Source: Caldicellulosiruptor naganoensis
GTDB lineage: Bacteria; Bacillota; Thermoanaerobacteria; Caldicellulosiruptorales; Caldicellulosiruptoraceae
Assembly: GCF_026914285.1 (NCBI RefSeq)
Contig: NZ_CP113864.1
Span: forward strand, 1 to 64,000
DNA: 64,000 nt
Reading direction: 5' to 3'
Below are positions 1 through 64,000 of the stretch, in pieces; within the stretch, counting starts at the first letter, position 1; the number at the start of each line of letters is the position of its first letter. The notes beneath the pieces were generated by a model that searched no databases, was not told the origin of the DNA, and saw only the letters and a program-made list of their open reading frames with translations. The translations under genes were made by a program, and so were the position numbers.

Positions 1-1365
1 ATGGTAGATTACGACGTCAATAAAGTATGGGAAGATATCAAGGAGGTTATCAAAAAAGAACTGAACCCAAGCCCAACAGATATCTCATACAACACATGGG
101 TTGAAACACTTGTTCCCATTTGTTTTGATGAGAACGACACTCTAATTTTAAAGGCATTTGCAGATTTCCACAGGGAGATAGTTATAAATAGATATTCTGT
201 CTTGATACTAAACGCCCTGAGGCAGCTTTACTCACCTCATTTGAGTTTTAAAGTCATCCTGCCAAATGAGGTTGATAAGTATAAAAAGTACATAAAGCAA
301 AAACAAGAAGAAAAGGTTGAAATTACAACAACGCTAAATCCTAAATACACTTTTGAGACATTTGTTGTTGGCAATAACAACAGGCTTGCTCATGCTGCAG
401 CCCTGGCAGTTGCAGAAACCCCACCCGGTGAAAAGACATACAATCCGCTTTTTATCTATGGTGGAGTTGGGCTTGGAAAGACACACCTTATGCACGCAAT
501 TGGCCATCATGTATTAAAGCTCTATCCTGACACAAAGGTTATGTATGTAACATCTGAAGTTTTCACAAACGAGCTGATCGCTGCAATTAGAGATGAAAAA
601 ACTGACGAGTTCAGAATGAAGTACAGAAATGTTGACGTTCTTTTGATTGACGACATCCAGTTTCTGGGCGGAAAAGAGAGGACCCAAGAAGAGTTCTTCC
701 ACACATTCAACACACTGTATGAAGCAAACAAAAAGATAATTTTATCATCAGACAGACCACCAAAAGAGATAAACACTTTAGAAGACAGGCTCAGGTCCCG
801 CTTTGAATGGGGACTTATCACAGACATCCAACCGCCTGACTACGAGACGCGGATCGCAATTTTGAGTAAAAAATGCCAGCTTGAAGGAACACAAGTGCCA
901 CAGCATATTTTAGAGTTCATAGCCTCAAAGATTGACACAAACATAAGAGAGCTTGAAGGTGCACTTAACAAAATCTTGGCATACTCAAAGCTCATGGCAC
1001 CTGACAAAGAAATCACATTAGAACTTGCCGAAAAGGCCCTAAAAGAGTTTATCGATACAAATTCCAAAAAAGAGCTTACAATTGAGGATATTCAGGCAGA
1101 GGTTGCAAGCTATTTCAATATAAAGCTTGAGGATTTTAAATCATCAAGAAGGTCGCGAAATGTTGCATTTCCGCGCCAGATAGCAATGTACTTAGCAAGA
1201 GAACTCACAAACGTGTCTTTACCCAAAATAGGAGAAGCATTTGGCGGAAAGGACCACACAACAGTACTTCATGCCTGTGAAAAAATCAAAGAACTTATCA
1301 ACAAGGATACTAACATAAGAAACACTGTGGAAAACTTAAAAAAACGACTTATCAACAGAGAATAA
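1..1365 (+). CDS. dnaA: Chromosomal replication initiator DnaA
   Basis: Initiator ATPase that binds DnaA boxes and opens oriC. The 454 residues match the usual length and four-domain layout: an N-terminal domain (about 1-85), a linker, an AAA+ core with Walker A GGVGLGKTH near residue 154 and Walker B LLIDDIQF near 214, and a C-terminal DNA-binding domain with the DnaA signature GGKDHTTVLHACEKI near 415. The window begins exactly on its ATG, so the upstream promoter is not visible. A DnaA-box-like TGTGGAAAA lies inside its 3' end (1326-1334), and more boxes follow the stop, which fits autoregulation and origin function. Confidence 0.99.
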   Translation: MVDYDVNKVWEDIKEVIKKELNPSPTDISYNTWVETLVPICFDENDTLILKAFADFHREIVINRYSVLILNALRQLYSPHLSFKVILPNEVDKYKKYIKQKQEEKVEITTTLNPKYTFETFVVGNNNRLAHAAALAVAETPPGEKTYNPLFIYGGVGLGKTHLMHAIGHHVLKLYPDTKVMYVTSEVFTNELIAAIRDEKTDEFRMKYRNVDVLLIDDIQFLGGKERTQEEFFHTFNTLYEANKKIILSSDRPPKEINTLEDRLRSRFEWGLITDIQPPDYETRIAILSKKCQLEGTQVPQHILEFIASKIDTNIRELEGALNKILAYSKLMAPDKEITLELAEKALKEFIDTNSKKELTIEDIQAEVASYFNIKLEDFKSSRRSRNVAFPRQIAMYLARELTNVSLPKIGEAFGGKDHTTVLHACEKIKELINKDTNIRNTVENLKKRLINRE

Positions 1366-1591
1366 ACAACTGTGGATAACTTGGTGTGAATTTGATTTTC
1401 CACATGTTAATTTGGTTGAAAACCAGCCAAATTATCCACAATGTTATTAAGTTATTCAAATCTACATTTCTCAAGTACTCAAAGGAGTTTTCAACTTATC
1501 CACAGGCGTTTTTAGTACTACTGTTGATGACAAGTTTTTTGTTTTGCTTTTTAGATAGCAACACCCCCAAATAAAAAAGGAGGGAAGAGAA
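1366..1591. other. oriC: Replication origin (oriC) between dnaA and dnaN
   Basis: The intergenic spacer carries DnaA boxes: TGTGGATAA at 1371-1379 (reverse), TTTTCCACA at 1396-1404, TTATCCACA at 1432-1440 and TTATCCACA at 1496-1504. The last box is followed by GGCG and then six triplets in a row with T in the middle (1512-1529: TTA GTA CTA CTG TTG ATG). On the other strand this is the DnaA-trio pattern of the basal unwinding system. A T-rich stretch follows (1535-1556) and is a plausible unwinding region. The dnaN ribosome site (AAGGAGGG) ends the spacer. The boxes are seen directly; the unwinding role is inferred. Confidence 0.85.
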
Positions 1592-2695
1592 ATGAGATTT
1601 GTTGTGGACAAAGAGGTTTTGCAAGACAATATTTCCAAGGTAATATATTCTGCAGCATCAACAAAGGTCACATCAATCTTAGAGTGTGTGCTTATTGAAG
1701 CAGAGGATGTTGTTGTGCTTACTACAAATGACATGAAAATGCAAATACAAACAGAGTTTAATGCTGAGATTTTAGAAAAAGGTGCTGCCCTTGTCAAAGC
1801 AAAGCTTTTGTCTGACATTGTGAAAAAGCTTCCATCTGGCGATGTTGAGATAATTAAAGAGGATAACGAAGTGAAAGTCAGGTGCCAGAAGATAGAGTTT
1901 AGGCTTCCAAGCTTAGACCCGCTTGATTTTCCAAAGATGGACAGAAAACCAGTTGACAGCTACTGTGAGTTTGTTGCAACAGAGTTCGAAGATGCTATGG
2001 ACAAGGTTATATTTGCAACATCCAAGGATGAGACAAGGCCCACATTTACAGGTGTACTTTTCGAAAGAGAGGAAGATTTTGTAAACCTTGTGGGGATGGA
2101 CGGGCACAGGCTTGCAATCTGCAAGTTAAAACCAATTGAGGTAGATGGTGAGTTTTCAGAGATTGTGCCTGCTGAGAACTTGGATGATATAACAAAGATA
2201 ATAGACATCGAGGAAGCAGATAAGGTGAGGGTTTCGTTTTTTGAAAACCAAGCTTTGTTTGAGATAGGTTCAACAAGTATAATTGTAACCTTGATAGCTG
2301 GTAGGTTTTTTGACTACAAAAATGTCATTCCAACAGAGTATTCAACAAGAATTTCTATCTCGTCAGATGTTCTGGAGAGCACCTTGGAGAGAGCTTCAAT
2401 TGTTTCAAAAGATGAAAAGACAAACGTCCAAGCAGTTATATTTGAAGTTTCAGGAATGTTATTTAGAGTAATGTCATATTCAACAGACGGTAGGTACGAG
2501 GAAGACGTTCTGTGTGATGTTGAAGGAAAGGACATCAGGATTGGATTTAACGTCAAGTACTTCTTAGATGTTTTAAAAGTTTTAGATGGGCAGGTTGACC
2601 TCTACATCACATCAAATACAAGCCCAAGCATCGTACGACCGCAGGACGACCAGAATTACATCTACCTTGTACTGCCTGTAAAGATGCCCGAATAA
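1592..2695 (+). CDS. dnaN: DNA polymerase III sliding clamp (beta subunit)
   Basis: Ring-shaped processivity clamp for the replicative polymerase. The 367 residues and the start (MRFVVDKEVLQDNISKV) fit the DnaN family of three repeated clamp domains. The C-terminal end YLVLPVKMPE is the typical clamp terminus (the family usually ends LPVRL or similar). The ATG is preceded by AAGGAGGGAAGAGA. It sits in the canonical dnaA-dnaN-recF order. The small S4-domain gene yaaA, often found between dnaN and recF in Firmicutes, is absent: only 26 bases separate dnaN from recF. Confidence 0.98.
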   Translation: MRFVVDKEVLQDNISKVIYSAASTKVTSILECVLIEAEDVVVLTTNDMKMQIQTEFNAEILEKGAALVKAKLLSDIVKKLPSGDVEIIKEDNEVKVRCQKIEFRLPSLDPLDFPKMDRKPVDSYCEFVATEFEDAMDKVIFATSKDETRPTFTGVLFEREEDFVNLVGMDGHRLAICKLKPIEVDGEFSEIVPAENLDDITKIIDIEEADKVRVSFFENQALFEIGSTSIIVTLIAGRFFDYKNVIPTEYSTRISISSDVLESTLERASIVSKDEKTNVQAVIFEVSGMLFRVMSYSTDGRYEEDVLCDVEGKDIRIGFNVKYFLDVLKVLDGQVDLYITSNTSPSIVRPQDDQNYIYLVLPVKMPE

Positions 2696-2721
2696 AGCTT
2701 TTTGTTTGGGGTTTTGAAAAG

Positions 2722-3768
2722 ATGATATTAAAAAGTATCTATATTGAAAACTTTAGAAATCACAAGCAGAGATTTTTTGAGTTCAAAGATGGAATAAATT
2801 TGGTTTTAGGGAAAAACGCCTCAGGAAAGACAAACCTTCTTGAGGCTATATATTTTTGTATTTGTGGAAAGTCTTTTAAAGCAAGGGATGTAAATCTTAT
2901 TAACTTTGAAAGTGACTATTTTAAGCTTGAGGCATCCATTTTTCAGAATGATTTTGAATATAAGGTATTCTGTTATGTAGACAGGCTTTCTCAAAAGAGA
3001 ATAATGATAAATGAAAAGAAAGTTAATAAGTTATCTGAGCTTATAGAGAAGTTCAAGTTTGTATATTTTGAACCAGATTCAACCGAACTTATAAAACAGG
3101 ACCCAAAGGTGCGCCGTAGGTTTTTAGACATGGAGGTTGCAAAGATCTATCCTCATATGATAAAAACCTTTCAGGACTATCAAAAAGCCTTGATGAGCAG
3201 AAACGCTTTTTTGAAAAGTTACGATAAAAAGGATATAATAGATGTGTACGATGTAGAGCTTTCTAAACTGGGGTATCAGATAGCTAAAAAGAGAGAAGAG
3301 ACAATAAAAAAGCTGTCTGAGGCGACAAAACAGGTTTGGTATGAGGTGTTTGAAGACAAAAGTACAATCGACCTTGTGTACAGACCGTCGATTGAATCAT
3401 CAAGTCAAGAAGAATATTACAACCAACTTAAAAAGCAGTTTGAAAAAGACCTCAACTTTGGATTTACGACAAAAGGGGTTCACAGAGACGATTTTGATGT
3501 TCTTATAAACCAAAAAAGTGCAAAAGAGTACGCGTCAGAAGGACAGATTAAGCTTGCATGTATTGCAATATATCTTGCCTCTGCAAAGCTCTTTGAAAGA
3601 TCAGTTTTGCTTTTAGACGACATTTTCTCAGAACTTGATGATGAAAAGAGGAAAAATGTGCTTGGGCTATGCCGGGATTATCAAGCTATTATAACCTCTG
3701 CAGAGGAAAAGGAAAGTTTAATAAGTGCAGGACTTATTAAGGATGATATAAATCTTGTTCAACTATGA
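2722..3768 (+). CDS. recF: DNA replication and repair protein RecF
   Basis: SMC-like ATPase that loads RecA at gaps with RecO and RecR. The 348 residues start MILKSIYIENFRNH, typical of RecF. Walker A GKNASGKTN lies near residue 31, the ABC-type signature SEGQIKLA near 272, and Walker B LLLDDIFSELDD near 296. It lies 26 bases after dnaN and is probably co-transcribed. All ATPase motifs are present, so it looks functional. Confidence 0.97.
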   Translation: MILKSIYIENFRNHKQRFFEFKDGINLVLGKNASGKTNLLEAIYFCICGKSFKARDVNLINFESDYFKLEASIFQNDFEYKVFCYVDRLSQKRIMINEKKVNKLSELIEKFKFVYFEPDSTELIKQDPKVRRRFLDMEVAKIYPHMIKTFQDYQKALMSRNAFLKSYDKKDIIDVYDVELSKLGYQIAKKREETIKKLSEATKQVWYEVFEDKSTIDLVYRPSIESSSQEEYYNQLKKQFEKDLNFGFTTKGVHRDDFDVLINQKSAKEYASEGQIKLACIAIYLASAKLFERSVLLLDDIFSELDDEKRKNVLGLCRDYQAIITSAEEKESLISAGLIKDDINLVQL

Positions 3769-3806
3769 AGTTTTTATTTTTAAAAACTCCATAGGGATGT
3801 GAAGGT

Positions 3807-4091
3807 ATGTTTGCTCATATAGGAGAGGATTATGTTATCAACAGCTCTGAGCTTCTTTTGATAATGAACTATGATATTTTTATGAGCTCTGAGGACAACT
3901 TAAAGATTTTAGAAAAACTAAAGAGTGAAGATAGAGTTGTTGTTATAAACGACGACTTGAAAAAATCTATACTACTTCTTGAGATTGATGGAAGACTTTA
4001 TGCCATTGTCTCTCCGGTTTCATCAACAACACTTGCAAAAAGATTTGTCAATTTCAACTCATATGTAGACAACTACCTTGATATGACATAA
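3807..4091 (+). CDS. remB: Extracellular matrix regulator RemB-like (DUF370) protein
   Basis: Small 94-residue protein of the RemA/RemB (DUF370, YaaB) family, found between recF and gyrB in many Firmicutes. The N-terminus MFAHIGEDYVINSSELLLI and the central hydrophobic strands fit that family. RemA-type proteins are DNA-binding regulators of matrix genes in Bacillus; the role here is unknown. It lies 38 bases after recF and 52 before gyrB, so it is probably in the same operon. Family assignment is from position and N-terminal pattern. Confidence 0.8.
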   Translation: MFAHIGEDYVINSSELLLIMNYDIFMSSEDNLKILEKLKSEDRVVVINDDLKKSILLLEIDGRLYAIVSPVSSTTLAKRFVNFNSYVDNYLDMT

Positions 4092-4116
4092 AAGTAGCTT
4101 TATTTTTATTGTCTAA

Positions 4117-6057
<1,941 letters not shown>

Positions 6058-6075
6058 AAAAGAGGTGTTTCAAAA

Positions 6076-6165
6076 GTGGAAGTTGCAAAAAAAATTTATG
6101 AGGAAGTTATAAAACTGCCTGAAGAGACTCAGAGAAAAGTTCTGGATTTTATTGAATTTAATTGA
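6076..6165 (+). pseudogene. Antitoxin remnant (DUF2281-like)
   Basis: A 29-codon reading frame starts at a GTG and reads VEVAKKIYEEVIKLPEETQR then KVLDFIEFN before a stop. The pattern (alternating E/K helix, LPEETQRKVLDFIEF) matches the N-terminal part of small DUF2281-type antitoxins, which are usually 60-80 residues. Here it ends early. It lies just before a decayed Doc-like toxin, so it is probably the antitoxin half of a dead toxin-antitoxin pair. Confidence 0.45.
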
Positions 6166-6201
6166 AGAAAATTGCGAGATATTAAAGGAGTTAGCTGATA
6201 A

Positions 6202-6457
6202 ATGATAATGTTGAGTATTGAGGATGTATTGTTGATTGCTAAAAATTAATAGAAAGATTTGAATAATAAGGAATCACCCTCTAATAGATGGTAATAAAAG
6301 ATTAGGTGTAAGTGTTTAACTAATATTATGTAAACTCCATAATATTATCTTAGAATATACAAAAGAAGAGACAGTAGATTTAGCTATAAGAATTGCAGAA
6401 GGTAGTATTGATATTGAAGATGTTGTCGAATGGATAAAAAAGCATGAGAAAAAGTGA
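6202..6457 (+). pseudogene. Decayed Fic/Doc-family toxin (death-on-curing)
   Basis: Fragments in more than one frame reassemble a Doc-type protein. The N-terminal piece is MIMLSIEDVLLIAKN followed by a stop. The middle piece reads NHPLIDGNKRLGVSV, the Fic/Doc active-site region (family motif HPFxDGNKR). The C-terminal piece reads TKEETVDLAIRIAEGSIDIE then DVVEWIKKHEKK, the usual Doc tail. Several stops and frame changes rule out a working toxin. The whole 6058-6485 spacer between gyrB and gyrA is occupied by this and the antitoxin remnant. The recognisable catalytic motif makes the family call fairly safe. Confidence 0.7.
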
Positions 6458-6485
6458 ACACTATAAAGGGAGGAAAAATTAAAGC

Positions 6486-8915
6486 ATGGAAGAGCTTGAT
6501 TTCAGGATAATTCCTGTTGAGATACAAGAAGAGATGAAACGAAGCTATATAGACTATGCAATGAGCGTAATTGTATCTCGTGCACTGCCAGATGTAAGAG
6601 ATGGCTTAAAGCCTGTTCACAGAAGGATTCTCTATGCAATGAACGAGATTGGACTTACACCAGACAAGCCTTACAGAAAGTCTGCAACGGTTGTCGGACA
6701 TGTTCTTGCTAAATACCATCCACACGGCGATGCTGCGGTGTATGAAAGCTTGGTGAGAATGGCACAGGACTTTTCTATGCGCCATCCACTTGTTGACGGG
6801 CATGGAAACTTTGGGTCGATTGATGGCGACCCACCTGCTGCTATGCGTTATACTGAAGCGCGCATGAGCAAAATTGCGGTAGAGATGCTGCGCGATATTG
6901 AAAAAGAAACGGTCGATTTTATGCCAAACTTTGACGAGTCTGCAAAAGAGCCGAAAGTATTGCCATCGCGCTTTCCAAACCTTCTTGTAAACGGAAGCCA
7001 GGGCATCGCAGTTGGTATGGCAACAAACATTCCACCTCACAACTTGGCAGAAGTTGTTGACGCGATTGTGTACATGCTTGACCATCCAGATGCTAGCTTA
7101 GATGACATTATGAAGATAATTAAAGGACCTGATTTTCCAACAGGTGGGTTTATAATCGGTAAAAAAGGGATAAAAGAGGCATATTCAACTGGCAAAGGTA
7201 AAATAGTGGTACGTGGAAAGGCTACGATTGAGCAAACATCTAAGGGAAGACAGAGGATAGTTATAACAGAGCTTCCTTACATGGTGAACAAAGCACGACT
7301 TATTGAAAAAATTGCTGAGCTTGTGCGGGACAAGAAAATTGAAGGAATTTCAGATATTAGAGATGAGTCAGACAAAGAAGGGTTGAGGATTGTAATTGAA
7401 ATAAAAAAGGATGCCGATGCAAATGTTGTGCTAAAACAGCTATACAAAAATACCCAGCTTCAGGACACATTTGGAATAATAATGCTTGCACTTGTTGACA
7501 ACCAGCCAAAGGTACTAACTCTTTTAGATATGATAAGCTACTACATTGAACATCAAAAGGATGTAATTGTAAGACGAACAAAATATGACCTTAAAAAAGC
7601 TGAAGAGAGAGCTCATATTTTAGAAGGTCTCAAAAAAGCGCTTGACCATATAGATGAGATTATCTCAATCATTCGTTCATCGAAAATGGTAAATGAAGCA
7701 AAGGAAAGACTAATTGAAAGGTTTGGATTTACAGAGGTCCAAGCTCAGGCAATACTTGATATGAGACTGCAAAGACTTACCGGGCTTGAAAGACAAAAGG
7801 TAGAAGAAGAGCTTGTGGAGCTTCTTAAGATGATTGAGTATTACAAGAACGTGCTTGCAAGTGAGGAGATGGTAAAGGAGGTTATTAAGAAAGAGATTTT
7901 AGAGATAAAAGAAAAGTACAAAGACGAAAGAAGGACAAAGATAATTCAAGGCGAACAAGAAGACTTTGAGGAAGAAGAGCTCATTCAAGAGCAGGACACA
8001 GTGATTACACTTACTCACTTTGGGTACATCAAAAGACTTCCGCTTGACACATACAAGAGCCAGAAAAGAGGTGGCAAGGGTATAACGGGAATCTCAACAA
8101 GGGAAGAGGATTTTGTTGAAGAGGTATTTGTCACAACAACTCATCATTACATCTTGTTCTTTACAGACAAAGGAAAAGTGTACAAACTGAGAGCTTACGA
8201 AGTTCCTGAGGCGTCAAGGCAGGCAAAAGGTACTGCAATTGTAAATCTCATTCAAATAGAAAAAGATGAGAAAATTACAGCTTGCATGACTGTAAAAGAC
8301 TTCAAAGATGGCTACTTGATTATGTGCACCAAAAACGGCACGATTAAAAAGGTACTTTTGAGCGAGTTTGAAAACACAGGCAAGTCAGGCAAGAAGGCAA
8401 TAACTTTGCTTGAGGATGACTGCTTGATTGATGTAAAACTAACATCTGGCAATGACGAGATGGTTCTTGTTTCAAGCTCAGGCTACTGTGTTGTTTTCAA
8501 TGAACACGATGTAAGAGTTATGGGAAGGTCGGCACAGGGCGTCAAGGCTATGACACTTGAAGATGGCGACTTTATTGTTGGAATGGAAAAGGCAAGCGAT
8601 GGAAAGTATCTTTTGTGCGTTACAGAAAACGGGTTTGGAAAGCGAAGTGACATTGAAGAATACAGGAAGACAAAACGCGGTGCAAAAGGAGTTTTGACGT
8701 ACAAGGTCACAGAAAAGACGGGCAGGATTGTTGATATAAAGATGGTGAATGACGAGGATGAGATAATGCTGTGCTCAACAGATGGAGTGGTTATAAGGCT
8801 GGAAGTACAGCAGATTCCTGTGCAGGGAAGGTCAACACAAGGTGTCAAGCTCATGAGAATTGACGGGGATGAGATAAAAGTCTCTTCAATTGCAAGAATT
8901 AGAGACGATAGGTAA
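6486..8915 (+). CDS. gyrA: DNA gyrase subunit A
   Basis: DNA cleavage/religation subunit of gyrase. The 809 residues start at an ATG preceded by GGGAGGAAAAATTAAAGC. The catalytic tyrosine lies in [12 protein letters not shown] (Tyr122). The fluoroquinolone-determining region ([17 protein letters not shown]) is present. The C-terminal beta-pinwheel carries the GyrA box as QKRGGKG. It is separated from gyrB by about 430 bases that hold a dead toxin-antitoxin pair, so the two genes may no longer share one transcript. Confidence 0.98.
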
Positions 8916-8931
8916 AAAATCTTGTTAAAAG

Positions 8932-8967
8932 GGCTACAGGGATTGAGCCTGTAGCTTTTTTATTTTA
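8932..8967 (+). terminator. Rho-independent terminator after gyrA
   Basis: Stem GGCTACAGG (8932-8940) pairs with CCTGTAGC (8948-8955) around a short loop and is followed by TTTTTTATTTT. It lies 16 bases after the gyrA stop. Confidence 0.9.
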
Positions 8968-9094
8968 ATAGATTTCTCAACTTTCCATATAAATTTTTAA
9001 ATCAAAGAGGGGTATTAATAAAATATATAAAAAATCAAAAAAATATTTTCTAACCCAAATAACTGTGAATTTTTATGAAGAAAGGAGAGTTTTG

Positions 9095-9823
9095 ATGATA
9101 CCTTTAAAAGACACAATCCCAAGTCGCGAAAAACCTTTTATGACCTGGCTGCTGATATTAATTAATGTTTTTGTATTTTTACACCAGGTCTCTCTGCCAC
9201 CTGAACTTGCCCAGCAGTTTGTATACAAATACGGATTTGTCCCAGATAGATTTACTTACTATCTACAGCACGGGATTTTGACGGCTATTAGTGTTTCAAC
9301 CAGTTCAATTTTAACGTCGATGTTTTTGCACGGAAGCTGGATGCATCTTATTTCAAACATGTGGAGCTTGTGGCTGTTTGGCGACAATGTAGAAGACAGG
9401 GTAGGACACTTCAAGTTCTTAATATTTTACATTTTAAGCGGGATTTCAGCATCACTTACTCACTGGTTTTTCAACGCAACCTCTGATATTCCAACAGTTG
9501 GTGCATCTGGTGCAATATCAGGTGTGATGGGCGCATACTTTTTGATGTTTCCTCTGTCAAGGATTGTGACATTGATACCTCTTGGGTTTATTCCACTTTT
9601 TATTGAGATACCAGCACTTTTCTATCTTGGGATATGGTTTTTGTCGCAAGTGTCATCTGGAATACTTGAGCTGTTTGGGCCTGTGTTTGGAAGCGGCATT
9701 GCCTGGTGGGCTCATATAGGTGGGTTTTTGTTTGGCATGTTTACTATTAATTTCTTCAAGAAAAAGTACAGAAGGTACAACAATTTCTTTGACGATGAGA
9801 TTTTCTTTTATAGGTACTATTAA
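9095..9823 (+). CDS. Rhomboid-family intramembrane serine protease
   Basis: Membrane protease that cleaves substrates within the bilayer. It has several hydrophobic segments and the two catalytic signatures: GASGAISGVMGAYF (serine in GxSG, near residue 138) and WWAHIGGFLFG (histidine in the later helix, near 206). WMHLISNMWSLWLFGDNVED is the typical rhomboid loop/helix 2. I chose the ATG at 9095 (MIPLKDTIPS) because AAAGGAGAG precedes it at good spacing; an in-frame GTG at 9065 has no such site. It is followed 26 bases later by a Clp-fold serine protease gene. Confidence 0.92.
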   Translation: MIPLKDTIPSREKPFMTWLLILINVFVFLHQVSLPPELAQQFVYKYGFVPDRFTYYLQHGILTAISVSTSSILTSMFLHGSWMHLISNMWSLWLFGDNVEDRVGHFKFLIFYILSGISASLTHWFFNATSDIPTVGASGAISGVMGAYFLMFPLSRIVTLIPLGFIPLFIEIPALFYLGIWFLSQVSSGILELFGPVFGSGIAWWAHIGGFLFGMFTINFFKKKYRRYNNFFDDEIFFYRYY

Positions 9824-9849
9824 AAAGCAAACAAGGAGGAAAAGATAAG

Positions 9850-10662
9850 ATGAATTTTTGGGATATATTGGTACTATACTTAATTTTCACCTCACTGCAA
9901 CCTGTTATGAAACAAAGAATGTTAGAATCAACAAGGCAAAAACTTATTGCGAAGATAGAGAAAAAAAGAGGCTCAAGAGTAATTTTGCTTGTCCACAGGC
10001 AAGAAACCATGAGTTTTTTAGGCTTTCCTATCTATAAGTACATTGACATAAATGACTCAGAAGAGGTAATAAGGGCAATTGAAATGACAGACCCATCTGT
10101 GCCACTTGATATTATCCTTCACACACCCGGCGGGCTTGTTTTGGCTTCACTTCAGATTGCAAGGGCAATAAAAAGGCACAAGGGCAAAGTGACAGTCCAT
10201 ATTCCTCACCACGCAATGTCAGGCGGAACTTTAATTGCCTTGGCGGCAGACGAGATTGTAATGGCACCGGATGCGGTTTTAGGCCCTGTGGACCCGCAGA
10301 TTGGTGAGTTTCCTGCTGTGTCAATATTAGAGGTTGTAAAGCAAAAGCCAATAACTGAGATTGACGACAGAACGCTTATTTTAGCTGATGTTGCAAAAAA
10401 GGCTATAAGACAGACAAAAAACGCTGTTTTGGAGCTTTTGAGCGGGAACTATCCAGACGATGTTGCAGAGAAAATTGCAACAGAGCTTGTTGAGGGAAAA
10501 TACACACATGATTATCCAATTACCTACGAAAAGGCAAAAGAGATGGGCCTGAAAGTCAGCTGCTGTATAGACAAAGAAATCCAGCAGTTAATGAGCTTAT
10601 ACCCTCAGCCTATTGTAAAAAAGTCATCTGTTGAGTATTTGTGGTATCCAAAAGGAAGATAA
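9850..10662 (+). CDS. SDH-family Clp-fold serine proteinase (SppA-like)
   Basis: The 270-residue protein has one N-terminal membrane segment (about 5-20) followed by a ClpP/crotonase-type fold. HTPGGLVLASLQIARAIKR is the oxyanion/helix region, and HHAMSGGTLIALAADEIVMA holds the likely nucleophile serine (SGG, near residue 123). VLGPVDPQIG follows, as in the bacterial and archaeal serine dehydrogenase proteinase family. It is probably co-transcribed with the rhomboid gene: 26 bases apart, with AAGGAGGAAAAG before the ATG. Substrate unknown; membrane protein quality control is an inference. Confidence 0.88.
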   Translation: MNFWDILVLYLIFTSLQPVMKQRMLESTRQKLIAKIEKKRGSRVILLVHRQETMSFLGFPIYKYIDINDSEEVIRAIEMTDPSVPLDIILHTPGGLVLASLQIARAIKRHKGKVTVHIPHHAMSGGTLIALAADEIVMAPDAVLGPVDPQIGEFPAVSILEVVKQKPITEIDDRTLILADVAKKAIRQTKNAVLELLSGNYPDDVAEKIATELVEGKYTHDYPITYEKAKEMGLKVSCCIDKEIQQLMSLYPQPIVKKSSVEYLWYPKGR

Positions 10663-10757
10663 GAGTTTTTAATTTTCAGAAAATGTTGATTTTTTAAAAA
10701 TTATGCTATATTGTAAGGTATATTTGTTTTATAATTTGCTGAACAAAAAATTAAACC

Positions 10758-10811
10758 TGAAAGGGGCAAAGCTAAGGAAACTTAGCGGCGCAAAGCCATG
10801 GGCCTAAAGAG
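10758..10811 (+). promoter_or_regulatory. Truncated c-di-GMP-I (GEMM) riboswitch aptamer
   Basis: The core reads GGGGCAAAGCTAAG, a GAAA tetraloop, CTTAGCGGCGCAAAGCC and then GGGCCTAA. This is the conserved 5' half of the GEMM-I aptamer: P2 stem GCTAAG/CTTAGC capped by the GAAA tetraloop, CGCAAAGCC, and the CCTAA receptor strand. The second helix that should follow (the G-rich GGTAGC arm that completes the ligand pocket) is not found; AT-rich sequence follows instead. No intact gene lies directly downstream on the plus strand, so this is probably a relic. Confidence 0.6.
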
Positions 10812-10894
10812 GCTGTCTAAAAACAAAATTTTAAAATTTTTATTTCGCGATATTATAGGTAACACTTAGTAAATCAAAAACTCTATATTGTAAG

Positions 10895-10940
10895 AAAGGG
10901 ACTATCCAATTATCTTTTTGGACAGTCCCTTTAATTTCAA
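10895..10940 (+). terminator. Long hairpin, terminator-like
   Basis: AAAGGGACTATCCA (10895-10908) pairs with TGGACAGTCCCTTT (10919-10932) with one mismatch, followed by AATTTC. It could end transcription from 9095-10662 or from the truncated riboswitch. The tail is only weakly T-rich. I see no gene in the rest of 10663-11091. Confidence 0.55.
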
Positions 10941-11091
10941 TACTTGAAAATTCATTTACATGTTATAAACTCTATAAACTGTATTTTATGGAACTAATCA
11001 GAATTTTATCTCTTTTTTTTTTGCGCTTTTAAATAAAGTAAAAGAGATGCCACTTTACTTCCAGACAGCCCTACAAATCTTAAAATTTCAA

Positions 11092-11298
11092 TCAATTTCT
11101 ATGTTTTGCACGAAGTTCTTTTATTTTCTCAAGCGAAAGTCCTGTAATCTCTGCTATCTCCTCATCTTTGTAACCTTTTAAAATCATCCTCTCAGCTGTC
11201 TCTATTCTGCTCTGCTCAAAACCTTGCTGAAGTCCTTGCTGAAGTCCTTCAAAAATCAACTCTTCTCTTATCTTTCTCAAATTCTGAAATAGTGGCAT
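11092..11298 (-). CDS. Internal in-frame ORF: predicted RpnS-like small protein
   Basis: Inside the rpn frame an ATG (11298) is preceded by GGGGGTGA seven bases upstream, a near-perfect match to the anti-Shine-Dalgarno sequence and far better than the site of the long frame. Translation from it gives a 68-residue helical C-terminal protein starting MPLFQNLRKIREELIFEG, then two GLQQ repeats and the tail. For E. coli rpn genes an internally translated C-terminal product has been reported to restrain the nuclease. The strong internal site here is seen in the sequence; the antitoxin role is inferred. Confidence 0.55.
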   Translation of the reverse strand: MPLFQNLRKIREELIFEGLQQGLQQGFEQSRIETAERMILKGYKDEEIAEITGLSLEKIKELRAKHRN

Positions 11299-12021
11299 AA
11301 CTTTTTCACCCCCTCTTACACTCTCATCAATCGCTCTTTTGGCAGCCTCAATTTCTATCTCATCAAGCTCTCTCAAAGCAGCTGGCAAACATACCTTCAA
11401 TACCTCTATCTCCTTCTCCTCTGCACCCAGTAAATATTCTCCAAGCTCTAAAATTAGCCTCTCTAACTCATCATACCTTTTTATCCTGTTGAGCTTCAAT
11501 ATTAAGCTCAGTATGTCTTTTACTTGCAAAATGCTTTCTGCTTGGTTTAAGTCAATCAATATATACTCAAAATCAATTACGCAATTTCCAAACTCCTCAA
11601 ATCCTAAAATCTTTTCCTTAAGTCTTCTTGCGGCTGTCCACCTGTCTTCCCCGTCGTAAAATACTATCGGCACAACTGCCGGCAATGTAAATCCCTTTTT
11701 CTTTATTTCCACTCTGTCAAAATCCTTGATATAGTCTCTGTATATATCTGTGATGTAGAACAAAAGCCTCAAGGGCATTGAATGGTCAACTGAAGACTGG
11801 TGTTCAAACAAAATGTAAAAGATAATTTCTTTTTCTTTAAGACTTACTTTGTAAAGCAAATCGCTTTCTTCTTGATAAAAGTCAGGCAGCACATAGCTTT
11901 TATCAATTTTTTCAAGCTGGTCTTCTGTGAGATTTTTAAATATTCCAATCTCATCAAGTCTTTTCAAAAGCCTGAGAAAGATGGTTTTGTTAGAGAATAT
12001 ATATTTGTTACTCAAGGTCAT
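11092..12021 (-). CDS. Rpn-family recombination-promoting nuclease, copy 1 (5' end frameshifted)
   Basis: PD-(D/E)XK nuclease of the Rpn / Transposase_31 family (PF04754). The core shows D54 in ESDLLYKV and E73/Q75 in FEHQS, followed by SMPLRLLFYITDIYRDY. The C-terminus has GLQQ repeats (two units) and a helical tail ending KELRAKHRN. It is nearly identical to copy 2 (52570-53565). Compared with copy 2, one extra A near 12010 breaks the frame. The ancestral ATG at 12052 (after TCAGGTGA) now reads MNENLFTHNINDLE and stops. The open frame can only start at the ATG at 12021, which has no good ribosome site, so full-length product may be poor or absent. It lies beside the old end of CRISPR array A. 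Confidence 0.8.
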   Translation of the reverse strand: MTLSNKYIFSNKTIFLRLLKRLDEIGIFKNLTEDQLEKIDKSYVLPDFYQEESDLLYKVSLKEKEIIFYILFEHQSSVDHSMPLRLLFYITDIYRDYIKDFDRVEIKKKGFTLPAVVPIVFYDGEDRWTAARRLKEKILGFEEFGNCVIDFEYILIDLNQAESILQVKDILSLILKLNRIKRYDELERLILELGEYLLGAEEKEIEVLKVCLPAALRELDEIEIEAAKRAIDESVRGGEKVMPLFQNLRKIREELIFEGLQQGLQQGFEQSRIETAERMILKGYKDEEIAEITGLSLEKIKELRAKHRN

Positions 12022-12260
12022 TTATGTTGTGAGTAAATAGGTTTTCGTTCATCGATTTCACCTGAGAAGTTTTCTTGAAAACCTTATAGCAGATGAAAAG
12101 GGGAATATCAAACATAAACATATTTTCTTATCTTCTTTCTGACAAAGGTCACAAGGAACGGGCTATTGACAACAACCGAAGTACCAACTTATTTTTCTCC
12201 TATAAAGAAAGGAAGTTATAAACAAAGAAATGGAAAAAAGTACAAACAAGCAAACAACGA

Positions 12261-15200
12261 GTTTCAATCCCCAAAGGGTAGGCTACAAACGCTTTAGCCC
12301 TAGGTCGCTAATTTTGCAATTCAGTAAGGTTTCAATCCCCAAAGGGGAGGCTACAAACATGGTTTGAGTTTTTCAGGGTTAGTATGTATTGCGTGTTTCA
12401 ATCCCCAAAGGGGAGGCTACAAACTAAAAAGCTGGCAAATCTCTGGAATGGTTTACATAAGTGTTTCAATCCCCAAAGGGGAGGCTACAAACACCGCATA
12501 AAGGAACGACGGTTGTAGACGTTTGGGAGTTTCAATCCCCAAAGGGGAGGCTACAAACGATACCAGTTTTGAGGTTAACATAAAAGTGGAAAGATGTTTC
12601 AATCCCCAAAGGGGAGGCTACAAACCAAAGAATGTGAAATAAGTCCCAGAACTTTCTATTACTGTTTCAATCCCCAAAGGGGAGGCTACAAACCAGAAAA
12701 GCAAACATGAAAAAGCTGGAAAGTATGGTGTTTCAATCCCCAAAGGGGAGGCTACAAACTGTGTAAGGCTGTTGTAGATAGGGCTTATTTGGAAGGTTTC
12801 AATCCCCAAAGGGGAGGCTACAAACAGTTCTTCACAAACCACTTCTGGTATTAGCGATCGTTTCAATCCCCAAAGGGGAGGCTACAAACTTCTTTTCCAT
12901 AAAACCCCCTCTCAACACTAATATCAAGTTTCAATCCCCAAAGGGGAGGCTACAAACCTATGTTGTGTCGTACAAAGTGCATGAATTTGAAGGGTTTCAA
13001 TCCCCAAAGGGGAGGCTACAAACAAAGCAAGAGTTATTGCATATGTTACTCTTGAAATGCCGTTTCAATCCCCAAAGGGGAGGCTACAAACGCAGCAAGG
13101 AGTTAGAAGAAAAGCTCTTAAACGAAAGTTTCAATCCCCAAAGGGGAGGCTACAAACTAGATACTATAATACTATGCAACTGATGGGCTATGAGTTTCAA
13201 TCCCCAAAGGGGAGGCTACAAACTAGCCAAAAACAAAAAGTAAAAAATCCTGTCAAAACCTGTTTCAATCCCCAAAGGGGAGGCTACAAACACGTTCCAC
13301 AGGATGGGACAGTGGATTTGGAAAAGTGTTTCAATCCCCAAAGGGGAGGCTACAAACTTAAGCTGTCTCCCTAAAAATTTTTAATTCTTAAGTGTTTCAA
13401 TCCCCAAAGGGGAGGCTACAAACCAGCGATGTCAATTGTATCAACATCTTCAAGAGCATTGGTTTCAATCCCCAAAGGGGAGGCTACAAACTTAGCTATT
13501 TTTTATTTGTGTGTTTTAGTCAAAAATTGTTTCAATCCCCAAAGGGGAGGCTACAAACAATTTTTTGGAACAAAGAGCTTTATAACGGGCTTGGGTTTCA
13601 ATCCCCAAAGGGGAGGCTACAAACATGGTTTGAGTTTTTCAGGGTTAGTATGTATTGCGTGTTTCAATCCCCAAAGGGGAGGCTACAAACTAAAAAGCTG
13701 GCAAATCTCTGGAATGGTTTACATAAGTGTTTCAATCCCCAAAGGGGAGGCTACAAACACCGCATAAAGGAACGACGGTTGTAGACGTTTGGGAGTTTCA
13801 ATCCCCAAAGGGGAGGCTACAAACGATACCAGTTTTGAGGTTAACATAAAAGTGGAAAGATGTTTCAATCCCCAAAGGGGAGGCTACAAACCAAAGAATG
13901 TGAAATAAGTCCCAGAACTTTCTATTACTGTTTCAATCCCCAAAGGGGAGGCTACAAACCAGAAAAGCAAACATGAAAAAGCTGGAAAGTATGGTGTTTC
14001 AATCCCCAAAGGGGAGGCTACAAACGGTGTGGAGCAGGGCTTTTGGCCCTACTCCCAGTAGTGGTTTCAATCCCCAAAGGGGAGGCTACAAACTGAAGCT
14101 TATAAAGGCTTTATACACAAATTTTATTGGTTTCAATCCCCAAAGGGGAGGCTACAAACTGAGGTTAAGCACATTAATATGAGGAATTACTTTTGGCGTT
14201 TCAATCCCCAAAGGGGAGGCTACAAACAATTGTACATTGCGTAGAATTGTTGCCGCAAAACGAGTTTCAATCCCCAAAGGGGAGGCTACAAACAAATTTA
14301 ATCGTTTTCCCATTAGAAAATGCACAATTAACGTTTCAATCCCCAAAGGGGAGGCTACAAACAACACGAAATCCTAGTTTTAAATTAGCAAAAAAAATTT
14401 GGTTTCAATCCCCAAAGGGGAGGCTACAAACACGAAAAACAAACAATAGGAATCAAAAAATCTAAATAGGGTTTCAATCCCCAAAGGGGAGGCTACAAAC
14501 TAAAAAAAAATAAAAAGGGAGTGGGAAGATGTATAAAGGTTTCAATCCCCAAAGGGGAGGCTACAAACACGTTCCACAGGATGGGACAGTGGATTTGAAA
14601 AAGTGTTTCAATCCCCAAAGGGGAGGCTACAAACTTCATGACGCTTCAAGCGGTGGTACAAGCAATCCTTGTTTCAATCCCCAAAGGGGAGGCTACAAAC
14701 TTCGGAGATGGAGAAACTATATGGTGAAGAAATAGCAGTTTCAATCCCCAAAGGGGAGGCTACAAACAAATTTAATCGTTTTCCCATTAGAAAATGCACA
14801 ATTAACGTTTCAATCCCCAAAGGGGAGGCTACAAACAGTATTTAATCTTTTCAAATACATTGTCAAAAAGTCATGTTTCAATCCCCAAAGGGGAGGCTAC
14901 AAACTAAGCAACGTCAAACGGTAACGAAAAAGGAAATTTTTTGTTTCAATCCCCAAAGGGGAGGCTACAAACTCAGGTCGTTCTGGGAAATGGACAGGCT
15001 GTAATTTGTTTCAATCCCCAAAGGGGAGGCTACAAACGTTTTTCAGAAGTGTTGCAAGGTAGGGGGATGGCTTGTTTCAATCCCCAAAGGGGAGGCTACA
15101 AACTGCTAAAGGGATTTTATAAAACAAAAACATTTAGAATGTTTCAATCCCCAAAGGGGAGGCTACAAACGGTGAAATAATGAAATACTTGAGATTTAAG

Positions 15201-15499
15201 GAAAAAGTTTCAATCCCCAAAGGGGAGGCTACAAACCACTAGACCCCATCTTCTTCAAGATGAAGAGTAATGCGCGTTTCAATCCCCAAAGGGGAGGCTA
15301 CAAACGTTAGTGGGTTAAAAGCACAGAGTAGTATTGGTTGTTTCAATCCCCAAAGGGGAGGCTACAAACAAAGTAGACCAGGATACCCAGGGAAGATACA
15401 AAGGTTTCAATCCCCAAAGGGGAGGCTACAAACTTTCTTTGCGGTGTTAACAAAGCTTAGTCGTTAGGAGTTTCAATCCCCAAAGGGGAGGCTACAAAC
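12261..15499 (-). CRISPR. CRISPR array A: 49 repeats, 48 spacers
   Basis: The 30-base repeat begins GTTTCAATCCCCAAAGGGG and ends AGGCTACAAAC on the plus strand; spacers are 34-39 bases. Transcription is leftwards: on the minus strand the repeat ends GGGGATTGAAAC, the type I 3' end, and the promoter-bearing leader is at the high-coordinate side. The oldest repeat (12261) has GGGTAGG where the other 48 have GGGGAGG. Six consecutive spacers are duplicated (see repeat entry). One 39-base spacer occurs twice identically (14294 and 14768). A 36-base spacer occurs twice with one base changed (13292 and 14569). Confidence 0.98.
12359..12759 (-). repeat. Six-spacer block duplicated within array A (second copy 13625-14025)
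   Basis: Spacers starting at 12359, 12425, 12493, 12559, 12626 and 12694, with their repeats, recur in the same order at 13625, 13691, 13759, 13825, 13892 and 13960. The spacers flanking the two blocks differ. Unequal recombination between repeats explains this better than re-acquisition. Confidence 0.93.
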
Positions 15500-15750
15500 A
15501 CGTTAAAGAGCTTGATTTTATTATATCAAAATTATGCACCCCTGTCAATGTTTTTATATCAAAACATCTGTGGAAAACTCAAATCAGCCCAGGAAAATCA
15601 AGCGATAAAAGCTTATTGGACTTTTCCGTCTATCCAGCTGCTGCCAGAAGTTTGGTCAAATCCACGTGCTGCAAGTCTGAAATCGTATACAAATTAAATC
15701 TTAAAATTTTGCCACCGGAGGTCGACAGATATGACTTTTGGTCAAAATGT
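15500..15750 (-). promoter_or_regulatory. Leader and promoter of CRISPR array A
   Basis: About 250 bases next to the newest repeat resemble the sequences next to arrays B, C, D and E. On the minus strand it holds -35 TTGACA (15543-15548), a 17-base spacer, and extended -10 TGATATAAT (hexamer 15520-15525), so the pre-crRNA would start about 15 bases before the first repeat. Distal conserved blocks include CTATCCAGCTGCTGCCAGAA (plus-strand sense) and GTCGACAGATATGACTTTTG ending near 15750. The next 346 bases to 16096 hold no gene, only the promoter for the WYL pair. Confidence 0.9.
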
Positions 15751-15996
15751 TAGTTTTATGCATGTTTGTTGTATAAATTCTCACTTATCACCTGTATTTG
15801 CCACATTGCTTGTTTTTACTTAAATGAACATTTCACACAAGTCAACAGAAATTTTGCAAGGGAAAAACTTAAAAAAGGCAAAAACAGGCGAGATAGAATG
15901 TCCTGCCTGGTGCTTTTGTTACAAAAAGATTATTAAAAATATAAAAACAGAAAAAGTTTCTGCTTTTAGTAGAATCTTTTGCCTGCTTTTAGTTTC

Positions 15997-16005
15997 TGAT
16001 ATAAT
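15997..16005 (+). promoter_or_regulatory. Extended -10 promoter for the WYL gene pair
   Basis: TGATATAAT is a perfect extended -10 element 92 bases before the first WYL start codon. No good -35 lies 17 bases upstream (TTGCCT at 15979 is 15 bases away). The start codon region has AAAAGGGGAAG. Confidence 0.45.
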
Positions 16006-16096
16006 GTTATTAATATAACAAAGTTTTTTTTCCTCTTTTAAACAAGCACAAAAATTCATAAATAAAGAAAAGTTATAAAAGGGGAAGTTAAAACCT

Positions 16097-17413
16097 ATGC
16101 CGGAGTTTAATCCTTTTATAAACGACTTTAACAAGCTCAGAAACTTTTCGCGACTTGTATATTTGTATGGATGTTATTCACGAGAAGATGCTGAGCTTTT
16201 TAAGATAGGTAAAAGAACATTTGATGAAGAGCTCAGGCGTATGAGAGTGTTTTTAAAAGAAGATGAGTATCTGTCGGTCGAAAAAGAAGGCAAGAAGGTT
16301 TTGCCATGTATAGTTGAAGATTTTTTCAAAGAAGTGGAAAATCCGCTTATCAATATATATTTTTCAAAAACCTCAACTCCGCTTCAAACAACATTGTTTT
16401 TCATGATTCTTCAGATTTTGAATTCTTCAAAAGACAAAAAAGCATCTACAAATGAAATAGTGGATAAAATTTACTTTGCTCTTGATGAAAGAACAAAGGA
16501 CAAAGCTATTGACTCAAGTATAAAAAGGACATTGAAGGAAATGCAAAGTATAGGGGTTATAAAATTTTTAAGAAAAGAGAAAGTTTATGTTTTGTCGAAT
16601 ACTATAGAAAAACTTTTTTCAGGGTTTTCAAAAGATGAGCTAAAAAACATCTACCTGTCGGTTTTATTTTTTATAAACACAAATGTGCCGAATGTTCCGG
16701 GATGGTTTTTAAAAGAGAGCTTGGAAAAATATCTCTTGAAAAATGGTGAAGAAGAGTTTGTAAAAGAAGCCAATCAGCTGTTTTGGTTTACATATGTGCC
16801 TCATCATTATGTTTTAGATGAAGAGCTTGTATGGAAATTTTGGCAGGCAGCCTCAAGTGGCAGAAAAATAAAAGTTTGGTACTATCCAAGAAGCAAAAAT
16901 GAAATAAAAGAGTATACTTGTATTCCACTCAGAATCATTTACGATGTAAAACTTGGCAGATGGTATTTTATTGTGCTAAATGAAAATGAAATAAATACTC
17001 TTCCTGCCTCAAGGGTAGAAAAAATAGAAATTTTAGATGAGACATTTGACAAAAACATTTTCAAAGAATACTGGAAAATTATTGAAAAGTGCTTTTTTGT
17101 GTCTGTTCCACTCAAAAAGACAGGGTTTAAAAAAATAAAACTAAAGTACATCCTTGATGATAAAGAGGCCAGCTTTAACTTTGTATTGAACAGGGTAAAA
17201 AGAGAACTAAAGGATGCAAAAATAGATATAGTAAGCCAAAATGAATTTGTTGTAGAGTATGAGCTTAGTAACTTAAAAGAATTCAAACCATGGATAAGAA
17301 GCTTTTCACACAGAGTTGTTGTTGAAGATGGCAGCGAAGACTCAAGTAAGCTCAGACAAGAAATAATTGAGGAGTGGAAGGAGATTTTGAAGAACTATGG
17401 AAATATTCAGTGA
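16097..17413 (+). CDS. WYL-domain transcriptional regulator, first of pair
   Basis: The 438-residue protein has N-terminal helical, winged-helix-like DNA-binding segments (about 20-75 and again 95-170, LKEMQSIGVIKFLRKEKVYVL) and a C-terminal WYL ligand-sensing domain (about 245-345). IPLRIIYDVKLGRWYFIVLNE and SRVEKIEIL fit WYL sheets. The start is ATG 16097, 11 bases after AAAAGGGGAAG. It overlaps the next gene by 17 bases, so translation is probably coupled. WYL regulators are often encoded beside CRISPR-Cas and other defence loci. Lying against the array A leader, this pair may control CRISPR expression (inference). Confidence 0.8.
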   Translation: MPEFNPFINDFNKLRNFSRLVYLYGCYSREDAELFKIGKRTFDEELRRMRVFLKEDEYLSVEKEGKKVLPCIVEDFFKEVENPLINIYFSKTSTPLQTTLFFMILQILNSSKDKKASTNEIVDKIYFALDERTKDKAIDSSIKRTLKEMQSIGVIKFLRKEKVYVLSNTIEKLFSGFSKDELKNIYLSVLFFINTNVPNVPGWFLKESLEKYLLKNGEEEFVKEANQLFWFTYVPHHYVLDEELVWKFWQAASSGRKIKVWYYPRSKNEIKEYTCIPLRIIYDVKLGRWYFIVLNENEINTLPASRVEKIEILDETFDKNIFKEYWKIIEKCFFVSVPLKKTGFKKIKLKYILDDKEASFNFVLNRVKRELKDAKIDIVSQNEFVVEYELSNLKEFKPWIRSFSHRVVVEDGSEDSSKLRQEIIEEWKEILKNYGNIQ

Positions 17414-18398
17414 AGTAAAAAGCACATTTTATAAAGCCTTAGAAGAGATTATAAATAAAACTTACGAGAATGGTAAAATTTCACAAAGGGATATACAGAA
17501 GATTTTACAAAAGTACAATTGTAATTTTCCAAGCTTAGAGAGAAGAGTTTTAGACAAAAATGAGGAAGAGAATAAAAACCTATATCTTCTAAAAAAAGAA
17601 GGTGACTCTCAACAGTTAACTTTAAGAATTGATGCGCCAATCGAGCCTTATGCTACAGACATAGAACTTATGTGGTTAAAATTCATGCTATCCAGCCGCT
17701 ATGTGCATCTTTTTTTGGAAGATGAAACAATTGAAAAGATAAAAAGGCTAAAAGTGAATAACAATTTTCTGTTTGACCCAGAAATTTTGCTTCCTAAAAA
17801 CTACTCAAAAGTGGTAAAAAGAGAGTGGGTAAGGGAGATTGGCAAGAAACTCAGAATTCTAATTTGTGCAGCCTTAGAAAAAAAAGCAATAAACTACACT
17901 TACATAACAAGAGGCGGTCGGCAGTTTAAAGAAACAGGGATTCCTGTAAAGATTCAATACTCTCTCAAAGATGATTTGATCTATGCAATTATTTACTCTA
18001 TAACTTCTCACAGCTTTGCAAAATGCGTTGTTCAAAATTTGCATGATATTAGCTTAGCCTCTGAAAAGGTTGACATGACGGAAATTTCAAAGGAGTATGA
18101 AGAATTTTTAAAAAAATCTTCAGCACCAGAGCCAATTGTCCTTGAGGTTATGAACACCAGAAATGCTTTAGAAAGAGCGTTTTGTCTTTTTTCATCATTC
18201 AAAAAATCGGCAAGGTTTTTGAGAGAGAAGAACAAACACCAACTTACAATCTATTACTACACATTTGAAGAAGCGGAAGTTTTGTCAAGGATTTTGTATT
18301 TAGGCAAAGATGTTGTTGTAGTATCACCAGAGAGGATAAGGAATGAGATAATTTCAAGAGTGAAAAAAGCTCTCGAGAGGTATGGGGAAAAGTGTTAA
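17397..18398 (+). CDS. WYL-domain regulator, second of pair
   Basis: A 333-residue protein translated from an ATG inside the end of the preceding gene. An N-terminal helical region (ISQRDIQKILQKY, about 28-40) is followed by IEPYATDIELMWLKFML, typical of the linker before a WYL domain. A divergent WYL-like sheet (about 150-235) follows, and the C-terminal extension WCX-like region EEAEVLSRILYLGKDVVVVS ends the protein. Tandem overlapping WYL genes suggest a heteromeric regulator. Ligand and operator are unknown. Confidence 0.75.
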   Translation: MEIFSEVKSTFYKALEEIINKTYENGKISQRDIQKILQKYNCNFPSLERRVLDKNEEENKNLYLLKKEGDSQQLTLRIDAPIEPYATDIELMWLKFMLSSRYVHLFLEDETIEKIKRLKVNNNFLFDPEILLPKNYSKVVKREWVREIGKKLRILICAALEKKAINYTYITRGGRQFKETGIPVKIQYSLKDDLIYAIIYSITSHSFAKCVVQNLHDISLASEKVDMTEISKEYEEFLKKSSAPEPIVLEVMNTRNALERAFCLFSSFKKSARFLREKNKHQLTIYYYTFEEAEVLSRILYLGKDVVVVSPERIRNEIISRVKKALERYGEKC

Positions 18399-18456
18399 AG
18401 TACAGCATCGCAATGAATGGAGAGAGATTTGTGTTTAAAAAATTGTTTCAGTTTTC

Positions 18457-18485
18457 TTGAAAATAGGTATATATATTGTTAGAAT
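18457..18485 (+). promoter_or_regulatory. Promoter of the GGDEF-EAL gene
   Basis: -35 TTGAAA (18457-18462), exactly 17 bases, -10 TAGAAT (18480-18485). The start codon follows 36 bases later. Confidence 0.6.
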
Positions 18486-18521
18486 ATTTAGCATATCTGC
18501 AAAATTCGAAGGTTGATTTTT

Positions 18522-21500
18522 ATGAAAAGAGCTTTTCAGGTTATTATAATATCAATCCTGTTATTTCTTTTTACAAGCCAGGTTGCATATTGCTATTACA
18601 AAACAATAAAGTTTCAAGTAGATAAGCAGTACCCACCTTTTTCATATATTGTAGATGGGCGAGTGTATGGATTTTCGGTTGATTTGGCAAATTTGATTTT
18701 TGAGCAAGACAAGTATTTTTTGAGTGTAAGTAGCGATACATGGGAAAATGTTTATAAAAGACTTATAAGCGGCGAGATTGACATTACTGGTCCTATTGTG
18801 ATATTAGAAGAGCGAAAAAAAGATATCTATTTCACAGATCCAATTTTCACAAGACATGTTGGGATTTATACAAGAAAAGATTTTGACGAGGATATAACTT
18901 TAAGAAATTTAAGCTCTTTTAAGATAGGTGTAGTGAAAAGTGATTATACAGAGACATTGCTAAAAGAAAGACTAAAAGTTAAAAACTATCTCACCTTTTC
19001 AACCATTGAAGATGAGTTTAAAGCACTTTTAGAAGGCAAAGTAGATGCAGTTATAATCTCTCAAGAGGTTGCTAATTACTTTTTAGTGAAAAGCAATTAT
19101 GAAGGCCAAGTTGAACTCAGGTTAAAGGATATTTTTATAGTTGAAAGTGGTTTTGGTATAAGCAAAAGACGTCCGGAGCTTGTTGGTTATGTGAATGCAA
19201 GACTAAAAGAGCTTATTAAAAATGGTGTATTTGATCAGCTTTATTATAACTACTTTTCTACATACTCTCCGTACTATTATGAAAAAAAGAACAGAGAAAT
19301 AACGTTTTTAATACTTTATATTCTTTTTATAATCGTCTTTGCCTCAAGCATGACAATACTTGTAATGAGAGGCATAAACAAAAGGCTTCAGCAGGGAAAA
19401 GAAGCTTATGAAAAATATGCAGAGCTTTTAGCATCTAACGCAAATGTAATAGTGCTTACTCTCAATTTAAAGGGTGAGATTATCTATTTTAACAGGTTTG
19501 CGGAGGAAGTCACAGGATATAAAAGGGAAGAGGTAATAGGTAAAAGGTGGGTTGATATATTCATTCCAGAGCATAAGCGAGAGTACATTGAGAAACTGTT
19601 TTCAGAGATAGCAGAAAAGAAGGTTTTGAATAACTTTGAAAATGAAATTATCACAAAGACCGGAGATGTATGCTGGATAATTTGGAACAATGTGGTTGTT
19701 AAAAATTCATATCTAAATGAACCGTTGATTATTTCAACTGGGCTTGACATTACGTCTATTAAAAAGAATCAGCGTCTTTTGGAAGAAAGCTATGAAGAGC
19801 TTGAGGAGACAAATCAGGAGCTGGTAAATACCTTAGAAATTCTAAATAAACAGACAGAGCTTTTAAAAGAAGAGGAAGAGAGGTATAAATTCATAGTTGA
19901 AAACATTTCAGATTGTATTTGGGAGTTTGATGTTGCTGAAAAAAGGATTGAGTTTTATGGGAATCTCAAGGACTATTTTGAGACAGATAAGATTAACCCA
20001 AAAATTGACTATTATACATGGCTTGAGCTTTACCATCCAGATGACATAAAAGCTGTGATTGAAAAAATTCAAAGAGCTTTTGAGCTAAGAGACGAGAAAA
20101 TAGAGTACGAAGTGCGGATAAAAGACAAAAATGGAAATTATAAGTGGGTCTCAGTACACATAAAGGTATTCTATGATAATAGAGGAAAGCCAGAAAAATT
20201 AATAGGGATAAATATTGATTATTCAGCTAAAAAAGAGTATGAAGACAGGATAAAGTATCTTGCGTATTATGATGATCTTACAAATCTACCCAATAGAAAA
20301 CTTTTTGAAAATAAATTAAACGAATTAATCAAAAAAGCGGCTCAAACAGGTAAAATTGGAGCTGTTATATTAATTGACATTGACAATTTCAAGGATATAA
20401 ATGACCTGTATGGTCATGAAGTTGGCGATGAATACCTAAGGACAATTTCCCAGAAAATAGCTGAGTATCTGAAAGGCTTGGAAGTTGAAAACTACTTTGG
20501 TAGAGTTGGCGGTGATGAATTTGCTATAATCCTAAATGGTCTTGAAAAGAAAGACTATGTTATAGAGGTTTGCACAGAGATTCAGAAAATTTTTGAAAAT
20601 GAGGTATTTATAGAAAAAATAGAAAGAGAGCTTTACACAACAGTTAGTATGGGAATATCTTTTTATCCTGAGGATGGAAAAGATACAAAAGAGATTTTAA
20701 GAAATGTAGATATGGCACTCTCTCTTGCTAAGGAAAATGGAAAAAACGATTTTCAGATTTTTATGCCATTTTTGCTATTGAAAAATCTAAATAAGATAGA
20801 GATAGAAAAGAATTTAAGAAAAGCAATAGAAAATGATGAGTTTGTACTTTACTATCAGCCAGTTGTAAACCTTGAAAATATGGAGATACACAGTGTTGAG
20901 GCGCTGATAAGGTGGTTTTTGGCACAAAAAGGAATGGTATCACCACTTGAATTTATACCAGTTGCAGAGGAAAGCGGACTTATTGTAAGAATTGGAGAGG
21001 TGGTAATTGAAAAGGCATTAAAAGACCTCAAAGATTGGGAGCAAAGAGGTATAAATGATATTCATATGGCAATAAATCTTTCTGCCCGCCAGTTTAAAAC
21101 AAAATATTTTGAGAACACAGTTGCAAAGCTCTTAGAAAAATACTCTGTTGATCCATTTAAAATCTCCTTTGAGATTACCGAAACTGGTGCTGTTGAAAAC
21201 TTTGATGTGTCTTTAAAGATTTTGGGCTTTTTGTGCCAGATGGGGATAAAATTTTTAATTGATGACTTTGGAACAGGTTATTCCTCCCTTGTATACCTGA
21301 AAAGGCTTCCAATCAGCGGTATCAAGATTGACAAAAGTTTTATATCCGAGCTTGAGTTTTCAAAGGAAAGCAGGGCAATTGTAGAGGGGATTATCCTGAT
21401 GGCGCACAAGCTTGGTTTAAAAGTTGTTGCAGAGGGAATAGAGAACAAAAAAGAGCTAGAGATTTTAAAAGGGATTGGCTGTGATTTTGGACAAGGCTAT

Positions 21501-21569
21501 CTTTTCAGCAAGCCTCTTCCAAAAGATGAGGTTGAAAGCCTGCTTTTGCAAAAGAAGATTCTAATATAG
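18522..21569 (+). CDS. Membrane-bound c-di-GMP enzyme: SBP_bac_3, PAS, PAS, GGDEF and EAL domains
   Basis: A 1015-residue sensor. It has a signal peptide (1-25), a periplasmic-binding-protein-type extracellular domain (about 30-245), a membrane helix (about 262-285, LILYILFIIVFASSMTILV), two PAS regions (about 305-420 and 445-570), a GGDEF domain with intact GGDEF near residue 662 but no RxxD inhibitory site just before it, and an EAL domain. The EAL catalytic set is complete: EALIRW near 792, NLSARQF, EITET, DDFGTGYSS, AEGIEN. It may both make and degrade c-di-GMP. ATG 18522 is preferred over TTG 18513 because GAAGG lies nine bases before it. A hairpin terminator follows. Confidence 0.95.
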   Translation: MKRAFQVIIISILLFLFTSQVAYCYYKTIKFQVDKQYPPFSYIVDGRVYGFSVDLANLIFEQDKYFLSVSSDTWENVYKRLISGEIDITGPIVILEERKKDIYFTDPIFTRHVGIYTRKDFDEDITLRNLSSFKIGVVKSDYTETLLKERLKVKNYLTFSTIEDEFKALLEGKVDAVIISQEVANYFLVKSNYEGQVELRLKDIFIVESGFGISKRRPELVGYVNARLKELIKNGVFDQLYYNYFSTYSPYYYEKKNREITFLILYILFIIVFASSMTILVMRGINKRLQQGKEAYEKYAELLASNANVIVLTLNLKGEIIYFNRFAEEVTGYKREEVIGKRWVDIFIPEHKREYIEKLFSEIAEKKVLNNFENEIITKTGDVCWIIWNNVVVKNSYLNEPLIISTGLDITSIKKNQRLLEESYEELEETNQELVNTLEILNKQTELLKEEEERYKFIVENISDCIWEFDVAEKRIEFYGNLKDYFETDKINPKIDYYTWLELYHPDDIKAVIEKIQRAFELRDEKIEYEVRIKDKNGNYKWVSVHIKVFYDNRGKPEKLIGINIDYSAKKEYEDRIKYLAYYDDLTNLPNRKLFENKLNELIKKAAQTGKIGAVILIDIDNFKDINDLYGHEVGDEYLRTISQKIAEYLKGLEVENYFGRVGGDEFAIILNGLEKKDYVIEVCTEIQKIFENEVFIEKIERELYTTVSMGISFYPEDGKDTKEILRNVDMALSLAKENGKNDFQIFMPFLLLKNLNKIEIEKNLRKAIENDEFVLYYQPVVNLENMEIHSVEALIRWFLAQKGMVSPLEFIPVAEESGLIVRIGEVVIEKALKDLKDWEQRGINDIHMAINLSARQFKTKYFENTVAKLLEKYSVDPFKISFEITETGAVENFDVSLKILGFLCQMGIKFLIDDFGTGYSSLVYLKRLPISGIKIDKSFISELEFSKESRAIVEGIILMAHKLGLKVVAEGIENKKELEILKGIGCDFGQGYLFSKPLPKDEVESLLLQKKILI

Positions 21570-21581
21570 CTTGAAAGAGGC

Positions 21582-21634
21582 AAGAGCTGCTAACATTTAT
21601 GGTGATTTACACATGGCAGCTCTTTTTCTTTTAC
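21582..21634 (+). terminator. Rho-independent terminator after GGDEF-EAL gene
   Basis: AAGAGCTGC (21582-21590) pairs with GCAGCTCTT (21616-21624), followed by TTTCTTTT. This argues that the downstream frame does not begin at the TTG next to the upstream stop codon. Confidence 0.85.
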
Positions 21635-21738
21635 AATTTCGCAAAAATTTAGATTTTAAATATACTCCTATAGGGTATATAAATATAGAAGGAAAATTTA
21701 CACAAAAGATTCTGACAAAAGAGAGGGAAGACTACTTT

Positions 21739-22146
21739 ATGGGGAAGATTTCCACAAGCGTCGAGGAAATTGTATTTATATTATCCAAAAACACTTCGTT
21801 TCCAGATTTAGTTAAAGAAATAGATGTTGTAAACAATGAAATTAATGTGAAGATAAAACCTGTGAACATCTTTCCAGAATTAGTTTTGAAATTTTCAATT
21901 GTGTCTGAAGGAAAGATTATTAAAATACTATTTGACCCATCAAAAAGCATAATAATTTATGGTTTTTTATTTGGAAAGTTTAAAAAAAGCCAAATTGAAG
22001 GTGTTAATCTTTTCAAGGATAGGTTGGAGATTGACATTGAGAAGATAATTTTTCAAAATCTAAAGGGGTTAAAAGTGAAAAATGTAATGGTCACAAACAC
22101 GGGGGATATAAAAATTGAATTTTTTACTGAAAAAGGGGACTTGTAA
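21739..22146 (+). CDS. Hypothetical protein
   Basis: Not recognised. The frame is open from 21571, but a terminator lies at 21582-21634, so I place the start at ATG 21739, which has AGAGGGAAG nine bases upstream. The 135-residue product has alternating beta-strand-like segments (VNNEINVKIKPVNIF, LVLKFSIVSEGKIIKILF) and no signal peptide or membrane helix. TATACT at 21660 may be a -10. A hairpin follows the gene and is shared with spoVS on the other strand. Confidence 0.6.
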   Translation: MGKISTSVEEIVFILSKNTSFPDLVKEIDVVNNEINVKIKPVNIFPELVLKFSIVSEGKIIKILFDPSKSIIIYGFLFGKFKKSQIEGVNLFKDRLEIDIEKIIFQNLKGLKVKNVMVTNTGDIKIEFFTEKGDL

Positions 22147-22167
22147 GAAACAAAAAAATAAGCAATT

Positions 22168-22202
22168 GGGCTGCCACTTATGCATTACTTTTATGGCAGC
22201 CC
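22168..22202. terminator. Bidirectional hairpin between hypothetical gene and spoVS
   Basis: GGGCTGCCA (22168-22176) pairs perfectly with TGGCAGCCC (22194-22202). On the minus strand it is followed by AATTGCTTATTTTTTT, so it better serves spoVS; the plus-strand tail is weaker. Confidence 0.7.
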
Positions 22203-22222
22203 GTCTAAATACACTTTTTAGT

Positions 22223-22483
22223 TTATCTTGACTTTACAATAAACTTAATAGCTGTCTTCTTTTCGCCTTCTATAACAATGTCTGCAAATGCAGGTATTAC
22301 ATAAAGGTCTATTCCGTTTGGAGCAACCTTACCACGAGCAATTGCAATAGCTTTAACAGCTTGGTTTACAGCGGAAGCACCAACAGCCTGAAGTTCAGCT
22401 TCACCTTGTTCTTTTACAATAGCAGCAAGCGCATTTGCAACCTTCTGAGGCATTGATGAAGCAGCAACTTTTAAAATTTCCAT
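22223..22483 (-). CDS. spoVS: Stage V sporulation protein S
   Basis: An 86-residue SpoVS (Alba-like fold). The sequence MEILKVAASSMPQKVANALA then ELQAVGASAVNQAVKAIAIA and IPAFADIVIEGEKKTAIKFI follows the family closely. SpoVS affects coat assembly and septation in Bacillus and is also found in non-sporulating thermophiles. The start at 22483 is set by GGAGGGG seven bases upstream; longer in-frame extension lacks homology. Confidence 0.95.
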   Translation of the reverse strand: MEILKVAASSMPQKVANALAAIVKEQGEAELQAVGASAVNQAVKAIAIARGKVAPNGIDLYVIPAFADIVIEGEKKTAIKFIVKSR

Positions 22484-22688
22484 ACAACCACCCCTCCAGA
22501 TTCTTTTTTTGATAAAAACAAAGAATTGTTTTAAGATATATACTTTTACAATATAAATTTTAATGGAAAAAAATATAATTTTGCAAGAGGCAAAGCAAAC
22601 AAATTTGTCATTCAAGGTTTGTAATTTTGAAGAAGATAAGATAAAATAGAATTCAAAAGGAGATTCACAAAAACGCTACTTATAGGGA

Positions 22689-23375
22689 GTGGGGAAGATT
22701 TTAACCTTTTCAAATTTTTTAAACAATATTATTCAGACAAATAGCTGGATATATACCAAAGAATTTTTAGAAAAGCTCAGAATTCCACTGCCAACTGAGC
22801 AGCAGCTAAAAAGCTTTGATGTTGCAAATGCCTTTTACAAAGAATTTTTATGTATTGTCTATTCAGCAGATATAATATCCATGCTAAATTCAATGAAAAT
22901 TTGGGCAGCAAACAACAGCTATGACACATTTACAGATTTGACTCTTGACATGATTCCTATCATTTGGCTTGGTGAGGGCTATTATGGGATCGTAGAAAAG
23001 AATAAAACAAAAACAATAATGCCATGTGCACTTTATCAGTACTTTGATGATTTGTATATAAACTTTCCTGTTTCCAATTTTTCTGCCCTGGATATTTGCG
23101 AGGCTTACAAAAAGCTTTTTGAAAATGAAGAAAATGTTGCAATGAACATAATATATGCAAAGACTATTGAAGATCTTAAGAGGGAATTTAACAAGAATTT
23201 CAAAGATTTTGACATACTCTTTGAAGGACCTGATTATTACGACCTTTATTTTAGTCCAGTCTCAAAAAGATACATTGTTGCACCAATTAGGGAGATTTTA
23301 AAGACAATCTTTGAACACCAGCTGATATATTTTCACAAACTGCTCAATATTCATGAGAGGTTCAAAGAGAAATAG
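22689..23375 (+). CDS. Hypothetical protein
   Basis: Not recognised. 228 residues from a GTG start; AGGGAG precedes it closely. It has no signal peptide and mixed hydrophobic and acidic segments (DLTLDMIPIIWLGEGYYGIV, CALYQYFDDLYINFPVSNF). It is followed by two more unrecognised genes on the same strand (44 and 69 base gaps) and is probably in one operon with them. Immediate surroundings do not indicate a function. Confidence 0.7.
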   Translation: MGKILTFSNFLNNIIQTNSWIYTKEFLEKLRIPLPTEQQLKSFDVANAFYKEFLCIVYSADIISMLNSMKIWAANNSYDTFTDLTLDMIPIIWLGEGYYGIVEKNKTKTIMPCALYQYFDDLYINFPVSNFSALDICEAYKKLFENEENVAMNIIYAKTIEDLKREFNKNFKDFDILFEGPDYYDLYFSPVSKRYIVAPIREILKTIFEHQLIYFHKLLNIHERFKEK

Positions 23376-23419
23376 AAATTTCGGATTTAAAAAAGGGGAG
23401 CTGAGGAAAAATTAGAAAG

Positions 23420-23917
23420 GTGACAATTACATTTTTTAGTGAGGCAGTTTTGGAAAATTTTAAAGCCATCTTTGGTGATGTAAAGATAGGCATGTTTACA
23501 GAGATTTCGCCTACATTTGATGTTTTCATAGACAATCTTGTGCTGGCGTTAAAGTCGATGAATTTGAATGTCAAAAAAGAGATAGTTGATGATATAATAA
23601 TAGAAATAAAACAAGTGCAAGGGAAGTATATTGGCGCTACGAAAGATGCTACAGAAATTCTAAGAAAACTCACTTATCTTTACCAGGGAGACTTTTTAGA
23701 GTGCACGGTAAAATGCAATGTATTTTTAAAAAGCAGGGCTGATACAACATTTGCTGTCAAAAACCTTGAAGTAAAGTATTTGCCTTTGCAAAGATACAAC
23801 AATTCAGTAAAGACATTGGCAAAAGAAGTTTTGGAATACCTTCCGCTAAGAGATATGCTGGAGAAAGATTTTGATTACACAAAAAAGGCGCTTGAGTGGA
23901 TAAAAGAAGAAAAGTAA
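23420..23917 (+). CDS. Hypothetical protein
   Basis: Not recognised. 165 residues from a GTG at 23420. GGGGAGCTGAGG lies upstream, further than ideal. A predicted alpha/beta protein (TITFFSEAVLENFKAIFGDV at the start, FLECTVKCNVFLKSRADTTF in the middle) ending in a helical lysine-rich tail. Middle gene of an apparent three-gene operon. Confidence 0.65.
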   Translation: MTITFFSEAVLENFKAIFGDVKIGMFTEISPTFDVFIDNLVLALKSMNLNVKKEIVDDIIIEIKQVQGKYIGATKDATEILRKLTYLYQGDFLECTVKCNVFLKSRADTTFAVKNLEVKYLPLQRYNNSVKTLAKEVLEYLPLRDMLEKDFDYTKKALEWIKEEK

Positions 23918-23986
23918 AAGGGGTATTATTTTAATGTAATATTGTAGTTTGTATAAATTGAATTAAGAAAAAAGGATGGTATTTTT

Positions 23987-24817
23987 ATGGAAAAAAGAAA
24001 AGATAAAAATAAGTTTTTTGTAAATATATCAAATAAAGAGACAATACTTGATTTTGTGGACAGGAAGCTTTCAGAGAATGCAAGCATAAGAGAGCTCATG
24101 AAAGACGAAACTATAAGATTTTCAAGCCCAAGAGACTACTTGTATTTTAAATTCTGCCCTGGCTATTTTGGCATGTGCCCAAATAGCAAAAAAGAAAAAG
24201 ACAGTATGTGCAATGCTGCAAACTGCTGGGAGAAAAGGTTTTCATCTGTTTTCCCAGATGGCTTTGACAATGACTATATTTTCTTTTACAACCTTGTAAA
24301 AGACACAATAACGCCAAGCATCTGCTATAGCTGTGGTAGCAGCAATGTTGAGCTTGAGTGGCAGGATGAAGGATATCTTGCAAAAATAGGGCTTATTAAC
24401 TTTGCAGACATAGCTTACATCAAGTGCAATAGCTGCAAAAAAAGATATATGTCTCATGCAGACAACTTTGCAATAGAGTTTATTGTAAAACTCTTTTTGG
24501 CAAAGCCAAGCAAACACTCGCCAATAAAGCCAGGGAAGACGGTAGTGCTTCCAAAAGACAAGGTTGGACTTGAAATATTTATAAAGCACTTGAACAAGGT
24601 AAACGACATCAAAGAAGTTTTCAAAAAACTTGATCCATTTTCTGTAGCAAGCCACCTTGGAGAGCTTGATTTAAGTCTTGCAGTTTCTGACTTTTTGTGC
24701 GACTATTATGGCATTGAGTTTTCAACCGAAGAAGACCTCTTGACTGATGAGGATTTTGAGAAAGACTTTGATGATATTGATATAAAAGATTTGTTTGATG
24801 ACTTTGAGGATAAGTAA
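23987..24817 (+). CDS. Cysteine-rich, probably zinc-binding protein
   Basis: Not assigned to a family. 276 residues from an ATG preceded by AAAAAAGGATGG. Two cysteine clusters could bind zinc or Fe-S: FCPGYFGMCPNSKKEKDSMC with NCWEK (about 53-80), then CYSCGSSN (about 107) and CNSCKKRY (about 142), which resembles a split zinc ribbon. The C-terminus is very acidic (DEDFEKDFDDIDIKDLFDDF). A strong terminator follows, so it ends the operon. Confidence 0.75.
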   Translation: MEKRKDKNKFFVNISNKETILDFVDRKLSENASIRELMKDETIRFSSPRDYLYFKFCPGYFGMCPNSKKEKDSMCNAANCWEKRFSSVFPDGFDNDYIFFYNLVKDTITPSICYSCGSSNVELEWQDEGYLAKIGLINFADIAYIKCNSCKKRYMSHADNFAIEFIVKLFLAKPSKHSPIKPGKTVVLPKDKVGLEIFIKHLNKVNDIKEVFKKLDPFSVASHLGELDLSLAVSDFLCDYYGIEFSTEEDLLTDEDFEKDFDDIDIKDLFDDFEDK

Positions 24818-24818
24818 G

Positions 24819-24852
24819 TAGGCGGCAATAGCACCGCCTATCTTTTTTTCTT
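24819..24852 (+). terminator. Rho-independent terminator
   Basis: TAGGCGG (24819-24825) pairs with CCGCCTA (24834-24840), followed by TCTTTTTTTCTT. Confidence 0.92.
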
Positions 24853-25015
24853 CTTTGCTCCAACAACTTTACCAATTAATTAATGAAAAGCTAAAGCTAC
24901 AGGCATAAAAAACAAATCCAACGTGCCTGCGACTTTTTATTGTAACTTCCACAGTTGTATCATATTCCATTTCCGGGCATTAACTTGATACAGGCTCGAT
25001 ATATTTTGAAAATAA

Positions 25016-25312
25016 ATGTTATTTCATTCAAGAAGCTCAAAGATGGCAGGATACAAGAAATTTTTTAGACCTCATAATGGTAAAGGGATGAATAGTAAAA
25101 CACCATTTGAAAAGTTCACAGACTCTAAGACTCTGGTCTTCTCCCATGTGTTTCAGTTTCCTACTTTACTTCTTGAGAACATACTAAAAAAGGTTGGAAC
25201 TTTTTGCCCTTTGTTCTGTAATAAATTAGATGATAAATATGTCTTCACCATGTTCCAAAGAATAAATGGAATATGTTTTAATACTAACTATAATATTACT
25301 TCATTAGCATAA
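25016..25312 (+). pseudogene. C-terminal remnant of a DDE (rve-type) transposase
   Basis: The frame reads YKKFFRPHNGKGMNSKTPFE, then KF and after a gap FQFPTLLLENILKK. This matches the end of integrase-core transposases (WYNFxRPHSxxxxxTPxEKF pattern; IS3/IS481-like). The upstream catalytic core is missing, so only the tail survives. The surrounding 24853-25396 otherwise shows no gene. Confidence 0.5.
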
Positions 25313-25396
25313 TACACTAATTTGCATCAAGGTCCAGTAGAACTATGAGACAGATAAAAAAATTTTATTAACGAAGATGGATTTAAATTTGAATTT

Positions 25397-25798
25397 GTGG
25401 ATTCGATAGTGTCAACTGCAGCAGGGTCTCTATCAAGAAAAGCAAAAGATGAAAGTCTTCATGAATTTGAATTTATCCTTCCGATAAAACAGCTTTACTG
25501 GGTAGGATTAATTGGTTTTGAAGATGATGCTTACGTAGGCAAGATTAGCAAAATCCTTCCGACCAGTTCTTTGATTTTTGTTGGTGGAGATGTGAAATAT
25601 AGGTACGAAAAGTTAAAATTATGTAGTTTTGAGGAAGGCGAGATTAAACTTATTGCAGAGTTTGATTTTACCCAAAATACTCCAAAAATATTAGAAGAAG
25701 TATATTCTGTAAATGTAAGGTGCAAAATTTTAAATAACAAAGACCTTGATTTGAGTAAGTACCAACTTATTAAGGGCAAATTTGTAAAGATGGATTAA
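25397..25798 (+). CDS. Hypothetical protein, possibly 5'-truncated
   Basis: Not recognised. 133 residues are counted from GTG 25397, but codon pattern and open frame continue about 12 codons further up without a usable start or ribosome site. The gene may have lost its 5' end next to the transposase remnant. Beta-rich content (LPIKQLYWVGLIGFEDDAYV, LIFVGGDVKYRYEKLKLCSF). A terminator follows. Confidence 0.5.
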   Translation: MDSIVSTAAGSLSRKAKDESLHEFEFILPIKQLYWVGLIGFEDDAYVGKISKILPTSSLIFVGGDVKYRYEKLKLCSFEEGEIKLIAEFDFTQNTPKILEEVYSVNVRCKILNNKDLDLSKYQLIKGKFVKMD

Positions 25799-25852
25799 TA
25801 GGAATTACACAAAATAAAATTGCAAGTTCAACAATCAAAAGGGAGTTTGGTT

Positions 25853-25895
25853 ACAGATAGGCATAGAAGATCAACTATCTGTGGCTTTTTATTTT
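25853..25895 (+). terminator. Rho-independent terminator
   Basis: ACAGATAG (25853-25860) pairs with CTATCTGT (25875-25882), followed by GGCTTTTTATTTT. Confidence 0.88.
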
Positions 25896-26058
25896 AGCGC
25901 TGAAACAAATATAATTTTTAAGGATATTAGAAGCAATTTTTCAAGTCTATTTAACCAAAGATTTAAAAGTAAAAAGTTAATTTTTAGCATTAGATTTCGT
26001 AAAATGAAGATAGTGGGTATATATATCCTTGTAGCCAAAAAATATATGGGAAGGGGAA

Positions 26059-26637
26059 GTGAAAAAATTGAAGAAAGGCACAAAAATCCTTTTAGCTGCT
26101 TTGGTTTTAGTTGTAGTTCTTGTTGTATACACCTTTTCGACATATAATAGCCTTGTGCGCTTGAAAGAGAATGTTGACAGCAAATGGAGCCAGGTTGAAA
26201 ATCAGCTGCAAAGAAGGGCAGACCTCATACCAAATTTAGTTAACACAGTCAAAGGGTATGCAAAGCACGAAAAAGAGATTTTTGAAACTCTTGCTCAGGC
26301 ACGTTCAAAACTTTTAAACGCAAGAGGAGTAGAAGATAAGGCAAAAGCAAACGATGAGCTGACATCGGCAATTTCAAGGCTTTTGATGATAGTTGAAAAC
26401 TACCCAAATCTCAAAGCCGACAAAGCGTTTGTGCAGCTTATGGATGAACTTGCTGGTACAGAAAATAGAATTGCCGTTGCAAGAAAGGATTACAATGATG
26501 CAGTAAAACAGTATAACATGAAAATAAAGGTTTTTCCGAATGTTCTGATTGCAAGGATGTTTGGATTTGAAGAAAGACAGTATTTTGAAGCATCGAGCCA
26601 AGCAAAGAGCGTGCCTTCGGTTGACTTTTCAAAATAA
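26059..26637 (+). CDS. LemA family protein
   Basis: 192 residues, GTG start with AAGGGGAAG upstream. An N-terminal membrane anchor (about 6-25) is followed by the LemA core: YNSLVRLKENVDSKWSQVEN, QLQRRADLIPNLVNTVKGYA, then KHEKEIFETLAQARSKL. The end (FPNVLIARMFGFEERQYFE) is typical. LemA genes often precede TPM-domain genes, as here (17 bases apart). Exact function unknown in this group. Confidence 0.95.
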   Translation: MKKLKKGTKILLAALVLVVVLVVYTFSTYNSLVRLKENVDSKWSQVENQLQRRADLIPNLVNTVKGYAKHEKEIFETLAQARSKLLNARGVEDKAKANDELTSAISRLLMIVENYPNLKADKAFVQLMDELAGTENRIAVARKDYNDAVKQYNMKIKVFPNVLIARMFGFEERQYFEASSQAKSVPSVDFSK

Positions 26638-26654
26638 AAAGGAGAAGATTTACA

Positions 26655-27530
26655 ATGAAAGTAAAACAGGCTAAATTCCATTGTGTACTTGCAGCGTCAT
26701 TTGCAGTAGCAGCTTTGATTTTATTTACATCTTTTGCTGTAGCTTTTGCCCAGATTCCGGAAAAACCTGTTGAAAATATCTATATTTTTGACTATGCAGA
26801 CTTAATTGACAGCTCTGATGAAGATGAAATGAGGGCTTTGGCAAAGGAGATAGAAGACAGAACATCTGCAGAGATTGTTGTTGTAACTGTACAGACACTT
26901 GGCAGCTATACAATAGAGGAGTATGCAAATAGGCTTTTCCGAAGCTGGGGGATTGGAGGCAAAGAGCTTAACAATGGAGTTTTGATTCTTGTAAACAGAG
27001 AAAACTTACTTTCAGGCAAAAAAGGAAAAATAAGAATAGAAGTTGGATATGGTTTAGAAGGTGCAATTCCGGATGGCAAGGCAGGAAGGATACTTGATGA
27101 GTATGCTATACCAGCTTTTGAGAGAAAAAAATATTCAAAGGGGATAAAGGATACATTTTTAGCTGTTGCAAGCGAAGTTGCAAAGGAGTATGGGCTGAAA
27201 ATAGAAGAACTTTCCAGCTATGGTATAGATGAAAGTGGTGATGCTACGTCGACAGAAATTCAAGTGGGCGACCAGGGCTCAGACCAAGAGTCTGATATTC
27301 CGGATTTTGCAATTTTTGTTGCTGTAGTTCTAATAATAATATTTTCATTTATTGGTAGAAGACGAAAGAGAATTTACTGGTGGGGACAGGACCCATGGGA
27401 TGAGGATGATGACCACCACCATTTTGGTGGTTTTGGCGGATTTGGTGGGTTTGGCAGAGGTGGTGGAGGTTCTGGTGGATTTGGCGGCTTTGGAGGAGGT
27501 TCTTCTGGCGGTGGTGGCGCAAGCAGGTGA
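26655..27530 (+). CDS. TPM-domain (YgcG-family) membrane protein
   Basis: 291 residues. A signal segment (about 13-35) is followed by a TPM domain (about 40-165; YADLIDSSDEDEMRALAKEI, SAEIVVVTVQTLGSY, GLEGAIPDGKAGRILDEY), a membrane helix (about 217-235) and a cytoplasmic tail ending in a glycine/phenylalanine-rich low-complexity stretch (GGFGGFGG and variants). TPM domains occur in photosystem II repair phosphatases and in YgcG proteins of unknown role. In operon with lemA. Confidence 0.92.
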   Translation: MKVKQAKFHCVLAASFAVAALILFTSFAVAFAQIPEKPVENIYIFDYADLIDSSDEDEMRALAKEIEDRTSAEIVVVTVQTLGSYTIEEYANRLFRSWGIGGKELNNGVLILVNRENLLSGKKGKIRIEVGYGLEGAIPDGKAGRILDEYAIPAFERKKYSKGIKDTFLAVASEVAKEYGLKIEELSSYGIDESGDATSTEIQVGDQGSDQESDIPDFAIFVAVVLIIIFSFIGRRRKRIYWWGQDPWDEDDDHHHFGGFGGFGGFGRGGGGSGGFGGFGGGSSGGGGASR

Positions 27531-27578
27531 AAAACCTACTTGCGCAAAATTTTTGTTTTAAAAACTTTTCTTTCCTCA

Positions 27579-27962
27579 TCAGTCGTCCCACTCATAATCA
27601 AAGGAATCCCAAAAATCAGGGTCGTCAACAATATCGTCCATTTCGCTTGACATCTCATAGTCTGCATCAAAAAGGTCAAAGTCATCTTCCAATTCTTCTT
27701 TGAAATATTCGTCTTCTTCCAAAAAGCAGTCTTCCACCTCTTCTTCGTTTTGCGGTTCGATATAATTTTCAATCTGTTTGCTTTTTAGCATTTTTTCATA
27801 TTCTTCATTAAAAGTGGAAGTGCAGTACAGGTAAAGGACATTTTCGGGATCGTGTGGCAGGTAACACTTTCCTTCTATTCGTTTTTTAAACTCTGAATAG
27901 GCTTGATACTCAAATAAAATCTGTTCGTAGACTTCCTTTGGACTTTTTGGAATAGAAGACAT
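27579..27962 (-). CDS. Highly acidic hypothetical protein
   Basis: Not recognised. 127 residues. The N-terminal half looks globular (PKSPKEVYEQILFEYQAYSE, CYLPHDPENVLYLY); the C-terminal half is almost all D and E (LEEDEYFKEELEDDFDLFDA onward). It is convergent with the TPM gene and diverges from the old end of CRISPR array B about 100 bases away. It has the charge of a DNA-mimic protein, but I have no family evidence for that. Confidence 0.65.
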   Translation of the reverse strand: MSSIPKSPKEVYEQILFEYQAYSEFKKRIEGKCYLPHDPENVLYLYCTSTFNEEYEKMLKSKQIENYIEPQNEEEVEDCFLEEDEYFKEELEDDFDLFDADYEMSSEMDDIVDDPDFWDSFDYEWDD

Positions 27963-28063
27963 GTGTTATTTCCCCCTTCTTATAAAAGGAAGATTCCTCT
28001 CTTAATGATAGAATAGGAAAAGCAGGAGTTAAAGTTAAATTTTTTGCGAAGTTTGAACATTAG

Positions 28064-28077
28064 TGCAGGCTACAAGC
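28064..28077 (-). repeat. Degenerate CRISPR half-repeat before array B
   Basis: GCAGGCTACAAGC matches the right half of the repeat (GCAGGCTACAAAC) with one change; the left half is gone. It sits 36 bases before the first full repeat, at the old end of the array, and is probably a decayed repeat. Confidence 0.6.
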
Positions 28078-28112
28078 GTGGGAAAATCTGTTTGAAAGGG
28101 AGTGAAATAAAA

Positions 28113-28608
28113 GTTTCAATCTCCAAAGGGCAGGCTACAAACTAAGCTTAACAAGAGAGGAGGTGAGATCAAGACGAAGTTTCAATCCCCAAAGGGCAGG
28201 CTACAAACTACATATGCAAATCTAACACGTGTTAACCCAAAAGCGTTTCAATCCCCAAAGGGCAGGCTACAAACATAGGTTGAAGGGGATAGTGAAGAAG
28301 TTGAGGGAAATGTTTCAATCCCCAAAGGGCAGGCTACAAACGTATGACGAATTGGTTAAAGTGGCTATGGATTTAGAGTTTCAATCCCCAAAGGGCAGGC
28401 TACAAACGAGTAGCTTGTATTTAGGGATTGAGAGAGTTGAAGATGTTTCAATCCCCAAAGGGCAGGCTACAAACGTTTTTCAATCAAATATTTCTTTTGT
28501 TGTTGCGGCGGTTTCAATCCCCAAAGGGCAGGCTACAAACCCCTCTGGGGGGGAAACCGTTTATGCCGCGAAAGCCCTGTTTCAATCCCCAAAGGGCAGG
28601 CTACAAAC
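28113..28608 (-). CRISPR. CRISPR array B: 8 repeats, 7 spacers
   Basis: Repeats start at 28113, 28179, 28245, 28312, 28378, 28445, 28511 and 28579. The variant is GGGCAGG; the oldest repeat also has CTCC for CCCC. Spacers are 36-38 bases. Leader and promoter lie on the right, so transcription is leftwards. Spacer 28342-28377 covers the same codons as a diverged spacer in array E. Confidence 0.97.
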
Positions 28609-28859
28609 ACGTTCAAATGCTTGATTTCATTATATCAACTTTATGCAAAGGTGTCAATGTTTTTATATCAGTACATCATATCAAAGTGCTGCTCAAATCA
28701 GAAGATTCAAGAGCTAAACCCTCATCAATCCCTTTCGTCTATCCAGCTGTTGCCAGAAATCAAGCCAAAGCCTTGCTATATCGAAATTAAACCGTATCCA
28801 AATCAAAACTCAAAAATTTTGCACCGGAGGTCGACGGAAGTGACTTTTGGTCAAAATGA
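28609..28859 (-). promoter_or_regulatory. Leader and promoter of CRISPR array B
   Basis: The most diverged of the five leaders, but the promoter is intact: TTGACA (28652-28657), 17 bases, TATAAT (28629-28634) as TGATATAAT on the minus strand. The distal block GTCGAC...TGACTTTTGGTCAAAATGA is kept. The rest of the stretch to 29136 shows no gene. Confidence 0.88.
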
Positions 28860-29136
28860 ATATATAATCGTAAAATTAATGTATTATATGCATAATCATA
28901 AAATAAGCAGAAAGTTGTATTTCGGCAAAAAGAAATTCATCTCAATCACCCCTGTAGATGATATTTAGGAGTCATATTGTTTACAAGAATAACTAATTAT
29001 AACTATATTGTGCAAAAGCAGAATTTATTTTTTTGCGAATTTTGTCAAAAAGAAGAGCGAGAAGCGTTTAAAAAAAGGAAAAATTGGTTTATAATTTTGC
29101 TTAGAAGAACCGCTATAATCAAGGGGGTTTTTAAAG

Positions 29137-30465
29137 GTGAATGTACACAAAGCTTCGAATATCCTAATTTCCGTAATAGGCAAAGGTCGACTTAAAAAGG
29201 ACCAAACAGTGGGTTATGAACAAACTGAATACGTTTTTAATCCTGACTGTGAAAACAATAAAAGATATACAGCGTCAAAGACAGCCTTTTTTGGTATTGC
29301 CCTATATGAATATCTTAGAAACGTTGAGAGCATAAACATTGACAAGTTTATTATAATTGGCACTAATAAATCAGCGTGGTCAGAACTTTACCAAATTCTT
29401 CCCCATGATGTACAAAGCTCAGAAGGCATAACTGAGATGTGCTTGAAAGTGTATGAAGAAGAAAAGAAAGGTATTTCAGAGCAAACGCTTTTAAAGTGGC
29501 AAAATACTTTAACAAAGTATGTACCAAGCCTTAAGTTTCATAAAATAGAGCCAGTTGAACTTGGTAAAGGCATTGACATACTTTTGAAAGAGCTTGATAA
29601 AGATGGTGCCCACAATGTAATCTTTGACATGACGCACGCCTTTAGGAACATTCCTATTGTTTTTTCCTATGGTATAATGCTTTTGAAATATTTGAGAAAG
29701 ATAAACAACATAAGAATATTCTATGGTGCACATGAGATGAAAGAATACTTCTCAGGGCTTGTGGATGGACAATCTCCTGTAATTGAAATTTCTTTTATAG
29801 ACAAACTGGTCAAAATGATTGAGGCGATGGCTACCTTTGAAAATTCTGGCTACTTTGTGCCCATTTTGAATCAACTTGGTTTTGGCAACAAAGAGAAGAC
29901 ATATTTCAGGCTGGAGATGAACCGCCAGCCACGAAGAGAGATTGAAGAGATAATAAAAGGGCTTGAGGATAAACTAAATACAGCTGAGCATGATTATGAA
30001 AGAGAAATAGTTGAGATAATGTACAGAGAATTTTGTGAAATGAACAGGCAGGAAAAACTCTTTCAGAGAATGTACAAAAGATCTCAGTTTTTCTATGAAA
30101 GAAAACAGTATCTCAAGGCTTTGATTCTTCTTTATGAAGCAACAATTGTACTTTTTGCAGATGTATATAATATAAAAGACAATATGAATTACGATGCACG
30201 TGAAGAGGCACGAGATAAACTAAGAAATGAAATAAAGAATGTTGGATCTGATGCAAATTCAAATAGACTAATCAAAGACCAAGAGGAAGCAGAAATACTA
30301 AAAGAGTTAGAATATGTTAGGAACGCTGCAGTGCATGGTTCATCATCTCGCAGCAATCAAAACTATTTAGAAGATATTGACTCATTCAAAATACTTTTTA
30401 ATTCAGCGCTGAAAGTATTTGAAAAGCTACTCAGAAGAAGAGATGAGATTAAAAAAAGTTTCTGA
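29137..30465 (+). CDS. CARF-HEPN protein of the TM1812 (Csx2/Csx1-like) family
   Basis: 442 residues from a GTG with AAGGGGG nine bases upstream. The N-terminal CARF (Rossmann-like) domain shows NILISVIGKGRLKK, KFIIIGTNKSAWSELYQIL and the family motif FDMTHAFRNIPIVFSYGIML. The C-terminal HEPN domain has the RNase motif Rx4H as RNAAVH (Arg395-His400). Such proteins bind cyclic oligoadenylate made by Cas10 in type III systems and then cut RNA. No cas10 lies in this window, so its signal must come from elsewhere. It is transcribed toward the cas operon. Confidence 0.88.
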   Translation: MNVHKASNILISVIGKGRLKKDQTVGYEQTEYVFNPDCENNKRYTASKTAFFGIALYEYLRNVESINIDKFIIIGTNKSAWSELYQILPHDVQSSEGITEMCLKVYEEEKKGISEQTLLKWQNTLTKYVPSLKFHKIEPVELGKGIDILLKELDKDGAHNVIFDMTHAFRNIPIVFSYGIMLLKYLRKINNIRIFYGAHEMKEYFSGLVDGQSPVIEISFIDKLVKMIEAMATFENSGYFVPILNQLGFGNKEKTYFRLEMNRQPRREIEEIIKGLEDKLNTAEHDYEREIVEIMYREFCEMNRQEKLFQRMYKRSQFFYERKQYLKALILLYEATIVLFADVYNIKDNMNYDAREEARDKLRNEIKNVGSDANSNRLIKDQEEAEILKELEYVRNAAVHGSSSRSNQNYLEDIDSFKILFNSALKVFEKLLRRRDEIKKSF

Positions 30466-30592
30466 ATATCCCTTTTAAAAGACCGATGAAAAAACAACCT
30501 ATTAAATATGATAGAACAAGGGCAATTGATAAAAGAGGAATAAGTATAGGTACAAGAAGGATAAGAATGATAATTCCAAAAATAACTCCCAT
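30449..30592 (-). CDS. Small hydrophobic peptide downstream of cas3
   Basis: A 47-residue frame starting MGVIFGIIILILLVPILIPL and continuing through a second hydrophobic stretch (LSIALVLSYLIGCFFIGLL) to GIFRNFF. It could be a one- or two-helix membrane peptide. It overlaps the 3' end of the CARF-HEPN gene by 17 bases tail to tail, and lies beyond the cas3 stop on the same strand. An in-frame GTG four codons upstream is an alternative start. No family recognised; the coding call rests on composition only. Confidence 0.35.
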   Translation of the reverse strand: MGVIFGIIILILLVPILIPLLSIALVLSYLIGCFFIGLLKGIFRNFF

Positions 30593-30680
30593 GCAAAACA
30601 CCGCCTTTTTGTTAATATACGTTGTTTTTTCGCTACTATTTTTACCCTCTGAAAAGTCTATAAAAACCTACAGGTAAGAC

Positions 30681-30732
30681 AAGGGAGAAAGCAAAAAGTA
30701 TTAAAAACTCAGGTAGCTTTCTCCCTTTGTTT
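30681..30732. terminator. Hairpin at the end of cas3
   Basis: AAGGGAGAAAGC (30681-30692) pairs perfectly with GCTTTCTCCCTT (30716-30727). The plus-strand tail is TGTTTT. The stem spans the cas3 stop codon, so it may end both the cas operon and the convergent CARF-HEPN transcript. Confidence 0.65.
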
Positions 30733-33175
30733 TAAAGCCTGTCATCAGGTCATAAAAGTCGTTGAGCTGGCTGTGCGGCACATAGAGTATAAGATTTTCA
30801 AAATTAGTGGGGATATTGTCTGTCTTTGGCACAGAGATGACGTAGTCGTAAAAACTTTTGCGAATCTCCAAAAACCTCTTTTTTCTTTCAAAAAAGTCTT
30901 TGATCTCACGAATTTCTACAAATCTCTGCCAGATAATTTTTGCTTCCTCATCTGCCTCAACAAATACATCTATTTTGTAAGGTTCATCCTCGATGAGTTT
31001 AAAACTTCCGATTGCCGCTGTCTCAGAGTCGGATGAGGTGTAAAGAAGTCTGTAAATTGCCTCAAGAAATTTTTGTGATGTTCCCTTATCGTCGCTGCTT
31101 GTTTCAATCACGCCGCGTCTTGCAAGTTCTTTGTAATACTCAAAGATTAGCTCTGCAAACTTACTTTCATCAACCTTTTGAAATTGACTTAAAATCTTTT
31201 TGGTTGCATCAATCAATAGACTATCATAAACCTCTGTTGCAAAAAGTCTTCCTCTTTCAGATACAAGTTCAACAACTGTTACTTTGCTCTTTCCTTTTTT
31301 GCCTTCTCTGTTTGCCCTTCCTGCTGCTTGGATGATTGAGTCAAGCGGAGCAATGTCTCTTACAACATGGTCAAAATCAACGTCAACCCCTGCTTCAACA
31401 AGCTGGGTTGATACAACAATTTTGTACTTCTTATTTTTAATTTGCTCAATTCTTCTCAATCTTTCTTTTGGGATTATATGAGTTGTCAGAATTGTAATTT
31501 CGTCCTGCATGTCAGGAAATCTTTGATTTATAAGTTCGTACAAGTTTTTTGCACTGCTTACAGTGTTCATGACAAAAAGGTAAGTTTTTTCTTCTTCAAA
31601 CTCAAAGTTTGCCACAAACTCTTCAAGTCTTATTTTTGAGAAATTATTGTCAAAATACAACTCTGTTCGACAAAGTTTGTCAAAATAGTTCTCCGGTTTT
31701 ACAATACTGATGGCTCTACTTTTGTCAACAATAAACGGCATTGTGGCAGTTGAAAGGATTATGTAGCAGTTTAGGCTATTACACATCTTCTCAAAAAGAT
31801 TCTTGCACAAAAACCAATACTCTGAGTTTATAGCCTGTACCTCATCAAGAATGATAATTGAATTAGCAATTCTGTGAAATTTTCTCATATTTGAATTTTT
31901 GTTTGTCAGAATACTCTCCAAAAACTGGACAAATGTAGTGACGATTATATTTGAGTTCCAGCCTTCTATTAAAAGTTTTGCAATGTCTTTGTCAAAGATT
32001 TCCTCTTGGTTGTTCTGAAGACCATCTTTGGTTTTGTAGGCAATATCACTTAGGTGATGGTGCTTTAAAATGATGTCTGAAGTTGTGTCAATGCCACAAA
32101 AGCTTAAAATCTGTGAGATGACGTTATAATTTTGCTCAATGATAGATAAAAAAGGAAGTGAGTAAATTATTCTAAATTTGCTGCCGAATTTATCTTGAGC
32201 AAATCTTCTTAGCTTTAGTGCAAAAGCAAAAGAGATAATAGTTTTTCCAAGCCCTGTTGGAAGACAGAGGGTGTAGATACGTCTATTTTCGTCAATCTCA
32301 CAATTTATTGCTTCTTCAAAAGCACTGTCTCTTAAAGCTTTTATTGAATTTTCGAAGTTTTCAGGCTTGAAAATTCTTCTCCTGAAACTATCCACATCAG
32401 TGTGAGAAAGGTTTAGCTCTGGAATATCAACCAAAGTGCCAAAGATTGCCTCTGTTTTGTCTGCATCCAGGAGGATAGAATACAACAAATTTAGCATGAA
32501 AAAGAATTTCATCTCTGTGTCAAAAAGCTTTCTGAAGGCTCTTTTAAAAAGCTTTATTGAGTTTTTTGCATGGTCTACAAATTCTCTTAAGATATCTGTT
32601 GTCAAAAAACCAATTTCAATTTCAGGGTAAAGAGTGGAAATATTAGAAATAAGAGTATTAAACTTCTCTTTGTCAATATTCTCAATCTGCTCATAGCAAA
32701 GTTCTAAATCATCTTCTGAGATCAATATCATATCTGATGCTGCTTCTAAATCACCGTGATGTTTTAAAGTAGCAAAAAATGCTAAAATTGCAGTAAAGCC
32801 TTCAAAAGCTTTGTCCTCTTGGATTTTCTTATCTTCAATGAGCCTATTTAATGTTCCCCAAACACAGATAGCAGAGATGAGAGAGTGGCGCGATAATCTG
32901 GTTTTTGGTTTCTTTTTATCAAAAAGATAAGCTTGAAAAAAAGAAGTTGCCTTGCCGATGTCATGCAGCAAGGCTGTAATTTTTGCAATCTGGGAAAGAA
33001 ACTTTGTTGAACAAAGTGCAATGTTCTTCTCTGAAGCAAAGGAGTTAGCTAAAATGCTGGTGTTTGCAAGATGAACCTCTAAAGGCTTTGCGCCTTCTAT
33101 CCCGCCGTCTTTGCCGGGGTGAGAAAAAAGGCCAGACAAATTTCTGTTATCAAAACAAAAGGATGTTCTCTCCAT
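30701..33175 (-). CDS. cas3: Cas3 helicase-nuclease (type I-B)
   Basis: Effector nuclease recruited by Cascade to degrade target DNA. The N-terminal HD domain shows an early histidine (EVHL) and LLHDIGKA. The SF2 helicase has CLPTGLGKT (Walker A, near residue 302), ILDEVQAI (DExx box), ILSTATMP and AAGRANREGK. I start at ATG 33175 (MERTSFCF); an ATG at 33190 is also in frame. Either overlaps cas5 (by 26 or 41 bases), so translation is coupled. Full length (about 824 residues), all motifs intact. Last cas gene of the operon. Confidence 0.95.
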   Translation of the reverse strand: MERTSFCFDNRNLSGLFSHPGKDGGIEGAKPLEVHLANTSILANSFASEKNIALCSTKFLSQIAKITALLHDIGKATSFFQAYLFDKKKPKTRLSRHSLISAICVWGTLNRLIEDKKIQEDKAFEGFTAILAFFATLKHHGDLEAASDMILISEDDLELCYEQIENIDKEKFNTLISNISTLYPEIEIGFLTTDILREFVDHAKNSIKLFKRAFRKLFDTEMKFFFMLNLLYSILLDADKTEAIFGTLVDIPELNLSHTDVDSFRRRIFKPENFENSIKALRDSAFEEAINCEIDENRRIYTLCLPTGLGKTIISFAFALKLRRFAQDKFGSKFRIIYSLPFLSIIEQNYNVISQILSFCGIDTTSDIILKHHHLSDIAYKTKDGLQNNQEEIFDKDIAKLLIEGWNSNIIVTTFVQFLESILTNKNSNMRKFHRIANSIIILDEVQAINSEYWFLCKNLFEKMCNSLNCYIILSTATMPFIVDKSRAISIVKPENYFDKLCRTELYFDNNFSKIRLEEFVANFEFEEEKTYLFVMNTVSSAKNLYELINQRFPDMQDEITILTTHIIPKERLRRIEQIKNKKYKIVVSTQLVEAGVDVDFDHVVRDIAPLDSIIQAAGRANREGKKGKSKVTVVELVSERGRLFATEVYDSLLIDATKKILSQFQKVDESKFAELIFEYYKELARRGVIETSSDDKGTSQKFLEAIYRLLYTSSDSETAAIGSFKLIEDEPYKIDVFVEADEEAKIIWQRFVEIREIKDFFERKKRFLEIRKSFYDYVISVPKTDNIPTNFENLILYVPHSQLNDFYDLMTGFKTKGESYLSF

Positions 33176-33881
33176 TTTGGACCTCCACATAACTTGATGG
33201 TCTTGCTAAAAGTTCTTTTCCAGTAGGTTCGAAAATGACGTCTTCGTATTTTACAACTTCTCTTGTCCTGAGCATGTAAAGTGGCATTCTCTCTTTAAAG
33301 TAGCTTTTTCCAGCTTCAATCCTTAGGGGTGTATCTGCTTTGCTATCTAAATAGCTTAAAGGAATTGGTGTGCAAAGGCTTACATAATCATCTGGCATGT
33401 CCTTTTCAAAAGCCTCAAATACTCCGACAAATTCAAAGTCAGCAAGAAATTCAGAAAGACCCATTGAAAGAGTGAAAAAGCTTTTGTGTTCTCGCAAAAA
33501 TTCAACAAGTTTTTGAAAGACATTGGTAGATGTATGGGTTGCGTAAATTCTAAAACAAGGATCTTTTAAAAGCTCAAACCTCATCTGTGTTCGTGGCTGG
33601 CGGTTTTTGGTTTTTATAGGCTGCCATCTTCCTTCTTTTGTGTCTATGTGATTTATTCCCATTCTGATTTTTTTCACAGGGGTTAAAATTCTTATGCCAG
33701 CCCGAAACTTACCATACTCTAAAACATCAAGATACTCTTTTTTGTCAAGACCCAAGATTGCTCCCACCATCCCCTGGATGGTTGGGAATGGTGGGAAAGG
33801 GTATGTTATTGGCGAAGATGTTGAATAAAACTTACCAAAAAAACCAAAGTCAGCTTTGATATCAAATACAGCTACTTTCAT
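33150..33881 (-). CDS. cas5b: Cas5 (type I-B Cascade subunit)
   Basis: 243-residue RAMP protein that caps the crRNA 5' handle in Cascade. The N-terminus MKVAVFDIKADFGFFGKFYS followed by PFPPFPTIQGMVGAILGL is the Cas5 pattern of the I-B (Hmari) type. It lies 22 bases after cas7 and overlaps cas3. Cas5 would contact the repeat-derived handle, which varies in the newest part of array E. Confidence 0.93.
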   Translation of the reverse strand: MKVAVFDIKADFGFFGKFYSTSSPITYPFPPFPTIQGMVGAILGLDKKEYLDVLEYGKFRAGIRILTPVKKIRMGINHIDTKEGRWQPIKTKNRQPRTQMRFELLKDPCFRIYATHTSTNVFQKLVEFLREHKSFFTLSMGLSEFLADFEFVGVFEAFEKDMPDDYVSLCTPIPLSYLDSKADTPLRIEAGKSYFKERMPLYMLRTREVVKYEDVIFEPTGKELLARPSSYVEVQNGENILLF

Positions 33882-33903
33882 ATCACATCACCTTAAAGCT
33901 TAA

Positions 33904-34887
33904 TCAATCAAATTTAAGAACTTTGACTCTATCACCCAAGAAAGAAAGAGCATCTTTTAGCTGAACAAATTTGCCCTCGCATACAAAGCTGAGAGAATCA
34001 TCAACAGCTACTTCAATCTTTTGAATCTTATCCTGATACTTTGTAAACTTTTCAACAAGTCGTGTAATATCAAGTTGGAAGTCTTCTGGTGATCGTATAG
34101 CAGTATCTGACTTTTGGGAAATGAGCTTCACAAGTTTGTCAAGTTCACCAATGTAAAAACCGCTCTGGTTATATTCAACCCTTACAAGAAGCCTTGGCAT
34201 CTGACCAAACTTTGAGCGTGAAATCAGGTTTTTGGTCCCGCACCAAAGAGCCTCTAAAAGAAGCTGAACATCTTGTTCTGTTACAGGCAACTCTTGACAT
34301 AAAGCTGCATTTTCATTTACAACACCATAAAAAGCAATCAGAGCATACGGTAGAATATAGCATTCTGTAAATGTTCCTTGGTCTTTTCCCTCTCCAGATG
34401 GCATAACTGTTGTGCCTTTGACAAGCATGTACTCGACTTTATGCAAAGACCTTCCGAATTTGAACTGAACAGGTCCTGTAAAGGTAATTGCGCCGGTTTC
34501 CTCTGATGAATCTTCGTCTGACTTGCTCTTTCTCTTTTCGTCCTTGCTCTTTAAAGTGGTTGTACCCCCAAAAAGCCTTATGTCAATGTAGTCTTTTAAC
34601 TTTTCTTTGCTGAGATTATACTTTGAGAATTTGTCAGACTTTGTCATGAGCTTTCCATCTTCGGAGATTTCTCTTAAGATGAACACAGGCAAGTTCTTGT
34701 ACTCTGCCCAGTAATCCCTGCAGGTTCTTTTTAAGCGCACATCTGTTACTATGCATATATCTGTCTCAGGGTCAATTCTTGGCTTATTTTCATCAAGTGG
34801 GTCACCGTTTGGGTTTGCGTCTGTTACATCGTATAAAAACAAAATCTCAGACCTGTTTTTGATAATGTTATTGTTTAAATTTTCCAT
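33904..34887 (-). CDS. cas7b: Cas7 (Csh2 family, type I-B Cascade backbone)
   Basis: 327 residues. Backbone subunit that polymerises along the crRNA spacer. The start region RSEILFLYDVTDANPNGDPL and DVRLKRTCRDYWAEY are hallmarks of the Cas7/Csh2 family (NPNGDP; the VRLKRxxRD segment). An insertion rich in K, S and D (KSKDEKRKSKSDEDSSEETG) precedes FTGPVQFKFGRSLHKVE. Preceded by cas8b (49 bases) on the same strand. Confidence 0.95.
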   Translation of the reverse strand: MENLNNNIIKNRSEILFLYDVTDANPNGDPLDENKPRIDPETDICIVTDVRLKRTCRDYWAEYKNLPVFILREISEDGKLMTKSDKFSKYNLSKEKLKDYIDIRLFGGTTTLKSKDEKRKSKSDEDSSEETGAITFTGPVQFKFGRSLHKVEYMLVKGTTVMPSGEGKDQGTFTECYILPYALIAFYGVVNENAALCQELPVTEQDVQLLLEALWCGTKNLISRSKFGQMPRLLVRVEYNQSGFYIGELDKLVKLISQKSDTAIRSPEDFQLDITRLVEKFTKYQDKIQKIEVAVDDSLSFVCEGKFVQLKDALSFLGDRVKVLKFD

Positions 34888-34936
34888 ATCGAAAATTCCC
34901 CCTTCTGATTATTTGAATTTTTTAAAACATAAGGTT

Positions 34937-36868
34937 TTATTCTTCATCTTCAGCCTCTTCTATGTCATTTGTCAATTTCTTTGCAAGGTCCCTGATTTTT
35001 TGACCAAGATTCATACCACAGGCAAAGTAAAAACTTACCTCATCGGAAGATAATTTCCAGTCAGCTGGCGCTTTTAGCAAAAGATCTGAAGCTGTAGCAG
35101 CAACAAGTTTCTTTGCCTTGCCAAACGCTGAGTATTCCATAAGTTTGTTTTCAATCTTTGGCAGAAGTGAGATGATATCAGCTTGTTTTAACCTAAGCCC
35201 TTTCAAATTTTTGGCAAACGGCGGCATTTTTCCAGGCGCTTTTTTAAGACCCGCTGACTGAATTCTCAAAAGCATGTCACAAAGCGCGCCAACAAGGATA
35301 ATTCCTTTTACAGCAGGGTTTGCAGATGCAACAGGAAACTCATTTAAAATCTCGTCAAACGGAGTTTCAAAAGGCATATTCATCTCATCTCCTTTTAGCT
35401 TTAAAATGTTTAGTTTACTCAGAAATTCTAAAACTTCCATTGCATAGCTACAAGAAACGTAGAAAGCTGATAAGTCGCTATTTACAATGTCATCCTGAAG
35501 CCTTCGACAAAAATGAGAGAGTAAAAAGTCAAAGTCAATTGGCTTTTTCTTAAAAATGCTTTCTGTTATCTCTAAAAAATAGCTGTCGAGATCTGGCTTT
35601 TTCCTAAGCCTGTTGCTCTTTGAGAAAAAGTATTTAATCTGCTGGAATGTAAAGTCAATGTCAGGGTTGTCAAAGAGTTTGCGAAATTTCTTTTCTGTAT
35701 GTCTTTTTGCATCAAATATGTTCTTTAAGTGTGATGGAAAAACATCTTCAATCAGAAGGACAATTCTCTCCGCGCCCATTTGTGTTGTTAAAAACAGGAA
35801 TGTAACTGACATAGAGTCATTAAATTCGCTCACAATTTCAAGAATTTCATTTTCATCGTCTGTGATATGCTCTAATTTTCTCTCACCAAGTCGGATGTCT
35901 TTTTGTGTTTTTTCAAGAATATCAAGGATTTCTGCATATTCAGAGTCAAATCCAAGTGTAAACTTTGGTATGAGAAGGTATCTAAAGTTGTAAAATTTAA
36001 ATTGAAGGTTTTGTTCCAAGTACTTTCTACTTCTACTGAGGTGTGTATGACAGCTTGAACATACAGGGAAGTTTTTCCATGCATTCTCAGGCGAAAATCC
36101 ACCTTTTATAAACCCCGGCTTATCAATGGTATAGAATTTGAAAACGTTGACCATACCAGAGACATTTTCTCTTTTTTGTTTGCACAAAGAACATGTTTTA
36201 TCCTGCGAACTTGACCTTTGGTTTTTCTCTTTTATAAGTTCAAGCAAAAACAGTTTGAAAATCTCATATTCGCCAATGTACTTACCATTGATGAGAAAAG
36301 AGAGAAGTATGCTATTTCCTTTTTTAAGCTCAATGTCATAAATGGTTTGGGAAATGTCATCTATAATTCTTTTTCTTTGCTCTTTTATGGTTTGTGTTAT
36401 CTTTTCAATAAAATCTGCATCAGATTGAGTTAAAATTTTTAATTTCGAGAATTTCTTAGCAAGAGGCTGTGCCTTGTTCGAAAACCAGTTTTCAACCTTT
36501 TGCTGAAACGTCTTTTCAACTTGGGATTTTATGTTATCTTTTATTTGGGCCTCTGACATATTTTTTGTAGCTTTTGGCTTTACAAGAGTACATGTAGGTG
36601 AAAAGTTTGTCCCACCGCCTTTTGCACCTTGGCTGAAAAGGTAAAATTGTGTTCTTGACTCCATTGGGTCTTGAAGTTCAAGCCCGCAGTATTCAAACTT
36701 TCCCTGGTTTTGATTTAAAAGGATAAAAAGAATTTTTTCGCTTTCAATTCGCGATAAAAAAGAAGAAAGATTATTTGATAAAACATCAGAGGAGCTGCCC
36801 TCTTGTGAGACTGACTTTGATTTTCCCTCCAGCACGAATCTACCCAGTTCAGCAACAGCTTCAATCAT
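34937..36868 (-). CDS. cas8b: Cas8b large subunit (Csh1/TM1802 family)
   Basis: 643 residues, the large Cascade subunit that recognises the PAM. The zinc-finger-like pairs CSLCKQKRE (near residue 223) and CSSCHTHLSRSRKYLEQNL (near 270) are typical of Csh1/TM1802-type Cas8b. The rest is weakly conserved, as usual for this subunit. It sits between cas2 and cas7. The type I-B assignment rests on this gene together with Csh2-type Cas7. Confidence 0.88.
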   Translation of the reverse strand: MIEAVAELGRFVLEGKSKSVSQEGSSSDVLSNNLSSFLSRIESEKILFILLNQNQGKFEYCGLELQDPMESRTQFYLFSQGAKGGGTNFSPTCTLVKPKATKNMSEAQIKDNIKSQVEKTFQQKVENWFSNKAQPLAKKFSKLKILTQSDADFIEKITQTIKEQRKRIIDDISQTIYDIELKKGNSILLSFLINGKYIGEYEIFKLFLLELIKEKNQRSSSQDKTCSLCKQKRENVSGMVNVFKFYTIDKPGFIKGGFSPENAWKNFPVCSSCHTHLSRSRKYLEQNLQFKFYNFRYLLIPKFTLGFDSEYAEILDILEKTQKDIRLGERKLEHITDDENEILEIVSEFNDSMSVTFLFLTTQMGAERIVLLIEDVFPSHLKNIFDAKRHTEKKFRKLFDNPDIDFTFQQIKYFFSKSNRLRKKPDLDSYFLEITESIFKKKPIDFDFLLSHFCRRLQDDIVNSDLSAFYVSCSYAMEVLEFLSKLNILKLKGDEMNMPFETPFDEILNEFPVASANPAVKGIILVGALCDMLLRIQSAGLKKAPGKMPPFAKNLKGLRLKQADIISLLPKIENKLMEYSAFGKAKKLVAATASDLLLKAPADWKLSSDEVSFYFACGMNLGQKIRDLAKKLTNDIEEAEDEE

Positions 36869-36947
36869 TTTTTTGGCACCTCTTTGATTTTACTAAAATT
36901 TAGCTTATCACAACCAAATTAGAATTTCAACCATGTAACTTAATTTT

Positions 36948-37211
36948 TTAAATAAATCTGTCTAAGTTGTTTTTCTCAACACCAAGTATTTCTCTTTGGG
37001 AATAGAGGCGACTTTGAAAGTTGTAAATAATAACAGAGTCTTCTTCAAGGTTTAGCTTTTGAGAAAGCTCAAACTTTAGCTTTTTCAGCTTTGCCTCTGA
37101 AATCTCACCTTCAAACACAGAGTTTTGCACCCAGTTGAGGTATTTTCGGCACACCTTTAATGCTTTTGCAACACGCTTTTCATTGACATCGTACACGAGG
37201 ATTGTGTACAA
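36948..37211 (-). CDS. cas2: Cas2 adaptation endonuclease/scaffold
   Basis: 87 residues. The start MYTILVYDVNEKRVAKALKV has the conserved aspartate (D8) after the first strand, followed by RKYLNWVQNSVFEGE as in Cas2 of I-B systems. It forms the integration complex with Cas1. Gap to cas1 is 16 bases. Confidence 0.97.
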   Translation of the reverse strand: MYTILVYDVNEKRVAKALKVCRKYLNWVQNSVFEGEISEAKLKKLKFELSQKLNLEEDSVIIYNFQSRLYSQREILGVEKNNLDRFI

Positions 37212-37227
37212 ATCCTCTTCACCTCAA

Positions 37228-38232
37228 TTACCATTGGGTTACATATGGCTGATATTCCTTTTCGCCCATGAGATGCTTTTCAATCTTATAAAGCTCAATT
37301 CTTATAAGCTGCCTGTATGAGACATAATTACCAATGTTCTTAACAGAGATTGTTGTTGAGAGTCTTTGTTCAAGTTCATCAATAAAAAGCTTTTTGGCAA
37401 AATCTGTGATAACTATTCCCTCTAAGTCCTGTTCAAAGTGCTCGGGCTTTAACATGTTCTTTGAGATTATTGAAAAGATAAGCCTGTCGACAATTATTGG
37501 CTTGAAGATTTCAGCAACGTCTAAGTTGAGTGTAAATCTTCTGAAATTTGTAGCGTGAAGATATCCTATCCGTGGGTCAAGATGAGTTCTGTAAATTTCT
37601 GAAAGAACAATTGTGTACATCATTGAATTGCCAAAACTAATTAGTGTATTGAGTGCATTTTTTGGTGGGCGTTTTGACCTTTTTTCAAACTTGAACTCAT
37701 CTTTGTCTATGATGAGGTCAAAGGCTGAGTAATAGGTTTGCCTAATGTTTCCTTCAATTGCCATAAGGGAGTTTATATCATTTGTGTAGTTGATTTTGCT
37801 GAATAAGTTTTCTATTTGCTCTATATAAATTTTCAGGTCATCAATCCCACGGCTTTGATAATATTTTAATATTTGTCTCATATTTTTGTATGCGCCTTCC
37901 ACAAATGCTTTTGCAAGGTAAAGTCTTTTGTTAGGGTCAAGATAATGTTCAGCTTGTTTTAGAATCATGTATCCAGAGTTTAGGTACTCACGTGGATAAA
38001 AGCTTCCAACGTAGTAGCCATACCTGTTGAAAAAGTGTAGAATTATCTCACTTTGAGTCAAAAACTCTAAAAATCTTTTGTTCAGCTCAACTTCTCCAAA
38101 GATATAAATCTCAGAAGTGTTTTCGACAGGTATGAACTTTTGCACACCTTCACTTTCAAAATACAGAGTGTTGTTTTTTCTTCTCAAGCTACCATCTGAA
38201 AAAATGTAAATTGGTCTTTTCATGCCCAGCAA
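37228..38232 (-). CDS. cas1: Cas1 integrase
   Basis: 334 residues. Metal-dependent integrase inserting new spacers at the leader end. Conserved catalytic positions are visible: glutamate in LMAIEGNIRQTYY, histidine in GYLHATNFRRF and acidic residues in LDVAEIFKPIIVDRLIF. N-terminal beta domain starts MKRPIYIFSDGSLRRKNNT if translation begins at 38223 rather than 38232. It overlaps the cas4 3' end by a few bases. Confidence 0.97.
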   Translation of the reverse strand: MLGMKRPIYIFSDGSLRRKNNTLYFESEGVQKFIPVENTSEIYIFGEVELNKRFLEFLTQSEIILHFFNRYGYYVGSFYPREYLNSGYMILKQAEHYLDPNKRLYLAKAFVEGAYKNMRQILKYYQSRGIDDLKIYIEQIENLFSKINYTNDINSLMAIEGNIRQTYYSAFDLIIDKDEFKFEKRSKRPPKNALNTLISFGNSMMYTIVLSEIYRTHLDPRIGYLHATNFRRFTLNLDVAEIFKPIIVDRLIFSIISKNMLKPEHFEQDLEGIVITDFAKKLFIDELEQRLSTTISVKNIGNYVSYRQLIRIELYKIEKHLMGEKEYQPYVTQW

Positions 38233-38723
38233 AACTCCTTATACGAACATTTTGAACATGCTTTGATTTTCTGTGGTTGGGGTGGTAATTGAGAGTACAA
38301 AAATAAAGCAATCTCTTCTGTAAGAGTTTCTATTTCTTCTATATCGTCAGTAGTGAGTTCAACATCAAAAGTCTTTTTCTCTTCAGGAATAAGAAGTTTG
38401 CCACGCGCTTTAATGTTGTTTTTAAAGAGCTTATACAGGTAGAATTTTAACTGCAAGATTGCAGCATTCTTTGCACGTGATGATCTTTTAATTTCCCCAA
38501 CCAGTAAGACTTCATCTTCTTGCCTGATAAGGTCTAAAACTACCCCGTCAAAGTAGACTTCTTTTTTATCATTCTTGTAATACTCTTGCGATATTAACTT
38601 GCCTATCTCCAAAAATGGATTGTCTGACGATGGACCGATATTTCGCGACAAAAGCCACGCCTGTCTTTTGCAAACAATGTATGCTTGTACAATCGAACCT
38701 TTGATGTCAAAAGCCTTTTCCAA
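38220..38723 (-). CDS. cas4: Cas4 RecB-like nuclease
   Basis: About 167 residues. Processes prespacers and sets PAM and orientation. RecB-type motifs are seen: VYFDGVVLDLI, LLVGEIKRS and AAILQLKFYLYKL. Fe-S cluster cysteines are one near the N-terminus (VCKRQAWL) and three at the end (ACSKCSYKEFCW). I start at TTG 38723 because AAGAAGG lies ten bases upstream; an in-frame TTG at 38744 has no such site. First gene of the cas operon, directly beyond the old end of array C. Confidence 0.93.
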   Translation of the reverse strand: MEKAFDIKGSIVQAYIVCKRQAWLLSRNIGPSSDNPFLEIGKLISQEYYKNDKKEVYFDGVVLDLIRQEDEVLLVGEIKRSSRAKNAAILQLKFYLYKLFKNNIKARGKLLIPEEKKTFDVELTTDDIEEIETLTEEIALFLYSQLPPQPQKIKACSKCSYKEFCWA

Positions 38724-38806
38724 CTGCTTCTGACCTTCTTTCAAACAGCCGATTTTGAAATTTACAATTAAAATTTTACTTGTTTGAAACCTTTAAGAAA
38801 GGTCAA

Positions 38807-38835
38807 ATTTTATGCGAAGTTAAAAGAAAGGACAA
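38807..38835 (-). promoter_or_regulatory. Candidate promoter of the cas operon
   Basis: On the minus strand, TTGTCC (38830-38835), exactly 17 bases, TAAAAT (38807-38812), giving a leader of roughly 75 bases before cas4. No T-tailed terminator separates array C from cas4, so read-through from the array C promoter could also feed the operon. Confidence 0.45.
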
Positions 38836-38884
38836 TACGGAATTGGAACCCAAACATCTCAATCTCCAAAGAGAAGGCTCTTTC

Positions 38885-40649
38885 TTCTCAATCCCCAAAG
38901 GGAGGCTACAAACTATTTAGCCAAAGCGATTGGGAAAAGCGTTGCTGAGGTAGTTTCAATCCCCAAAGGGTAGGCTACAAACAAAATGAGGATTGTGGTG
39001 TATGGCTCAGGTGTGCGTGTTTCAATCCCCAAAGGGTAGGCTACAAACTTAGTTGACAAGAAATTCCAAACGTTGTAAGTATACGTTTCAATCCCCAAAG
39101 GGTAGGCTACAAACAAAGTTTTTTAGTCAAAGTAGAAAACTTGGTTATGACAGTTTCAATCCCCAAAGGGTAGGCTACAAACAAAGTGGTTAGTGCCTTG
39201 AGCTAACATCGGTATCTTAGTTTCAATCCCCAAAGGGTAGGCTACAAACTTGCACCACCTGCTCATGGTGTTCCAAGCAATTCTCTCGTTTCAATCCCCA
39301 AAAGGTAGGCTACAAACCGACTACCAGAAGGAAAGTTTTCTCTTTACTAATACGTTTCAATCCCCAAAGGGTAGGCTACAAACAATAAATATGGGAATTG
39401 TGAAATATGTGGAAAACCTGTGTTTCAATCCCCAAAGGGTAGGCTACAAACTTTTCAATATCAACGATGTTGAAGGATTGCCGAAGAAAGTTTCAATCCC
39501 CAAAGGGTAGGCTACAAACATGTTCACGTTCATAGTTTGATAGTTACAAGAGAAAGTTTCAATCCCCAAAGGGCAGGCTACAAACGTTGTTCGGGTAGCT
39601 CTTCAACAAGTGAAAACACAGCTGTTTCAATCCCCAAAGGGCAGGCTACAAACGGAAATCAAAGATATTAGTGCTTTAAGAGCGAATGTGTTTCAATCCC
39701 CAAAGGGCAGGCTACAAACACTCAAAGAGCTATATAATGGAAACGTAAAAAGTTTCAATCCCCAAAGGGCAGGCTACAAACTTTTCAGTTAGTGTCATAT
39801 TTCTAATATCAATTGTGTTTCAATCCCCAAAGGGCAGGCTACAAACCTTTAAACTTCCATGTTCCTTGAGGTTCAAGATTGTGTTTCAATCCCCAAAGGG
39901 CAGGCTACAAACCCGTTTGGGCTATGCCAGATGGTAGCGTGAAAAAGGAAGTTTCAATCCCCAAAGGGCAGGCTACAAACGGATATGACATTATATTGAT
40001 AACGCAGTTCGACAGAAGTTTCAATCCCCAAAGGGCAGGCTACAAACAGGGATTTTGATAAGTTTATGAAGAAGCTAAAAAGAGTTTCAATCCCCAAAGG
40101 GCAGGCTACAAACATTATTTCATGTCTTAAGATTTCGACCTGCTCATCTGGTTTCAATCCCCAAAGGGCAGGCTACAAACAAAAAATAACAAGAAGTGAT
40201 TTGCTTCAAGCAATAGACAAGTTTCAATCCCCAAAGGGCAGGCTACAAACATAATAGAACGTATAAGCGTCCATGTAAGGATTAGGTGTTTCAATCCCCA
40301 AAGGGCAGGCTACAAACAGAAGCCGTGATAATTGATTTGGGCTCACACTTTTTGGTTTCAATCCCCAAAGGGCAGGCTACAAACTGCAGATGGTTGGGCT
40401 GGAAACGGTGTGCTAGGAACAGTTTCAATCCCCAAAGGGCAGGCTACAAACATTCTAAGAGAACTCTCAAACTACAAGAGATTAAAAGTTTCAATCCCCA
40501 AAGGGCAGGCTACAAACATATCTGGACTCAATTGTAGCAATGCAGCATTACAAGTTTCAATCCCCAAAGGGCAGGCTACAAACTAACCCAAGAGAGAAAA
40601 TATTTGTGCAAATAACACCGTTTCAATCCCCAAAGGGCAGGCTACAAAC
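38885..40649 (-). CRISPR. CRISPR array C: 27 repeats, 26 spacers
   Basis: Array beside cas4. Nine repeats at the old end (38953 to 39490) carry GGGTAGG (one of them, 39288, has AAAAGGTAGG). From 39556 to 40620 every repeat carries GGGCAGG. The first repeat (38885) is one base short and altered, and a still more degraded copy lies at about 38855-38880. Spacers are 32-40 bases. Leader on the right; transcription leftwards toward the cas genes. Confidence 0.97.
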
Positions 40650-40900
40650 ACGTCAAATAGCTTGATTTTATTATATCAAGTTTATACACCCCTGTCAATG
40701 TTTTTATATCAAAACATCTGTGGAAAACTCAAATCAAGCCAGAAAAATCAAGCTATATAGTCACCCCAGATTCTTCCGTCTATCCAGCTGCTGCCAGAAG
40801 TTTTGCAAAAACCATGTCAAATCTTCTTGAAACCGCATACAAATCAAACCTTAAAATTTTACTACCTGAGGTCGACAGATGTGACTTTTGGTCAAAATGA
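40650..40900 (-). promoter_or_regulatory. Leader and promoter of CRISPR array C
   Basis: TTGACA (40693-40698), 17 bases, TATAAT (40670-40675; TGATATAAT) on the minus strand. Nearly identical to the leaders of arrays D and E, including the distal block ending TGACTTTTGGTCAAAATGA. The next 215 bases to 41115 hold no gene apart from a direct repeat AAATACAAATTGT (near 40928 and 41078). Confidence 0.9.
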
Positions 40901-41115
40901 AATTATATTCTATTTGTGTGTTTTAAAAATACAAATTGTTAATCACCCATCTTGTGATTTTGCGGAGTAGTTATAGGCAACCAAGTATGAGTTTAATTGA
41001 AGCAGCCCAGTAAAAGAATTTAACATGAAATCTACTTCGCATATTTTTTGAACTGAAAAAACCAAAATAATAGATAAAATACAAATTGTAAATAAAATTT
41101 AGGGGAGTTGAGAAA

Positions 41116-42286
41116 ATGAAAAAGAAATTTGTAAAGATGTTGAGTTTAACTTTAACATTGGCTTTGATTTGCCTTTTTAGTCATACCATTTCATATGCGT
41201 TGACTTTGCCTGTGACGGTTAAGCTTTCAGACTATAAAGTTTATATAGATGGCGTTCAGTTGCCTGTTTACAGTGGTAATGGTAACTTGATGGTCAATGT
41301 TTTTCATTTAGATTACTATGGCTACAAAATTCTAAGTTCTGAAAATGAAGTTTATTGTTTCAGACAGCTTGGAGAGTAAGTAGTTGGTGTACCTCACAGC
41401 AAATGGAACGAAAAATTTAATACAGTTAACATCAAACCTAAAAACTGGTGCATTTTAAATGGTCAGCAGGTACCGGTATTGTATTTGAATAAACAACCTT
41501 TTATATTTCTAAATGAACTTTACAGGAAAAATGGTGTAAAAATGAATGGCAAAAGGGTAGATATTGTTTTAGGAATCTTGGATGGAGAGCAAAAAACTTC
41601 TGAGTATTATGACCAGTTAAATTTTTTGTTGAAAATACTAAAGAATGATACCAAAATAGTGGAATATACAATAGCTTATGCATATTATGACCCAAAAAAG
41701 AGGAAAAGCTATTTAGGAACAAGTGAGGGTATTGACGAGTTATTTGACGAAATGGAAAAAAATAATTATACTCTATTACAATACTATGTTCTTGGCTGTA
41801 CTTATTACGACAGTGACTATGATAAGCAAGTTTACGTTTTTGAAGATTGTGTTGACCTGATAAAATACTACACTACTCAAGAATATATCAATCAAGTTAA
41901 GATTTATATTTGAATTGTATCAAAAGGCTAACAACAACTGTCCAATATATGTAAATAGCACCAAAGTAGACACCAAGACCTACAATTTTCCAGTTGCTAA
42001 AATTGAACTTTTTAATCTTTCTTTAACTCCTGTTGATGCGATAGAACTTTCGTTTTCGTGTTTAACAATTTTTGGTCAGCCGGCAAAAGACAGCAGTGGC
42101 TCAATGCAGTATACAGGAATAAAACAAAACATTTGCATACCTGCGCTTGACAACTACATGACATTATGGGATTTGTCGAAATATTCTTCTGTGGGTAAAA
42201 TTTCAAATGTTGTGATAAAAAGATTGCATTTTATTGACGACAGTATATGGATAAATCAAAAGTCAACAGGTGGAAAGAGTTTTTAA
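41116..42286 (+). pseudogene. Broken secreted protein with a copper-amine-oxidase-N-like stalk domain
   Basis: Three open pieces form one protein. 41116-41379 encodes a signal peptide (MKKKFVKMLSLTLTLALICL, cleaved near SYA) and a stalk-type domain (LPVTVKLSDYKVYIDGVQLP). The same frame continues after TAA (41377-41379) to 41913. The last piece (41915-42286) is in another frame and reads like a beta-sandwich domain (SLTPVDAIELSFSCLTIFGQ), perhaps DUF5780-like. One nonsense change plus one frameshift indicate a dead gene, unless there are sequence errors. RBS GGGGAGTTGAG precedes the start. Confidence 0.7.
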
Positions 42287-42447
42287 AGATACTTTAAAAA
42301 ACCTCTTGTATTTGCAACAGTTTTGGTTCTGCTCTTTAGTTGTTAAAGGGCTTTTGAGAGGGATTAAGAAAAGAACTTCAAGGTGCTTTAAAATGTGATA
42401 TACTGATTTTTATAAAGAAAACTAAGTATATACAGATTTGAACAGAA

Positions 42448-42487
42448 AAAGAGGATTGTTTTTTACTCCTCTTTCCCGCCTTTTTTA
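42448..42487 (+). terminator. Rho-independent terminator
   Basis: AAAGAGGA (42448-42455) pairs with TCCTCTTT (42467-42474), followed by CCCGCCTTTTTT. It isolates csx20 from the broken gene upstream. Confidence 0.75.
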
Positions 42488-42550
42488 TGAAATCAATATT
42501 CAACTTTTTGGCAAAATAGTATATAATCTAAATTAAAGGAGTGAAAAGTT

Positions 42551-42949
42551 TTGAATAGGCTGTTTTTGATATTTAATCACACTCTCACAGAAGAACAGGA
42601 AAAAGAAGCAAGAGAGGTGCTTGGAGTTGAGGAGATAATTTCACTTCCTCAAGATTTGCAGAATTTTTGGAGCAACATACCGCCGGATGTTGATTTAAAT
42701 GAGGAAATGTTCAAGCCTATTGTTTCATTTTTGAGTAGAAACAAAAGCCAAAACCTCAACTACTGCCTCATTCAAGGAGATTTTGGCGCAACAGTATATC
42801 TTGTCAGCTGGTGCTTCAAAAACGGTTTTATTCCTATTTATGCCACAACTAAAAGAACAGCTCAAGAAGTTATAAAGCCAGACGGTTCTGTTGAATTAAT
42901 AAAGATCTTCAAGCATGAGAGATTCAGAAGATATATCCTTTGCAGCTAA
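42551..42949 (+). CDS. csx20: CRISPR-associated protein Csx20
   Basis: 132 residues from TTG 42551 with AAAGGAGTG upstream. The pattern (LFLIFNHTLTEEQEKEAREV, LPQDLQNFWSNIPP, YCLIQGDFGATVYLVSWCFK, FIPIYATTKR, FKHERFRRY) fits the Csx20 family. These small CARF-like proteins are associated with type III CRISPR systems and have been predicted to degrade cyclic oligoadenylate (ring-nuclease-type off switch). It lies 44 bases before csx1, consistent with an effector and off-switch pair. Confidence 0.82.
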   Translation: MNRLFLIFNHTLTEEQEKEAREVLGVEEIISLPQDLQNFWSNIPPDVDLNEEMFKPIVSFLSRNKSQNLNYCLIQGDFGATVYLVSWCFKNGFIPIYATTKRTAQEVIKPDGSVELIKIFKHERFRRYILCS

Positions 42950-42993
42950 AAAAATTTTGTCTGCAAACCTTTTTTGAAGAAAGGGGTTTTTAT

Positions 42994-44415
42994 ATGAAGA
43001 TTATTTGCCAAATTGGGCGATTTGACAATCCCAAAGCTGCGCTAAAAGAGTTTTTTATAACCAAATTTAATGATGAGGTTGTAAACTTTTAAAAAGTTTC
43101 AGAGCTTTCCAGCTTTGTTTTAAGGAATTTTTTAAGACAGCAAGGGCAAGAGGCAAAAGCAGCTGTGATTTATCCTGTCAGCATTGTTCTAAATGAAAGG
43201 CTCAAAGATTGGGTAGAAGATGACTCATTAAAAGAGGAACTGGAAAGGATATATGAAAATCCTTCAGAATATCTCAAATCTCCTTTTGGAATAATAGACA
43301 GGCTTCCTCTTGAGAGGCTGAGAGATGAAACAGTTGTGATTCATTCGCTTGGGACATATCTTAAAAATATAGAGCTTGATGGTAGCTATGACGATATAGT
43401 CCCTGAGATTCTGTTTGACATGATAGAAAGGTATATGAATGAAGATGTGGATGAGATTTATCTTGACATCTCAAGTGGGCACAACATATACATATCAGCA
43501 ATGATAGAGGCATCAAGGCATTTTGCGGTTTTTACAAGACTTATGCACTGGATTCATGAAGAAAAGCGCCCAAAGATATACCTTACGTTTTCAGACCCTA
43601 TTATAGGAAGCACAGCAAAATCTTTTGAGATACATATTCAGCCACAGATCTATACAGCTTTTTTCTCATCCCCGATCAGCAAAAAAGAAGCCTGCGACCA
43701 CAACTTTTCGTTTTTGAGAAATATCTATCAAGAGCCACAAGATGACCAGAAAGGCAACAATAAAGTTTTGCAAAAGCAACAAATACGACAGAAGAGAAAG
43801 TTTTTGAAAGAAAAGATAGAAATGTTTACCATTTTATTTTCAGCAATCAAAAATAACGTTCCACTGTATTTGTACTACCATCCATACCATTCTAGAGATG
43901 AGATAAAAAATGAACTTAAAAATCTCATCAGCCATGCAAAAGACCAGCTTTTAAAAGACTTTAAAAGCTCTCCAAAGCTCAACAAAAAAGCATACTTAGA
44001 TGCAATTTTGAGTTTGGGATTTTACATGGGCATTGTTGAGGTTTTAGAGAAATACAACATTACAATGTTTTGCCAAGAGACTGGGTTTGATTTGGAGAAT
44101 CTTGGGAAGACTTTTGCAGAGATTTATACAATATTTGGTATTCCGATGAACTGGACAATGCTTGGCAATAAGATTTCAAACGACACTGAAAAGATACAGG
44201 CGTATGGTGAGACTCAGCAGTGGACAAGGCTTAGAAAAATTGTCGACCCAACAAAACCAATTGCCGATGAACCAGACAAGAGAAATTTCTTTGCACATTC
44301 AGGGCTTGAAGGCAATGTCACAGAAGTCAAGTACGACGGCCTCAAAGTGTATGTTAGATATATTCGGGGACTTCCACAGGGCATGATAGACTGCTGGTTG
44401 AAAGAAAGAGTGTGA
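42994..44415 (+). pseudogene. csx1: csx1 (CARF-HEPN) with an in-frame stop codon near the start
   Basis: The natural start is ATG 42994 (MKIICQIGRFDNPKAALKEF), but a TAA at 43090-43092 stops it after 32 codons. The same frame then runs open to 44415 (KVSELSSFVLRNFLRQQGQE, then IYPVSIVLNERLKDW). The rest is a complete Csx1: CARF motif YLDISSGHNIYISAMIEASR and HEPN RNase motif RNFFAHSG (Arg430-His435 counting from 42994). Re-initiation at GTG 43165 would lack the first CARF strand. So the gene is either dead, truncated, or miscalled at one base. Confidence 0.85.
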
Positions 44416-44444
44416 AATATGTTGATTTATCACAGTAAAATTGT

Positions 44445-44492
44445 AAGCCTTGCGGCTAGCTTGGCAAATCTTCCCGCAAGCCTTTTTTATTT
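44445..44492 (+). terminator. Rho-independent terminator after csx1
   Basis: TTGCGG (44450-44455) pairs with CCGCAA (44474-44479), with further partial pairing outside, followed by GCCTTTTTTATTT. Confidence 0.8.
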
Positions 44493-44593
44493 AGTTGCGT
44501 CTGCTTTGGAATTTTTTAGACATTTATGTAAAAGAAAATTTTCTGTCTTTTCTTTCTCAGGGTTGTTTTTTGAATAGCTTACTATTTGGAAAA

Positions 44594-44623
44594 ATTTCAA
44601 TCCCCAGGGGGCAGGCTACAAAC
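44594..44623 (-). repeat. Orphan CRISPR repeat
   Basis: ATTTCAATCCCCAGGGGGCA followed by GGCTACAAAC is a 30-base match to the GGGCAGG repeat with changes at positions 1, 14 and 15. It has no second repeat and no leader. It may be the relic of a lost array beside the csx genes, or an off-target integration scar. The rest of 44416-44720 shows only the terminator. Confidence 0.8.
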
Positions 44624-44720
44624 CAAGTCGTTTTTTGCCAAAATCCTCATTATTCTGAATGCCTTCTCCCTCTTGCATGACATTATCTGCAAGTGTTCCA
44701 TGAATTACATTTCCGAAATT

Positions 44721-45074
44721 CTACTTACTCTTAGGATTAAAAATAAGCGCTATTACATACCCAAAAAACACAGCTGCGGCAATGCCGCCAGCTGTCCTTG
44801 AGACTCCCCCTGTGAATGCTCCTGTAAGCCCAATTTTCTTCACCTCTTCAGTAGCAGCTTTTGCTAAAGAATATCCAAAGCCAGGGAGAGGGACTGTTGT
44901 CCCAGCATCTGCAATATCAACAAGTTTTTGGTAAAGCCCAAGACATTGCAAGATTGCGCCAAGGGTTACAAAAAGCACAAGCATCCTTGCAGATGTCAGT
45001 TTTGTCTTGTCAATCAAAATCTGACCAGCAACACAGATAAGCCCGCCAACTACAAATGCCATTAAATAATCCAT
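44721..45074 (-). CDS. spoVAE: Stage V sporulation protein AE
   Basis: 117 residues, all hydrophobic helices. MDYLMAFVVGGLICVAGQIL, GTTVPLPGFGYSLAKAATEE and TGAFTGGVSRTAGGIAAAVF match SpoVAE, a part of the channel that moves dipicolinic acid into the spore. Third gene of spoVAC-D-E. Confidence 0.95.
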   Translation of the reverse strand: MDYLMAFVVGGLICVAGQILIDKTKLTSARMLVLFVTLGAILQCLGLYQKLVDIADAGTTVPLPGFGYSLAKAATEEVKKIGLTGAFTGGVSRTAGGIAAAVFFGYVIALIFNPKSK

Positions 45075-45115
45075 TTGTCATCATCACCTCTACAAAAGCG
45101 GATACATCAAAAGAT

Positions 45116-46127
45116 TTACTCAATCTCAATTGAAAGTGCATGAGCAATCACAGGGATACTTTCACCAAGCTGGACTGTTGAAGAAGACAAAAGAGCACCA
45201 GTTGGTACAATGAGAATTCTTTTGAAAGTTTTTTGAAGCATGAGCTTGTAAAAGTATCCACCAAAGGTGCATGCAGAGGCCGCACATCCGCTTGCTCCAG
45301 CTCCTGTGTCTTGTGTCTTTTGGTCAAACATCAAAATTCCGCAGTCAAAAAGTTCAAATGGCAAGGTTTTCCTTCTTTTTTGAAAAGCTCTTCAAGAAGC
45401 TTTCTTCCCACATATCCTAAATCACCTGTGACAATTATATCGTAGTAGGTAAAATCTCTTTTTGTATCCTCAAGATGCGTGCTAATTGTGTCAAACGCAG
45501 CAGGTGCCATGCACGCACCCATGTTGTTCGGGTCTTTTATGCCATAGTCTAAGATTTTTCCGACTGTAATGTGAGTAATTTTAGGCTTTTGAGTGCCATC
45601 CTCAGGCTTTATCAAAAATGACGCTGCACCTGTGACAGTCCACTGCGCTGTCGGGGGCGCTGGCAACCAAGCTCCAAAGGGTATCTGAATTGCTTTTCAG
45701 CAGAGCAAAAGTGAGATGATGTTGCAGCAATTACGTTTTTTGCAAACCCACCGGCAACAAACACACACGCAAGCCCAACAGAGAGTGCAAAAGTTGAACA
45801 TGCGCCATAAAGCCCTATAAATGGAATATCCAAATCTCTTGTGGCAAAGTGAGAGCTTGTGAGCTGGTTCAAAAGGTCGCCACTTAAGATCAGGGCAACC
45901 TTATCAAGAGGAAAACCACTTTTTTGAATAAGTTTTGAAATTGCTATGTTTAAAATCTTTCCTTCCGCAAGCTCCCAAGATTTTTGCCCGGCGTACTTAT
46001 CCTCAATTACCATGTCAAAGAAAATTCCAAGCGGACCTTCCCCTTCCTTTTTACCAACAATGGTAAAACAGTCTGAGATTATAGGGCAGCTTTCAAACTT
46101 GAAAGTAGATTTTCCAACCTTTTTCAA
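45116..46127 (-). pseudogene. spoVAD: spoVAD with two frameshifts
   Basis: Stage V sporulation protein AD (thiolase-like fold, binds dipicolinic acid). The protein is spread over three frames: the first from TTG 46127 (KVGKSTFKFESCPIISDCF to FRYPLELGCQRP), the second (PPTAQWTVTGAASFLIKPED to EELFKKEGK), the third (LPFELFDCGILMFDQ to the stop at 45116, including TGAGASGCAASACTFGG). The first shift sits in a run of five G/C bases near 45652, where six would restore the frame. The second lies near 45360-45370, close to A-runs. Both being beside homopolymers, sequence error is possible. Confidence 0.85.
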
Positions 46128-46175
46128 TCTGCCAAAGCCCCCTTTGCTGGCTTTTTAGTTCAGCCTTGAGGCCAA

Positions 46176-46634
46176 TTAAATCTTTGGAAAAATTTTGACA
46201 AAATAGCACACAAAACCAATCAGTATTGAGGTGGATATTCTACAGACCAAAACAGGTTCTGCAATCAAGAACATCTTGCTGCCAACTCCAAACACAAATC
46301 CTTCCTTTTTGTACTCAACAGCAGGTGAAACAATTGAGTTTGAAAAACCGGTGATTGGAACAATGCTGCCAGCCCCTGCAAACCTGCCTATTTTGTCATA
46401 CACGCCAATTCCTGTCAAAAACGCGCCAAGGAAAATCATTGTGATGGATGTAAGTGTCTGTGCCTCATCTTTTGGAAAGTACATTGAATATAGGTTTAAA
46501 AAGGCTTGACCAATATCACAAATAATTCCACCGACAACAAAGGCAAATATGCAGTTTTTGAGAAGGTTTGTCCTTGGCTCATGGGCTTTTACCATATCTT
46601 GATACTCTTTTGCCTTCTTTTCTTTAAGGTTCAC
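46176..46634 (-). CDS. spoVAC: Stage V sporulation protein AC
   Basis: 152 residues from GTG 46634 with AAGGAGG upstream. NCIFAFVVGGIICDIGQAFL and GAGSIVPITGFSNSIVSPAV then EYKKEGFVFGVGSKMF match SpoVAC, the mechanosensitive-type channel of the spore inner membrane. Four or so membrane helices. First gene of the operon. Confidence 0.95.
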   Translation of the reverse strand: MNLKEKKAKEYQDMVKAHEPRTNLLKNCIFAFVVGGIICDIGQAFLNLYSMYFPKDEAQTLTSITMIFLGAFLTGIGVYDKIGRFAGAGSIVPITGFSNSIVSPAVEYKKEGFVFGVGSKMFLIAEPVLVCRISTSILIGFVCYFVKIFPKI

Positions 46635-46673
46635 CTCTATAGATTCCTCCTTAAAAAATGGGTTTCAAAAAGA

Positions 46674-46704
46674 TATTATTTTAAGTTTTTTTGAGATTTA
46701 TGCA
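46674..46704 (-). promoter_or_regulatory. Possible sigma-G-type promoter for spoVA
   Basis: On the minus strand TGCATA (46699-46704), 18 bases, AATAATA (46674-46680), close to the forespore sigma-G consensus (GNATR, 18, CATNHTA). It lies about 40 bases before spoVAC. This is a pattern match only. Confidence 0.35.
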
Positions 46705-46846
46705 CATACAAATGAGATTTGCAGTCATCTGAGCGACATTTGATAGCAAATCTCACTCAGAATAACCAAACAAATATTCGTATAATTTTTGAAAGTGCCA
46801 CAGCTACCCGATAAAATAGAAGCTGTAGAAAGGAGGTGAGGCGAAG

Positions 46847-47059
46847 ATGGCAGCAAATCCACTTACAGGAAATCTTTTGATTAAACTTCAAAATGGGACA
46901 ACTTCAACTGGCAAAATCAAAGTCAAAACACTCTCTTATGACATCCGACCAGATGCGCAGGATTTGGATGTTTATCAGGTTGCTCAAGCTATAGCAAGCC
47001 TTCAGACAAAGCCACTTTACACAGTCGTCAGACAGAACAACTTTGAGCTTGTGTACTGA
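46847..47059 (+). CDS. DUF1659-family small protein
   Basis: 70 residues, ATG with GAAAGGAGGTGAGG upstream. The pattern LLIKLQNGTTSTGKIKVKTL followed by DIRPDAQDLDVYQVAQAIAS fits DUF1659. Such genes commonly sit with DUF2922 and yvrJ genes, as here. Function unknown. Confidence 0.82.
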   Translation: MAANPLTGNLLIKLQNGTTSTGKIKVKTLSYDIRPDAQDLDVYQVAQAIASLQTKPLYTVVRQNNFELVY

Positions 47060-47072
47060 TACACTTGAGGTC

Positions 47073-47100
47073 TTGAGGCTTTAATGCCTCAAAAAGTCTT
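47073..47100 (+). terminator. Hairpin between DUF1659 and DUF2922 genes
   Basis: TTGAGGC (47073-47079) pairs with GCCTCAA (47086-47092), followed by AAAGTCTTTT. Weak terminator or RNA-stability hairpin inside the operon. Confidence 0.5.
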
Positions 47101-47125
47101 TTAGCAAGAAAGGAGGTGAGAAGCA

Positions 47126-47335
47126 GTGCTCACTTTGGTTTTGACATTCAGGCTTCAAAATGGCAAGACATTCAGGCTTTCAATTCCAGACCCCAAAAGC
47201 AATTTGACAGCACAAGAAGTTGAAAATGTAATGAATTTGATAATCCAGAAGAACATTTTTTCAGTGTCTGCACCAATTGTTGAGAAGGTTTCAGCAAGAA
47301 TTATAGACAGAAATGTAAATCAGCTCATTGGCTAA
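47126..47335 (+). CDS. DUF2922-family small protein
   Basis: 69 residues, start at GTG 47126 with GAAAGGAGGTGAGAAGCA upstream. The sequence LTLVLTFRLQNGKTFRLSIP then LTAQEVENVMNLIIQKNIF fits DUF2922. Translated independently of its neighbours thanks to a strong ribosome site. Confidence 0.85.
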   Translation: MLTLVLTFRLQNGKTFRLSIPDPKSNLTAQEVENVMNLIIQKNIFSVSAPIVEKVSARIIDRNVNQLIG

Positions 47336-47343
47336 AAATTAAT

Positions 47344-47381
47344 GGGGCTGTCTTCTTAAAAGCTAAACAGAAGGCAGCCCC
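47344..47381 (+). terminator. Perfect hairpin after DUF2922 gene
   Basis: GGGGCTGTCTTCT (47344-47356) pairs with AGAAGGCAGCCCC (47369-47381) with one wobble. The T-run is weak (GATATGTCTTATAT), so it may be an attenuator or processing hairpin. Confidence 0.55.
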
Positions 47382-47434
47382 GATATGTCTTATATAAAAG
47401 TACATATGATTCAAATTAACAGGAGGTGATAGCA

Positions 47435-47584
47435 GTGCAGGAGATTATAACAAACATTGCTAACATAGGTTTTCCGATTGTACTTTGCGTATATCTTCTT
47501 ACAAGATTTGAAAGCAAAATTGACAAGCTTTCTGACACCATAGACAAGCTCTCAGAAAAAATAATACAGATTAAAAGCAATTGA
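47435..47584 (+). CDS. YvrJ-family small membrane protein
   Basis: 49 residues from GTG 47435 with AGGAGGTGAT upstream. One membrane helix (IANIGFPIVLCVYLLTRFES) is followed by a short heptad stretch (IDKLSDTIDKLSEKI), the hallmark of YvrJ proteins. Third member of the DUF1659-DUF2922-YvrJ cluster. Confidence 0.85.
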   Translation: MQEIITNIANIGFPIVLCVYLLTRFESKIDKLSDTIDKLSEKIIQIKSN

Positions 47585-47661
47585 CTTGCAAACAATTGTT
47601 CGTTATAATAAATATAAAAGTTGTAAAATCTGGTGAAGTATCAGAAGGATGGTGGTTTTAA

Positions 47662-48174
47662 ATGGATAAGATTCCAAGAGACATTATATACTTTGTGCCA
47701 CAGTATCTTGACAGCGGCGATGGAGTTATGCTTCTTCTTTTAAACGGTGAAAAGAAGGTTTGCCCTATGTCAATCAGAAGCTTTACAAAAAAGCTCTATT
47801 CTATGTATGCAATTGATCCTTTGACTATAAAAAAGCTCATCTCAAAAAAGATAGGGCAGAAGAACCTTCTTCCAATTGTTCTTCCAGATGCTACATTTAT
47901 TCCTGTCAAGACCAGAAAGGCAAAAGTAGCAACAGACCCTATTTTTGGCTATGTGAACTTGTCTCAGGTTTTTAAAATAGATGAAAAGGAAGAAGGTTTT
48001 GAGATTTTATTCAAGTGCGGAGCAGTTTTGCAGTGTTTTGGCTCTGCAAAGTATTTTAAAAGAAGGATAACAGCTGCAAGCATAATCAGCGACTATTTCT
48101 CTTCAATGTGGGCAAAAGGAGTGTGCACAATAAAAGAAGAGTGTGAGCTTGAAAATGTCTTTAGTTTAGAGTAG
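47662..48174 (+). CDS. Hypothetical protein (possibly ComK-like)
   Basis: Not firmly recognised. 170 residues, ATG with AGAAGGATGG upstream. The middle (LPIVLPDATFIPVKTRKAKV then DPIFGYVNLSQVF) and the later strand-and-helix region (FEILFKCGAVLQCFGSAKYF) recall the ComK competence-factor layout (FLFPT...CGWISHVHV), but identity is low and I would not assign it without a profile search. Confidence 0.6.
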   Translation: MDKIPRDIIYFVPQYLDSGDGVMLLLLNGEKKVCPMSIRSFTKKLYSMYAIDPLTIKKLISKKIGQKNLLPIVLPDATFIPVKTRKAKVATDPIFGYVNLSQVFKIDEKEEGFEILFKCGAVLQCFGSAKYFKRRITAASIISDYFSSMWAKGVCTIKEECELENVFSLE

Positions 48175-48244
48175 GGCAAATAATTCATTTTGCATGTGGC
48201 ATCAGGGCTGCAACATCCTTTTGCAGCTTTGGTGACCACGTTTT

Positions 48245-49780
48245 TTATTTTACTTTCATCAAAAGCCCAATCTTGCCACTGTTAACAATTACATATCCTA
48301 TCTTTGGATAATTGGCTATATATTTGTACAAAGAGTTAATAGTTGTGTCCATCCTGTAAACATAGTTTATGTTATCCCAGATAATATCTGCATTCTTTTT
48401 AAACCTTGGCGATAAGATGTACTGACCATCTGTAGAGACAAACCCAATCTTTCCGCCGACTTCTACTTTTCCTATTCCGGCAAAAAAGTCATCTGCGCTG
48501 TTAAAAGAGGTTTTGAAAGGTGTTCCATTTTTATTTATATACGTCCAATATTTGCCCATTTTAACAGCGGCAAACCCTTCTGAAAAGTTTTTTACCTCAT
48601 CAAACTGTGGTTTTATTTTAAGTTTTGAAGTAGTGTCAACAAAACCCCATTTTCCTTTTAATTTGACTGCAGCAAGTCCTTCTTTAAAATCAAATACACT
48701 GTCAAATTGAGGTTTGATAACTTCTTTAAAGTTTTTGTCAATAAAACCCCATTTGCCAGAAAGCTTTACCGCAGCAAATCCTTCAGAAAAGTCACGGATG
48801 TCTTCATATTTGGGATTTACTACCCATTTTCCGTTTGTATCAATTACACCCCATTTGCCATTCTTTTTGACAGCGGCAAACTTGCCTCTTAAAAGGATTT
48901 TTGCACCATCATATGTGTTGCTTCCGTCAATGCTTCGACCATCTTTCTTGTGAAAAACAAGTTTGTATTTTTCAGCAACCACTTTTCCGTCTTTGAATTC
49001 TTGTGAAGAGAATATGTCAATATACTCTTCAAGAGCAGGTTGGGTTAGCTTTCTTGCACTGCCTTTTGAAAGTTTTTCAAGTATTATCTTTTTAAAAATG
49101 CCATCGGCAAATACATCTTCAAACTTGTCATACTTTGCTTCAATTACCTCATTTCCGTCAAAGTCTAAAAGTCCCCATTTGCCTTTCTTTTCAAACAGCA
49201 AATATTCAATTGGCGTAATATGCCAAAAATCTTGCACCTTAAGAGTATTGATGCTTTTCATGATGAGATTGTACATTTCTTGGCTGGCGATAGTTAAGAG
49301 CTTGTCAAACTGGGGTAAAGTAAGCTTATTTTTTGCAAGGTTTAGAAATCCAATCTTTCCGTCGCTTTTTACAGTTAAGATGTCAAGGTATGGATATACT
49401 TTTTCAATAGAATCAAGAGATGGCTTGACTAAAAAATTGCAGTTTCCATCGACAAATCCTATTTTGCCGTCTTTTTTAACAACAAATATGTTGTTATATA
49501 TTTTGTCAACTTCCCCCATAATATTCCTACCATCATAGACCACAACGTCAATATCATCAAACTGAGCATTTAAAAGCACCTTGCCAGTTGAGTCCATAAA
49601 GCCCCATTTTTTCTGATAGCAAAAAGCAATTAAACCATTTGAAAAAAAGTGGATATTCTCATAAGTAGGGAAAATGTAAATGTATTTGTTTTTAAGCAAG
49701 CTCTGAGCACTAACTTGTGAGAAAAGCAAAATCAAGCTTAAAAATACACTCACGAAGGCTATAAAACGTTTTTTAAACAT
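48245..49780 (-). CDS. Secreted WG-repeat protein
   Basis: 511 residues with a signal peptide (MFKKRFIAFVSVFLSLILLF, cleaved near VSAQS). About ten WG repeats (PF14903 type) follow: units such as KKGKWGLLDFDGNEVIEAKY, KNGKWGVIDTNGKWVVNPKY and LSGKWGFIDKNFKEVIKPQF, spaced about 40-45 residues. WG repeats form beta-rich structures on bacterial surfaces; function unknown. Divergent from the neighbouring remnants. Confidence 0.9.
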   Translation of the reverse strand: MFKKRFIAFVSVFLSLILLFSQVSAQSLLKNKYIYIFPTYENIHFFSNGLIAFCYQKKWGFMDSTGKVLLNAQFDDIDVVVYDGRNIMGEVDKIYNNIFVVKKDGKIGFVDGNCNFLVKPSLDSIEKVYPYLDILTVKSDGKIGFLNLAKNKLTLPQFDKLLTIASQEMYNLIMKSINTLKVQDFWHITPIEYLLFEKKGKWGLLDFDGNEVIEAKYDKFEDVFADGIFKKIILEKLSKGSARKLTQPALEEYIDIFSSQEFKDGKVVAEKYKLVFHKKDGRSIDGSNTYDGAKILLRGKFAAVKKNGKWGVIDTNGKWVVNPKYEDIRDFSEGFAAVKLSGKWGFIDKNFKEVIKPQFDSVFDFKEGLAAVKLKGKWGFVDTTSKLKIKPQFDEVKNFSEGFAAVKMGKYWTYINKNGTPFKTSFNSADDFFAGIGKVEVGGKIGFVSTDGQYILSPRFKKNADIIWDNINYVYRMDTTINSLYKYIANYPKIGYVIVNSGKIGLLMKVK

Positions 49781-49989
49781 AAAAAAATCACCTCAGAAGA
49801 AGTAATTGGGAATGGTAGTTATTTTAAGCATAATATATTTTTTGTTACATGTCAAGATAAGATTGTTGGTTCACAGGCTTACTAAGAGCTCTAATATTTT
49901 TAAGTCATATTGCGCCTTACTGTTGATTGGTTCTCAATCAGGGTGTAAAATACACTTTTGTGTCTTTTAGTTTTATTTTAGCTAAAATA

Positions 49990-50244
49990 TCAGCGCTGGC
50001 TGTGATAGGTGCTGAGCTTAGAGATCTTAATAATTCCCTTTGCAAGTTTTAAAAGAGTTTTTACCCTTCTGTCAGCTTTGTAAAGAAGCTCAAGGTATCC
50101 TATAGATATTACAGATATTATGTAATTTGAACTTTCCCATTTTGGACAAGTAGCATCTGTTGCAACAAGATTGATTTCTCTTTTTTGTAAAGAATCTTCT
50201 ATCTTTTGAGAAAGTTGAAGTCTAAAGGTTAGATTTAAAAGAGA
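49990..50244 (-). pseudogene. Unrecognised gene remnant
   Basis: An 84-codon open stretch without a start, bounded by stops, reads LLNLTFRLQLSQKIEDSLQK, then REINLVATDATCPKWESSNY and IGYLELLYKADRRVKTLLKL. It looks like the tail of a lost protein. No family recognised. Confidence 0.35.
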
Positions 50245-50402
50245 TCATTTTGCTCGATGACGGACGCTCCGTGGAAGGTAGCCTAAAAAGAGCTGCCAAG
50301 AATTCCATACTCTTCAGGGGATTGGAGGTGTCAAAAAGTAAGCACGATGTTTTGATAAAAGCCAGAAAGAGCTTGAAATATCCCATTTATGTTACTGTTT
50401 AA
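50241..50402 (+). pseudogene. Unrecognised gene remnant
   Basis: A coding-like stretch (EIILLDDGRSVEGSLKRAAK, then KHDVLIKARKSLKYPIYVTV and a stop) without a start. Together with the opposite remnant this accounts for most of the 850 bases between the WG-repeat gene and array D. No family recognised. Confidence 0.35.
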
Positions 50403-50633
50403 CCTTTCCATAGACTGGGTAATTGAGTTTTTCCAAAAGAAATACATTTGAGATAGCTTGGACATAAAAAGGTTCTCCAACGTTTTTTATCTAAGGTTAT
50501 TATAACCGTTTTGTTAAAAATATACAGGGAAAATATAAACTGACAAAAAGGCACTTCCATAAAGAGAAGCATTTTCAAAAGGCACACCAAACAGAACATT
50601 TGGTTTGAAATGTTATTGTAAAACAAAAGAAAA

Positions 50634-52185
50634 GTTTCAATCCCCAAAGGGCAGGCTACAAACTACTAAAAATACAAAATCGTTAAGGAGGGAATAATTA
50701 GTTTCAATCCCCAAAGGGCAGGCTACAAACTGTAGGACAGCCAATTCCGACAACTGTTTACAATGGTTTCAATCCCCAAAGAACAGGCTACAAACGCTTT
50801 TTGAAGGCAAAAATTGGGTGTTAGAGGTGTGTTTCAATCCCCAAAGGGCAGGCTACAAACTCACCTAGAAAACTTGTGGTAGAAGTATATGGTCGGTTTC
50901 AATCCCCAAAGGGCAGGCTACAAACCTATCAGGTTTTTGATGCAAAACTTTAAGCTTTCAGAGTTTCAATCCCCAAAGGGCAGGCTACAAACGGATTTGC
51001 AGATGTGCGGAAATACTGTCTATTTTTGTTTCAATCCCCAAAGGGCAGGCTACAAACCACAACAAAAAACAAAAGTATTTAGAGTAAGTAACAGTTTCAA
51101 TCCCCAAAGGGCAGGCTACAAACCTTGCCCACAAACACAGTAGACCCAGACCAGGTCTGTTTCAATCCCCAAAGGGCAGGCTACAAACAAAGGCTCAAAA
51201 ATAAATGAAGGAGGTTGATAAAAAGTTTCAATCCCCAAAGGGCAGGCTACAAACGTAGTGGAAAAATTAGGAGAAGAATTCACATATGCAGGGTTTCAAT
51301 CCCCAAAGGGCAGGCTACAAACTGATGAGGGATGCTTGTGATTCCAGTTTTTAAAGTTGTGTTTCAATCCCCAAAGGGCAGGCTACAAACTTATTGTGGA
51401 ACTGGTTTATATTGCTCATCCATTTAGGTTTCAATCCCCAAAGGGCAGGCTACAAACCTGGGTATGAGATGTTCAATAGCTAATCAAAGGAAAGCGTTTC
51501 AATCCCCAAAGGGCAGGCTACAAACACCCACATGTGCCCTACCCCACCGGGGTTGGTTGTGTTTCAATCCCCAAAGGGCAGGCTACAAACGCAACAAAAA
51601 GGAAGACCTACGGAGTGGTTTTACGTTTCAATCCCCAAAGGGCAGGCTACAAACGCAACAAAAAGGAAGACCTACGGAGTGGTTTTACGTTTCAATCCCC
51701 AAAGGGCAGGCTACAAACGCAACAAAAAGGAAGACCTACGGAGTGGTTTTACGTTTCAATCCCCAAAGGGCAGGCTACAAACGCACGTGTTTCGATGGTG
51801 TTATGTGTATTGTCTTCTTTGGTTTCAATCCCCAAAGGGCAGGCTACAAACAAAGGCTGGCATGTACATTGTCATGTTTTAATTGTTACGTTTCAATCCC
51901 CAAAGGGCAGGCTACAAACACAGAGATGCTTATTACAACAAAGAAGCAAATGAAAGGTTTCAATCCCCAAAGGGCAGGCTACAAACCAGTTGTTATGAAA
52001 GGTAGCAAAAACTATGATGACGAGTTTCAATCCCCAAAGGGCAGGCTACAAACTTGAGGTTTTTCAAGGGTTAGAAGGTAATCATAGTGGTTTCAATCCC
52101 CAAAGGGCAGGCTACAAACGCGTTGCAAAAGTGTGACGCAAATCGTGAAATCTTAGTTTCAATCCCCAAAGGGCAGGCTACAAAC
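50634..52185 (-). CRISPR. CRISPR array D: 24 repeats, 23 spacers
   Basis: GGGCAGG-type repeats. One repeat (50766) reads AAAGAACAGG instead. A 34-base spacer is present three times in tandem (from 51591, 51655 and 51719). Other spacers are 34-38 bases. Leader on the right, transcription leftwards. Confidence 0.97.
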
Positions 52186-52436
52186 ACGTCAAATAGCTTG
52201 ATTTTATTATATCAAGATTATGCACCCCTGTCAATGTTTTTATATCAAAACATCTGTGGAAAACTTAAATCAAGCCAGAAAAATCAAGCTATATAGCCAC
52301 CTCAAAACCTTCCGTCTATCCAGCTGCTGCCAGAAACTTTGCAAAAACCATGTCAAATCTTCTTGAAACCGCATACAAATCAAACCTTAAAATTTTACTA
52401 CCTGAGGTCGACAGATGTGACTTTTGGTCAAAATGA
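52186..52436 (-). promoter_or_regulatory. Leader and promoter of CRISPR array D
   Basis: TTGACA (52229-52234), 17 bases, TATAAT (52206-52211; TGATATAAT) on the minus strand. Almost identical to the leader of array C over about 250 bases, ending TGACTTTTGGTCAAAATGA. Confidence 0.9.
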
Positions 52437-52502
52437 AATAATATAAATTGTCTTTTGAATAATAACTCAAAAAGTGAAATCTCTATTCTACTGCTGCTTG
52501 CT

Positions 52503-52544
52503 AAAACAATAAAAGCCACAAGCAGCACCAAAAACGCTTGTGGC
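52503..52544 (-). terminator. Rho-independent terminator of rpn copy 2
   Basis: On the minus strand GCCACAAGC (52536-52544) pairs with GCTTGTGGC (52515-52523), followed by TTTTATTGTTTT. It separates the rpn transcript from the array D leader. Confidence 0.85.
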
Positions 52545-52569
52545 AAAAGGATATTTTTCAAAATTTCAA

Positions 52570-52812
52570 TCAATTTCTATGCTTTGCACGAAGCTCTTTT
52601 ATTCTCTCAAGCGAAAGTCCTGTAATCTCTGCTATCTCCTCATCTTTGTAACCTTTTAAAATCATCCTCTCAGCTGTCTCTATTCTGCTCTGCTCAAAAC
52701 CTTGCTGAAGTCCTTGCTGAAGTCCTTGCTGAAGCCCTTGCTGCAGTCCTTGCTGAAGTCCTTCAAAAATTAACTCTTCTCTTATCTTTCTCAAATTCTG
52801 AAATAGTGGCAT
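52570..52812 (-). CDS. Internal in-frame ORF: predicted RpnS-like small protein, copy 2
   Basis: As in copy 1, an internal ATG (52812) follows GGGGGTGA with seven bases between. The product is 80 residues (MPLFQNLRKIREELIFEG, five GLQQ units, helical tail ending AKHRN), 12 longer than that of copy 1 because of three extra repeat units. Conservation of the ribosome site in both copies supports use of this start. Confidence 0.55.
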   Translation of the reverse strand: MPLFQNLRKIREELIFEGLQQGLQQGLQQGLQQGLQQGFEQSRIETAERMILKGYKDEEIAEITGLSLERIKELRAKHRN

Positions 52813-53565
52813 AGCTTTTTCACCCCCTCTTACACTCTCATCAATCGCTCTTTTGGCAGCCTCAACTTCTATCTCATCAAGCTCTCTCAAAGCAGCTGGC
52901 AAACATACCTTCAATACCTCTATCTCCTTCTCCTCTGCACCCAGTAAATATTCTCCAAGCTCTAAAATTAGTCTTTCTAACTCATCATACCTTTTTATCC
53001 TGTTGAGCTTCAATATTAAGCTCAGTATGTCTTTTACTTGCAAAATGCTTTCTGCTTGGTTTAAGTCAATCAATATATACTCAAAATCAATTACGCAATT
53101 TCCAAACTCCTCAAATCCTAAAATCTTTTCCTTAAGTCTTCTTGCGGCTGTCCACCTGTCTTCCCCGTCGTAAAATACTATCGGCACAACTGCCGGCAAT
53201 GTAAATCCCTTTTTCTTTATTTCCACTCTGTCAAAATCCTTGATATAGTCTCTGTATATATCTGTGATGTAGAACAAAAGCCTCAAGGGCATTGAATGGT
53301 CAACTGAAGACTGGTGTTCAAACAAAATGTAAAAGATAATTTCTTTTTCTTTTAGGCTTACTTTGTAAAGCAAATCACTTTCTTCTTGAGAAAAATCAGG
53401 TAGTACATAGCTTTTGTCAATTCTTTCAAGCTGGTCTTCTGTGAGGTTTTTGAATATTCCAATCTCATCAAGCCTTTTCAGAAGCCTGAGGAAAATGCTT
53501 TTGTTAGAGAATATGTATTTGTACTCAAGGTCGTTTATGTTATGAGGGAGCTGGTTATTATTCAT
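52570..53565 (-). CDS. Rpn-family recombination-promoting nuclease, copy 2 (intact)
   Basis: 331 residues starting MNNNQLPHNINDLEYKYIFS at ATG 53565, with AGGTGA upstream. PD-(D/E)XK core as in copy 1 (ESDLLYKV, FEHQS). Nearly identical to copy 1 except at the 5' end (frame intact here) and in the C-terminal GLQQ repeats: five units against two. It lies between the old end of array E and the leader of array D, with its own terminator. Rpn proteins cut DNA and have been linked to recombination and phage defence in E. coli; the role here is inferred. Confidence 0.88.
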   Translation of the reverse strand: MNNNQLPHNINDLEYKYIFSNKSIFLRLLKRLDEIGIFKNLTEDQLERIDKSYVLPDFSQEESDLLYKVSLKEKEIIFYILFEHQSSVDHSMPLRLLFYITDIYRDYIKDFDRVEIKKKGFTLPAVVPIVFYDGEDRWTAARRLKEKILGFEEFGNCVIDFEYILIDLNQAESILQVKDILSLILKLNRIKRYDELERLILELGEYLLGAEEKEIEVLKVCLPAALRELDEIEVEAAKRAIDESVRGGEKAMPLFQNLRKIREELIFEGLQQGLQQGLQQGLQQGLQQGFEQSRIETAERMILKGYKDEEIAEITGLSLERIKELRAKHRN

Positions 53566-53649
53566 TGTTTTCACCTGAGAAGGTATTCTGAAAACATTAT
53601 AGCAGATGGGAAGAGAAATATCAAACATATTTTCTTATCCTCTTCTTCC

Positions 53650-55008
53650 GCATCAATCCCCAAAGGGCAGGCTACAAACGCAGACAGTGGAAGAAATAAA
53701 CACATACTTAAATTTGTTTCAATCCCCAAAGGGCAGGCTACAAACTGCTTTCCTTGAACGCTTCATTGTCAGCACGTATAAGTTTCAATCCCCAAAGGGC
53801 AGGCTACAAACACAGCAAAGCTCTTTTCGTGTCTAAGTGCAAAATCGGTTTCAATCCCCAAAGGGCAGGCTACAAACAGATGTCTTTATACTTCATGAAT
53901 CTGCAGAAGAAGCGTTTCAATCCCCAAAGGGCAGGCTACAAACTGATAAAGGTTTTATATCTCATGATTGGAGTTTAAAGTTTCAATCCCCAAAGGGCAG
54001 GCTACAAACAATACAATAGGCCTCATGTATGAGAAGCAACGAAAAATGTTTCAATCCCCAAAGGGCAGGCTACAAACTTAGTTGAGGTGAATAATGTATG
54101 ATTTATCTCTACAGTGTTTCAATCCCCAAAGGGCAGGCTACAAACAAACTAAGCTTTATCTCAAACCTTGTTACAGGTTCAGTTTCAATCCCCAAAGGGC
54201 AGGCTACAAACTTAGCTGGGCCTATCTCACCGTCGCTGTCTACCATAGTTTCAATCCCCAAAGGGCAGGCTACAAACGTATGATGAGCTTTTGAAGATAG
54301 CGGTTGATTTGGAGTTTCAATCCCCAAAGGGCAGGCTACAAACAATACTAAAATTGAAGGATAGAGTATGGGAATGTCCGTTTCAATCCCCAAAGGGCAG
54401 GCTACAAACGTGTTGAGGACACAGGCAGTACAAGGGGTTAAGCAGTGTTTCAATCCCCAAAGGGCAGGCTACAAACAATTTTTTGAGACCTCATAAACAT
54501 TTACAGATTGAGTTTCAATCCCCAAAGGGCAGGCTACAAACGAAAAGTTACATGGGAAAAAGCTTTCAGAATTACCTGAGTTTCAATCCCCAAAGGGCAG
54601 GCTACAAACGAAAAGTTACATGGGAAAAAGCTTTCAGAATTACCTGAGTTTCAATCCCCAAAGGGCAGGCTACAAACAGTTCAGGAATTCAAACAATGAA
54701 TCTTATACCAAAATCATTTCAATCCCCAAAGGGCAGGCTACAAACACCAAGCGTTGAAATTATTGATATTGAGACTTTCAATTTCAATCCCCAAAGGGCA
54801 GGCTACAAACGCTTATTGTTATGAAGTTTGAAGATTTTCTTGATTTATTTCAATCCCCAAAGGGCAGGCTACAAACCAGGCAACGTTGGCACGACACCCA
54901 TATCATAATCTATTTCAATCCCCAAAGGGCAGGCTACAAACTAACAGGGATAATAAACAAGCTTTTGGGATATTTGAAATTTCAATCCCCAAAGGGCAGG
55001 CTACAAAC
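53650..55008 (-). CRISPR. CRISPR array E: 21 repeats, 20 spacers
   Basis: GGGCAGG-type repeats. The oldest (53650) has GCATC for GTTTC. The five newest repeats (54716, 54781, 54847, 54912, 54979) begin ATTTC instead of GTTTC, which changes the last base of the crRNA 5' handle from C to T (U). A 38-base spacer occurs twice in tandem (54542 and 54610). Spacer 54278-54313 is homologous to one in array B. Leader on the right. Confidence 0.97.
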
Positions 55009-55258
55009 ACGTCAAATAGCTTGATTTTATTATATCAAGATTATGCACCTCTGTCAATGTTTTTATATCAAAACATCTGTGGAAAACTCACATCAAGCCA
55101 GAAAAATCAAGCTATATAGCCACCTCAAAGCCTTCCGTCTATCCAGCTGCTGCCAACAATCCAAACAAAACCTTACTCTACATTAATGAAACCGAATACA
55201 ATTTAGCTCTCAAAAAATTGCCACTGGAAGTCGACAGAAACGACTTTTAGTCAAGATG
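55009..55258 (-). promoter_or_regulatory. Leader and promoter of CRISPR array E
   Basis: TTGACA (55052-55057), 17 bases, TATAAT (55029-55034; TGATATAAT) on the minus strand. Similar to the other leaders near the array; the distal half has diverged (GACTTTTAGTCAAGATGGA). Confidence 0.9.
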
Positions 55259-55287
55259 GATATATATACAAAGAAATGGCCTTCTAA

Positions 55288-55479
55288 ATGTATAATTATA
55301 GTTTGTTCTGGACAGTACTAAAAATACCCGAAGAAGGATGGACATTTGGTGATGGTACAGATCTTTCTTTGTACTTTCAGCTTCTGTTTTCTCAGCTGAA
55401 CGAAGTGGCAGAAGAAATAGTAGATGATTATGATTGCGAAATTGCAATTTTGTACTTTGGGCATGAGTGGTATAATTAA
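55288..55479 (+). CDS. Hypothetical small protein
   Basis: Not recognised. A 63-residue frame from ATG 55288 with no clear ribosome site; acidic in the second half (LNEVAEEIVDDYDCEIAILY). Might be a remnant. Confidence 0.3.
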   Translation: MYNYSLFWTVLKIPEEGWTFGDGTDLSLYFQLLFSQLNEVAEEIVDDYDCEIAILYFGHEWYN

Positions 55480-55514
55480 ATTAAATCAATTGTAGGCATT
55501 AAAAGTCAAGTTTC

Positions 55515-55925
55515 ATGATAAAATTAAGATTTCATCATCTTTTATGCTTTCTTGGCTTTAGAGGGCTTGGGTATAACAAGGAGTTTGTGGAAAATTTTAA
55601 AAAGGTGTATGAGAAAGTTTTTACTGAAAATCAAAAAGTTGTACTTGCTACATACCCAGATGTGATATGCCAAAGATGTCCAAGACTTGTGGATGGTAGT
55701 TGCACAGCAGAAGAGAAGGTAAAAAACTTCGATATAAAGCTTATGGAATTTCTTTGCAAAAACGGCATTAGCAATTTTGACAATGTTTTGCCAAGTGAGA
55801 TTTATAAAGTAATAAAAAAGCTTTCAATCCAAGAATTTGAAAGCATCTGCAGAAGCTGTGAGTGGTTTAAGTTTGGGTATTGCAAAGAGGGGTTGTTGAA
55901 GTTAAAATGTGAACAAAATTTATAA
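55515..55925 (+). CDS. DUF1284-family protein
   Basis: 136 residues. The start IKLRFHHLLCFLGFRGLGYN is the DUF1284 signature (RxHHLLCxxGFRGxGY). Two cysteine clusters follow (CQRCPRLVDGSC, CRSCEWFKFGYC), probably a metal site. It precedes birA by 64 bases on the same strand. Function unknown. Confidence 0.9.
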   Translation: MIKLRFHHLLCFLGFRGLGYNKEFVENFKKVYEKVFTENQKVVLATYPDVICQRCPRLVDGSCTAEEKVKNFDIKLMEFLCKNGISNFDNVLPSEIYKVIKKLSIQEFESICRSCEWFKFGYCKEGLLKLKCEQNL

Positions 55926-55989
55926 ATTTAAGAAGCCTTTAAAACAAAGAAATCTGATTTATTAAAAAGGAAGGGATTTTTAAAAAGCC

Positions 55990-56937
55990 ATGGATGAAAA
56001 GTCAATATACATATTAAAAAAGCTTTATGAAGAGGACTTTGTCTCAGGCGAAAGTCTTGCAAAAGAACTGAATGTCAGCCGCATGGCAGTGAACAAAAGA
56101 ATCAAGAGCCTACAAGAGATGGGCTTTGCTATAGCATCTTATAAGAAAAAAGGCTATCAGCTTGTTGACAAAGACATAATAAGAGTTTGGGAGATAGAAG
56201 ATTTCATCTCAAGATCTGAATTGTTCAAGGATTTTTTATATTTTTCGCAAATAAACTCAACAAACAACTATGTAAAAGAAAACCAAGAAAAATTGGAATC
56301 AGCAACGGTTGTATATGCAGAAAGACAAAATGCCGGCAGGGGACGGTTTGGAAGAAGCTGGATTGACTTAGAAAAAGGAGTTAAGATGTCTATTTTTCTG
56401 AGGCTTGAGGTCATTGACATAGAAAAGGTGGTTCCCCTTACACTTTTTACGGGGCTTATTGTCAACAGGGTTTTGAGAAAATATAAAGTTCAAAGTTTTA
56501 TCAAGTGGTCAAATGATATTCTTTTGAATGGCAAAAAGGTTTGTGGGATTTTGACAGAGCTTTCAGGTGAGCTCGAAGGTGCTGGGAATGTCATCATCGG
56601 AATAGGTCTTAATGTAAATGCAGCCAGCCTTCCTGATGAACTTCTGGAGATTGCAACCACATTAAGGAAAGAGATGGGCATGGACTTTGATAGGACAAGA
56701 ATAATTATTGAAATCTTGGAAGAGTTTGAAAACGAGCTTGAGAATTTCAAAAATTATGGTTTTTCACGCTTTAGAGATGAGTATAAAAGCTACTGTATAA
56801 ACCTTGGCAAGGAGATTGTCATAAACGGTGTGCAGAGGGCATTTTGCAAAGACATAGGGCAAAATGGCGAGCTTATCTGTGTGCAGGATGGGAAAGAGGT
56901 AAAAATACAAAGCGGTGAGGTTACAATAAGGTGGTGA
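55990..56937 (+). CDS. birA: Bifunctional biotin-protein ligase / biotin operon repressor
   Basis: 315 residues. N-terminal HTH (about 1-65: SGESLAKELNVSRMAVNKRI), then the ligase core with the biotin-binding loop NAGRGRFGRSW, KWSNDILLNGKKVCGILTEL, and a C-terminal beta domain. It attaches biotin to carboxylase carrier proteins; with its HTH it is likely also a repressor of biotin genes. folP starts 7 bases after its stop. Confidence 0.95.
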   Translation: MDEKSIYILKKLYEEDFVSGESLAKELNVSRMAVNKRIKSLQEMGFAIASYKKKGYQLVDKDIIRVWEIEDFISRSELFKDFLYFSQINSTNNYVKENQEKLESATVVYAERQNAGRGRFGRSWIDLEKGVKMSIFLRLEVIDIEKVVPLTLFTGLIVNRVLRKYKVQSFIKWSNDILLNGKKVCGILTELSGELEGAGNVIIGIGLNVNAASLPDELLEIATTLRKEMGMDFDRTRIIIEILEEFENELENFKNYGFSRFRDEYKSYCINLGKEIVINGVQRAFCKDIGQNGELICVQDGKEVKIQSGEVTIRW

Positions 56938-56944
56938 AGATGAT

Positions 56945-58072
56945 TTGAGACTTATTTCAAAAGATGCAAATTTAAAGAAGATTATGTATCAAAAAGGGTT
57001 TGATGAAAGAGAGATTTTGGACTTTGTAAAAAGGTCAGAGAGTATAATCTTGAGGTTTGACAATATCCAAGATGTGCCAAAGTTTGTAGCTCTTCTTTCG
57101 GACCTTGGTTTTTTTGTTGTTGTAAAAGACAATATCGCTTTTGCTACAACTTCAAAAGCCAATTTTGAGAGGACAAAATGCTATCTTTCTGAAGAAGGGT
57201 TTGAGTGCAGTTTTGATGCAGATTTTACCATTTCACAAAGAACTCTTTGTGCAAATGGAAAGCAAATAAACCTTCTTAAGACAAATGTGATGGGAATTAT
57301 AAATGTCACGCCAGATTCTTTTTACGAAGGCTCAAGGGTAGATAGTACTGCAGTTTCTCAAAAAGCCCTTGAGATGATTGAAGAGGGAGCAGACTTGATT
57401 GACGTTGGGGGTGAGTCTACAAGACCTTTTTCAGACCCGGTTCCTGAAGATGAGGAGCTGAAAAGAGTTATTCCAGCAATTAGAGCAATAAGAGATGTCT
57501 CAAAAGATATACCTATTTCAATTGACACATACAAAGCTTCTGTTGCCAAAAAGGCTATAGAAGCAGGGGCTGATATAATAAACGATATAAGCGGCGGCAC
57601 ATTTGACAAAGAGATGTTCAAGGTTGCTGCAGACTACAATGTTCCTATTATAATCATGCACATAAAAGGCACGCCCAAAAATATGCAGCAAAACCCATAT
57701 TATGAAGATGTAATAGAAGAGATTTTACAGTATTTTGAAAGAAGGATAGATGAAGCACTAAAGGCAGGTGTAGATTTAGAGAACATCATCTTAGACCCCG
57801 GCATTGGTTTTGGCAAAAGACCAGAGGACAATTTGGAGATAATAAGGCGATGTGAAGAGTTCAAGGTCCTTGGAAGACCAATTTTAATTGGCGCATCCCG
57901 AAAGTCAACCATAGGGGTTGTTTTGGGTGGTGTTGGACCTGAAGATAGGCTTGAGGGGACAATTGCAATTTCGACCATTTGTGCTCTCAAGAAAATTGAG
58001 TTTGTAAGAGTGCATGATGTAAAAGAAAACAAAAGGGCAATCTTGATGGCAGAGGCTATTATGAACGCTTAA
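56945..58072 (+). CDS. folP: Dihydropteroate synthase, with N-terminal extension
   Basis: Folate pathway: joins p-aminobenzoate to the pterin diphosphate. 375 residues from TTG 56945. Catalytic signatures MGIINVTPDSFYEGS (near residue 117) and DVGGESTRPFSDPV, INDISGGTFD and LIGASRKSTIG are intact. About 110 extra residues precede the barrel, as in some clostridial FolP proteins; their job is unknown. It is followed by a DUF3006 gene and folK, so this is a small folate cluster. Confidence 0.96.
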   Translation: MRLISKDANLKKIMYQKGFDEREILDFVKRSESIILRFDNIQDVPKFVALLSDLGFFVVVKDNIAFATTSKANFERTKCYLSEEGFECSFDADFTISQRTLCANGKQINLLKTNVMGIINVTPDSFYEGSRVDSTAVSQKALEMIEEGADLIDVGGESTRPFSDPVPEDEELKRVIPAIRAIRDVSKDIPISIDTYKASVAKKAIEAGADIINDISGGTFDKEMFKVAADYNVPIIIMHIKGTPKNMQQNPYYEDVIEEILQYFERRIDEALKAGVDLENIILDPGIGFGKRPEDNLEIIRRCEEFKVLGRPILIGASRKSTIGVVLGGVGPEDRLEGTIAISTICALKKIEFVRVHDVKENKRAILMAEAIMNA

Positions 58073-58093
58073 GAAAGGGAGGGGGAATTTCAA

Positions 58094-58291
58094 ATGAAAG
58101 CTGTGATTGACAGGTTTGAAGGGGATTTTGCTGTCCTTGAGCTTGAAAATGGGAAGATTGTAAATGTGCCAGCTGATATAGTTCCACAAGGTGCAAAAGA
58201 AGGAGATGTTCTTTTGATTGAGATTGACAAAAAAGAAACAGAAGAGAGACAAAAGAGAATAAAGGACCTTTTTGAAAGGCTAAAGGAGTAG
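58094..58291 (+). CDS. DUF3006-family small protein
   Basis: 65 residues, ATG after AAGGGAGGGGG. AVIDRFEGDFAVLELENGKI then VPADIVPQGAKEGDVLLIEI fits DUF3006, a small beta-barrel-like domain, followed by a charged helix. In the folate cluster between folP and folK. Confidence 0.88.
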   Translation: MKAVIDRFEGDFAVLELENGKIVNVPADIVPQGAKEGDVLLIEIDKKETEERQKRIKDLFERLKE

Positions 58292-58329
58292 CAAAATTTA
58301 CATTCATAGAAAGGAAAGAGCTGCTAAAG

Positions 58330-58797
58330 ATGCAAAAGATGGAAGTTATCTTGGCACTGGGAAGCAATCTTGGTGACAGACAGAGGAATATAGAGACTGC
58401 AATAGAATATCTAAAAGAAAAGGTGGATATCAAAAAGGTTTCAACAATCATTGAGACAGAGCCTTATGGGTATACACAGCAGCCAAAGTTTTTAAACTGC
58501 TGCTTGATGGGCAAAACCTGCCTTTCGCCTTTTGAGCTTTTAGAATTTGTGCTCAGCATAGAAAAGAAGATGGGAAGAGAGAGGCTTTTTAAATGGGGGC
58601 CAAGGAATATAGACATAGACATTTTGTTTTACAACTCTTTGGTGATAGATGAAGAAAATCTGAAGATTCCGCATCCTGAGATACAAAAGCGCGAGTTTGT
58701 ACTACTTCCTTTGAGTGAGATAGCACCCGATTTTGTCCATCCTGTATTGAAAAAGACAGTTGTTCAGCTCTACACAGATCTTATGAATTCTAAATGA
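58330..58797 (+). CDS. folK: HPPK (6-hydroxymethyl-dihydropterin pyrophosphokinase)
   Basis: 155 residues. Makes the pterin diphosphate used by FolP. LALGSNLGDRQRNIETAIEY, the catalytic RNIDIDILFYN and PHPEIQKREFVLLPLSEIAP are typical. Start ATG 58330 after AGAAAGGAAAGAGCTGC; a second ATG four codons later (MEVILALGSNL) is also possible. Confidence 0.96.
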   Translation: MQKMEVILALGSNLGDRQRNIETAIEYLKEKVDIKKVSTIIETEPYGYTQQPKFLNCCLMGKTCLSPFELLEFVLSIEKKMGRERLFKWGPRNIDIDILFYNSLVIDEENLKIPHPEIQKREFVLLPLSEIAPDFVHPVLKKTVVQLYTDLMNSK

Positions 58798-58815
58798 AAG
58801 GTGTGAAAGTGCTTC

Positions 58816-59601
58816 ATGGAATTTTTAACTATGCCAGAGTTCAAAGACAAAGTGGTTGTGGTTACAGGTGCTGCACAGGGGATTGGGCTTGTGACAGCTC
58901 TTTCTTTTTTGAATAATGGTGCTTATGTTGCAGCGGTTGATGTTGACAGAGAAGCAATTGAGGATGCGATGCAAGACTTTTTCAAAGGGTATGAAGACAA
59001 AATTGAATTTTTTGAATGCGATTTGCAGGATGCATCTCAGATTGAAAGAGTTTGCCGGAAAATTGGTGAAAAGTATAAAAGTATAGATGTTCTTGTCAAC
59101 AACGCGGGCGTTGGGTCGACAAAATGGATTTTAGATAGGACTGTTGAAGAGTGGGATTATGTTATAAATGTAAATCTTAGAGCACCATATCTTATGGTAA
59201 AGTATCTTTTGCCTTTCATGAAAGAAGGAAGCTGTATTGTGAACATTGCCTCAACAAGGGCTTTGATGTCTGAGCCAAACACAGAGCCTTATTCTGCATC
59301 AAAAGGCGGAATTTTGGCGCTGACTCATTCTTTGGCTGTATCACTATCACATCTTAAAATCAGGGTAAATGCAATAAGTCCGGGCTGGATAGAGGTATCT
59401 GAGTACAAGAAAAGAAAATACAGAAAGCTGCCTGATTTGCGCGAAATAGACCACCTTCAGCACCCTGCAGGAAGGGGTGGAAAACCTGAGGATGTTGCAA
59501 ATGCGGTGCTATTTTTAGCATCCGAAAAAAGCGGGTTTATTACTGGCACAAACCTTGTTGTGGATGGTGGAATGACAATAAAGATGATATATGAAGAGTA
59601 A
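58816..59601 (+). CDS. Short-chain dehydrogenase/reductase (SDR)
   Basis: 261 residues of the classical SDR type: cofactor loop VVTGAAQGIGLVTA, NNAGVG, the serine in NIAST, active-site YSASK, and C-terminal FITGTNLVVDGGM. The acidic residue after strand 2 (VDVDRE) suggests NAD(H) preference. Substrate cannot be told from sequence. It lies 18 bases after folK; a pteridine-reductase-like role is possible given the context but unproven. Confidence 0.88.
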   Translation: MEFLTMPEFKDKVVVVTGAAQGIGLVTALSFLNNGAYVAAVDVDREAIEDAMQDFFKGYEDKIEFFECDLQDASQIERVCRKIGEKYKSIDVLVNNAGVGSTKWILDRTVEEWDYVINVNLRAPYLMVKYLLPFMKEGSCIVNIASTRALMSEPNTEPYSASKGGILALTHSLAVSLSHLKIRVNAISPGWIEVSEYKKRKYRKLPDLREIDHLQHPAGRGGKPEDVANAVLFLASEKSGFITGTNLVVDGGMTIKMIYEE

Positions 59602-59613
59602 ATTGAGGGTGAT

Positions 59614-60004
59614 ATGAACCACATTTCCCCTTTTGATATTGTATTTGAAGACGAAGAAGAAAATGAAAAACATGTGGTCCAGCCTGATATTGTAATAATT
59701 TGCGACAAGGGCAAGATTACTGATGAAGGATACAAGGGTTATTCCTAAACTCATTGTTGAAGTGCTTATGCCTACAACAGCTTCAGTAGATTATGTAAAA
59801 AAGATGCAGCTTTAAAGTAGGTTTGGAGTTTTAGAGTACTGGATTGCAAATCCGCGTAACAAATCGCTCCAGATATTCGTTTTAAAAGATAGGGTATACG
59901 CTTGAACACATGGCACTTTCTCAGACTGGCATTGCAAAGACAAAGACTTTTGATGGGTTAGAAGTTGATATAGAAAAAAATTTTCAAGTTTTGATGCTTT
60001 TTAA
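59614..60004 (+). pseudogene. Decayed Uma2-family (DUF820) endonuclease gene
   Basis: Pieces in more than one frame give HISPFDIVFED, VVQPDIVIICDKGKITDEG, PKLIVEVLMPTTASVDYVKK, FGVLEYWIANPRNKSLQIFV. This is the order of the Uma2 core (PD-(D/E)XK fold: QPDIVVVCD, LVIEVLSPST, YWIVDP). Stops and frameshifts occur after each piece. It fills the gap between the SDR and the coiled-coil gene. Confidence 0.75.
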
Positions 60005-60021
60005 AAGAGAGGATTTTGAAG

Positions 60022-61374
60022 ATGTGGGGAGGATTTTTTGAATTTGAGACACCAGATAGCCAGCTAAGAAGGATAATTCTTATTAATACAATTGTAAATG
60101 GGATTTTGTTTTTTGCCATTGCAGTTGGTGTGGTAATAGTTATAGCGTTGTTAGTAAATCTAATTAGACGAAAAGGAAAGTCAAAAACACAGAGGCTTAA
60201 AAATTTTCAGCTTATAGAAGAGTATTTTCAAAGTATATCAAATAGGATTTTGCAGGCAGAAGAAAAGCTACCATACCTGAAGTTAACAAGCAATTACAAA
60301 GAGGTTGAAGAGAGGTTTAACAATGTCACTTTGAACTTTTCGCACCTGCGTGAGTATTATGAAGGAATTAAAAAGAGCTATTCAGAGAGCGAAGTAAACA
60401 CATTTATGAACATATACAACATATTAAAAAGTGATTTGGACTTTATAGAAAAGGTTTTAAAAGACTCAGAAGAGATATTAAAAAGTGAGATTGAAAGGAA
60501 AGAGAAAATTGACAAAATAGTTGAAACTCTCAAAAACAAAGAAGAACTAAAAAGCAAAATAGAGCAGCTTTACGAAAGTGTCTGTTCAGAAAATGTTTTA
60601 AATGAAAAATTTGAGGGTATAAAAAGACTTGATGAGAAGATAGAATATTACAAAAGTTTGACAGATGAGAAAAAAGAAGAGTATCTCTCAAGCTTGATTA
60701 ATATTATAAATAGAGAATTTGAAGAAAAGTATCCTCTTGTTTTGTCAAAATCACCGCTCAGAGCAGAAAATCTAAAAAGAGAATATGATGATCTTTTGGC
60801 AAGGCTTAAAGTTTCAGAACCTGTTGAAAAGTTAATTTTAATTGAGGAATTTTTAGATAAACTGTCAAAAATTAGTATTAACCTTTATAGGGAGAAAACC
60901 TATGGAAAAACTTACAATCAAGCTATTCTTGACACGTTTACACAGCTTAAGACACAATATGACAATATAGGCATGAAATTTTACAAGATTGATTTAAAGA
61001 TTAGCGAGATAGAAGAACTTCTTCAAAAAGGGGAGTCACCGGCTGTAGTTGAAAAAGAACTTGAGATTTTGGAAATGCTTATATTGAGCTTTGAAAAAGA
61101 TGTTACGGAATGCAGAAAACTGCTTGAAAGTTTTTCGAAGTTTTTACAAAGAGTAAAGCTTTTAGACAGGGCAGACTTTACTGTTTTGGAAGGCTACAAA
61201 GAGAGGCTCAGAAATCTTTTGTATGAGTGTGACTTTGACAGCTTCAAAAAACTATACCTTGAGGCAGAAAGTCTTGCAAGAAATATCATTTTAAGAAGGT
61301 TTCCAAACAAAAAAGAAGAGTTTTTAAAAAGGACGTTTAAAAACTTTTTCGATGACCTTTTTGACATTTTCTAA
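60022..61374 (+). CDS. Membrane-anchored coiled-coil protein
   Basis: Not assigned to a family. About 450 residues from ATG 60022 (AGAGAGGA eight bases upstream; TTG 60016 is less likely). One N-terminal membrane helix (about 22-46, NGILFFAIAVGVVIVIALLV) is followed by a basic patch and long charged helices to the end, likely coiled coil. The layout recalls EzrA-type septation proteins, but I see no specific motif. It lies upstream of pspA and may share a membrane-stress or envelope role (inference). Confidence 0.75.
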   Translation: MWGGFFEFETPDSQLRRIILINTIVNGILFFAIAVGVVIVIALLVNLIRRKGKSKTQRLKNFQLIEEYFQSISNRILQAEEKLPYLKLTSNYKEVEERFNNVTLNFSHLREYYEGIKKSYSESEVNTFMNIYNILKSDLDFIEKVLKDSEEILKSEIERKEKIDKIVETLKNKEELKSKIEQLYESVCSENVLNEKFEGIKRLDEKIEYYKSLTDEKKEEYLSSLINIINREFEEKYPLVLSKSPLRAENLKREYDDLLARLKVSEPVEKLILIEEFLDKLSKISINLYREKTYGKTYNQAILDTFTQLKTQYDNIGMKFYKIDLKISEIEELLQKGESPAVVEKELEILEMLILSFEKDVTECRKLLESFSKFLQRVKLLDRADFTVLEGYKERLRNLLYECDFDSFKKLYLEAESLARNIILRRFPNKKEEFLKRTFKNFFDDLFDIF

Positions 61375-61436
61375 ATGCTTGTTACAAACTTTTATTAAAA
61401 GTAAAAATAATTATTTTTAACAGGAGGTAATATAGG

Positions 61437-62105
61437 ATGGGCGTTTTTCAAAAGATTGCTCAGCTTCTCAAAGCAAATATCAATGACCTGATTGAAAAAG
61501 CTGCCGACCCTGAAAAGATGCTCAATCAGCTCATTGAGGACATGGAAGAACAGCTGCAGAGGGCAAGGGTTGAGGTTGCAAACGCCTTGGCGGATGAAAA
61601 GCTTTTAGAAAAGAAAGTAGAAGAGAACAAGAGGCTTGCTGAAGAGTGGCAGAAAAAAGCTGAGCTTGCAGTGTCAAAAGGCGAGGATGAGCTTGCCGTT
61701 GAAGCTCTCAGAAGGAAAAGAGAACATGAAAGGCTGGCGCAAGAGTACCAAAAGCAGTATGAGGCTCAGCATGAAGCAGTTGAAAAGCTCAAAAGCGGTC
61801 TTAAGATGCTTGAGGACAAGATTGAAGAGGCAAAGAGAAGACGAGATTTGCTTATTGCTAAATCCAAAAGAGCTGATGCTCAGATTACAATTACACAGAC
61901 AATGAGCAAATTGACAGATACATCTGCGTTTGAGTCGTTTGAAAAATACGCTCAGAAGATTGAACAGAAAGAAGCAAGGGCCCAGGCGCAAGAGGAGCTT
62001 TTGAATTCTACAAAGACATTAGAAGATAAGTTCAAAGAGCTTGAAAATAGCGACTCTGACATCTTAGATGAACTTCAAAAATTAAAAGAAAAGATGGGCA
62101 AATAA
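61437..62105 (+). CDS. pspA: PspA/IM30 family protein
   Basis: 222 residues of continuous helix. MGVFQKIAQLLKANINDLIE then KAADPEKMLNQLIEDMEEQL is the PspA/Vipp1 start. These ESCRT-III-like proteins polymerise on stressed membranes. ATG preceded by AGGAGGTAATATAGG. A terminator follows. Confidence 0.96.
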   Translation: MGVFQKIAQLLKANINDLIEKAADPEKMLNQLIEDMEEQLQRARVEVANALADEKLLEKKVEENKRLAEEWQKKAELAVSKGEDELAVEALRRKREHERLAQEYQKQYEAQHEAVEKLKSGLKMLEDKIEEAKRRRDLLIAKSKRADAQITITQTMSKLTDTSAFESFEKYAQKIEQKEARAQAQEELLNSTKTLEDKFKELENSDSDILDELQKLKEKMGK

Positions 62106-62154
62106 ATTGCAAGGCTTTATAACAACTGAAAAAATTTTTCAGGAGAAAAATAAA

Positions 62155-62190
62155 AGGTGCGGGAAAAATAAACTCCCGTGCCTTTTTCTT
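62155..62190 (+). terminator. Rho-independent terminator after pspA
   Basis: AGGTGCGGGA (62155-62164) pairs with TCCCGTGCCT (62174-62183) using two wobbles, followed by TTTTCTTG. Confidence 0.82.
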
Positions 62191-62267
62191 GACTTTGTCA
62201 GTTTGAAGCTCAAAAAGCTTGGGAGGACTGGGATTGACAAAATATGGACCTCAATTTTGTCACTACA

Positions 62268-63971
62268 TCATTTGCTAATACCAATAAATTCTAAGCCTTC
62301 CTCATATGTCATGAAGTTTTTTGGACCCTTTATCTTCATTACATTCAGTATATCTCCAGCTCCTCCCTCAATTTTTTGCTTTATCAAATATTTCTTCCCT
62401 TTTATCTCTATTTCAAAAAAGTTCATTGAATATATTGCTTCCATTATCCTTTCACTACTTATTCCTTTACCTTTTCTCCTCAAAATATATTCCAATGTCC
62501 TTTGCAGTAAAAATGCCAAAAAACATATCACAAAATGTCCTTTTATTCTGCTTTCTGTAAAGTGATATATCGGTCGCACTTCTAAACAGCTTTTCATTAC
62601 TCTGAATGACTGTTCTATCTTCCATAAATCGTGATATGCTCCTAAAACCTCTTCTACATCCATATCCTTTTTGCTCGTTTGAATTGCATAATAACCGTCA
62701 AATTTCTCATCTCGTTTTATCGCTTCCTCATCCAATACATATTCTTCTGATTTTGATTTCTTCTTCAAATATTTCCTTGCACCTTTCTTTTCTAAGGCTG
62801 TTATGCTTCCTTTGTTCTCTAAAAGCTCTTTGGCTTTTCTTACCAATCTCTCTCTGTCTTCTTTGTCTTTCTTGGCTCTCTTGCTTGAATACGTTATTAT
62901 CAAATTCTCTTCTATTTTGAACTCTTTACCCTCTTCATCCTTGACAATATTTGTTCTTTCCAATACCTTATATTTGAATTCATCACCATAAATTTCTTCA
63001 GCATTCAAACATCTTTTGCCATCAAGTCTTTTATATCCTTCTTCATTAAAAACTTCATCTAAAATTTCTTTACTTGCATTCTTTAATCTGCTTGCTACTA
63101 TATAGTCGTACCCAGCTTCTTTTATCATCTTTAAATTTATTCTGCTGTTAAGCCCTTTGTCTGCTACTATTATTATCTTATCTATACTAAATTTTTCCTT
63201 CAGCTTCCTCAGTATCTTTACCATCGTCTTGCTATCTATCGTATTACCAGGAAAAAGTTCATACCCTATCGGTCTGCCTTCTTTGTCCACCAAAAGCCCT
63301 AATACAACTTGCACTTCATTTACCTTGTTGTCTTTGCTAAACCCAAAATTTTTAAGTTCATCCGCTCTACAACTCTCAAAGTATATTGTCGTCACATCAT
63401 AAAACACTACATCAACTACCATCTTAAATAAGTCTTTATTTCTCTGATACAGGTATGTCTCTAAATCTTCTTTTACACTGTCAAGAAAATCTAAACACCT
63501 GTACAATTGATTCAAATCTATATCCTCTTCAAATCCAAAATATTTGCTTCTCTGATGATAACTTCTTAGTTTGCTCATTGGCTCTATCAATCTCTGTATG
63601 GTCATTAAAAAACTTACTTTGTCTACATCAAATTTTATCTTTCTCTCTTTTGCTGCTTTCCCTTTTAAAAACTTATCAATTTCAAGCTCCTGCCATAACT
63701 TTCTGTATACAATGTATCCCCAGTTTTTTACAACTGCATCCGAAATATCTTCTTCAGATTCAATAGTAACAGCTTTTGCATTCTCAGTAGTTGTTTCAGC
63801 GACAATATCAGATAGTTTTTTTACAATGTTTTTAAAAGCGGGGTCATCTTTGAGAATATCAAGTCTACCAAAGTTAAATAGTACTCTTTGCTTTACTTTA
63901 CCATTTTCACGGTAATTTTCGACTAACCTAACATACTGATAACCGCCAGCATTAGTAATTTTGACAAACAT
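62268..63971 (-). mobile_element. IS1634-family transposase
   Basis: 567-residue DDE transposase of the IS1634 (IS4-like) type, apparently intact. The N-terminus NYRENGKVKQRVLFNFGRLD is characteristic. Catalytic acids are D in VVFYDVTTIYFES, D in IIIVADKGLNSRIN and E in YHDLWKIEQSFRVMKS. RBS AAGGAG precedes the ATG. The inverted repeats are not clear: the left end probably lies in 62191-62267 and the right end at or beyond the window edge. Confidence 0.93.
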
Positions 63972-64000
63972 ATGGCAACTCCTTGAAGATAGTTTGTTAT

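What the first reader, a model, noticed from the sequence alone, without database searches (positions are those of the whole stretch)
28342..28377. Arrays B and E hold spacers against the same codons of two diverged target genes
Spacer 28342-28377 and spacer 54278-54313 are both 36 bases and match at only 23 positions, yet in the same frame they encode YDELVKVAMDL and YDELLKIAVDL. Most differences are synonymous. So both were taken from the same place in homologous genes of related invaders, with the same ends and hence the same PAM position. The host met at least two lineages of one virus or plasmid family.
Basis: partly seen in the sequence, partly recalled or inferred. Interest (0 to 1): 0.65.

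Follow-up and report, generated by a model that had tools for sequence, protein, structure and literature searches.

The report
Two spacers, same site, diverged genes
Two CRISPR arrays of one heat-loving bacterium hold memory sequences that look taken from exactly the same spot of two distant versions of one invader gene, which is how such immune memory is expected to build up against related invaders, although the invaders themselves have not been found.

Summary
Spacers 28342-28377 and 54278-54313 are both 36 nt and identical at 23 positions. Of the 13 differences, 9 fall at third and 4 at first codon positions, none at second; they translate to YDELVKVAMDL and YDELLKIAVDL. This is the best distinct pair in the window (BLOSUM62 46, next 33). 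No dinucleotide-shuffled set (100) and no decoy pair genus-wide reaches 46.

The reading 'same protospacer in homologous coding sequences' is well supported. Among 1,364 unique spacers from 12 genomes of the genus, 34 pairs score at least 46 at protein level (decoys 0); this is the most diverged pair with identical PAM-side ends. A third spacer, in another species, encodes YDELMKVRFDLQ from the opposite strand. The locus is type I-B, with a 5'-TCN/TTN PAM.

The target gene was not found in viral contigs, genome contigs or about 400 phylum genomes. The shared PAM and 'two lineages of one virus or plasmid family' therefore remain inferences. Independent acquisition from homologous sites is a known process; this is an unusually diverged example within one genome.

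The parts
28342..28377 (+). Spacer 1 of the pair, 36 nt; + strand reads G|YDELVKVAMDL|GA. The crRNA is inferred to run on the - strand. Fourth spacer from the inferred leader end.
54278..54313 (+). Spacer 2 of the pair, 36 nt; + strand reads G|YDELLKIAVDL|GA. Eleventh spacer from the inferred leader end.
28113..28608 (-). CRISPR array holding spacer 1 (8 repeats, 7 spacers; leftmost repeat has one mismatch)
53650..55008 (-). CRISPR array holding spacer 2 (21 repeats, 20 spacers; leftmost repeat degenerate)
30701..33190 (-). cas3 (HD nuclease and helicase)
   Evidence: TIGR01587 and TIGR01596
33150..33881 (-). cas5b
   Evidence: TIGR02592
33904..34887 (-). cas7 (Csh2)
   Evidence: TIGR02590
34937..36868 (-). 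cas8b (Csh1)
   Evidence: TIGR02556 and TIGR02591
37228..38232 (-). cas1b
   Evidence: TIGR03641
38220..38744 (-). cas4
   Evidence: TIGR00372

Best explanation
[quoted passage not shown] A PAM kept at the same codon in both homologues, together with a fixed length ruler, would give both spacers the same ends. With 13 mismatches between them, each is expected to act mainly against its own lineage. Shown here: array context, homology in one coding frame, identical ends, type I-B genes, the PAM of the repeat family, and a third homologous spacer in another species. Inferred: the target gene, its mobile element, the shared PAM and the lack of cross-protection.
For: 23/36 identity with differences 9/4/0 over codon positions 3/1/2. 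Protein score 46 against 33 for the next distinct pair, at most 40 in shuffled sets and 0 of about 1.86 million decoy comparisons. Genus-wide, 34 protein-level homologous spacer pairs at score 46 or more; among same-strand pairs below 90% identity, 8 share the PAM-side end exactly and 8 are shifted. Third spacer YDELMKVRFDLQ in G007. Type I-B cas genes and PAM TCN/TTN. Other spacers of the same arrays match prophage-like regions and a plasmid of the genus with 0-2 mismatches.
Against: No target found in any collection. The flanks, hence the PAM, are unseen. The third spacer scores only 40-41, where a few decoys also occur.
Confidence: 0.85

Rival explanations
1. Chance resemblance between two unrelated spacers.
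For: Short sequences; the pair was picked by eye from thousands of possible pairs; no target is known.
Against: All shuffle, decoy and host-DNA controls; no second-position differences; identical length and ends, which the score does not use.
Confidence: 0.03
2. One ancestral spacer was duplicated between arrays and the copies then mutated.
For: Duplicated or near-identical spacers do exist here: 28209 recurs with one mismatch at 213.4 kb, and 13292/14569 differ by one base.
Against: An untranslated spacer has no reason to keep second codon positions and a reading frame through 13 changes, while the flanking repeats stayed identical. Known copies in this genome differ by 0-1 base.
Confidence: 0.02
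3. A version of the main explanation: the first spacer primed acquisition from the second, related invader, so the two events are linked.
For: Type I system. Priming in E. coli is reported to tolerate up to 13 mutations in PAM or protospacer (PMC4782391), the number of mismatches here.
Against: Priming does not specifically return the same protospacer, the seed region differs at position 3, and naive acquisition at a conserved PAM explains the pair equally well.
Confidence: 0.08

Closest known systems
Independent acquisition of spacers from one locus in Thermus (PMC6452258)
   Same: Thermophile arrays; pairs of spacers inferred to have been taken independently from the same locus
   Different: There the pairs were shared (near-identical) spacers in different system types or partly overlapping; here the pair is only 64% identical, has the same ends and lies in one genome
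Two independently acquired spacers at one protospacer in Legionella type I-C (PMC5071653)
   Same: The same protospacer sampled twice independently
   Different: Identical plasmid target in a laboratory experiment; here the targets are diverged homologues from natural history
Spacers without known target, the spacerome dark matter (PMC7308287)
   Same: No database match for either spacer
   Different: Comparing spacers with each other at protein level recovers a relation without any target sequence

Membership tests
Type I-B CRISPR-Cas locus | cas8b, cas7, cas5b, cas3 and cas1b near the arrays | tested here: met
   NCBIfam matches above curated cut-offs at 30701-38744
Type I-B CRISPR-Cas locus | PAM at the 5' side of the protospacer | tested here: met
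   TCN 21 and TTN 13 of 61 best hits for this repeat family; the list includes chance hits
Independent acquisition from homologous protospacers | Homologous, non-identical spacer sequences in one coding frame | tested here: met
Independent acquisition from homologous protospacers | Same spacer ends | tested here: met
   Both 36 nt, offset 0
Independent acquisition from homologous protospacers | Protospacers present in homologous genes of mobile elements, each with a PAM | tested here: inconclusive
   No target found
Primed adaptation | New spacer acquired because an existing mismatched spacer recognised the invader | not testable with these tools
   Needs an acquisition experiment

The most novel reading that the evidence does not exclude
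Adaptation in this genus returns preferentially to the same protospacers in strongly diverged homologues, because the PAM bases sit on the first two positions of a conserved codon, so that conserved coding motifs act as repeat acquisition sites across invader lineages.
Probability: 0.15. Interest if true: 0.5.

Novelty: new member of a known kind. Interest (0 to 1): 0.3.

Why it matters
Two spacers that differ at 36% of positions can be tied to one gene site without knowing the target. Applied to a genus, protein-level spacer-to-spacer comparison recovers dozens of relations among immune memories whose targets are mostly unsequenced, and offers a way to measure how often hosts re-sample one site as invaders diverge.

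Tried and rejected
Target searches: strict and relaxed degenerate DNA patterns for the peptide in viral contigs (8 scans), genome contigs (2 scans) and genus, class and phylum genomes, and blastn of each spacer against phages; no credible target. Candidates examined and dropped: (a) Exo I region of phage DNA polymerases (GYDDYDELLRMEFDLETEGL, L194, L197, L202, L206): residue pattern fits, but the next residue T would place GTN where TCN/TTN is expected. (b) A small viral protein beginning M(N/D)DEELIK(V/L/I)L(I/M)DLEKKG (L218, L220, L223, L227, L232): compatible with a TTN PAM, but only about 7 of 12 residues match and its contigs share nothing convincing with prophage-like regions of the genus; a weak search for it in the genus gave nothing. 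(c) nagB of a deer-gut Clostridia genome, 30/36: mismatches lie at the PAM side, and about 0.15 such matches are expected by chance at that database size (my estimate). (d) An HsdM in G045 and an archaeal protein in L210: chance-level. The first host-DNA control (random 36-mers from relatives) was unusable because those loci contain homologous regions and arrays; searches replaced it.

Full report
Observation. The window lies in a 2.49 Mb single-contig genome; a small plasmid hit and the repeat family point to the genus Caldicellulosiruptor (inference). It holds 124 spacers, 114 unique, between repeats GTTTCAATCCCCAAAGGG[G/C/T]AGGCTACAAAC. On the minus strand the repeat ends in ATTGAAAC and the degenerate repeats lie at the left ends of three arrays, so crRNAs are taken to run on the minus strand with leaders at the right (inference from general repeat anatomy). 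They align without gaps over 36 bases with 23 identities; differences fall 9, 4 and 0 at third, first and second codon positions. The peptides are YDELVKVAMDL and YDELLKIAVDL.

Chance. Six-frame ungapped comparison of all window spacers ranks the pair first among distinct spacers (46, next 33), apart from 13292/14569, which differ by one base. The best of 100 shuffled sets reached 40. Non-overlapping 36-mers of the same genome reach 46 in 58 of 3.24 million pairs, nearly all from duplicated genes.

Surroundings. Between the arrays lie cas4, cas1b, cas8b, cas7, cas5b and cas3 of a type I-B system. Two CRISPR-associated genes, TIGR02221 family at 29137-30465 and csx1 at 43165-44415, hint at a type III component. 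Both crRNAs of the pair are antisense to the inferred mRNA, so either effector type could use them; not tested.

PAM. Window spacers were compared with relatives and genus spacers with the fetched regions. Best hits of this repeat family are preceded by TCN (21 of 61) or TTN (13 of 61); the list contains chance hits, so the true share is probably higher. One protospacer on the 1.5 kb plasmid pYA01-2 of C. diazotrophicus (35/36) has CCT. For the pair, TCN/TTN on the crRNA strand means that on the coding strand the final GA is followed by N, then G or A, then A: the wobble base of the E/D codon and the first two bases of an E, D, K or N codon. A conserved residue there would keep the PAM in both homologues. 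This is a prediction, not an observation.

Genus-wide comparison. Spacers were extracted from 12 genomes: 1,364 unique, of two repeat families; the fetched regions do not cover every array. Translated all-against-all comparison gives 34 pairs scoring 46 or more, against 0 for decoys in twice as many comparisons. Some of these are near-identical and may be shared or duplicated spacers. Among same-strand pairs below 90% identity (score 44 or more), 8 share the PAM-side end exactly and 8 are shifted. Exact sharing is thus over-represented per offset, but if only TCN sites can be sampled (about 0.055 per position, about 18 detectable shifts) roughly 1.2 shifted pairs per exact pair are expected (my estimate), so no special hot spot is needed. 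The pair in question is the most diverged exact pair (64%). The third spacer, in G007 (C1:10549-10586), encodes YDELMKVRFDLQ with its crRNA on the opposite strand. It is a post-hoc match at a score where decoys begin to appear: supporting evidence, not proof.

Target. None was found. Pattern searches of public viral contigs, one genome per bacterial and archaeal species, and 398 phylum genomes return only the two array copies or unrelated and weakly similar genes. Most spacers in general lack database matches (PMC7308287), so absence is unsurprising. The gene family stays open: the alternating hydrophobic residues before D-L-E would suit a beta strand, such as an exonuclease motif, but a helix is not excluded.

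Conclusion. Certainty about the PAM and the invader should be lowered until targets are found. Independent acquisition from one locus has been reported in Thermus and Legionella, so this is a clear example of a known process.

Noticed in passing
12359-12729 and 13625-13995; 13292-13327 and 14569-14604: Array 12261-15499 holds a six-spacer block twice. Spacers 13292 and 14569, each the 15th counted from the start of its block, differ by one base, while the spacers between differ; 14294 and 14768 are identical. A block duplication followed by replacement, or repeated acquisition, could explain it.
   Followed up: partly
13292-13327; L073:10747: Spacer 13292 (and 14569) has a homologue with the same PAM-side end in an array of another species (31/35 identical), a further case of one protospacer sampled from diverged relatives.
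   Followed up: partly
28209-28244; G000:C1:213427-213462: A spacer of the array with spacer 1 recurs with one mismatch in a second array of the same genome; it is a shared spacer and not a self-target.
   Followed up: yes
14160-14197; L074:7381: Spacer homologous (32/36, same end) to one in an array of a different repeat family, whose protospacers are preceded mostly by CCN; two systems appear to have sampled one site.
   Followed up: partly
39520-39555 and 51852-51889: Translations VHVHSLIVTRE and WHVHCHVLIV resemble an HxH motif of rolling-circle Rep proteins; possibly a second, shifted pair, but the score (29) is at chance level.
   Followed up: no
40048-40083: Matches the 1,547-base plasmid pYA01-2 of Caldicellulosiruptor diazotrophicus at 35/36.
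   Followed up: yes
52120-52155: Reads RFHDLRHTFAT, a tyrosine recombinase motif, and matches prophage-like regions of two relatives with 0-1 mismatch.
   Followed up: partly
51591-51752: One spacer occurs three times in a row in the same array.
   Followed up: no
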